Origin: Treponema sp.
GTDB lineage: Bacteria; Spirochaetota; Spirochaetia; Treponematales; Treponemataceae
DNA: 36,230 bases
Assembly: GCF_024696245.1 (NCBI RefSeq)
Contig: NZ_JAILGZ010000082.1
Span: forward strand, 1 to 36,230
Direction of reading: 5' to 3'
The translations under genes and the position numbers were made by a program. The notes under the pieces are model-generated. The model saw nothing but the letters and a program-made list of their open reading frames with translations, was not told the DNA's origin and ran no database searches. Below are positions 1 through 36,230 of the stretch, one piece after another. How positions within the stretch are numbered: position 1 is the stretch's first letter; each line of letters starts with the position of its first letter.

Positions 1-2
1 AT

Positions 3-1619
3 GTAGATTTCTGGAGTAACTATCCGGATGAGATTCTTGCAAAGACTCTTGTCAGCCGTATGAGTGATGAAGAACTTTTAGCCCAGATTCTTATGTTTGG
101 ATGGGCCGGGGCAGAACCAAGTGATCTTTTAAATTCATGGGTTATTCAAAGGGGACTTGGCAGTGTTAAGGTCTTTGGATGGAATACGGAAGATATTAAA
201 AAAGTTGCAAAGTCAGTACGCATTCTTCAGACAGAAGCAGCAGGCAGGCCATTTAAGATTCCTCTTTTTGTAGCAACAGATCAGGAAGGTGGCTGGATCC
301 GTCATGTTAAGGGAGAAACTTCTGATACACCAGGCAATATGGCTATTGGTGCTTCCGGTTATCCTATCGATGCATATTATTCAGGTTATTACATTAATAA
401 AGAAATTAAGGCCCTGGGCATTAACATGAATTTTGCTCCAACAGTAGACCTTTATACAGACTTAGGTTCTACAGTAATTGGACCACGTTCCTTTGGTTCT
501 GATCCTGTAAATGCAGGAATCCTGGGAGAGGCCTTTGCTGCAGGTTCCATGGCTGCCGGTGTCATTCCTACTGCAAAACATTTTCCGGGGCATGGTGACA
601 CTTCCCAGGACAGTCACGGTAAGCTTCCTCAGATTATGATTGATGAAGAACTTTTTGAATCCAGGGAACTTGTTCCATTTAAATATTTAATCAAGGCAAA
701 TATTCCGGCAATTATGAGTGCCCACCTTTCATTCCCCATGATAGAAGAAGACGGAACTCCTGCCAGCCTTTCCAAAAAAATGCTTACCGATCTTTTAAGG
801 AATAAGCTTGGTTACAAGGGTCTTATTATTACCGACGACATGCAGATGAATGGTGCAACTTTGTTTGCAGGTTCAGCCCACAAAGCCTTTACCATGGCAA
901 TAGAAGCCGGCAACGATATTATTATTTCTTCAGAAACAGCCACCTTAGGTTCCCAGATCTGGGTAAGGAATCTTGCCCTTATGGAAAGCAGTGCTGATTT
1001 TAAGGAAAGGGTAAGGGAAGCTGCAGAACATGTTATTCTTGCAAAGCTTAAGTATTTTAAAAGCCCGGAAGCAGCCCCTCTTTATCCTGATGAAAAAACA
1101 ATTTACGAATACATCCCTGATAAAGATGGACAGAAGTTCTTTTTGGAGCAGGCCTGCCGTTCAATCAGTCTTTATAAAAAAGGAAGCTTTCCTTACAAGG
1201 CTGGAGAAGAAAGCGTTTTAATTGCCGGACCTTTTATTTCTCTTTTTGATGAAGGAAGAAAGCGTTATCCAGATGCTGATACTTTTCATTTCAGTTATTC
1301 CCTTAAGGAAGACGAAAGCAATTTGTCCAGCTGGAATGCCGACGGTCTTTATTATACAGCAAGACGTTACGATACAATTATAATTACTGTTTATGACAAG
1401 CATACTGCTTCCATTGCAAAGCGCCTTAAGGACATGGGTAAGAGGGTAATAATTTTAAGCATTATGTCACCTGTTCATGTTCTTGAAGATTTTGAATGGG
1501 CAGATACTATTCTCTGCGGTTACAGTTATTCAAATTATTCTTTTGCAGCTTTATTTGGAGCCCTGGCAGGAGAGTTTGAAATACAGGGAGTTATTCCTCT
1601 TCCTCTTGAAGCAGAGTAA
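3..1619 (+). CDS. GH3 beta-N-acetylhexosaminidase, NagZ-like (5' partial)
   Basis: Glycoside hydrolase family 3 enzyme, expected to remove terminal N-acetylglucosamine from peptidoglycan fragments or chitooligosaccharides. Counting from the ATG at 60, the NagZ-type loop KHFPGHGD starts near residue 173 and is followed by DSH, the histidine dyad segment of the NagZ group. The nucleophile motif TDDM lies near residues 258-261. Roughly the last 150 residues form the GH3 C-terminal domain. The ATG at 60 is probably internal: the frame stays open upstream to base 3 and reads ILAKTLVSRMSDEELLAQ, which matches the first helix of the family (lv-x-MtleEKigQ). The true start, and any signal peptide, therefore lie left of the window. 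Location in the cell cannot be judged. Family assignment is firm; exact substrate is inferred. Confidence 0.88.
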   Translation, partial: VDFWSNYPDEILAKTLVSRMSDEELLAQILMFGWAGAEPSDLLNSWVIQRGLGSVKVFGWNTEDIKKVAKSVRILQTEAAGRPFKIPLFVATDQEGGWIRHVKGETSDTPGNMAIGASGYPIDAYYSGYYINKEIKALGINMNFAPTVDLYTDLGSTVIGPRSFGSDPVNAGILGEAFAAGSMAAGVIPTAKHFPGHGDTSQDSHGKLPQIMIDEELFESRELVPFKYLIKANIPAIMSAHLSFPMIEEDGTPASLSKKMLTDLLRNKLGYKGLIITDDMQMNGATLFAGSAHKAFTMAIEAGNDIIISSETATLGSQIWVRNLALMESSADFKERVREAAEHVILAKLKYFKSPEAAPLYPDEKTIYEYIPDKDGQKFFLEQACRSISLYKKGSFPYKAGEESVLIAGPFISLFDEGRKRYPDADTFHFSYSLKEDESNLSSWNADGLYYTARRYDTIIITVYDKHTASIAKRLKDMGKRVIILSIMSPVHVLEDFEWADTILCGYSYSNYSFAALFGALAGEFEIQGVIPLPLEAE

Positions 1620-1689
1620 TATCTTTTAATTTATTCTTCACTTTTTTTGACAGTCCATGTCCCTAGTGTTCATTTTTTCAATAAATCAC

Positions 1690-1695
1690 TATACT
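1690..1695 (+). promoter_or_regulatory. -10 box of mnmG, placed for a leaderless transcript
   Basis: TATACT ends exactly 7 nt before the mnmG ATG at 1703, so transcription would be expected to begin at or next to the A of the start codon. No Shine-Dalgarno precedes the ATG. The -35 is poor: TGTTCA at 1667-1672 with a 17-nt spacer. Confidence 0.5.
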
Positions 1696-1702
1696 CACTG
1701 TC

Positions 1703-3775
1703 ATGTCTTTTTATGATTCTTTTGACGTAATAGTAGCCGGCGGTGGTCATGCCGGAATTGAAGCCTGTCTTGCAAATGCCCGTATGGGACTTAAGACTCT
1801 TCTCATAACACAGACAATCGACTCAACAGGCAGAATGAGCTGCAATCCTTCTATTGGTGGAATTGCAAAAGGAAACATCGTTCGCGAGATAGATGCTTTA
1901 GGCGGAGAAATGGGTAAGCTTATTGACCGTTCCATGATTCAGTTCCGTCTTTTAAACAGAAGCCGTGGTCCTGCTGTTCAGGCTCCAAGAAGTCAGGCTG
2001 ATAAAATTTTATATTCCCAGCTTGCAAGAAAAACCCTGGAAACTACACCAAACTTAAGCACCCTTATGGATACTGTTGTAGATGTTCTTACAGTTGCCTC
2101 TGATGAAAATCTTCCGGAAGGAAGTGACAGTGCTGCAGAATACGGAACAATCCCTGGAGAAAAAAGGGGTGGTGCCGGATATGAATATGCTACTGATGCT
2201 GCAAAAAGCGGTAAGAGGCAGAAGGTTATCGGAGTTGTTACTGAACGCGGCCGTGTAATTCCCTGCAGAAGTGTAGTCCTTACAACTGGAACTTTTCTTG
2301 GTGGAAGAATTTTTATTGGTGAATACGATGCCCCTTGCGGAAGAATTGGAGAAGCCGGAGCCTTTGGCCTTACAGAAAGTTTAAATCGTCTTGGCTTTAC
2401 AACAGGCCGTCTTAAAACAGGAACTCCTCCCCGCATTCTCCGTCATACAGTTGATTTTTCCAAACTTGAGATTCAGGATGGAGACAAGGATGTAATTCCT
2501 TTTAGTTTTGATGATGAAGAAATTGACCGTCCTATGGTTCCCTGTTACCTGGTTTATACCAACGAAAAAACTCATGAGATAATCCGCAGCAATATCGGAA
2601 GGTCACCTCTTTTTTCCGGAAAGATTCACGGAGTAGGACCAAGATACTGCCCTAGTATAGAAGACAAGGTTATGCGTTTTACAGAACGTGAACGCCATCA
2701 GCTTTTTGTTGAACCTGAAGGTCTTGATACAGATGAGATTTATCTTAACGGTTTAAGTTCATCCCTGCCGGAAGAAGTTCAGGATGCTTTTTTAAGGACA
2801 ATGCCTGGTTTTGAAAACTGTACTGTTGCCCGCCCTGGTTATGCTGTTGAATATGACTATGTTGAACCAACCCAGCTTTACCCTAGTCTTGAAACAAAAA
2901 GAGTTGCAGGACTTTTTAACGCCGGTCAGATAAACGGAACATCAGGTTACGAAGAAGCTGCAGGACAGGGACTTGTTGCAGGAATTAACGCAGGTCTTTA
3001 TGCCCGTGTTCATATTAAGGAATGCGGACCTTTATGTTCATCAGCTCCTGGTAACGGTTCTTCTCCTGCCAGTATGGAAGCCGGCCGTTTTATGCCAAAG
3101 CCTGTATTTAATTCAGAAGAGCTTAAAAACTTTGCAGAAATATCTGCTAAGGAAACAGCAATCCTTTCTGAGCGCCTCTCTTCTTATCAGAAAGAGCAGG
3201 GCTTTGATAATTTTAAGAAGATACCTGCCTACCAGCCTCTTATTCTGGGAAGGGACGAAGCTTATATTGGTGTTCTTATTGATGACCTGGTTACCCTGGG
3301 AACAAAGGAACCATACAGAATGTTTACAGCCCGTGCTGAATACCGCCTTAAGTTAAGGCATGACACTGCAGACCGCCGCCTCCGCCGCAAGGGATTTGAA
3401 GCCGGCCTTATCAGTCAGGCACAGATGGATCTTCTTGATAAAAAGTATTCTAAAGTTGATGAAGCAATTGCCATTCTTGAAAAGAAAGCTGATGCAGAAA
3501 AACCTGAAGGCTTTACTGATATTGAATGGACTCTGGCTCAGGAAGATTTTAAATACAAGTACTATATTCAAAAGCAGGATGCCCGTGTTGCAAAAATGCA
3601 CAAAATGGAAAATGCCCGCATTCCGGCAAACTTTGATTATTCAAAAGTGGCAGCCCTTTCTGCAGAAAGCCGCGGCAAGCTGGAGAAAATCCGTCCCCTT
3701 ACTTTAGGACAGGCTTCCCGTATCAGTGGTATCCGTAACAGCGACATCATGCTTCTTATGGTTTACCTTAAGTAG
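1703..3775 (+). CDS. mnmG: tRNA uridine-5-carboxymethylaminomethyl modification enzyme MnmG (GidA)
   Basis: FAD-dependent partner of MnmE (TrmE) that installs the (carboxymethyl)aminomethyl group at C5 of wobble U34 in several tRNAs, in the cytoplasm. The N-terminal dinucleotide-binding motif GGGHAG is at residues 13-18. The family segments [48 protein letters not shown] and [14 protein letters not shown] are all present. At 690 aa it is about 60 residues longer than E. coli MnmG (629 aa). Much of the difference is a glycine/alanine/charged insert at about residues 132-174, where E. coli has only a short turn between two strands. The gene seems to be transcribed alone, from a promoter overlapping the start codon, to a terminator shared with the convergent era. 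mnmE is not in the window. Confidence 0.97.
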
Positions 3776-3815
3776 TTTGCTGCCTTTTTAAGTGATTAAA
3801 AATATTTCATTCCAT

Positions 3816-3868
3816 AAAATCATATCTGTATTTCTACTGTAGCAGATTTACAGATATGATTTTTTTTT
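3816..3868. terminator. Terminator shared by convergent mnmG and era
   Basis: A stem of at least 12 bp (3819-3830 with 3849-3860, extendable by A-T pairs to 3816/3863) has a loop that itself contains a small CTACTGTAG palindrome. On the plus strand it is followed by a run of eight T. The U-tract on the minus strand is short (TTTTA), so it should work best for mnmG. Confidence 0.8.
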
Positions 3869-3888
3869 ACAAAAGTACTGCTTAAAAA

Positions 3889-4830
3889 CTATTGAAGGAT
3901 TTTATTAAGGACAAAGTCCTTCTGCCTCCAGTTTTTATCTACCTTAACCTGAAGGTCCAGGTCTACCCTGTAATCAAATATCTTGCGGCAGGCCTTTATT
4001 GATTCAACACGGATTTCCTTTATTTTTGAAGCTCCCTTACCTATAACAATTCCCTTCTGGCTTTCCCTTTCTACGCAGATAGAAGCCCTTACTTCCAGCA
4101 GGTTGGCCTTTTTCATCTGAATGTGGTCTATGCTTACGTAAATACAGTGGGGCAGTTCCTGTTCAAGACGGTTCATTGCCTGTTCGCGGATAATCTCTGC
4201 AATACGGAAGTCTACCTCCTGGTCAGTATAGTATTCTTCCGGGTAAAGTTTAGGGGCTTCTGGAGAAAGACTGTAAATTGCACGTAAGACATCGTTTACA
4301 TTCTGGTCTTCCTTTGCACTCATTTCTATAATTCTTTCTTCCGGAAAATCAGTAAAGATTCTTTTTATAAAGTCCCTGGCATCCTTAATATTAGCTGCCG
4401 GATCCTCGATTTTATTGATTGCAATAACCAGCTTTTTTGTAAAAGGTTTGGCCATGTTTGCAATAATACATTCTTCTTCTTCGTGGGTACGGGTGGAATC
4501 AATTATATAGAGGATAACGTCACTGTCAGAAATCTGGTCCTGGGCAATTTTAGTAAGCTTAAGATTCAGTTTTTTATCACTTTGATGAAGTCCCGGTGTG
4601 TCTACAAATACCAGCTGTCCCAGTGAAGTATTAACTATTCCCTTGATTGCATTGCGGGTAGTCTGGGGTACTGATGAAACAATGCTTATCTTTTCTCCGC
4701 TGGCTGTATTAAGGAAGGTGGATTTTCCTGCTGAAGGGCGGCCTATAATGGAAACAAGGGCTGTTTTTGGTCCTACAGGAGGCATGTCTTCTTCCTGTCC
4801 GTAGGTTACTTTTAATTCATTTTCACTCAT
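3889..4830 (-). CDS. era: GTPase Era, ribosome small-subunit assembly factor
   Basis: Essential GTPase that binds the 3' end of 16S rRNA through a KH domain during 30S maturation. G1 is GRPSAGKS (30-37), G3 is DTPG (77-80) and G4 is NKIE (139-142). The C-terminal KH domain carries VIGKGASKIKEI with the expected GxxG. At 313 aa it is normal length, with about 20 extra acidic or polar residues before the G domain. The G4 motif has Glu where almost all Era proteins have Asp (NKxD), though an Asp follows directly. The gene faces glgX and appears to have its own promoter, with the -10 box 7 nt before the ATG and no Shine-Dalgarno. The start is supported by this promoter geometry. Confidence 0.95.
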   Translation of the reverse strand: MSENELKVTYGQEEDMPPVGPKTALVSIIGRPSAGKSTFLNTASGEKISIVSSVPQTTRNAIKGIVNTSLGQLVFVDTPGLHQSDKKLNLKLTKIAQDQISDSDVILYIIDSTRTHEEEECIIANMAKPFTKKLVIAINKIEDPAANIKDARDFIKRIFTDFPEERIIEMSAKEDQNVNDVLRAIYSLSPEAPKLYPEEYYTDQEVDFRIAEIIREQAMNRLEQELPHCIYVSIDHIQMKKANLLEVRASICVERESQKGIVIGKGASKIKEIRVESIKACRKIFDYRVDLDLQVKVDKNWRQKDFVLNKILQ

Positions 4831-4837
4831 AGCCTTT

Positions 4838-4866
4838 AGTATAACTCAAAAAAGAGGGGTATGTAA
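4838..4866 (-). promoter_or_regulatory. era promoter (leaderless geometry)
   Basis: On the minus strand: TTACAT (-35, at 4861-4866), a 17-nt spacer, TATACT (-10, at 4838-4843), 7 nt, then the era ATG ending at 4830. Predicted transcription start falls on the start codon. Confidence 0.65.
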
Positions 4867-4881
4867 AATACGGCTTTTTAT

Positions 4882-4910
4882 TTGGTATAAAAGGGAATTT
4901 GTGTTATAAT
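4882..4910 (+). promoter_or_regulatory. glgX-glgP promoter
   Basis: TTGGTA (4882-4887), 17-nt spacer, perfect TATAAT (4905-4910), 10 nt, ATG at 4921. The predicted leader is only 3-4 nt, with no room for a Shine-Dalgarno. Its -35 lies 15 bp from the divergent era -35, so the two polymerases should compete. Confidence 0.65.
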
Positions 4911-4920
4911 TTTGGGGATT

Positions 4921-7056
4921 ATGGAATTTATAAAAGCTTTGCCCGGTAAGCCTTTTCCTTTTGGTGCACAGGTAAGCTCCGACGGAGTTAATTTTTCCTT
5001 GTTTTCCAGGAACGGTACCAGGGTTGTACTTAGTATATTTAAGGATCAAAATGACAGGATTCCTTACGCCCAGGTAGAATTTACCCCGGAAGAAAATAGA
5101 ACTGGTGATATCTGGCATGCTTTTGTACCTGGTTTAAAGGCAGGCAGCTTGTATTTATATCAGGTAGACGGTCCCTTTGAACCTCAGAAAGGCCATAGAT
5201 TTAACTTTAATCAGTACCTTTTAGACCCTTACGCAAAAGCTCTTACTGCAACTCCTATTTTTGCCAACATCCCGTCTAATTACAAGCCTCCTTTTGATAA
5301 GGATGACATAAAGCTTTTTAAAATGGACAGGGACCACGATTTTCCAAAGTGTGTAGTTGTAGACAATGAAGACTTTGACTGGGAAGGGGATAAGCCTATA
5401 AACCGTTCCATGAGCGAAACGGTTATTTACGAAACTCATGTAAAGGGTTTTACAGCCCAGCCTGAATGTGGTGTTAATGAACCGGGAACCTATGCCGGCT
5501 TTACAGAAAAAATATCCTATCTTAAATACCTTAACATTACTGCAGTAGAACTTCTTCCTGTATTTGAATTTGATGAAACTGAAAACTCAAATATAAATAT
5601 GAGGACAGGGGAGCGTCTTAAAAATTACTGGGGCTATTCTACGGTAAACTTCTTTTCTCCAAAGGCAGGTTATGCAGCAGATAAGAGACCGGGAGCCTGC
5701 GTAAACGAATTTAAGAATCTTGTAAAGCAGCTTCACAAAAACGGAATAGAAATAATCCTGGATGTTGTATTCAATCATACAGCAGAAGGAAATGAACACG
5801 GGGTTGCCTTAAGCTTCAGGGGCCTGGACAATTCAATCTACTATAATCTTGTAGCCAACCACAAGGAATACTACATGAACTTCTCCGGCTGTGGAAATAC
5901 CTTTAACTGTAATCAGCCGGTTGTGCGTCAATATATTCTGGACTGTCTCCGCTACTGGGTAAGTGAATATCATATAGACGGCTTCAGGTTTGACCTTGCA
6001 TCCATTTTAAGCAGGGCAGAAGACGGCCGCATTTTAAGTGATTCACCTTTAACAATAGAAATCAGTGAAGACCCTCTTTTACGTAATACAAAAATTATTG
6101 CAGAACCGTGGGATGCAGGTGGAGCATATCAGCTGGGTAACTTCCCCGGCTCAAGATGGGCTGAATGGAATGACCGCTTCCGTGATGACATCCGCAGATT
6201 CTGGAGGGGAGACGATAATATTTCTACTGGAGCTGCCACCCGTATTGCCGGTTCCAGTGATATTTTTGCCCACGAAGGAAAAGGTCCTTTAGCTTCCATA
6301 AATTATGTTACCTGCCATGACGGTTTTACCATGAATGACCTGGTAAGTTATAACGGAAAGCATAACGAAGAAAACGGTGAAGGCAATCGTGACGGTAATG
6401 ATTCCAACTGGAGTTATAACCACGGTTTTGAAGGAGCTACTGCCAATCCTCAGGTAGAACGTCAGCGTAACAAGCAGGTCCGTAATTTTATCCTGACCCT
6501 TCTTATTTCTCAGGGTACTCCTATGATTTTAGGTGGTGATGAATTCCGCAGGGGTCAGCAGGGAAACAATAATGCCTACTGTCAGGACAATCCAATTAGC
6601 TGGTATGACTGGAACTGCTGCAGTATGAATGCAGACATTATGGAGTTTACCCGCCGTGCCATTGAGTTCAGGCTTACCCACCAGGTTTTCAGACGTTCTG
6701 AGTTTTTTAGAGGGGGGACTACTATGAGTCCTCCTGACATTCAGTGGTTTGCTCCAGACGGCAAGGCTCCTGACTGGAATAAAATATCCCGCTTTGTAGC
6801 TTTTAAACTGAATGAAAATGACTGTAAAAAAGATGACGGAAGCGATGACAATGATTTTTACATTGCCATGAATGCCGACCGTCAGGATGTTCTTGTAACC
6901 CTGCCTGTTCTTGAAAATAAAAAGAAGTGGCACAGGGTAGCAGATACATCTGATGAAGTACTGCCATTTGTAAAAAAAGGAGAAGCAGAGCTGCTTCGTT
7001 CCCAGGGACGCTATGTTGTTCCAAGCGGATCCTTAATAATATTAATAGCCAAGTAA
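4921..7056 (+). CDS. glgX: Glycogen debranching enzyme GlgX (GH13, isoamylase type)
   Basis: Hydrolyses alpha-1,6 branches of phosphorylase-limit glycogen or dextrin. An N-terminal CBM48-like beta domain spans about residues 1-130, followed by the GH13 catalytic barrel. Region I is DVVFNHT, region II GFRFDLAS with nucleophile Asp358, region III IIAEPWD with acid Glu395, and region IV VTCHDG with His466/Asp467. Length of 711 aa fits GlgX. I place the start at ATG 4921 rather than the in-frame TTG 9 nt upstream, because TTG 4912 sits between the -10 box and the expected transcription start. The gene is followed 21 nt later by glgP, making a two-gene glycogen breakdown operon. No signal peptide; cytoplasmic. 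Confidence 0.95.
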   Translation: MEFIKALPGKPFPFGAQVSSDGVNFSLFSRNGTRVVLSIFKDQNDRIPYAQVEFTPEENRTGDIWHAFVPGLKAGSLYLYQVDGPFEPQKGHRFNFNQYLLDPYAKALTATPIFANIPSNYKPPFDKDDIKLFKMDRDHDFPKCVVVDNEDFDWEGDKPINRSMSETVIYETHVKGFTAQPECGVNEPGTYAGFTEKISYLKYLNITAVELLPVFEFDETENSNINMRTGERLKNYWGYSTVNFFSPKAGYAADKRPGACVNEFKNLVKQLHKNGIEIILDVVFNHTAEGNEHGVALSFRGLDNSIYYNLVANHKEYYMNFSGCGNTFNCNQPVVRQYILDCLRYWVSEYHIDGFRFDLASILSRAEDGRILSDSPLTIEISEDPLLRNTKIIAEPWDAGGAYQLGNFPGSRWAEWNDRFRDDIRRFWRGDDNISTGAATRIAGSSDIFAHEGKGPLASINYVTCHDGFTMNDLVSYNGKHNEENGEGNRDGNDSNWSYNHGFEGATANPQVERQRNKQVRNFILTLLISQGTPMILGGDEFRRGQQGNNNAYCQDNPISWYDWNCCSMNADIMEFTRRAIEFRLTHQVFRRSEFFRGGTTMSPPDIQWFAPDGKAPDWNKISRFVAFKLNENDCKKDDGSDDNDFYIAMNADRQDVLVTLPVLENKKKWHRVADTSDEVLPFVKKGEAELLRSQGRYVVPSGSLIILIAK

Positions 7057-7077
7057 TGTAATTGAACGGAGGAGTAT

Positions 7078-9525
7078 ATGAAGTTTGATGCAGAAGAGTT
7101 TAAGGTTAATCTTACAGCCAGATTAAGAAGACAGTATGGAAAGGATTTTTCCCAGGCCACAAAGCATGACTTGTTTGATGCTGTAAGTGCCAGTGCTCTT
7201 GAAATCATTATGCCTAACTGGATGGAAACCAGGAGGGAATATGAAGCAAAAGAAACAAAACAGCTTTATTATCTTAGTGCTGAATTTCTTATGGGCCGTG
7301 CCCTTTCAAATAATCTTATTAATGCAGGAATCATGGAAGGTGTTAAGGAAGTTCTTAAGGGACTTAACGTTAACATTGATATGATAGAAGACGAAGAGCC
7401 GGATGCCGGTCTTGGTAACGGTGGTCTTGGCCGTCTTGCAGCCTGCTTCCTGGATTCCCTGGCAACCCTGGAATATCCTGGACATGGTTATGGTATCCGT
7501 TATGAATACGGTATGTTTGAACAGCATATTATTGACGGACAGCAGGTAGAGTTCCCTGACAACTGGCTTAAGCACCGTGACCCTTGGGAAGTAAAACGTT
7601 CAGACCTTTCAGTTACAGTACGTTTTGGTGGAGACATTAAATACGGAAAAACTCCTGACGGACAGGACCGCTTTTATATAGAAAATGCAGAAGAAATTAC
7701 TGCTACTCCTTATGATATGCCTGTTGTAGGTTATGGCTGCAATACAGTAAATACCCTCCGTCTCTGGCAGGCTTCTTCTCCAAACGGATTTGACCTTCAG
7801 CTCTTTAATGATTCCCAGTATCAGCGTGCCGTTGAACGCCAGAACAATGCAGAAAACATTTCCCGCGTTCTTTATCCAAATGATAACGGACCTATGGGTA
7901 AGGAACTCCGCTTACGCCAGCAGTATTTCTTTACATCTGCATCCCTTCAGGACCTGGTACGTCAGTTTGTAATTCAGCATGGAACAGATTTTTCTCAGTT
8001 CCCTAAGTATCATGTAATTCAGCTTAACGATACTCATCCTGTAGTTGCAATTCCTGAACTTATGCGCATCCTTATTGATGAATACAATGTGGGCTGGGAT
8101 AATGCCTGGTCAGTAGTTCAGAAGACTTTTGCCTATACAAACCATACTATTCTTGCAGAAGCTCTTGAAAAGTGGCCTATTGAAATCTTCCAGCGCCTTC
8201 TTCCTAGAGTTTACCAGATTCTTGAAGAAATCAACCGCCGCTTTATTATTGAACTCCGCCAGAAATTCCCTGATGATTATTACAATCAGAACCACATGGC
8301 TATTATTCACGACGGTAAGGTTTACATGGCCTGGCTTGCAATTCACAGCTGCTTCAGTGTAAACGGTGTTGCTGAACTTCATACAAAGATTCTTAAGGAA
8401 CAGGAACTTAAGAGCTGGGCTTTGATTTATCCTGAAAAATTCAACAACAAGACAAATGGTGTTACTCAGAGACGCTGGCTTTTAAGCTCAAATCCTGAAC
8501 TTGCTGAATTTATTACAAAGAGAATCGGACATGGCTGGGAAAAAGAACTTTCCCTTCTTAAGGGTCTTGAAAAATATGCAGATGATGACGCTTCTCTTGA
8601 AGAACTTATTACCATTAAGCATCATAACAAGGAACGTCTTGCTGAATACCTTAAGCATACTCAGAATGAATTCCTTGATCCTGATTCAATTTTTGATACT
8701 CAGGTAAAGCGCCTTCATGAATATAAGAGACAGCTTCTTAATGTCCTTCACATCATGTACCTTTACAACAAGATTGTAGAAGATCCTTCATATAATCCTC
8801 CTGCCCGTACCTTTATTTTTGGTGCAAAGGCAGCTTCCGGATACCGCCGTGCAAAGGCAATCATCAAGCTTATTAATTCCGTAGCAGACAGGGTTAACAA
8901 TGACCGTCGTGTTGGTGGAAAGCTCAGGGTTGTATTTGTAGAAAACTACCGCGTTTCTGTTGCAGAAAAAATTATTCCTGCCAGTGATGTTTCAGAACAG
9001 ATTTCTACTGCAGGTTATGAAGCTTCCGGTACATCAAACATGAAGTTTATGATGAACGGAGCCCTTACTCTTGGTACTCTTGATGGTGCAAATATAGAAA
9101 TCGTAGAAGAAGCAGGTCAGGATAATGCCTTTATCTTTGGTCTTACTGCAGATGAAATCATAAAGATTAATGAGGAACATTCTTATAATCCTCAGAAATA
9201 TCTTGACCGTTCTCCGGCTCTTGCAAAAGTTGTACATCAGCTTGTTGATGGAACCTATGATTCAACAGGCCACCTTTTTGAAGAAATCCATAACTCTCTT
9301 GTTTATGGTGTTGAAGGTCAGAGGGCAGATATTTACTACATCCTGGCAGACTTTGATGCCTATGTTAAAGCTCAGGAAAAGGTAGCTGCAGCTTATGCAG
9401 ATAAAAAAGCCTGGGCAAGAAAAGCCCTTATTAACATTGCAAACTCCGGTAAGTTCTCTTCTGACAGAACTATTGAAGATTACACAAGGGATATCTGGCA
9501 CTTAAAGAAGGTTACTATTAAATAA
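7078..9525 (+). CDS. glgP: Glycogen/maltodextrin phosphorylase (GT35)
   Basis: Releases glucose-1-phosphate from alpha-1,4-glucan ends using phosphate and pyridoxal phosphate. The PLP-binding signature EASGTSNMKFMMNGALTLGTLDGAN is present with the Schiff-base Lys near residue 656. Other family segments include GNGGLGRLAACFLDSLATL, QLNDTHP, KTNGVTQRRWLLSSNP and RLHEYKRQLLN. At 815 aa it is full length. A strong Shine-Dalgarno, GGAGGAG at 7068-7074, precedes ATG 7078, and the short gap after glgX argues for co-transcription. It supplies linear-chain phosphorolysis while GlgX removes the branches. Glycogen versus maltodextrin preference cannot be read from the sequence. Confidence 0.97.
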   Translation: MKFDAEEFKVNLTARLRRQYGKDFSQATKHDLFDAVSASALEIIMPNWMETRREYEAKETKQLYYLSAEFLMGRALSNNLINAGIMEGVKEVLKGLNVNIDMIEDEEPDAGLGNGGLGRLAACFLDSLATLEYPGHGYGIRYEYGMFEQHIIDGQQVEFPDNWLKHRDPWEVKRSDLSVTVRFGGDIKYGKTPDGQDRFYIENAEEITATPYDMPVVGYGCNTVNTLRLWQASSPNGFDLQLFNDSQYQRAVERQNNAENISRVLYPNDNGPMGKELRLRQQYFFTSASLQDLVRQFVIQHGTDFSQFPKYHVIQLNDTHPVVAIPELMRILIDEYNVGWDNAWSVVQKTFAYTNHTILAEALEKWPIEIFQRLLPRVYQILEEINRRFIIELRQKFPDDYYNQNHMAIIHDGKVYMAWLAIHSCFSVNGVAELHTKILKEQELKSWALIYPEKFNNKTNGVTQRRWLLSSNPELAEFITKRIGHGWEKELSLLKGLEKYADDDASLEELITIKHHNKERLAEYLKHTQNEFLDPDSIFDTQVKRLHEYKRQLLNVLHIMYLYNKIVEDPSYNPPARTFIFGAKAASGYRRAKAIIKLINSVADRVNNDRRVGGKLRVVFVENYRVSVAEKIIPASDVSEQISTAGYEASGTSNMKFMMNGALTLGTLDGANIEIVEEAGQDNAFIFGLTADEIIKINEEHSYNPQKYLDRSPALAKVVHQLVDGTYDSTGHLFEEIHNSLVYGVEGQRADIYYILADFDAYVKAQEKVAAAYADKKAWARKALINIANSGKFSSDRTIEDYTRDIWHLKKVTIK

Positions 9526-9551
9526 GTAAGCCTTACAGGTACAGCTTTAGT

Positions 9552-9589
9552 CACAGCCGCAGCAGGTAGTTGCGGCTGTGTTTTTTTTT
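9552..9589 (+). terminator. Rho-independent terminator of glgX-glgP
   Basis: Perfect 10-bp stem CACAGCCGCA (9552-9561) with TGCGGCTGTG (9571-9580), 9-nt loop, followed by nine T. Confidence 0.93.
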
Positions 9590-9629
9590 CCAGGTACCTT
9601 GTTTTTAAGACTTTTTTTTCAATAAGAGT

Positions 9630-9650
9630 TATAATAAACTAAAACGGAGG
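9630..9650 (+). promoter_or_regulatory. -10 box and ribosome binding site of the 185-aa gene
   Basis: TATAAT at 9630-9635 and GGAGG at 9646-9650, 6 nt before ATG 9657. No convincing -35 is seen. It lies directly after the glgP terminator and so opens a new unit. Confidence 0.5.
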
Positions 9651-9656
9651 TAAAAA

Positions 9657-10214
9657 ATGAAGAAAACCATTAACTTTTTTTTGTGTCTGGCAGGGCTTGT
9701 TTTTTTGTGCCTGCTTTGTGCATTTGCTTTTATTTTAATAAAAAACTGGAACTCTGAACCAAAACTTGAAGAAGAATTAATCGCTCTTGAAGACGGAAAG
9801 CTTAAAGTTGGATATATGGATTCCAATTATGAACTTCCTGAAGAACTTAAAAAGGAACTTGGAGTAGAAATTTCTGAGGAGTTTGTTTCTCCCCTTAAAA
9901 AAATCGATGAAAGCCTTGGCAGTCAGATTGCAGAACGCCTTGGCCGTGAATATGTAGCTGTAAAAGTAGACAGCGATATTCTTAAAAAACTTAGCAAAGG
10001 TAAATTTGACTGTGTTATTTCTGCAGTTAAAGTAACACCGGAAATTTCTCAGAACTACAATGTTTCTGAGCCTTACTTTACTGACCAGAACGGACAGTAC
10101 GCAGTAATCCTTAATAAAGACAATCAGACTTTACTTGATGAAGTAAACGAAATAATCTGCCAGCTGGACGAAGAAGGAATCCTGGACACACTCTTCCTTG
10201 AATCAAATGAATAA
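9657..10214 (+). CDS. Membrane-anchored, half-size solute-binding-like protein (SBP family 3 related)
   Basis: A small protein with one N-terminal hydrophobic segment (about 7-28) that would anchor or export it, and no lipobox that I trust. From LKVGYMDSN (49-57) onward it follows the first lobe of family 3 (amino-acid type) solute-binding proteins: QIAERLG, then GKFDCVISAVKVTPEI and NVSEPYF (115-141), the family signature. It then jumps to NKDNQTLLDEVNEIICQLDEEGILDTL (153-180), which resembles the usual C-terminal helix. The roughly 90 residues of the second lobe are absent, although the frame is intact. No ABC permease or ATPase is nearby. It overlaps the MATE gene by 8 nt, so translational coupling is likely. 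Ligand and function are unknown. Confidence 0.7.
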   Translation: MKKTINFFLCLAGLVFLCLLCAFAFILIKNWNSEPKLEEELIALEDGKLKVGYMDSNYELPEELKKELGVEISEEFVSPLKKIDESLGSQIAERLGREYVAVKVDSDILKKLSKGKFDCVISAVKVTPEISQNYNVSEPYFTDQNGQYAVILNKDNQTLLDEVNEIICQLDEEGILDTLFLESNE

Positions 10215-11601
10215 AAAAGACCTGCTTTTTTCAAGAAAGGATTTATGGCGTCTTATATGGCCCCTTCTTGTTGAGCAGGTTCTTAATAACACCCTTGGTA
10301 TTGCAGATATTCTCATGGTGGCTTCTAAAGGAGAAGCTGCCGCAGCCGGCGTTTCCCTTGTAGACCAGATTAATATTCTTCTTATACAGATTTTTGCTGC
10401 CCTTAGTACCGGCGGTGCTGTTGTCTGTTCCCAGTACATAGGTTCAAAAAATCAGAAGATGGCCGATAATACAGCCCGGCAGCTTATTATTACTGTTTTT
10501 TTTATAGCAGTATTTTTTATGACTGCAGGCCTTCTTTTTAGCTCTTCTATTCTTTCTGCAGTATTCGGTAAGGTTGATGCAGATGTAATGAGCGCCAGCC
10601 GTACTTATTTTTTAATTACCCTTTTTGCCCTTCCTCCAATAGCACTTTATAATGCTGCAAGTTCTCTTTTCAGGGCTCAGGGAAATTCCCGCATAAGTAT
10701 GTTTATTGCCTTTCTTATTAACGTAATAAACATTGGTGGAAACGCCATAATGATTTACGGCCTTAATGCCGGTGTTGAAGGGGTTGCCATTCCGACTTTT
10801 ATAAGCCGCTTTACCGCAGCCACAGTTTTAATGTTTCTTTTATACAGGGCAAAGTCTTCTGGTGGTAAAGCATCTGTAAGTATAAAGGGCCTTTTAAAAA
10901 CCCTGCCTGATTTTACTTTAATAAAAAGAATCCTTCGTATAGGTGTTCCAAACGGGATAGAAAGTTCTGCCTTTCAGATTGGCAAGCTTCTTGTTTTAGG
11001 TATTACAGCTTCCTACGGAACAGCTGCCATTGCTGCAAATGCGGCTTCCAATACTATTGCCAGCTTTCAGGTACTTCCGGGGACAGCCATGGGCTTTGCC
11101 CTGCTTACTGTTGTTGGCCAGTGTATGGGTGCCGGAAAAGCTGACCAGGCTCAGTACTACACAAAGAGAATTATGCTGCTCTGTTACGCCTTTATGTGGG
11201 CTTTAAATATTCCTATGCTGATTTTCTTAAGGCCTGTGGTAGAACTTTTTAATATGTCAGAACATACCACGGATATAGCTTATCTTTTTGTAGCTTTCCA
11301 CGGAATCTTTGCCATGCTTATATGGCCTCTTTCATTCAGTCTGCCAAATGTTTTAAGGGCTGCAGGAGATGCTGCCTACACTATGATTGTCTGCATGATA
11401 AGCATGTGGACCATAAGGGTAGGGGCAGCATATCTTTTTAAGTACACAAATAACTTTGGTTTATGCCAGTACTTTAATGTCAGCCGTGATTTTGGTGCCT
11501 TTAGTATCTGGGTTGCAATGATTTTAGACTGGATTGTCCGCTCTGCTTTTTTTGCCATTCATTATGCAAGGGGCAAATGGAAAAGCAGGCGGGTTATTTA
11601 A
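10207..11601 (+). CDS. MATE family efflux transporter
   Basis: Polytopic membrane protein of 464 aa with about 12 hydrophobic segments and the two-fold MATE repeat. Typical elements are WPLLVEQVLNNTLGIADILMV near the N-terminus and SLFRAQGN in the first half. IGVPNGIESSAFQIGKL starts the second half, and FLRPVVELFNM follows later. MATE proteins export cationic drugs or metabolites using Na+ or H+; the substrate cannot be assigned here. I start at ATG 10207, inside the string ATGAATAA that also holds the stop of the previous gene. An in-frame TTG lies 9 nt upstream. There is no good Shine-Dalgarno, consistent with coupling to the upstream gene. Its stop overlaps the convergent gene's stop by 4 bp. 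Confidence 0.92.
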   Translation: MNKKDLLFSRKDLWRLIWPLLVEQVLNNTLGIADILMVASKGEAAAAGVSLVDQINILLIQIFAALSTGGAVVCSQYIGSKNQKMADNTARQLIITVFFIAVFFMTAGLLFSSSILSAVFGKVDADVMSASRTYFLITLFALPPIALYNAASSLFRAQGNSRISMFIAFLINVINIGGNAIMIYGLNAGVEGVAIPTFISRFTAATVLMFLLYRAKSSGGKASVSIKGLLKTLPDFTLIKRILRIGVPNGIESSAFQIGKLLVLGITASYGTAAIAANAASNTIASFQVLPGTAMGFALLTVVGQCMGAGKADQAQYYTKRIMLLCYAFMWALNIPMLIFLRPVVELFNMSEHTTDIAYLFVAFHGIFAMLIWPLSFSLPNVLRAAGDAAYTMIVCMISMWTIRVGAAYLFKYTNNFGLCQYFNVSRDFGAFSIWVAMILDWIVRSAFFAIHYARGKWKSRRVI

Positions 11602-13307
11602 ATACCCATATCAAATCTTAATTTAATTCCTCCTCCTGCACTAAAAGAAGAAACTTCATCCTTTGAGTTGTAGGAGTTGGAGTTAAAGGCAAAATTCAAA
11701 TAAGGCTGTACTAACTGTTTTGAACGGAATACAAGGTCAAGTCCAAAAGAATTTCCTGTGTGAACCCTGCAGCTTTTATCCCAGAAAAGATCATGAATAT
11801 TGGCAACTCCTATTCTGTATTCAATGTATGGAACAAATGTAGTTCTGATTGCGTTGATTACAACTGGAGCCTGAACCCTTAAGTATCCTCCAAAAGCATG
11901 CATACGAACCTTTTCTTTCTGGCCGTCTATAGTAAGCTCTGCCTTTTCATTCTGATAGTAACTGCCTATGCCAAAGAAAATAAAGTCTCCGCCAAAAGAT
12001 ACAAAGCCTGAATTAATACTTTTGTTTAAGCCGTCATCATCCATAAGGTTAAAGAAGCCTCCCCCTATAGTTAAACCGGAGGTCTGGGAGCCATAATCGT
12101 TCCAGACGTCGTCATAATTAAAAAAGGCCCTGGTAAACTTTTTTGGAAGCTTTTCTTCTTCAAGACTTTCAAAGCAGCAAATCTTATAGCTGCCGTTTTC
12201 TATTTTCCATATGCTGGTAATTGACTTACCTTTCCTGTTGGTAAAGGTTACTTTTGTAAGCTTGTCCCCTTTTTCTATTGAATAGTCGGAATATGCATTT
12301 TTACTGCCTTTTTCCAGTTTATCTATCATGTAATAGGCAAAGATTGATTTAACTCCTGTATATGGATCTTCTTCAAAAAAATTTGCCATGCCGGCATTTT
12401 CTTCGTCATCCATCTGGCCGTAGTACTTTTTTACCATACCGTCACCATAGTTAATCATAAGTTCATTGCTTACAAAGGGAATAAGTTCCCGGGCATCACT
12501 TTGCACAATAAAATTTTTTACACTTTCTTCAATGTCTCCTTCTTCTTTTTTACTGGCATTGTTTAAAAAGTTATTTACAGACAGCTGAATATATGAAGCC
12601 GGCAGAACAATTGTTGATTCATTTTTGTAATTTCTGACTTTGTTTTTATTTTTGTAGTAAAAGTTATTTTCGGTAATAGTTCCACATACAGCAAATGAGC
12701 CCCCCTTTTTAATTAAGACAGGACATCCTCTTTCTTCTGTATAAGTTTCCAGGCTGAGGAGGTAGCTGTTAATATCTCCTGCCGGACTATTATTATTTGT
12801 AATGTAGGTCCGTTTTGATTCTATTTTGTTATCAGATATGTGTACTTTATAAAGGTCAGTATCTTCTTCCAGCCTTTCAGTAATAAGCTGGCAGCTGTTA
12901 CCCTTGTAGCTTTCCGGTAGTTCAATAAAGGCCAGGTTATAATCCCTGTCTGTGTAGGTAATTGTAAGATTGTCCAGAACAGTTTCCTGGTTTTCTGAAT
13001 TGTAAAAAGTAACTTTTACCCTGGAGCCTTCTTCCATAAAGGTTGAGCCGCTTATAACATAGGACTTTCCATCAGGGAGCCTGGCTGTAAAACCATAGGT
13101 CCTTGTCTTTTCAAAAAGATTATTGATTTTATACTTAAAGCTTGAGTATGAATTATAACTTTCAAGCTGCAAGGAAAGATTATGCAGCATCTGGAATTCT
13201 TCATTGCTTTTTGAAGCTTCTACTTTGCAGACATAGTCTTTTACGGAAAGACTATAAAAAGGAAGGGATAAAAATAAACTTGTAAATAAAAGTAATAATT
13301 TTTTCAT
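11598..13307 (-). CDS. Exported protein: degenerate HtrA/trypsin-like domain plus beta-barrel-like C-terminus
   Basis: I do not recognise a named family. Residues 1-20 form a clear signal peptide. Residues about 70-215 follow the layout of a trypsin/HtrA fold: GFTARLPDGKSYVISGSTF where a catalytic His segment would be, DRDYNLAFIELP resembling the Asp segment, and ERGCPVLIKKGG where GNSGGPV would be. His is absent and the Ser position reads Gly-Cys-Pro, so classical protease activity is unlikely. A middle region (about 260-400) looks like a stress-fold or NTF2-like linker. The last 140 residues alternate polar and aromatic residues (GIGSYYQNEKAELTI, VPYIEYRIGV, QPYLNFAFNSN, GGGIKLRFDMGI), as in a small outer-membrane barrel. 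Probably cell-envelope located. Function unknown. Confidence 0.6.
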   Translation of the reverse strand: MKKLLLLFTSLFLSLPFYSLSVKDYVCKVEASKSNEEFQMLHNLSLQLESYNSYSSFKYKINNLFEKTRTYGFTARLPDGKSYVISGSTFMEEGSRVKVTFYNSENQETVLDNLTITYTDRDYNLAFIELPESYKGNSCQLITERLEEDTDLYKVHISDNKIESKRTYITNNNSPAGDINSYLLSLETYTEERGCPVLIKKGGSFAVCGTITENNFYYKNKNKVRNYKNESTIVLPASYIQLSVNNFLNNASKKEEGDIEESVKNFIVQSDARELIPFVSNELMINYGDGMVKKYYGQMDDEENAGMANFFEEDPYTGVKSIFAYYMIDKLEKGSKNAYSDYSIEKGDKLTKVTFTNRKGKSITSIWKIENGSYKICCFESLEEEKLPKKFTRAFFNYDDVWNDYGSQTSGLTIGGGFFNLMDDDGLNKSINSGFVSFGGDFIFFGIGSYYQNEKAELTIDGQKEKVRMHAFGGYLRVQAPVVINAIRTTFVPYIEYRIGVANIHDLFWDKSCRVHTGNSFGLDLVFRSKQLVQPYLNFAFNSNSYNSKDEVSSFSAGGGIKLRFDMGI

Positions 13308-13318
13308 TTCTACATTCT

Positions 13319-13324
13319 ATTATA
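13319..13324 (-). promoter_or_regulatory. -10 box of the 569-aa envelope gene
   Basis: TATAAT on the minus strand, 11 nt before the ATG ending at 13307. The predicted leader is about 4 nt and no Shine-Dalgarno is visible. The -35 is weak. Confidence 0.45.
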
Positions 13325-13370
13325 GAGTCTTACTGTATTTCAACATGTTAAGCCTGCTTTAAGTTTGGAC

Positions 13371-13406
13371 AAAAAAAACAGCCCTCCTTAATTAAAAGAA
13401 GGGCTG
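13371..13406 (-). terminator. Rho-independent terminator of araA
   Basis: On the minus strand an 11-bp stem (one G-T pair) built from CAGCCCTTCTT and AAGGAGGGCTG (13379-13406) with loop TTAATT is followed by eight T (13371-13378). It sits 25 nt past the araA stop. Confidence 0.93.
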
Positions 13407-13431
13407 CCCTGTTTTATCAGGTCAGGAAGAC

Positions 13432-14943
13432 TTATTTGTTAAAGTATCCTGCGTTCCATCTCATTTCATTTCTGAACTGAGCAACATTTGTATCCTTGTC
13501 GATTACCAGACATTCAATACCCTGCATTTCACACCAGTCACGGAGCATGTCGCTTGTGATAATGTTAGAGAATGCTGTATGGTGTCCGCCACCTGCCAGG
13601 ATCCAGCTTTCTGCAGAAGTCATAAGGTTTGGATATGGCTTCCAGAGCATGCGGGCAACAGGAAGTTTAGGAAGAGCTGCTTCCGGTTTAATAACATTGA
13701 TTTCGTTTACAACACAGCGGAAGCGGTTACCCATGTCAACAACAGCTGCAACAAGACCGTCACCTTCAAGTGTGTTAAATACAAGACGTGCTGGAGGTTC
13801 CTTGTCTCCAATACCAAGATGATGAACTTCAATCTTTGGTTTTCCTGTAGCAATTTCCGGGTCAACTTCAAGCATGTGTGAACCCATGTTTGCTTCTTTA
13901 CCAGGAACAAGGTTATAAGTGTAGTCTTCCATAAAGGCATTACCCCTGGAACCTGCCACAACCTGACCTGCTGTCATTGCCTTAAAGGTGCGTACAAGAC
14001 ATGAAGTTTTCCAGTCACCTTCTGCACCAAATCCATAACCGTCAGCAAGAAGTCTCTGGATGGCAAGACCAGGAAGCTGTTTCATTCCATGAAGATCCTG
14101 GAAGTTTGTACAAAGAGCCTTACCCTTGTTGTCCTTAAGGAAGCGGCGGAGGGCAATTTCTATTTTAGCCTGTTCTTTAATCTGGCCTGTAATAAAGTCT
14201 TTATCAAAACCATTGTTTGTGTTGTAGTTGATTTCGTACTTCTGGTTGTATTCGTCAAAGAGGGCGTTTACATCACCATCAGAAACTTCCTTCATGTAAG
14301 CAACCAGGTCTCCGATACCATAGTATGGAACACTCCAGCCAAACTTAATCATTGCTTCTACTTTGTCACCGTCTGTAACGGCAACTTCGCGCATGTTGTC
14401 ACCAAAACGAAGACAGCGGAGAGTCTTTCCGTCTGCAACTGCACGGGCAACCCTCATCCAGTCTGCAATACGTTTCTGAGTATTTTCATGGCTCCAGTGA
14501 CCTACGATAACCTTGCGAGGCATATCCATACGGCTGGTAATAAAACCAAATTCACGGTCGCCGTGGGCACTCTGGTTAAGGTTCATAAAGTCCATGTCCA
14601 TGGTTGAATATGGAATCTCTACGTTAAACTGGGTGTTAAGCTGAAGAAGAGGCTTTTTGTAAGCGTTAAGTCCGGCAATCCACATTTTTGCAGGGCTGAA
14701 TGTATGCATCCAGCAGATTATACCTGCACATTTATCATCAGCATTTGCCTGTTCAAGAGTCTGATGAATTGCTTCCGGTGTAAGAAGGGTTGGCTTCCAA
14801 ACAAGTGTACAAGGAAGACCAGCTGTTGCATTAAGCTTTTCTACGATTTCCTTAGAATTCTTTGCTACCTGGGCAAGAGTTTCTTCTCCATAAAGATCCT
14901 GGCTGCCTGTTACAAACCAGAATTCATAATTGTCTAATTCCAT
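13432..14943 (-). CDS. araA: L-arabinose isomerase
   Basis: Converts L-arabinose to L-ribulose, the first step of bacterial arabinose catabolism; Mn-dependent and cytoplasmic. The N-terminus NYEFWFVTGSQDLYGEETL is diagnostic. The metal and catalytic residues of the E. coli enzyme are in place in GFGAEGDWKTS (Glu), FMEDYTY (Glu), GSHMLEVDP (His) and GGGHHTAFS (His). With the ATG ending at 14943 it is 503 aa (E. coli 500). That start has GGAGG at 14949-14953 at 5-nt spacing, whereas an in-frame ATG 12 nt upstream overlaps the Shine-Dalgarno itself and is unlikely. It has its own promoter, downstream of the PocR kinase gene. araB and araD are not in the window. Confidence 0.97.
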   Translation of the reverse strand: MELDNYEFWFVTGSQDLYGEETLAQVAKNSKEIVEKLNATAGLPCTLVWKPTLLTPEAIHQTLEQANADDKCAGIICWMHTFSPAKMWIAGLNAYKKPLLQLNTQFNVEIPYSTMDMDFMNLNQSAHGDREFGFITSRMDMPRKVIVGHWSHENTQKRIADWMRVARAVADGKTLRCLRFGDNMREVAVTDGDKVEAMIKFGWSVPYYGIGDLVAYMKEVSDGDVNALFDEYNQKYEINYNTNNGFDKDFITGQIKEQAKIEIALRRFLKDNKGKALCTNFQDLHGMKQLPGLAIQRLLADGYGFGAEGDWKTSCLVRTFKAMTAGQVVAGSRGNAFMEDYTYNLVPGKEANMGSHMLEVDPEIATGKPKIEVHHLGIGDKEPPARLVFNTLEGDGLVAAVVDMGNRFRCVVNEINVIKPEAALPKLPVARMLWKPYPNLMTSAESWILAGGGHHTAFSNIITSDMLRDWCEMQGIECLVIDKDTNVAQFRNEMRWNAGYFNK

Positions 14944-14985
14944 AATATCCTCCAAAAGAATATGAAAACCTTTTCAATACTTAAC

Positions 14986-15014
14986 AGTATAGTTTGCAGA
15001 GTCTTTTTGAACAA
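14986..15014 (-). promoter_or_regulatory. araA promoter
   Basis: Minus strand: TTGTTC (15009-15014), 17-nt spacer, TATACT (14986-14991), then a leader of about 35 nt that contains GGAGG. Unlike era or mnmG, this is a conventional led transcript. Confidence 0.6.
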
Positions 15015-15025
15015 GAGATATTTTT

Positions 15026-17755
15026 TCAGATGAGATTTTTTTCCTGCCAGTAGCTTTTCCACTGGTCACAGACCTGAATGCAGGAGTCACAGTCCATGTT
15101 TTCTGCAGCCTCTGAGAGTTTGTCAAAGATAGCTTTTTCTTCTTCTCCCAGCTCCCAGCCTTTAATCTTTTTAATAAGGCCTTCAATTGAATCCAGGTCC
15201 AGGTTGTCTGCAGCTTCTTTTATTGAATCAAGGGCTTCCTTCTTTTCTTCCATGCTTGCTTGTGTTTTTGGAAGCTTGTCTTCTTCATTGTCTTTTTCAC
15301 AGTAGTCTTTTAAAAGTTCCGTATAGGACTTGTATTTTTCAAAGGCTTCCGGTGTCTTGGCCAGAATAAATGGCACATCCATTTCCTTTCCGTAACGTTC
15401 AAGATCAGCTGCCATTTCTGAAAGGCTGTTGGCACCAATCTGCTTTGCTGAACTTTTAAGGGCATGAACTTCAATAGTGTAGGATTTATAATCCTTTTCC
15501 TTAATACAGTTTTCGATAGCTTCGCACTTCTTTGAAATGGTCCTGTAAAATTCAAGAAGGATTTTATTAAAGAGGTCAAAACTTCCCAGCCTGCTTACTG
15601 CCTGTTCTACATTAAGGTCTGCAATTTCCGGATAGTCAATTTCTTCCATTTCAAGAACTTCATCATTTGAGGCAATGATTTTATCTTTAGGAAGCCACTG
15701 CTTTACTTTAGAAATAAGGGTCTTTACTTCAATAGGTTTTGCAACAAAGTCGTCCATTCCTTCTTTAATGAACATGGCCTTTACGTTACCCACTGCATTT
15801 GCCGTAAGGGCAATAATAGGAACGTTTGCATAATCCGGGTAGTTGCTTCTTATTACACGGGTACATTCAATACCGTCCATTTCCGGCATCATATGATCCA
15901 TAAAAATAATGTCGTAACGCTTGCTTTTAATTCTGTTAAGGGCAATAGCACCGCTGGTTGCCGTATCGATTTTCATCTTAAGAGGTTCAAGAAGACCTTC
16001 TGCAACTGTAAGGTTTATAGGGTTGTCATCTACAATAAGAATATCTGCATCAGGGGCAGTAAAGCTGAATGAAGAGCCTTCCTGTTCCGGTGAATCGTCA
16101 CTGTCACCCAGCTCCCTGTTTAAAATTGTTGCCAGGCTTAAAACTGACCATGGCTTTTTAATAATGAGAAGGTTTTGAATTTTAAGGTTTTTGTTTTCAC
16201 TGATATCACTAAAAAATCCTGAAACAAGTATTCCCTGAATATCCGGAGAGGTTTGCAGGCATTCAATGAAAGCCTTGCAGATAAAATATTCTTCAATGAA
16301 TATAAATATTTTTTTATCCCCGGCTTCTTCTTTAAGCTTTCTGATTCTTTGCTTAAGGTTTTCGTTGTCAGGTAAAAAGACACTGCTTAATTTAAGCCTG
16401 CTTAAATCTTTTTTCATCTGGGTAATAAGATAGGGAGTATGAATGATTGCAACTACAGCAACATTTGTATCTTTTATGATTACGCTGCTTTTGTCTGACT
16501 GAATATCCTGGGGAATGGAAAAATAAAATCTTGAACCTTCGTTGTATTTACTTTTAACATAGATTTCTCCACCCATAAGATCTACCAGCCTTTTACTGAT
16601 GGCAAGGCCAAGACCTGTTCCTTCGATATTTCTGTTTCTTTTTGAATCTACCTGTTCAAAGGATTTAAAAAGTTTTCCAATATCAGATTCCTTGATTCCA
16701 ATACCTGTATCTTCTACACAGACTTTAAGCATTATGCTTTCTGTTGTTATGTTGTCAAAATCTACGCTTAATCTTATCTGACCCTTGTGGGTAAATTTTG
16801 TTGCATTGTTCAGCAGGTTAATAAGTATCTGCCTGATTCTGTTTGCATCACCATTTAATAATTCAGGGAGATTTGGATTGATGTTAAGAATAAGTTCTAT
16901 ATCCTTATCCTGAATACGGGTCATGATTATGTTGGTAACATCATGGAACAAAGATATGCTTTCGTAACTTTCTTCCTGAAGTTCCAGCTTGCCTGATTCA
17001 ATTTTAGAAAAATCCAGAATGTCATTTATAAGGGTAAGAAGGGCTCTTCCGGAAGACTTAATCTGGTTAATATAGTTACGGGCTTCTATAGGAATATTTT
17101 CCCTTAATGCAAGCTCAGCCATACCTATTACTGCATTCATAGGAGTACGGATTTCGTGACTCATGTTTGCAAGAAAGTTTGACTTAAGCTGGGAGGCAAG
17201 TTCCAGTTCTTCATTTGCCTTAATAGCCGTATATTTTCCGTAGGCAATATCAGAAAGGCTGTCAGAAACAGTAAAAAGAAATTTTGCCGACCGGTCAATT
17301 TTTTCTTTAGGTATTACATTTATTTTCTTAGCAGCTTCATAATATTCATCAGGATCTATTCCCAGTTCTTTAGCTGTTTCCTTTATTTTCTTTTCATCAG
17401 GGGGCTGGGTAAGTACCTGTCCGCCAACAAAACAGGCAACAATAATTCCGTCTATCATTATTGGGGCAGAAAAATATGTAAGGCCGGCATGACAGGGGTA
17501 GGTTATGGAAGCATTTTCTGTAAGGGAAGTCTGGGTTCCGATTTTATAACACTGGGAACAAAGCTTTCTTCCTTTATCAGTGGCCCTGGTGTAATTTTTA
17601 CAGAAGTCACAAAAACCTGATTCCCGTGTTATAGGTTCACCTTCCGGATCTGTAATTACAGAAGCCATACCGGAAAGATTGGTAAATGCGTCCTGCATGG
17701 TCTGGAGAGTTTCTTTGTTAATGAAATCAGTAAGATTTAAGTTATCCCGATCCAT
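15026..17755 (-). CDS. Hybrid histidine kinase with N-terminal PocR sensor domain, receiver and HPt
   Basis: Residues about 8-172 match a PocR ligand-binding domain, with a cysteine set C49/C52/C66/C69 plus C88 and no membrane segment, so sensing is cytoplasmic. HisKA follows with phospho-acceptor His200 in NMSHEIRTPMNAVIG. The ATPase domain has its N box (NLLNNATKFT), G1 (EDTGIGI) and G2 (EGTGLGLAISK). Residues 425-548 resemble a receiver without an acidic pocket or phospho-Asp (pseudo-receiver). A true receiver has Asp620 in FMDHMMPEMDG, and an HPt domain has His764 in VHALKSSAKQIGANSL. About 80 helical residues finish the protein. GGGAG precedes the start. It lies 41 nt after the dual-receiver gene, its likely partner, and upstream of araA. 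PocR domains bind small metabolites; a pentose-related ligand is only an inference from context. Confidence 0.9.
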   Translation of the reverse strand: MDRDNLNLTDFINKETLQTMQDAFTNLSGMASVITDPEGEPITRESGFCDFCKNYTRATDKGRKLCSQCYKIGTQTSLTENASITYPCHAGLTYFSAPIMIDGIIVACFVGGQVLTQPPDEKKIKETAKELGIDPDEYYEAAKKINVIPKEKIDRSAKFLFTVSDSLSDIAYGKYTAIKANEELELASQLKSNFLANMSHEIRTPMNAVIGMAELALRENIPIEARNYINQIKSSGRALLTLINDILDFSKIESGKLELQEESYESISLFHDVTNIIMTRIQDKDIELILNINPNLPELLNGDANRIRQILINLLNNATKFTHKGQIRLSVDFDNITTESIMLKVCVEDTGIGIKESDIGKLFKSFEQVDSKRNRNIEGTGLGLAISKRLVDLMGGEIYVKSKYNEGSRFYFSIPQDIQSDKSSVIIKDTNVAVVAIIHTPYLITQMKKDLSRLKLSSVFLPDNENLKQRIRKLKEEAGDKKIFIFIEEYFICKAFIECLQTSPDIQGILVSGFFSDISENKNLKIQNLLIIKKPWSVLSLATILNRELGDSDDSPEQEGSSFSFTAPDADILIVDDNPINLTVAEGLLEPLKMKIDTATSGAIALNRIKSKRYDIIFMDHMMPEMDGIECTRVIRSNYPDYANVPIIALTANAVGNVKAMFIKEGMDDFVAKPIEVKTLISKVKQWLPKDKIIASNDEVLEMEEIDYPEIADLNVEQAVSRLGSFDLFNKILLEFYRTISKKCEAIENCIKEKDYKSYTIEVHALKSSAKQIGANSLSEMAADLERYGKEMDVPFILAKTPEAFEKYKSYTELLKDYCEKDNEEDKLPKTQASMEEKKEALDSIKEAADNLDLDSIEGLIKKIKGWELGEEEKAIFDKLSEAAENMDCDSCIQVCDQWKSYWQEKNLI

Positions 17756-17796
17756 AATTCATCTCCCAAAATCCGGAAAGATTCTATTCCTGCTTT

Positions 17797-18552
17797 TTAG
17801 TAGAGAATCTTGTATATGGTTTCCTTAAGCTTTTCATTGTTAATAGGTTTAAGGACATAGCCTTCCGGTTTATGACTCAGGGCTTCCTTAACTTTTATAG
17901 GGTCTCTGTTACCTGTAAGGAATACAACAGGAATCTTATTTGTAAGGGGATTGCGCCTGATTTTATCAAGAACCTGAATACCATTAAGTTCCGGCATTTC
18001 GTAGTCCAGAAGAATAAGGTCAGTGCTTTTTGTCTCAAGGAATTTTAATCCTGCTTTTCCACCTAAAGCAGATGCAATGTTAAATTCTCCATGGAGAACT
18101 TCCTTTATCATCTTAAGCATAAGGGGGTCATCATCGATTACAAGGATATGTTTTAATTCAATTGTAGCTTCGTCTTTTTCCGGTGATTCCAGAAGTGTAA
18201 GTATTTTATGATAAAACTCTTTTGGCTCTGCCTTGTCATCAGAAATAAGCATAGGTTCTGCATGAACCAGGGATTTAAAGCGGATGTTACCTTCTTTTGT
18301 TCCTATAACAACAATAGGAATCTTTTTTGTAAGAAGGATATTTACAAGGGAATCAATATGTTTAAGCTCATCATCATGCTCAATGTTAGTACAGCAGACA
18401 AAAACTTCCGGGGCAAAAATCCTCACGTGGGCTGTAAGGTCTTCTTCCCTGAGTGAGCTTGTAATGCATTCAAAGTACTCTTTGCCTTCTTTAAAAAAAT
18501 CATTAATAACAGGCTTGTTGGTACCGGTAATAAGAACTTTGTGAATAGCCAT
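17797..18552 (-). CDS. Dual-receiver response regulator without output domain
   Basis: Two receiver-like domains and nothing else. The N-terminal one (about 4-122) has the fold pattern, but the phospho-Asp position falls in FVCCTNIEHDD and the acidic pair is missing, so it should not be phosphorylated. The C-terminal one (about 134-251) is complete: acidic cluster IDDD (139-142), phospho-Asp183 in LLDYEMPELNG, switch Thr in VFLTGN and Lys in VLKPI. With no DNA-binding or enzymatic domain, it must act through protein contacts or as a phosphate relay to the adjacent hybrid kinase and its HPt. It has a strong AGGAGG site before its ATG, and its own promoter with a repeat element upstream. Co-transcribed with the kinase (41-nt gap). 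Confidence 0.88.
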   Translation of the reverse strand: MAIHKVLITGTNKPVINDFFKEGKEYFECITSSLREEDLTAHVRIFAPEVFVCCTNIEHDDELKHIDSLVNILLTKKIPIVVIGTKEGNIRFKSLVHAEPMLISDDKAEPKEFYHKILTLLESPEKDEATIELKHILVIDDDPLMLKMIKEVLHGEFNIASALGGKAGLKFLETKSTDLILLDYEMPELNGIQVLDKIRRNPLTNKIPVVFLTGNRDPIKVKEALSHKPEGYVLKPINNEKLKETIYKILY

Positions 18553-18591
18553 GTTAAACCTCCTGGGGAATAATAAAGTCTGCCACTTAAA

Positions 18592-18619
18592 ATTTTAACA
18601 CATTTTTGCAGTATTTCAA
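18592..18619 (-). promoter_or_regulatory. Promoter of the two-component operon
   Basis: Minus strand: TTGAAA (18614-18619), 16-nt spacer, TAAAAT (18592-18597), leader of about 33 nt containing AGGAGG before the ATG ending at 18552. Confidence 0.6.
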
Positions 18620-18622
18620 CAA

Positions 18623-18642
18623 GGCAATTAAGGGGCAATTAA
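18623..18642 (-). promoter_or_regulatory. Direct repeat operator candidate upstream of the two-component promoter
   Basis: TTAATTGCC occurs twice with an 11-bp period (18634-18642 and 18623-18631), ending 3 bp upstream of the -35. One-turn spacing right behind a -35 is the usual layout for a dimeric activator. The binding protein is unknown. A site elsewhere in the arabinose block was not found. Confidence 0.45.
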
Positions 18643-18702
18643 AGGGGACAGAAGCAGCTCACTTTCTCATCAGTCTCCCTTAAGGCCCGGAAATGATTAT
18701 TC

Positions 18703-18981
18703 TTAAACTTCTTTAATATCCCATCTGTTTATTCCCGGAAAGGGACAGGTATTTTGAATTACCCTTGCCCTGTAAGCACACCAGGAACCGCTGTAAGAAC
18801 AGGTTGTTCCAGAGATACAGGCCGGGCATTTAAGGCAGGCAGCCATTCTTTCCTTAAAGATATGGTCCGGACTTGTTATTCCTTCCTTAAAGGGAAGTCC
18901 GGCTGCTTTTTCCATAATTTCTTCTGCTGATATCCGGGCAAGAGACTCCTTTATCTGGCATTCAGGGCAGGGGGTATTCAT
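18703..18981 (-). CDS. Small cysteine-rich (zinc-ribbon-like) protein, DUF6171-like
   Basis: A 92-aa protein starting CPECQIKE and holding eight cysteines: one CxxC pair at the N-terminus and a cluster ACLKCPACISGTTC...WCAYRA...TCPFPGINRWD at the C-terminus. The pattern (CxxC, about 40 helical residues, CxxC, C, C, RA, CP, W) resembles DUF6171 proteins, which are small and uncharacterised; I recall the pattern but could not search. Probably binds one or two zinc ions. It begins 2 nt after the abfA stop, so it is translated from the same message. The arabinose context may be incidental. No function proposed. Confidence 0.7.
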   Translation of the reverse strand: MNTPCPECQIKESLARISAEEIMEKAAGLPFKEGITSPDHIFKERMAACLKCPACISGTTCSYSGSWCAYRARVIQNTCPFPGINRWDIKEV

Positions 18982-18983
18982 TT

Positions 18984-20492
18984 TTAAGCCTTAATTTTAA
19001 TGGCAGCTACACTGTAGGCAGGAAGTGTAATTTTTACGCTGTCCCTGTCAGTAATTTCTACAGTTATGGCTTTTTCTGTAACCTGGTCAGGCTTGTCAAA
19101 GGTGTTTATTGAATTCATGGCATCACCTGTAAGAAGGCTTCCTTCTGCTGAATCAATTTTACCTGCAAAGTGAGCCAGGGATATTTCTACCTGTCTTGAT
19201 GAATCTGAATCCGCATTTGCAATAGTTACAAGGTACTTGTCTTTACCACATTTGTCACAGTGTTTAACGGAAGCAGACACGCTTAATGCAGATACAGACA
19301 GGTCCTTTTCCTGAATACCGCAGTCTCCGCAGGCAGCCCTTGTTTTAAGAAGCTCAGCATCCTGATGGTCTTTATACATATGAAGAAGGTGCCAGGTAGG
19401 AGTAAGGACAATTTTATCTCCTTCCGTCAGAACAGGCGACTGAAGGACATTTACTGCCTGAGCCAGGTTTGCCATTTTTACCCTGTCACAGTGATTGTTG
19501 AATATGTTAAGGGTTATGGCTCCTGTTACAGCATCACGGACAGAGTTCTGCTGATAAAGGAAGCCTGGATTTGTTCCCGGTTCACACTGATGCCAGCAGC
19601 CCCATTCATCTACTACAAGGGCAACTTTCTTTTCCGGATCATATTTGTCCATGATTTCACCATGACGGCGGACAAGTTCTTCCATACGGTAAGCATTTTT
19701 TACAGTGCGGTACCAGCCTTCCTTGTCAAAGTCCGTAGAAGAGCGCTTATCTCCCCAGTGATATTCGTAAGTATAATAGTGCAGGGACAGGCCGTTCATA
19801 AGCCAGTGGGCATTTTTCATAAGAACATCGGTCCAGTTATAGTCGTCAATGTTAGGACCACCTGCAATCTTTACAATCTTTTCCTTACCATACTGCCTTA
19901 CAAAGGTCTGGTATCTTCTGTAAAGGTCTGCATAGAACTCCGGCCTCATGTTTCCGCCGCAGCCCCAGTTTTCATTACCTACACCAAAAAAAGGAAGCTT
20001 CCATGCCTTTTCCTGACCGTTGGCTTTTCTTAAATTAGCCATTGGACTTTCTCCGTCAAAGGTCATGTATTCAATCCATTCATCCATCTCCTGAACTGAC
20101 CCTGAACCTACATTTCCGCAGATATAAGGCTGGCATCCCAGTTCATCACAAAGACCAAAAAATTCATGGGTACCAAAGGAATTGTCTTCTACAACTCCAC
20201 CCCAGTTTGTGTTTATCATACGCTTGCGATTTTCTTTAGGCCCAATACCGTCCTTCCAGTGGTATTCATCTGCAAAACAGCCCCCCGGCCACCTTAAGTT
20301 AGGAATATTCAGTTCCTTAAAGGCCTGGACTACAGCCTTGTTGTAACCGTGAATATTAGGAACCGGAGAATCCTTACCAACCCAGAAGCCTCCGTAAATA
20401 CAGCGGCCTAAGTGTTCTGCAAAGTGTCCGTATATATGACGGCTGATAGTAGATTTTTTACTTCCTGCATCAACTACGATTTTTTCTGTCAT
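18984..20492 (-). CDS. abfA: Intracellular alpha-L-arabinofuranosidase, GH51
   Basis: Retaining enzyme that releases L-arabinofuranose from arabinan or arabinoxylan oligosaccharides. Acid/base Glu174 lies in [11 protein letters not shown] and nucleophile Glu296 in VDEWGCWH, very close to the positions in Geobacillus AbfA. The N-terminus [17 protein letters not shown] and [18 protein letters not shown] are typical. At 502 aa it is full length. There is no signal peptide, so it works on imported oligosaccharides and feeds AraA. A GGAG site precedes the ATG. It lies downstream of galK, with a strong hairpin between the two genes and no promoter that I can see. This suggests expression by read-through of that terminator. 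Confidence 0.95.
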
Positions 20493-20504
20493 GTATTACT
20501 CCAT

Positions 20505-20537
20505 AAAAAAAGGGTGGTTAGTAAAATAACCACCCTT
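20505..20537 (-). terminator. Terminator or attenuator hairpin between galK and abfA
   Basis: Minus strand: perfect 11-bp stem AAGGGTGGTTA/TAACCACCCTT (20510-20537), 6-nt loop, then a U-rich run (20505-20509 plus flanking). It lies only a few nt before the abfA Shine-Dalgarno and so forms part of the abfA leader. Confidence 0.88.
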
Positions 20538-20560
20538 GTAAGATTTAAGTCTTAATCTTT

Positions 20561-21757
20561 TTATTTGTAAAGTGCTACACCGTCACCAGATTCACATGCA
20601 AAGAATCCTGCTGCGTAACCTACAACCTTTGTATATTCTTTCTGAACATTTTCTACAAATGCATCAACCTTGTCTTTGTGAACAAGGGCGATTGCACATC
20701 CACCAAATCCTGCACCTGTCATGCGGGCACCAAGACATCCGTCCTGTTTCTGTGAAGTTTCTGCCAGTGTATCAAGTTCAATACCTGTAACTTCGTAATC
20801 TTCCTTAAGGGATTTGTGGCTTGCGTTAAGAAGGGCACCAAGCTTAACAAGGTCTCCTGCCTTAAGGGCTGCAACTGCATCAAGAACCCTCTGGTTTTCG
20901 TAAACGCAGTGCTTTGCTCTCTTAAGAAGAACTTCGTCCTTGATTGCTCCCTTTACTTCTTCCCATTTAGCTGGAGTAAGTTCACAGAGAGCCTTGATTG
21001 AAGAACCATTGTCCTGAAGAATCTTAAGGGCTTCTTCACACTGTGAGCGGCGTTCATTGTATTTTGAATCAGCAAGGCGTCTTACTTTATTTGTGTTCAT
21101 TACAACAAAGCGGTAGTCACCAAGTTCAAGAGGTGCATATTCATAATCAAGGGTTGCACAGTCAAGCATTTCTGCAGTGTTCTTTTTACCTGTAGCAATA
21201 ATGAACTGGTCCATGATACCGCAGTTAACACCCATAAAGTTGTGTTCACTCATCTGACCAAGCTTTGCAATTGTAACACGGTCAATGTTAAAGCCGAAAG
21301 TTTCAGAAACAGCGTATGCAAATCCGCATTCAAGGGCAGAAGAAGAAGAAATACCGCCGCCTGCAGGAACGTTGGAAACCATAAGGATTTCAAAACCGCA
21401 GTCAAACTTGTGTCCTGCTGCCTTAAGCTGGCTGAGGATTCCGTTAAGGTAGTTTGCATAGTCATTTTTCTTGTCAAAAACAAAGTTGTCGTTAATGTCA
21501 AATTCAAATGTACCAGGGAAACGTACGTCGTTGTAAATTACTTTTGTATCCTGACGCTTACGGATTGCAACGTAGAGGTATTTATTGATTGCAGCTGGGA
21601 AAACTTTACCGCCGTTGTAGTCAATATGTTCACCGATAATGTTAATGCGGGCAGGGGAAGAATAAATCTTAACGCTGTCTTCGCTGCCACCATAAAGCTT
21701 TACGAATGCCGGAATAAGATCGTCCGGGTTGTAAGTTGTTGAAGTCAATGAGTTCAT
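20561..21757 (-). CDS. galK: Galactokinase
   Basis: GHMP-family kinase making galactose-1-phosphate, the entry step of the Leloir pathway. The galactokinase signature is near the start (ARINIIGEHIDYNGGKVFPAAI). The ATP-binding GHMP motif is VPAGGGISSSSALE, and the C-terminal motif is ARMTGAGFGGCAIAL. At 398 aa the length is right. The start has AGAGG about 7 nt upstream. A TATAAT box at 21796-21801 gives a leader of roughly 37 nt. It heads the run galK-abfA-small Cys-rich gene. Closely related arabinokinases exist in plants, but the signature here is ordinary bacterial GalK. galT and galE are not present in the window. Confidence 0.95.
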   Translation of the reverse strand: MNSLTSTTYNPDDLIPAFVKLYGGSEDSVKIYSSPARINIIGEHIDYNGGKVFPAAINKYLYVAIRKRQDTKVIYNDVRFPGTFEFDINDNFVFDKKNDYANYLNGILSQLKAAGHKFDCGFEILMVSNVPAGGGISSSSALECGFAYAVSETFGFNIDRVTIAKLGQMSEHNFMGVNCGIMDQFIIATGKKNTAEMLDCATLDYEYAPLELGDYRFVVMNTNKVRRLADSKYNERRSQCEEALKILQDNGSSIKALCELTPAKWEEVKGAIKDEVLLKRAKHCVYENQRVLDAVAALKAGDLVKLGALLNASHKSLKEDYEVTGIELDTLAETSQKQDGCLGARMTGAGFGGCAIALVHKDKVDAFVENVQKEYTKVVGYAAGFFACESGDGVALYK

Positions 21758-21795
21758 AAAAAACCTCTGTTTTCTAGTTTTATTTTATGGACAAA

Positions 21796-21801
21796 ATTAT
21801 A
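21796..21801 (-). promoter_or_regulatory. -10 box of galK
   Basis: Perfect TATAAT on the minus strand, about 38 nt before the galK ATG. The -35 region is AT-rich without a good match. An A6/T6 palindromic tract (AAAAAATATTTTTT) lies at the -30 region. Confidence 0.45.
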
Positions 21802-21888
21802 GCAAAAAATATTTTTTAAAAATAGAGGTAACATCAAGCGGGGACTTTTCGCCGGAATCTTTTTATTTCGGTTTTAAAACTCCTTTGT

Positions 21889-21917
21889 TTTACAAAAGGA
21901 ACGCCATGTTGTACAAT
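21889..21917 (+). promoter_or_regulatory. ppaC promoter (leaderless geometry)
   Basis: TTTACA (21889-21894), 17-nt spacer, TACAAT (21912-21917), 8 nt, ATG at 21926. No Shine-Dalgarno. Confidence 0.65.
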
Positions 21918-21925
21918 ACGATGCT

Positions 21926-23581
21926 ATGAAAAATAAAGTTTATGTAATCGGACATAAGAATCCTGACACTGACAGCGTTGTTGCTGCAGTTGCCTATGCA
22001 AAGTTACGCAACCTGCTTGGACATGAAGAATACGTAGCATGCCGTGCGGGGCACCTTAATCCCCAGACTTCATATATCTTTCAGAAATTTAATATTCCCC
22101 GCCCTCAGTATATTCCTGACCTGGTTCCAAAGGTTGAATATTATATGCCTGAAGAATTTGAAACTGTTGATGAAAATGTTTCCGTATGGGAAGCAATCGG
22201 CCGCATGGAAAAAACAGGTCTTCGTGTACTTCCTGTTGTAGATTCAGAAGGCCGCTATCTTTCCCTTCTTCATTATTCTGGTTTTGCCCAGAGCGTTCTC
22301 CGCATAATGAATCCGGAAAAGCGCAACAAGTTTGCTACAAGCATTTCCCTTGTTCAGAAAACCCTTAATGCCCAGCCTATTATCCTTAACCATGATGCAG
22401 ATAAAAATTTTAAGGCATTCATTCTTGTAGGTTCTTCTTCAGAAAAAACTTTTGTTGAACGTCTTGAAAGTCATGCCAGTGAAGACCTGGTTGTAATTGT
22501 CAGTGACAGGGAAGACATTCAGCGCCTCTGTATTGAACGTAAGGTTAAGCTTATGATTCTTACCAGCGGCTTTGCCCTTAACAAGGAACTCCGTGACCTT
22601 GCAGAAAAAAACGGGGTCTCTGTAATTATCAGTCCTTATACAACAACACCAACTGCCATGCTTATTGCCTATTCAACTCCGGTAGCAGCTGTTGCAGATA
22701 AGGAAATCCTTCCCGTACATAAAAACGATACCACTGCAAAGATTCAGGATATCCTTAAACATTCCCAGTGCAAGTATCTTCCTGTTGTAGACGGAGACAA
22801 TAAGGTTATAGGAATTATTTCTGAACATGACCTTCTTAAGGAACCAAACATCAGTGTCGTAATGGTAGACCATAATGAATTAAGTCAGGCTGTAGAAGAC
22901 ATTGACCACTATAAGATTCTGGGCGTAATAGACCATCACCGTCTTGGAACCCTTTCTACAAAATATCCTATTACCTTTATTAATAAACCTGTAGGTTCCA
23001 CAGCAACTTTGATTACCCAGCTTTACCGTGAATATAAGGTACCTATTCCAAAGGAAATTGCATCTCTCCTTCTCTGTGGAATTTTAAGCGACACCCTTGT
23101 ACTCCAGAGTGCAACCGTAACAGAGCTTGATCAAGAAACTGCAGATTATCTTAGTGACATTACAAATCTTGATGTAAAGGAACTTGGTAACGAAATCCTT
23201 CTTGCAGGCAGTCATGTTTCTGGCCGTGCTGCAGATGAAATCATACGCCAGGATATGAAGGAATATTCAGAAGGAAAGGCTGTATACACAGTAAGCCAGA
23301 TAGAAGTTGGTAACCCTAAAGAGATTCTTGACCGCAAGGCAGACTTCCTTGCTGAACTTGAAATTGAACGCCGCAGTCACAAGGGGCTTTTCAGCTGTCT
23401 TCTTGTTACGGATATTACAACTTTAAGCAGTGTCCTTCTTATGGAATGTGACAAAAACTTTTTGCCTTTTATAACCTTCCCTAAACAGGAAGAAAATGTT
23501 TACTACCTTCAGGGGGTAGTAAGCCGTAAAAAGCAGCTTGTTCCCCTTATTACGGAACAGGTATTAAATTACTTAAAGTAA
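21926..23581 (+). CDS. ppaC: Manganese-dependent inorganic pyrophosphatase with CBS and DRTGG regulatory domains
   Basis: Family II pyrophosphatase of the DHH superfamily. GHKNPDTDSVVAA at the N-terminus and VMVDHNE plus IDHHRLGTL in the middle bind the metals. The DHHA2-type end carries the substrate-binding SRKKQ motif near residue 535. Between the two DHH parts lie two CBS segments (about 70-125 and 250-310) around a DRTGG-like domain, giving 551 aa instead of about 310. Such CBS-PPases are known to be controlled by adenine nucleotides. The enzyme pulls biosynthetic reactions forward and links them to energy charge. Single-gene transcript from a promoter abutting the ATG to a terminator 10 nt past the stop. 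Confidence 0.96.
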   Translation: MKNKVYVIGHKNPDTDSVVAAVAYAKLRNLLGHEEYVACRAGHLNPQTSYIFQKFNIPRPQYIPDLVPKVEYYMPEEFETVDENVSVWEAIGRMEKTGLRVLPVVDSEGRYLSLLHYSGFAQSVLRIMNPEKRNKFATSISLVQKTLNAQPIILNHDADKNFKAFILVGSSSEKTFVERLESHASEDLVVIVSDREDIQRLCIERKVKLMILTSGFALNKELRDLAEKNGVSVIISPYTTTPTAMLIAYSTPVAAVADKEILPVHKNDTTAKIQDILKHSQCKYLPVVDGDNKVIGIISEHDLLKEPNISVVMVDHNELSQAVEDIDHYKILGVIDHHRLGTLSTKYPITFINKPVGSTATLITQLYREYKVPIPKEIASLLLCGILSDTLVLQSATVTELDQETADYLSDITNLDVKELGNEILLAGSHVSGRAADEIIRQDMKEYSEGKAVYTVSQIEVGNPKEILDRKADFLAELEIERRSHKGLFSCLLVTDITTLSSVLLMECDKNFLPFITFPKQEENVYYLQGVVSRKKQLVPLITEQVLNYLK

Positions 23582-23589
23582 AAAAATAA

Positions 23590-23642
23590 GCCGGAGCTTT
23601 TTATAATGCAGAAAGTGCAGTAAAAAAAACTCCGGCCTTTTT
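23590..23642. terminator. Bidirectional terminator between ppaC and the fRMsr gene
   Basis: GCCGGAG (23590-23596) pairs with CTCCGGC (23630-23636), with inner T/A-rich pairing. The plus strand continues CTTTTTATT, and the minus strand continues TTATTTTTTT. It can serve both convergent genes. Confidence 0.85.
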
Positions 23643-23643
23643 A

Positions 23644-23710
23644 TTGAGGGTTTATTACAAAACCCTCAAAACGGCGAAGTCAAGGCTTTAAGCGTGAGCG
23701 TGCCTTGACT
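23644..23710. repeat. Two consecutive inverted repeats, possible REP-like element
   Basis: First: TTGAGGGTTT (23644-23653) with AAACCCTCAA (23660-23669), 6-nt loop. Second: AGTCAAGGC (23678-23686) with GCCTTGACT (23702-23710), whose loop contains GCGTGAGCG. Both are more GC-rich than their surroundings, non-coding and placed between convergent genes. Neither has a proper U-run of its own. Only one copy of each is in this window. Confidence 0.6.
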
Positions 23711-23734
23711 CGACGTATTTATATTTTATTAATG

Positions 23735-24193
23735 TTAATCCCGGCAGGCCTTTTCCAGAATACGGGCAAACTTTTCAAGACCGTTTTTATCTTCGTCAGT
23801 AAAGCGGCCCACCAGAGGGCTGTCTATATCAAGCACACCCCAGACCTTTTTATTCTTATCCCTTAAAGGAACAACAATTTCTGAATTGGAAGCAGAATCA
23901 CAGGCAATATGACCTTCAAACTGATGAACGTCCTTTACTAGCTGAGTCTTGTTTTTTGCTGCAGCTGTTCCGCATACACCCTTACCTAAAGGAATACGGA
24001 TACAGGCAGGTTTACCCTGAAAGGGACCTAAAAGAAGATAGCCTTCTTCCATAGTGTAAAAGCCTGCCCAGTTTATATCCTTAAGCTCCTGCCATAAAAG
24101 GGCAGAAGCATTTGCCAGGTTAGGAACTATATGGCTCTCGTTCATTGTAAGGGAAGAAAGCATGGAGCATAAAAGTTCGTAGTCAGCCGTCAT
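23735..24193 (-). CDS. msrC: Free methionine-(R)-sulfoxide reductase (GAF domain, fRMsr)
   Basis: A single GAF domain of 152 aa that reduces free Met-R-sulfoxide with thioredoxin, part of oxidative defence. The family segments are clear: NLANASALLWQEL, INWAGFY, LGPFQGKPACIRIPLGKGVCGTAA, VHQFEGHIACDSASNSEIVVPL and WGVLDIDSP. The three cysteines used in catalysis and resolution (in PACIRI, KGVCGTA and HIACDSA) are all kept. It follows guaA by 19 nt, so it is probably the last gene of pyrG-guaA-msrC. The gene symbol follows E. coli use; the older name is yebR. Confidence 0.93.
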   Translation of the reverse strand: MTADYELLCSMLSSLTMNESHIVPNLANASALLWQELKDINWAGFYTMEEGYLLLGPFQGKPACIRIPLGKGVCGTAAAKNKTQLVKDVHQFEGHIACDSASNSEIVVPLRDKNKKVWGVLDIDSPLVGRFTDEDKNGLEKFARILEKACRD

Positions 24194-24212
24194 ATTTTAT
24201 TCCTTTATAACC

Positions 24213-26093
24213 TTATTCCCATCCGAATGTTGCAGGCGGCTTGTTTGTAAGGTCATAGTAAATTGCATCAATTTTATTCAGTTTTGAAAGCTGAAGTACC
24301 ATTGCCATTAAAAGATCGTGAGGCAGTGGAGCAAATCTTGCAGTCATTACATCTTCTGAACATACAGGACGGAGAACAATACTAAAGCGGTCCCTGTCTG
24401 TAGCATAAGGAATGTTAATTGTAAGGTGCTGGAAAATCTTTGAGTACCATTTTGCATTATGCAGGTCATCAAGAACGATTTTGTCTGCTTCCCTAAGCTG
24501 GTCCAGTCTTTCTTTAGTACAGTAGCCTTCCTGAATTGCAAAGTCACTGTCCTTAACGTAAGGATTCTGCCAGAGTTTAATAATACAGCGGTTAAGGTAT
24601 TTTGCAGCATTTGTAATTTTAACCGAAGCTGCATCCAGCTTTTCCCATTTACCAGGAAGATGCCTGAAGCCGCCGTCAAGTTTCTTAAAGGAAATTACTG
24701 CAGGGAATCTGTAGGTACGGAAATCCCCCTGAACACCTACAGAGCGTACAGGAAGAACTGATTTTTCAAGATAAGGAGCGCAATCTTCGCAGAACATATC
24801 CAGCTCTATTTTATCAAGTTCTTTCTTTGCTTCTTCAAATTCATTTTTATCCTGGTCAGAAACTTTTCCGTCTGAACAGAGAACGTTAATACTTAAACCT
24901 GGTCCTGGGAATGGATGCCTCATTACAAGTTCATCACTAAGTCCCAGTTTTTTACCGATTGCACGAACTTCGTCCTTATAAAGATCCTTTAATGGTTCAA
25001 TAATAAGTCCCTGGGCAATAAGTTTCTGAATGCCTTCAACACGGTTATGGTGGGTCTTAATTGTATTTGAATTTTTAGTTCCACCGGATTCAATAATATC
25101 CGGATAAAGGGTACCCTGAGCCAGCATCCACTTTGATTCATCAAGCTTCTGTTCTGCAACAACCTGATCCCTTACCTTAATAAAGTTTTCTCCAACAGCC
25201 ATTCTCTTTTTCTGAGGATCTGTAAGGCCTTCTACAGCCTTTAAGAAAGAGGCGCTGGCATCCTTTACGATAAAGTTATTAAAACCAAAGTCATTGTAGG
25301 CTTTTGCAACAGAGGCGCTTTCGTTTTTACGCATAAAGCCGTTGTCAATGTGAAGGCCAAGAACCCTTTCCTGACCTAAAGCCTTGTTAAGGAGGGCAAA
25401 GGCAACAGTTGAATCAACACCACCGCTTAAGAAAAGCAGGATGTTTTTATCTCCGGCATCCTTTTTAATTGATTCAAGAATATGATTAAGGACAGTATCT
25501 TCGTCCCAGTTCTTTTCCATTCCGCAGATTTCTGCAAAGTTGGCAAATATTTTATTTCCTTCAGGAGTATCCTTTACTTCGCAGTGACACTGAAGTGAAA
25601 ATCTTTTTTTACTTAAGTTCTGTAATGCAGCGTAAGGGCAGTCTTTTGTACTTCCAATAACTTCAAAACCCTGGGCCAGAGAAAGAACACCGTCCTGGTG
25701 ACTCATCCAGACCTGAGTTTTTTCAGAAACTCCCTTAAACAAAGGAGATGATTTTCCGGCTTCATTTATTTCCAGCCTGGCAAAACCAAATTCTCCAACT
25801 TCTGCCTTTCCTACCTCTGCACCGTAGCTTTTAGCAATAAGCTGGTGTCCGTAGCAAAGTCCTAAAACAGGAAGGTCCAGTTCAAGTATTTTTTCGTTAA
25901 AGTCCGGCACCTTCTCATCGTAGACGGAACTCGGTCCTCCAGAAAAGACGATTCCCTTTGCATTTTCAAACTCACTTAAGTCTGCAGAAGGAAGGGCAAT
26001 CTCCGTGTAAAAACCCATGGCGCGGAAGCGCTTTGCAATAAGATGGGCATACTGGGAGCCGAAATCAAGGACTACGATTTTGGAACGTGCCAT
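24213..26093 (-). CDS. guaA: GMP synthase (glutamine-hydrolysing), long form
   Basis: Converts XMP to GMP with glutamine and ATP. The class I amidotransferase domain has Cys80 in GLCYGHQ and His170/Glu172 in QCHCEV. The usual bacterial text here is QFHPEV, so Pro is replaced by Cys but the triad remains. The ATP pyrophosphatase loop SGGVDS is at 223-228. The C-terminus ends KPPATFGWE. At 626 aa it is about 100 residues longer than ordinary bacterial GuaA (about 515-525). The extra length lies after the ATPase domain, around VLCSDGKVSDQDKNEFEE...CAPYLEKSVLPVRSVGVQGDFRTYRFPAVI, in the dimerisation domain. The eukaryotic enzyme also carries an insertion in that domain. A GGAG site precedes the start; pyrG ends 10 nt upstream. 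Confidence 0.95.
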   Translation of the reverse strand: MARSKIVVLDFGSQYAHLIAKRFRAMGFYTEIALPSADLSEFENAKGIVFSGGPSSVYDEKVPDFNEKILELDLPVLGLCYGHQLIAKSYGAEVGKAEVGEFGFARLEINEAGKSSPLFKGVSEKTQVWMSHQDGVLSLAQGFEVIGSTKDCPYAALQNLSKKRFSLQCHCEVKDTPEGNKIFANFAEICGMEKNWDEDTVLNHILESIKKDAGDKNILLFLSGGVDSTVAFALLNKALGQERVLGLHIDNGFMRKNESASVAKAYNDFGFNNFIVKDASASFLKAVEGLTDPQKKRMAVGENFIKVRDQVVAEQKLDESKWMLAQGTLYPDIIESGGTKNSNTIKTHHNRVEGIQKLIAQGLIIEPLKDLYKDEVRAIGKKLGLSDELVMRHPFPGPGLSINVLCSDGKVSDQDKNEFEEAKKELDKIELDMFCEDCAPYLEKSVLPVRSVGVQGDFRTYRFPAVISFKKLDGGFRHLPGKWEKLDAASVKITNAAKYLNRCIIKLWQNPYVKDSDFAIQEGYCTKERLDQLREADKIVLDDLHNAKWYSKIFQHLTINIPYATDRDRFSIVLRPVCSEDVMTARFAPLPHDLLMAMVLQLSKLNKIDAIYYDLTNKPPATFGWE

Positions 26094-26103
26094 AGTTAAC
26101 TCC

Positions 26104-27702
26104 TTATTTATTTTTTAATGATGCTGTTATGAAATCCCGGAATAAAGGACCTGCCTTATCAGGACGGCTCTTGAATTCAGGATGGAACTGGCCTGCAACC
26201 ATCCATGGATGATCAGGAACTTCACATACTTCAACAAGATCCCTTTCCGGATTAACGCCTGCAATTATAAGCCCGGCATTTTTTAATTCATCCCGGTACT
26301 TGTTGTTAAACTCGTAGCGGTGACGGTGGCGCTCCCAGATTGTAGTAGAAGCGTAGGCTTTTTCAGTAAGGGTGCCTGGTGTAACGGTACATTCAAATTT
26401 ACCAAGGCGGAGGGTTCCTCCTAAGATTTTACCGTTCTGGTCAGGCATAAGGTCTATAACCGGATGACTGGTATCAGGATTGATTTCCGTAGAGTTTGCA
26501 TCAGTCCAGCCCAGTACGTTTCTTGCGTATTCAATAACAAGAATCTGCATGCCAAGACAGATACCCATGTAAGGAACCTTGTGGGTGCGGGCATATTTTG
26601 CAGTAAGAATCATACCTTCTATACCGCGGCTGCCAAATCCTCCCGGAACAATAATTCCGTCTGCACTAGACAACTTTTCTTCTGCCTTTTTATCATCAGT
26701 AATTTCTTCTGAATCAACCCAGTCAATTTCTACTTCGCTTTCGTTGGCGATTCCTGCGTGAATAAGACTTTCTACAACACTAAGGTAGGCATCGTGAAGT
26801 TCTACATATTTACCAACAAGGGCAATCTTTACATGGTGTTTAGGGTTTTCAAATACATGAACCATCTCAGCCCATTTTTCAAGATGAGTTTCCCTGCCTG
26901 TTATGCCTAAAATCTTGCAGACAGCATTGCCCAGACCTTCTTTTTCCATGTTAAGTGGAACTTCGTAAATTGATTTTGCATTAAGGTTCTGGATTACACA
27001 GTCAGTATCAACGTTGCAGAAGAGGGCCAGCTTTTCCCTTGTTGCTTCCGGAATTTCAATTTCTGTACGGAGCATAAGGATGTTTGGCTGAATACCCAGC
27101 TGCTGAAGTTCCTTTACGGAATGCTGGGTTGGTTTTGTCTTGATTTCTCCGGCCTTTTTCATAAATGGAACCAGGGTAAGGTGAATGTAACAGCAGTTTT
27201 CTTCTCCCAGTTCGTATTTAAGTTCGCGGATACATTCAATAAAAGGAAGACTTTCTATGTCTCCTGCAGTACCGCCGATTTCTGTTATGATAACATCTGC
27301 ACCTGTTTCTTTAGTAGAAAGAAGCATGCGTCTTTTAATTTCTTCTGTTACGTTTGGAATAACCTGAACTGTACCGCCGTGATATTTTCCTTCACGTTCA
27401 TTATTAAGTACTGACAGATAAACTCTACCTGCTGTTGTATTTGAACTCTGGGAAAGGGTTGCATCTGTAAAGCGTTCATAGTGTCCTAAGTCAAGGTCTG
27501 TTTCTGCACCGTCGTCTGTTACGAAAACTTCTCCATGCTGAATTGGATTCATTGTGCCCGGGTCAATATTAAGGTATGGATCAAACTTCTGATTAACTAC
27601 TTTTAAACCCCGGCTCTTAAGGATAAGTCCCAGACTTGCTGCTGCAATGCCTTTACCTAATCCAGAAACAACTCCGCCTGTAATAAAAATGTACTTGGTC
27701 AT
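26104..27702 (-). CDS. pyrG: CTP synthase (glutamine-hydrolysing)
   Basis: Forms CTP from UTP, ATP and glutamine. The synthetase domain opens with [23 protein letters not shown] and contains [13 protein letters not shown]. The amidotransferase domain has GICLGMQ (Cys) and [11 protein letters not shown] (His/Glu). At 532 aa it is full length. The start is supported by GGAG 5 nt upstream. A TATAAT box (27743-27748) lies just past the stop of the preceding gene, giving a led transcript that probably includes guaA and msrC. Two successive glutamine amidotransferases in one unit suggest coordinated NTP supply. Confidence 0.97.
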
Positions 27703-27742
27703 AAATACTCCATGTCTGCCGTAACTCTAATAATATCCGTGC

Positions 27743-27748
27743 ATTATA
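27743..27748 (-). promoter_or_regulatory. -10 box of pyrG-guaA-msrC
   Basis: TATAAT on the minus strand, with a leader of about 35 nt to the pyrG ATG. Its -35 would lie inside the end of the upstream cNMP-domain gene, where TGGACT is the closest match. Confidence 0.4.
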
Positions 27749-27749
27749 T

Positions 27750-29036
27750 TTATAAATCGCGGCTTAGTCCATAAAACTTTGAAAAGTAATTGCTTATTAA
27801 TGACAGTGCCTTGCGGCTTACCTTAGGATTTCTTTCAAGAAGGGAGAAAAATGTCTCTTCCGGAATACGTATTACGTCTGCATCCGTACAGGCAATGGCT
27901 TCGTCAGTGCGGATTCCGTTAAGCATGCAGGCTTCTTCCCCAAAGAATTTTCCCCTTTCTATAAAGGAAATATGATTTTTAGTCTGAAGCTTTACTGTGC
28001 CCCGGACAAGATAATAGGCGTCATGGCCTTCTTCATTTATTGAATATATGTGTTCCCCCTGCTTAAAGAAGGCAAGGTTACCGTTTTTAATCATCAGATG
28101 GTCAGGTCTTATAAAAAGAGCCCTTTTAATTGTGGCAAAAATACCTGTCTCAGTGTGGTCAGGAAGAATGTAGAGTTCACATAAAAGCAGGGTGTCAAAA
28201 AACTGGTATACAAAAAGCCACTGGGCAAAGAAAAGGAAAATCATAAAGAAAAGGAATACGGAAAGGAGAAGGACAATAGCGTTTCCCAAAACTCCGTAAA
28301 TAACGTTGTAGGCGTTAAAATTAATGAATTCCTGCATTACGTTCAGCACAATGGAAAGAATAAAGGTGCTGGAGGCAGCCATAATGGTAGTTATTAAAAG
28401 AGAAGGTCTGGTTCTGCTGCCTGCCCTGTAAGCAAGGACAGTCATAATAAAAAGTATGATGTAAGGAAGATTCTGCAGTGTAAGGTCAATTATAAAGGCC
28501 CAGAATTTACTGTGACTGAAGAGAAAACTGTGAACTCCAGGAATGTCGGTAATTGTTCTTGCAGTAATTACAAGAAAGGTAATGCTGGCAAGAAGAAGAA
28601 CAATAAGGGCTTCTCCTGCAAGAATAAAGAACTGGTTGATTACAGGCCTGGTATCCTGTTCCTGACCGAATATTTTTCTTAAACTGCCGATTATGGAAGC
28701 AAAGAAGCGTCTGGCCATAAGGATAATGGCAATTACAATGGCAAATTCAAAAAAAGAAACCCTGTTTACGTCAAAGAGCTTGTCCAGGGAAGATTCAGCA
28801 TTCTGAATACTTTTAAGAAGGGGTACCTGATCCAGAAAAGATGTTAAAAGTGAAGGGGAGGCATGCATTATGCGTACCAGCACAACAACTATCATAAGGG
28901 CCAGGGGGGCAAATGAGAGAAGAAATCCAAAGGCACAGGCAGAAGCATAGGAGATAAGGTCGTTGCTTAGAAAAAATCCAAAAGTCAGGTACAACGACTG
29001 AAAAAAAGTGGTTAATGTGAATTTCCGCCTTGTCAT
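27750..29036 (-). CDS. YihY/BrkB-family membrane protein fused to a cyclic-nucleotide-binding domain
   Basis: Residues about 15-290 contain six hydrophobic helices in the YihY/BrkB pattern (SYASACAFGFLLSFAPLALMIVVVL at the start). After a cytoplasmic stretch, about residues 320-415 form a CRP-type cNMP domain. It begins FFKQGEHIYSINEEGHDAYYLVRGTVKL and carries the phosphate-binding cassette GKFFGEEACMLNGIRTDEAIA with its conserved Arg. There is no DNA-binding domain, so the nucleotide (cAMP or cGMP, if bound at all) would act on the membrane part. YihY proteins were once misnamed RNase BN; their transport role is not settled. The gene starts 9 nt after the PilZ gene. Confidence 0.88.
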   Translation of the reverse strand: MTRRKFTLTTFFQSLYLTFGFFLSNDLISYASACAFGFLLSFAPLALMIVVVLVRIMHASPSLLTSFLDQVPLLKSIQNAESSLDKLFDVNRVSFFEFAIVIAIILMARRFFASIIGSLRKIFGQEQDTRPVINQFFILAGEALIVLLLASITFLVITARTITDIPGVHSFLFSHSKFWAFIIDLTLQNLPYIILFIMTVLAYRAGSRTRPSLLITTIMAASSTFILSIVLNVMQEFINFNAYNVIYGVLGNAIVLLLSVFLFFMIFLFFAQWLFVYQFFDTLLLCELYILPDHTETGIFATIKRALFIRPDHLMIKNGNLAFFKQGEHIYSINEEGHDAYYLVRGTVKLQTKNHISFIERGKFFGEEACMLNGIRTDEAIACTDADVIRIPEETFFSLLERNPKVSRKALSLISNYFSKFYGLSRDL

Positions 29037-29045
29037 AGAAGCTCT

Positions 29046-29921
29046 TTAATTTGTTTTTTTACGGCCTGCTACAAGCTTGTAGTAAGGTATTCCGTTGTAG
29101 TCAGTAGTATCCTCTGCTTTATTGTTAATTGATACCATCATCTGCTTCTGAATTGTTTCAGAAACATAAATACGGATGGCAGTTTTTACCTGAGCCGGAG
29201 TATTTGGATGTAAAAGAAGAATCCAGTTAATTCCATCTGCATCAGGCTTTATTGCAAATACTATTGTATCTACTACATACTGTTTAGGGCCGATTCTTAA
29301 GGTTAAGTCCCTGAGGACTGTATTTTTCTGGGCCAGGTTCATCATTTGGGCAGGAACCTTAACGCACATTCCTACAGAACTTATATCCAGAAGCTTCATC
29401 TGGAAGAGCTTGTCGTCAGAAGTCCAGAACATCTGGGCATCCCTTTCGTTTGTAATCTTTGCACGAACATACTGCCTCATACCTTTGGCATTACATTCAA
29501 TAAGAAGACGCTCTATTTCTTTTGTTATAGCTTCTGTACTTTCGTCTACGGTAATTATACCGCCTGGAATGTTTGCCTCAGAAAGGAAGAGGGAACGGTC
29601 TTCCCTGCGTATTCTTTCTGAAATGATTCCTACAAAAACAGATCTTAAAGTGATTTCTTTTTCAAATGATTTAATAAAATTGAACCAGGCGTCTATAGAA
29701 AGCTGTGCATCAACATTAATAAAGCACACAGAACTTTCGTGAAGTCTCAGGACGTTTTTTGCGTCCTTGTAGCTGTCGATTGTATAGACTTCATATTCCA
29801 TATCCTGGAGTCTGGGAATGACGTCCTGTCTGATTGAATAAGCAGGATTGATGAAAAAGACCTTTTTCCCGAATATCTGTGATCTGGCAAGATCATTGTC
29901 CATTTTTGTCTCTTCAGCCAT
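29046..29921 (-). CDS. PilZ-domain protein with N-terminal pseudo-receiver
   Basis: Residues about 18-140 resemble a receiver fold (VFFINPAYSIRQDVIPRLQDMEYEVYTI...VCFINVDAQLS) with no usable acidic pocket. Residues about 148-260 form a PilZ domain with both c-di-GMP motifs: RxxxR as RQYVR (149-153) and DxSxxG as DISSVG (179-184). That makes c-di-GMP binding likely. AAGGAG stands before the ATG. It is followed 9 nt later by the YihY-cNMP gene and lies 82 nt after asnS. Such proteins often tune motility or envelope functions in spirochaetes; the target here is unknown. Confidence 0.82.
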   Translation of the reverse strand: MAEETKMDNDLARSQIFGKKVFFINPAYSIRQDVIPRLQDMEYEVYTIDSYKDAKNVLRLHESSVCFINVDAQLSIDAWFNFIKSFEKEITLRSVFVGIISERIRREDRSLFLSEANIPGGIITVDESTEAITKEIERLLIECNAKGMRQYVRAKITNERDAQMFWTSDDKLFQMKLLDISSVGMCVKVPAQMMNLAQKNTVLRDLTLRIGPKQYVVDTIVFAIKPDADGINWILLLHPNTPAQVKTAIRIYVSETIQKQMMVSINNKAEDTTDYNGIPYYKLVAGRKKTN

Positions 29922-29962
29922 TCCGTCTCCTTAATAAGTCTACATGAACGCTTCCCGAAAGA

Positions 29963-29988
29963 CACCGTCACTTTTTACCATGACGGTG
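29963..29988. terminator. Hairpin between asnS and the PilZ gene
   Basis: Perfect 8-bp stem CACCGTCA/TGACGGTG with a 10-nt loop. The minus strand continues TCTTTCGG, so the U-tract is weak and termination after asnS is probably incomplete. Confidence 0.5.
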
Positions 29989-30003
29989 CATTTTACGTTG
30001 AAC

Positions 30004-31461
30004 TTAGAAATCTGCCAGCTTAGGCGCTCTAGGATATGGAATAACATCACGGATATTTTCCATTCCTGTTACGTAGCGGATAAGCCTTTCAAATCCAAGA
30101 CCGAATCCTGAATGAGGTACAGTACCAAACTTACGAAGGTCAAGGTACCAGTCATAAATTGATTCGTCCATATTGCGGTCCTTAATAGCCTTAAGAAGCT
30201 TTTCGTAGCTTTCTTCGCGTTCAGAACCACCAATGAGTTCTCCAATTCCAGGTACAAGAACGTCAACAGCTTTTACAGTTTTGCCGTCTTCATTCTGTTT
30301 CATATAGAATGATTTTATCTCTTTAGGATAATTATAAACCATAACTGGCTTTTTGAAAATTTTTTCTGTTAAATAACGCTCATGTTCTGTAGCAATATCG
30401 CATCCCCAGTATGGTTTGAACTCAAATTTAGCTTCTCCAGCGTGTTTTTCAAGTTCTGCAATGGCATCTGTGTAAGAAATACGTACAAAATCTGCCTTTG
30501 CAACAGCTTCAAGGCTCTTTATAAGGCCAGGCTGAATGCGCTTGTCAAAGAATTCAAGGTCTTCACGGCATTTTGTAAGTGCCCAGTTAAGAAGGTACTT
30601 AACAAATTCTTCCTGAATATCCATGTCGTCGTTAAGGTCAAAGAAGGCCATTTCCGGTTCAATCATCCAGAATTCAGAAAGGTGACGTGGTGTATTTGAG
30701 TTTTCTGCACGGAAAGTAGGTCCAAAGGTGTAAACGCGGCTTAATGCAGTAGCCATGGTTTCTGCTTCAAGCTGGCCCGAAACAGTAAGGCTTGCCTTTT
30801 TGCCAAAGAAGTCCTTTGAATAGTCTACGATTTTGTGGGCATCTTCAATCTTCATTCCGCCGGCACCGGCCTTTACTCCCAGTTCAGCAATCTTTTCAAG
30901 GGAAAGGGTTGTTACCTGGAACATTTCTCCTGCACCTTCACAGTCAGAACATGTGATTTCCGGGGCATTAATGTACTGAAAGCCTCTTTCCTGGAAGAAT
31001 GAATGTACTGCAAATGCCATCTGGCTTCTTACACGGAATACAGCTCCAAAAGTATTTGTGCGGGCCCTGAGGTGGGCATTGTCCCTGAGATATTCCATGG
31101 ACATTCTGTTTTTCTGAAGAGGATATTCTTCTGAAGGACAGCTGCCAAGACATTCAAGATTCTGAAGGGTAATTTCTACTGCCTGACCGCTTGCAGGACT
31201 AGGGATAATAATACCTTCTGCTTTTACCGATGCTCCGGTAGAGAGTTTCTTGAGATTTTCTTCAATATTCTTAACATCAGCTTTTGAATCAGGTGAAGTT
31301 CTGTCAAAAGTGAGCTGGATATTTGCAAAACAACTTCCGTCGTTCACTTGAACGAATACGAGGTTCTTTGAGTCTCTTACTGAACGGATCCAGCCGTAAA
31401 CGGTAACTGTGCGTCCGTCAGGATTTGATGTAAGTAAATCTTTTATTAATACTGGTTTCAT
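30004..31461 (-). CDS. asnS: Asparaginyl-tRNA synthetase
   Basis: Class II synthetase charging tRNA-Asn. An OB-fold anticodon domain opens the protein (VTVYGWIRSVRDSKNLVFVQVNDGS), followed by the catalytic core. Motif 2 is TFRAENSNTPRHLSEFWMIEPEMAF, and motif 3 is GFGLGFERLIRYVTG. At 485 aa it is close to the usual bacterial length. Two ATGs, 9 nt apart, could start it (31470 and 31461). I prefer 31461 because a TTGACT-17-TAGAAT promoter puts the transcription start on that codon. In that case the upstream ATG would not be in the mRNA. There is no Shine-Dalgarno at either. Confidence 0.94.
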   Translation of the reverse strand: MKPVLIKDLLTSNPDGRTVTVYGWIRSVRDSKNLVFVQVNDGSCFANIQLTFDRTSPDSKADVKNIEENLKKLSTGASVKAEGIIIPSPASGQAVEITLQNLECLGSCPSEEYPLQKNRMSMEYLRDNAHLRARTNTFGAVFRVRSQMAFAVHSFFQERGFQYINAPEITCSDCEGAGEMFQVTTLSLEKIAELGVKAGAGGMKIEDAHKIVDYSKDFFGKKASLTVSGQLEAETMATALSRVYTFGPTFRAENSNTPRHLSEFWMIEPEMAFFDLNDDMDIQEEFVKYLLNWALTKCREDLEFFDKRIQPGLIKSLEAVAKADFVRISYTDAIAELEKHAGEAKFEFKPYWGCDIATEHERYLTEKIFKKPVMVYNYPKEIKSFYMKQNEDGKTVKAVDVLVPGIGELIGGSEREESYEKLLKAIKDRNMDESIYDWYLDLRKFGTVPHSGFGLGFERLIRYVTGMENIRDVIPYPRAPKLADF

Positions 31462-31468
31462 TATTTTC

Positions 31469-31497
31469 ATTCTATATACTTCTTATTTAGCAGTCAA
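31469..31497 (-). promoter_or_regulatory. asnS promoter (leaderless geometry)
   Basis: Minus strand: TTGACT (31492-31497), 17-nt spacer, TAGAAT (31469-31474), 7 nt, ATG ending at 31461. This is the same -10 to ATG distance as in era and mnmG. Confidence 0.6.
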
Positions 31498-31853
31498 GTT
31501 TACAGCAGGAATGTGGAATTTGAGTTTTTTTAGATATTAAATGAACCTTAAAAAAGTGTAATATTTTTAGATGAAAAAAAGTATAAAAAAATCGGAAAAA
31601 AAATTAAATAAAACATAATTTATACACTTTTTCAAAAAAATGACGAATATTTTTTAAAAAAATGAGTATAAAAAATCATACAGTGTATACAAAATTATAC
31701 AAATTTGTATAAAAAATTGTACACCTTTTTAAAGTTTTCTTAAAAATTGTCCCCTAAACTTGAATTTTTCTTAAAAAAAATAATTCCATATAATATATAT
31801 AATTAGCGAAAAGTTTTCTTTCCGGGAAAAAATATTTTTAACATTTTTTTTAG
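31498..31853. other. AT-rich intergenic region with repeated GTGTATA-like motifs
   Basis: About 350 bp without a gene, far more AT-rich than anything else in the window and full of A and T tracts. It holds several related motifs in both orientations: AAAAAGTGTA (31551-31560), TATACACTTTTTC (31621-31633), GAGTATAAAAAA (31665-31676), CAGTGTATAC (31681-31690), an 18-bp palindrome (31695-31712) and TTGTACACCTTTTT (31717-31730). No open frame of interest and no terminator-like hairpin was seen. The likely role is control of the downstream sigma gene, with A-tract bending. Confidence 0.6.
31695..31712. promoter_or_regulatory. 18-bp perfect palindrome, candidate enhancer site
   Basis: TTATACAAATTTGTATAA is fully self-complementary. 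Its centre is about 178 bp upstream of the predicted sigma-54 start, a normal distance for a bacterial enhancer-binding protein. An 8-bp palindrome TGTATACA (31684-31691) lies next to it. Confidence 0.5.
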
Positions 31854-31870
31854 TTGGCACAAAAATTGCT
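31854..31870 (+). promoter_or_regulatory. Sigma-54 (-24/-12) promoter of the sigma-factor gene
   Basis: TTGGCAC-N5-TTGCT matches the RpoN consensus, with GG and GC separated by exactly 10 nt. Counting C31869 as -12, transcription starts at about 31881. An overlapping TATAGA (31870-31875) could be a sigma-70 -10 box, but its -35 (TTTTTA) is poor. Confidence 0.8.
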
Positions 31871-31922
31871 ATAGATTTTAGTGACAGAAAATGAAAACGA
31901 AACAGAAGGAGAACTCGGAATT

Positions 31923-32732
31923 ATGAAAAGTGAAATAGATTCGGCTTATTTAAGGCAGATTCAGCAGTTTCCGCTGCTTTCTGTGGAACAGGAAATTGAT
32001 TTGTCTAAAAGGATCCAGGCAGGTGACAAAAAGGCACTCTCGGCATTGGTTAACTCCAATCTCCGTCTGGTTGTCAGCGTTGCCCTTAAATTCAGCAGAA
32101 CCCCCGCTGATGTCATGGATCTTATTCAGGAAGGAAATATGGGGCTCATGGTAGCTGCCGGAAAGTACCATTTTTCTTTCAATACAAGGTTTTCAACGTA
32201 TGCCTATGCATGGATTGCCCAGTATATGCTGCGTTTTGTTAAATCTCGTACCCAGTTCATAACATTACCGGCCAGAAAGGAAGAACTTCTTCGCCGCGTC
32301 AGAGACGCTCAGGCCTACCTTTATGAGCTTACGGGAAACGAGCCGTCTGAAGAAGAAGTAGCTGTTTATCTGGGTATGAATATCGAAGATCTTAAATCGG
32401 TATTCAGTTACGCTTTTACAGTTGCTTCACTTGATTGTGAGACCGGTGACGATGATTCTTCTACCCTCGTGTCGGTGATTCCGGATACTTCCTGCACTCC
32501 CGAAGAGAATTTAATGCTGGAGGAAGAAAAACGTCACCTGTATTCACTTATTGATGCACTTCCGGTAAATGAACAGAAGGTACTTAAGTACCGCTACAAC
32601 TTTGCCAACGATTTGCATTCAAAAACACTGCGCGAAATCGGAAAAATCATGGGTGTAACCCCTGAAGCTGTCCGCCAGACAGAGATTCGTGCCGTTAAAC
32701 ATTTGAAACATGCAGTTAGTACTGCTGTTTAA
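31923..32732 (+). CDS. Alternative sigma factor of the sigma-70 family (group 2/3 type)
   Basis: 269 aa. It has a region 1.2-like start (SAYLRQIQQFPLLSVEQEIDLSKRIQAGD) and a full region 2 (LVNSNLRLVVSVALKF..MDLIQEGNMGLMVAAGKYHFSFNTRFSTYAYAWIAQYMLRFV). Region 3 contains LPARKEELLRRV. Region 4 has a helix-turn-helix (TLREIGKIMGVTPEAVRQTEIRAVKHL). It lacks the acidic region 1.1 of RpoD and is of RpoS/RpoH size. I choose ATG 31923, preceded by AAGGAG (31906-31911), over the in-frame GTG 31881, which coincides with the predicted transcription start; a leaderless GTG form is possible. The sigma-54 promoter implies activation by an enhancer-binding protein. It is not FliA-like. No gene symbol is given, because RpoS, RpoH and SigA-like cannot be separated by eye. 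Confidence 0.9.
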   Translation: MKSEIDSAYLRQIQQFPLLSVEQEIDLSKRIQAGDKKALSALVNSNLRLVVSVALKFSRTPADVMDLIQEGNMGLMVAAGKYHFSFNTRFSTYAYAWIAQYMLRFVKSRTQFITLPARKEELLRRVRDAQAYLYELTGNEPSEEEVAVYLGMNIEDLKSVFSYAFTVASLDCETGDDDSSTLVSVIPDTSCTPEENLMLEEEKRHLYSLIDALPVNEQKVLKYRYNFANDLHSKTLREIGKIMGVTPEAVRQTEIRAVKHLKHAVSTAV

Positions 32733-32877
32733 GGTTTTTGAGAGCTAGCATACATGCTTCATTAACCTATAAAGGCGTAGGTGTCAGATCGTAAGACTGC
32801 ACTTATGCAGATGATGAGCAGGATGTTTTGTCAGAACATACTTGGACTCATTCATTTTCCTCCCTTTTTTTGTGTGG
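32733..32877 (+). other. Non-coding spacer after the sigma gene, possible 3' UTR or small RNA
   Basis: 145 nt without a credible gene. It contains a short CTGCA-CTTA-TGCAG hairpin at about 32797-32810 and a T-rich stretch before the terminator. It resembles no RNA family I can recognise. The long distance from the stop codon to the terminator (145 nt) is unusual here, where most terminators begin within about 45 nt of the stop. Confidence 0.35.
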
Positions 32878-32915
32878 GCCGTCTGTGTAAGTTTTACATG
32901 GGCGGCATTTTTTTT
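32878..32915 (+). terminator. Terminator downstream of the sigma-factor gene
   Basis: A 13-bp stem (three G-T pairs) runs from 32878-32890 to 32894-32906, with a 3-nt loop and eight T after one A. Confidence 0.85.
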
Positions 32916-32959
32916 CTTTAAAGGTGGAATTTTTGCCGGATATTTGTCACAATATCCCT

Positions 32960-34165
32960 ATGGCTACATCAAGAAAAAAGCCTGTAAGGCGTCGTAGTCC
33001 TGCAAGAAAAACAGCAGGTAAAAAAAAGCCTAAGGTTCAGCTTAAAAATTCCAGTGTAATTGCACTTTCTTTACTTCTTGCCCTTTTATGCGGTCTTCTT
33101 ATTTTTATGAATATAATCATGACCGGAGGGGATAAGTCTGCTGAAGATAAAAAGAATTCACCGGCCTCAAAAGTTGCTGCAGAAAAAACTTTTAAGCCTT
33201 CAAAAGATTCTTCTTTAAAGAATAATTCTTCTCACAGTGAAAATCCTGCATCGGAAAAAAGCTCTTCCCGGGATTCAGCTGATTCAGGAAGTTCAGGTAA
33301 TTCAATTAATTCCAGCAATTCACTTAATTCAGGAGAAAAAACTTCTTCATCAAATAAAGCTGCTCAGAATCAGAGCCAGTCACAGATTCAGATTCAGGAA
33401 AAAATTGCTTCGGCTTCTCCTTCTCAAGGTTCAAAGCCCCTTCCTCCAAAGTTCAATATTCCAAAGGCTGCAAAAAAAGCTGTCCTGGTTTTTGTTATAG
33501 ATGATGCAGGATTAAGTGTTGCCAATACAAAAAAATATGCCTCCCTGCCATTCCCTGTAACAATTGCCGTTCTTCCAAAGCTGGCTCATTCAAAGGACTG
33601 TGCCTACGTAGTTCGTTCTTCCGGTCAGGAACTTATCCTTCACCAGCCAATGCAGTCCCTTAACTTAAAGCTTAATCCCGGTCCTGGTGCAATTACCGCC
33701 GACATGGGAACTTACCAGATTGCAACTCTTGTAAAGGAAAACCTTGATGAAATTGGTCCCGGCGTAAAGGGAATGAATAACCACGAAGGTTCAATGATTA
33801 CTTCTGATAAAATAAAAATAGGTGCCGTACTTGAAGTTTGTTCGGAAAGGGGCATTTACTTTCTGGACAGCCGTACTACTGCAGATACTCAGGCTCCTCA
33901 GGCCGCCCTTGAAAGGGATATGACTATATTTGAAAAAAATGCACCTTATATAGATAATGTTGTCAGCAGGGAAGCCATGTTAAAAGAAATTTATGGCTGT
34001 CTGGATGTTGCCAATAAAAAGGGAACGGCTATAATGATAGGCCACGTTGACAAGTCTGCAGCCATTCTTCCGGCTCTTCTTAAGGAAATGTATCCTTACC
34101 TGGTAGAAAAAGGCTACACCTTCGCCACCCCGTCCACACTGTATAAAGGTGAATCTTGTTTTTAG
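32960..34165 (+). CDS. Divergent polysaccharide deacetylase family protein (YibQ-like), membrane anchored
   Basis: A very basic N-terminus (KKPVRRRSPARKTAGKKKPK) is followed by one membrane helix (about 33-55) and a long Ser/Asn/Lys-rich linker with many NS, SS and SSN steps (to about 165). The C-terminal domain, of the divergent polysaccharide deacetylase type, is extracytoplasmic. Its motifs are VLVFVIDDAGLS, PFPVTIAVLP, HQPMQSL, MNNHEGSMIT, FLDSRTT and AIMIGHVDKSA. It probably acts on envelope polysaccharide or peptidoglycan; activity of this family is poorly shown. The start is uncertain: ATG 32960 has no Shine-Dalgarno. An in-frame TTG at 32933 has AAAGGTGG 5 nt upstream, and a GTG at 32924 overlaps that site. 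tsaD follows after 9 nt. Confidence 0.82.
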   Translation: MATSRKKPVRRRSPARKTAGKKKPKVQLKNSSVIALSLLLALLCGLLIFMNIIMTGGDKSAEDKKNSPASKVAAEKTFKPSKDSSLKNNSSHSENPASEKSSSRDSADSGSSGNSINSSNSLNSGEKTSSSNKAAQNQSQSQIQIQEKIASASPSQGSKPLPPKFNIPKAAKKAVLVFVIDDAGLSVANTKKYASLPFPVTIAVLPKLAHSKDCAYVVRSSGQELILHQPMQSLNLKLNPGPGAITADMGTYQIATLVKENLDEIGPGVKGMNNHEGSMITSDKIKIGAVLEVCSERGIYFLDSRTTADTQAPQAALERDMTIFEKNAPYIDNVVSREAMLKEIYGCLDVANKKGTAIMIGHVDKSAAILPALLKEMYPYLVEKGYTFATPSTLYKGESCF

Positions 34166-34174
34166 GAGATATAT

Positions 34175-35227
34175 ATGAAGGTTTTAGGAATAGAAAGTTC
34201 TTGTGACGAAACCGCCTGTGCCATTGTTGAAGACGGTAAAAAAATTATAAGTAATGTAGTTGCTACTCAGATTCCTTTTCATCAGATTTATAAGGGAGTT
34301 GTTCCAGAAATTGCCAGCCGTAAGCATGCCGAATGGATTCTGCCGGTTGTAAAACAGGCCTTAAAAGAAGCAAATCTCACAATGGATGATGTAGACGCAA
34401 TTGCCGCTACCAATAGACCAGGACTTATGGGCTCCCTTCTGGTAGGCTTTACCTTTGGCAAGACTTTAGCCTGGTCAACAAAAAAGCCTTTTATTGCCGT
34501 AAACCATATGCTGGGTCACCTCTATGCCGCCCAGCTCCAGGCTCCCGTTGAATACCCTTTTTTAGGACTCTTAGTTTCTGGCGGACATACAATCATCTGT
34601 AAGGTAAATGATTTTGATGACCTGGAAGTTCTTGGAACCACAGTTGACGATTCTGTCGGAGAGGCCTTCGACAAGGTTGCAAAGTTCTACGGACTTGGTT
34701 ATCCGGGAGGGGTAATAATCGACCAGCTTTCAAAGCAGGGAGACCCAAAATCTGCTCGTTTCCCAGTTCCAAAGCTTGATGAAGAAGCCCACCGCTATGA
34801 CGTTTCTTTCAGCGGCTTGAAGACTGCCGTTATCCACCAGTGCGATTTATTCTGGCAGCCAGGTTATGAACATTCAAAAGAAAATATGTGTGCGGCTTTC
34901 CAGGAAACTGCAGTAAAAACTTTAGTTGGAAAGCTCTTAAGGGCGGTAGACGATACTGGACTTAAAACTGTTGTTTGCGGCGGTGGTGTTGCTGCCAATT
35001 CAAGACTTAGAGAAATGCTTGCAGACCGTAGCGACTTAAACTGTATCTTCCCTCCATTAAAACTTTGTGGTGATAATGGAGCTATGATTGCGGGAGTTGC
35101 CTACCACTTCCTTCAGAGAGGGGACAGAAGTGATTGGAATACAGTTACTTGTGCCAGAATCCCTCAGTTTAAGAGAGGTCTGGACCAGGTAAACCACGAA
35201 AAAAATCGTAAGCAGGTAAATAAATAA
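34175..35227 (+). CDS. tsaD: tRNA N6-threonylcarbamoyladenosine synthase subunit TsaD
   Basis: Transfers the threonylcarbamoyl group to A37 of ANN-decoding tRNAs, together with TsaB and TsaE. The ASKHA fold start LGIESSCDETACAIV, metal ligands His111/His115 in NHMLGHLYAA, LVSGGHT, YPGG and CGGGVAANSRLRE are all present. Length of 350 aa is typical. AGGAG precedes the ATG. It sits between the deacetylase gene (9-nt gap) and the O-methyltransferase gene, whose ATG shares the last A of its stop (TAATG). Older names are gcp and ygjD. Confidence 0.97.
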   Translation: MKVLGIESSCDETACAIVEDGKKIISNVVATQIPFHQIYKGVVPEIASRKHAEWILPVVKQALKEANLTMDDVDAIAATNRPGLMGSLLVGFTFGKTLAWSTKKPFIAVNHMLGHLYAAQLQAPVEYPFLGLLVSGGHTIICKVNDFDDLEVLGTTVDDSVGEAFDKVAKFYGLGYPGGVIIDQLSKQGDPKSARFPVPKLDEEAHRYDVSFSGLKTAVIHQCDLFWQPGYEHSKENMCAAFQETAVKTLVGKLLRAVDDTGLKTVVCGGGVAANSRLREMLADRSDLNCIFPPLKLCGDNGAMIAGVAYHFLQRGDRSDWNTVTCARIPQFKRGLDQVNHEKNRKQVNK

Positions 35228-35808
35228 TGGACCAGCTTCTAAAAATAAAGGCCTACGCAAACAGGGAAGCAGTTCCTATTATGCAGGATGAAGGTTGTGA
35301 CTTTATCTGTGACTATATAAAAGAACACAATGTAAAAAGGGTTTTGGAAATTGGAACTGCAATCGGTTATTCATCTATAAGATTTGCAAGCCTTGCTGAT
35401 GATGTTTACGTTACTACAATCGAAAGTGACATCGACCGCTTTATTAAGGCCCAGGAAAACTTTAAGGACTCTGGCTTTGAACAAAGAATTACAGCTATAA
35501 ACGACGATGCCCTGACCCACGATTTTGGTGATTCAAAGTTCGACCTTATTTTTATAGATGCCGCAAAAGCCCAGTACATTAAGTTTTTCGAAAAATATAA
35601 GGAAAATCTTGCTGAGGGAGGAGTAATTATAAGCGACAACCTTTCCTTCCACGGCATGGTTGATGACCTAAGCCTGACCCACAATTACAGTACAAAAAAA
35701 CTTGTAAAAAAGATTCAGAAGTACGTTGCCTTCTTAAAAGAAAATCAGGAATTTGATACAGAATTCTTTGAAATTGGGGACAGGATTTCTGTTAGTAAAA
35801 GAAGATAA
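35227..35808 (+). CDS. Class I SAM-dependent O-methyltransferase (family 3, TrmR/YrrM-like)
   Basis: Rossmann methyltransferase with motif I VLEIGTAIGYSSIRFA, an acidic residue after strand 2 (TIESD), FDLIFIDAAKAQYIKFFEKY (metal-binding region) and GGVIISDNLSFHG. At 193 aa it fits the catechol-O-methyltransferase-like family. In B. subtilis the related YrrM (TrmR) methylates 5-hydroxyuridine in tRNA. Overlap with tsaD, another tRNA modification gene, makes a tRNA role plausible here, but that is inference. Translation is probably coupled through the TAATG overlap, with AGG as a weak Shine-Dalgarno. Confidence 0.88.
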   Translation: MDQLLKIKAYANREAVPIMQDEGCDFICDYIKEHNVKRVLEIGTAIGYSSIRFASLADDVYVTTIESDIDRFIKAQENFKDSGFEQRITAINDDALTHDFGDSKFDLIFIDAAKAQYIKFFEKYKENLAEGGVIISDNLSFHGMVDDLSLTHNYSTKKLVKKIQKYVAFLKENQEFDTEFFEIGDRISVSKRR

Positions 35809-35841
35809 GGAATTTCGGCAAGTCTGACAGGCCTTACACCC

Positions 35842-35892
35842 AGCGGGCAGGCCTTCTCAGCGGGCAGGCCTTCTCAGCGGGCAGGCCTTCTC
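35842..35892. repeat. Three perfect 17-bp tandem repeats
   Basis: AGCGGGCAGGCCTTCTC occurs three times head to tail without a mismatch, preceded by a related fragment (GACAGGCCTTACACC). It is clearly more GC-rich than the flanks and lies between two convergent genes. Confidence 0.9.
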
Positions 35893-35908
35893 CGCCCCGC
35901 AAGCCCTT

Positions 35909-36230
35909 CTAGACCCCCGCATCCCTCAAAAGCTTATTCATTCTATTTAGAACTACCTTCTTATTCATGGTCCACTTAGGCTCAATCAAAAGCCTTTTAG
36001 GAGGGTCTCCGGTCAAACGGTGAATCACCATTGAAGAAGGAAGGATCTTCAAGGCCTGCTCTAAAAGACAAAAATATTCATCCATCTCTAGAGCCTTAAA
36101 TTTACCAGCCTTAAAATCTTTAGCAAGGTCTGTCCCCTCTAAAATATAAAGGCAGGTAATCTTAATTCCATGAGAGCCTGCCTCTACAAGCTGGCGAACA
36201 CTTTCTAACATATCGTCGGAGCTTTCTCCA
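35909..36230 (-). CDS. Radical SAM protein, YhcC/TIGR01212 type (N-terminus outside window)
   Basis: Only the C-terminal 106 residues or so are present. The frame stays open to the right edge, reading GESSDDMLESVRQLVEAG, so the ATG at 36211 is internal. The diagnostic features are GIKITCLYILEGTDLAKDFKAGKFKALEMDEYFCLLEQAL, HRLTGDPPKRLLIEPKWTMNKKVVLNRMN and the loss of any further domain after it. All match the end of the YhcC family. The CxxxCxxC iron-sulfur motif would be outside the window. The family's reaction is not established. Confidence 0.82.
   Translation of the reverse strand, partial: GESSDDMLESVRQLVEAGSHGIKITCLYILEGTDLAKDFKAGKFKALEMDEYFCLLEQALKILPSSMVIHRLTGDPPKRLLIEPKWTMNKKVVLNRMNKLLRDAGV

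Follow-up and report, generated by a model that had tools for sequence, protein, structure and literature searches.

The RpoN-RpoS cascade of Borrelia burgdorferi serves as a model of host adaptation and has been studied as though it were peculiar to Borrelia. The pathway runs from the kinase Hk2 and the NtrC-type activator Rrp2 (BB0763) through RpoN to RpoS (BB0771), and sigma54 control of rpoS is established (PMC3037356, PMC11109971). Activation of Borrelia rpoS has been reported as enhancer-independent, at least as Blevins 2009 is cited in PMC11109971, and RpoS levels were normal in Borrelia with a 78-bp upstream fragment (PMC11109971). The naming of Borrelia RpoS is disputed (PMC6719511, citing Chiang and Schellhorn 2010 and Hengge 2011), and broader affinities have been reported for it in the same work. 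In Treponema denticola, sigma factor regulation has been described as not clarified (PMC7586716), and Rrp2 figures as a predicted but unstudied sigma54 activator; its partner kinase, Hpk2, carries an oxygen-sensing PAS domain (PMC12070737).

The locus described here also resembles two other kinds of system. NtrC-type enhancer-dependent promoters (glnA, psp, and others) likewise place the inverted-repeat sites of their AAA+ activator upstream of a -24/-12 element, but the treponeme target is itself a sigma factor. Proteobacterial RpoS (sigma38) has the same group 2 sigma-70 architecture, with different residues in region 4.2; to our knowledge, it is not transcribed by sigma54 in enterobacteria.

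The window, by which we mean the whole stretch of 36,230 nucleotides of Treponema sp. DNA that was analyzed, shares with the Borrelia pathway a sigma54 promoter before a group 2 sigma factor gene, in a genome with rpoN. The two sigma factors fall in one clade and have region 3 and 4.2 residues in common, and an orthologous kinase and NtrC-type activator are encoded. Unlike the Borrelia pathway, the treponeme has a conserved putative enhancer array, two further activators, and a second sigma54-preceded sigma factor. The preliminary description of this DNA knew of no such arrangement in Treponema, and we found no report of one in the open-access literature (subscription journals were outside the scope).

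A conserved sigma54 promoter element precedes the sigma factor gene

The promoter and the transcript predicted from it comprise the following features.

31854-31870, plus strand: sigma54 (-24/-12) promoter, TTGGCAC-AAAAA-TTGCT (sequence, genome scan, orthologue conservation, shuffles)
31881-31922, plus strand: predicted 42-nt leader (sequence; start inferred from the -12 position, not mapped)
31923-32732, plus strand: alternative sigma factor, 269 aa, regions 1.2-4.2, Borrelia-RpoS type (domain and family searches, trees, residues)
32878-32906, plus strand: predicted intrinsic terminator of the sigma transcript (consensus scan only)

The sequence TTGGCACAAAAATTGCT at 31854-31870 is an exact -24/-12 element (TTGGCAC-N5-TTGCT) lying 52 nt 5' of the sigma ATG, which bears out the earlier reading of a textbook element at this place. 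It is the single occurrence of the exact pattern YTGGCACN5TTGC within the window, and scanning the source genome (2.66 Mb in 163 contigs, 99% complete) gave only four sites with this pattern and none with its reversed control. A 12/12 element did not arise in any of 20,000 dinucleotide-preserving shuffles of 31651-31925. Two of the checks that had been proposed were run, and both came out positive. The genome has one rpoN (contig C93, E 1.1e-42) together with three strong sigma54 activators and four weaker AAA+ matches, and orthologues both near and remote retain the GG/GC core.

The core, GG-N10-GC, stands upstream of the window-type sigma at 38 of 39 loci in the first orthologue scan (locus L035 lacks the element), at all 19 loci of a further scan, and at 25 of 29 loci mostly from other genera of the family, where the four exceptions with a changed GG or GC still match 10-11 of the 12 positions. 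Once two contigs that were sampled twice are counted singly, about 80 of the 85 distinct loci scanned across the family have the core. At most loci, the distance from the element to the beginning of the protein match is 20-140 nt. Run as a positive control on 12 Borrelia-type genomes, which were assigned to Borrelia by their size, low GC, and gene positions, the scanner placed a near-consensus element (10-11/12) 5' of rpoS in 11. In a sample of the phylum, the element stands at 8/8 additional members of the clade described below versus 0/8 of a separate sigma clade. The locus thus meets the criteria for a sigma54-dependent promoter, namely GG-N10-GC, conservation, rpoN with an AAA+ activator, and upstream inverted-repeat sites; that RpoN acts at this promoter is inferred, as there are no expression data.

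Counting from the -12 C at 31869, the predicted start of transcription is 31881, in agreement with the preliminary description, although it has not been mapped. A leaderless GTG start at 31881, which had been left as a possibility, is unlikely from the sequence and was rejected, because an orthologue 94% identical, the closest, has no in-frame GTG and a Shine-Dalgarno sequence, AAGGAG at 31906-31911, precedes the ATG at 31923. The terminator-like hairpin at 32878-32906 suggests a single-gene transcript, with the reservation that the consensus scan found two such sites against 1.4 expected. About 145 nt (32733-32877) separate the sigma stop codon from the predicted terminator, so that a long 3' untranslated region or a small RNA is possible; an Rfam search of the locus gave no match. 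The downstream gene (32924-34165) stays near the sigma gene in about 30 of 52 orthologous loci, and the upstream neighbors vary.

An inverted repeat is conserved upstream of the promoter

The words most enriched in 49 orthologous upstream regions are pieces of one inverted repeat, TGTATA-N6-TATACA. Simple EM motif finding with a plain background collapsed on poly-A, whereas an order-3 background and gap scans were successful. At a gap of 6 and with up to two mismatches, these regions hold 81 TGTATA/TATACA sites versus 4 in reversed controls, and the repeat is present in 45 of the 49 versus a shuffle mean of 1.6 and a maximum of 5. The half-sites are concentrated in the stretch 120-230 bp 5' of the -24 element, the usual place for enhancer-binding proteins. 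Three sites stand in the window.

31665-31682, no strand: putative enhancer (UAS-A) site 1, AGTATA-N6-CATACA, two mismatches to TGTATA-N6-TATACA (motif scan; no binding data)
31684-31701, no strand: putative enhancer (UAS-A) site 2, exact, TGTATACAAAATTATACA (motif scan; no binding data)
31706-31723, no strand: putative enhancer (UAS-A) site 3, TGTATAAAAAATTGTACA, one mismatch (motif scan; no binding data)

None of 3000 shuffles gave three sites together, as are found at 31665-31723. The repeat is also found in the majority of the family's other genera and in some less closely related spirochaetes (L309, L312), whereas none of 11 upstream regions of Borrelia rpoS contains it, an absence that fits the published enhancer-independent activation. 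Nor was it found in the other sigma54 target families. A conserved putative enhancer upstream of the treponeme sigma gene is, to judge from sequence and without binding data, new here.

The sigma factor groups with Borrelia RpoS

The open reading frame (31881/31923-32732) encodes sigma-70 regions 1.2, 2, 3, and 4 only. Region 1.1 is absent, as had been noted before, and this is the group 2 architecture. It is one of seven sigma-70-type genes in the genome, where the primary RpoD is a separate gene (contig C45). In NCBIfam, the protein falls below every curated RpoD and RpoS cut-off, and the criterion for a proteobacterial RpoS is unmet (TIGR02394, rpoS_proteo, 180.9 bits versus a cut-off of 378.7). 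Orthologues are patchy, being found in only about 53 of the 146 genus genomes, so this sigma factor is dispensable.

In both the FastTree and the IQ-TREE phylogeny, eight further spirochaete sigmas join Borrelia RpoS and the sigmas of the window type in a single clade (SH-aLRT 99.9 and UFBoot 89 with IQ-TREE) that excludes RpoD, E. coli RpoS, and the spirochaete sigmas of other groups. AU tests reject placing Borrelia RpoS with E. coli RpoS (p 0.026), with RpoD/SigA (p 0.002), with the second treponeme sigma (p 1e-7), or with another spirochaete sigma group (p 0.0015); the more conservative SH test rejects the second-sigma placement only. Within the clade, support is weak (47/68) for the branch uniting Borrelia RpoS directly with most of the Treponema sigmas, and non-spirochaete homologues were thinly sampled.

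Members of the clade also have residues in common, P-x-R-K in region 3 and S-x-E-T-V-R-Q in region 4.2, the latter replacing T-R-E-R-I-R-Q; the window sigma reads LPARKEE and TPEAVRQ, respectively. Both occur in 12/12 Borrelia sequences and 8/8 other clade members, and among treponeme orthologues P-x-R-K is found in 41 of 50 and the S-x-E-T-V-R-Q type in 46 of 50. Outside the clade, in RpoD, E. coli RpoS, and the spirochaete sigmas of other groups, neither was seen. A role in promoter selectivity has been proposed for R121/K122 of Borrelia RpoS (PMC6719511), and we infer from the local sequence match that the Arg-Lys pair of the clade corresponds to these residues. The clade, the AU rejections, the common residues, and the Hk2-Rrp2 orthologues described next together support Borrelia RpoS as a homologue of the window sigma and not merely an analogue.

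Candidate activators and other sigma54 targets

One of the three strong activators (contig C48) has the domains REC-AAA-HTH_8, and its gene follows that of a soluble, PAS-like histidine kinase. The two proteins are 53-54% (activator) and 33% (kinase) identical to the Borrelia pair; the genes are adjacent in each genome, and in Borrelia-type genomes they keep the identical order and lie near rpoS. The treponeme genome thus encodes orthologues of Hk2 and Rrp2 together. A second activator (C78) has the domains GAF-AAA-HTH_8, and the third (C119) has no recognizable sensor or DNA-binding domain. In this third protein (C119:11664-12149; L114, L216 7377-8387), the sigma54-activator AAA+ domain carries GAFTGS in place of GAFTGA.

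The four consensus sigma54 promoters of the genome lie before two group 2 sigmas, a protein with a domain resembling sigma region 2 (C6), and an Hsp20 (C18). The second group 2 sigma (C130:56341-57250; L129, L135) has its own exact sigma54 promoter and adjoins groES, as judged from the upstream reading frame; it is found in 59/59 genus genomes searched, with the element at 29/30 loci. In a genome of 1,139,633 bp (G165), a T. pallidum-sized one, the second sigma likewise adjoins groES and is preceded by a 10/12 element; no window-type sigma was seen there. Exact sigma54 elements precede Hsp20 in six genus genomes (C18:34387-34403, L131; L268, L271, L273, L274, and L278). The second sigma and Hsp20 have in common a predicted enhancer unlike the TGTATA array, GTGTCA-N3-TGACAC, present with up to three mismatches at 24/28 and 6/6 loci, respectively, and at 3 and 1 in controls.

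The C6 gene (C6:33580-34597; L130, L184) encodes a fast-evolving protein of about 320 aa found in 93 of 98 genus genomes, with the sigma54 element at 28/30 loci. Its predicted N-terminal domain aligns with almost all of sigma-E region 2 (4lup_C, Z 7.5, rmsd 3.4, 92 residues aligned), a score that is middling for a helical protein, and its C terminus resembles a helix-turn-helix. Several members of the family match sigma region 2, 3, or 4 weakly, and a Foldseek search with the protein gave no significant match. On the evidence of these models, it is possibly a divergent sigma-like factor. TTAGT-N5-ACTAA was considered as an enhancer for this gene and rejected; it is exact in the genome and not enriched among orthologues.

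Proposed mechanism and alternative explanations

We are confident, if short of certain, of an activator-driven sigma54 promoter that yields a group 2 sigma factor serving promoters of its own. Sigma54-RNA polymerase would wait at 31854-31870, and an AAA+ enhancer-binding protein would occupy the TGTATA-N6-TATACA array, the sites of which have their centers about 166, 188, and 207 bp before the predicted start. When the signal is on, the bound activator would touch the polymerase through a DNA loop and open the promoter, and the product, a group 2 factor of the sigma-70 family, would steer RNA polymerase to its own promoters. Because the contact residues of regions 2.4 and 4.2 differ, its promoter specificity is expected to be unlike that of RpoD. 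The promoter and its conservation, the enhancer motif, rpoN, the activator genes, and the family of the sigma factor are read from the sequences; the action of RpoN and an activator here, the identity of that activator, and the targets of the sigma factor are inferences.

There are no transcription data for the gene, and a sigma-70-like match of 9/12 does lie at 31838-31866, which leaves room for transcription mainly by RpoD or another sigma factor, with the -24/-12 element as a minor or relic promoter. Sigma-70-like sites are, however, at chance level (4 found, 5.7 expected), for which reason a sigma-70 promoter was rejected, and the -24/-12 element persists at about 80 of the 85 orthologous loci, as it does in the Borrelia relatives; we think this reading very improbable. 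The array raises a similar question of ownership, as in the window it stands between the sigma gene and the divergent asnS (30004-31470, minus strand) and might be an asnS operator. Yet of 52 orthologous loci, only about 10 have asnS upstream of the sigma gene, and the upstream neighbors vary, whereas 45 of 49 upstream regions keep the motif at a similar distance from the -24 element. We therefore assign the array to the sigma gene and give the operator next to no credence.

If the grouping with Borrelia RpoS were an artifact of long-branch attraction, sigma54 control would have arisen independently in the two lineages. The branches are long, the bootstrap support is moderate (UFBoot 89), and non-spirochaete phyla are thinly sampled, but the AU tests reject four alternatives, the P-x-R-K and S-x-E-T-V-R-Q residues are common to both lineages, and both have the identical kind of sigma54 element as well as Hk2-Rrp2 orthologues, so that we consider this unlikely without dismissing it. 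The choice of activator is less settled. With a genuine sigma54 promoter, the GAF-domain protein C78 could be the activator, and the signal input would then differ from that of Borrelia; its GAF-AAA-HTH_8 domains favor this, as do the two well-defined enhancer types, TGTATA-N6-TATACA and GTGTCA-N3-TGACAC, which call for at least two DNA-binding activators. Weighing against it, Rrp2 is the activator tied to a sigma factor of the RpoS-type clade in Borrelia (PMC4014564). In the absence of binding data, we infer the Rrp2 orthologue (C48) to be the likeliest activator and keep C78 as the alternative, a real possibility that falls somewhat short of an even chance.

Implications for the spirochaetes

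The two-step sigma cascade that the preliminary description had drawn by analogy with Borrelia is supported by the presence of rpoN and the retained GG/GC core, the regulation itself being inferred, and the clade with Borrelia RpoS and the encoded Hk2-Rrp2 orthologues carry it beyond analogy. Because it recurs across the spirochaetes, the switch is probably old and not an invention of the Lyme disease lineage; an ancestral origin in spirochaetes is probable but not shown, given the thin sampling outside them. We lean, by a small margin over doubt, toward an RpoN-to-sigma cascade, probably with Hk2-Rrp2 input, that is ancestral to much of Spirochaetota, the Lyme pathway being derived with loss of its enhancer and treponeme RpoN chiefly controlling other sigma factors.

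A clade of sigmas under sigma54 control that spans the spirochaetes favors a spirochaete origin, singles out candidate residues for promoter choice, and predicts a lost enhancer in Borrelia. A gut treponeme would thus carry a Lyme-type switch in which one sigma factor is inferred to turn on another, the second belonging to the family of Lyme RpoS, and the pathway becomes testable in commensal spirochaetes.
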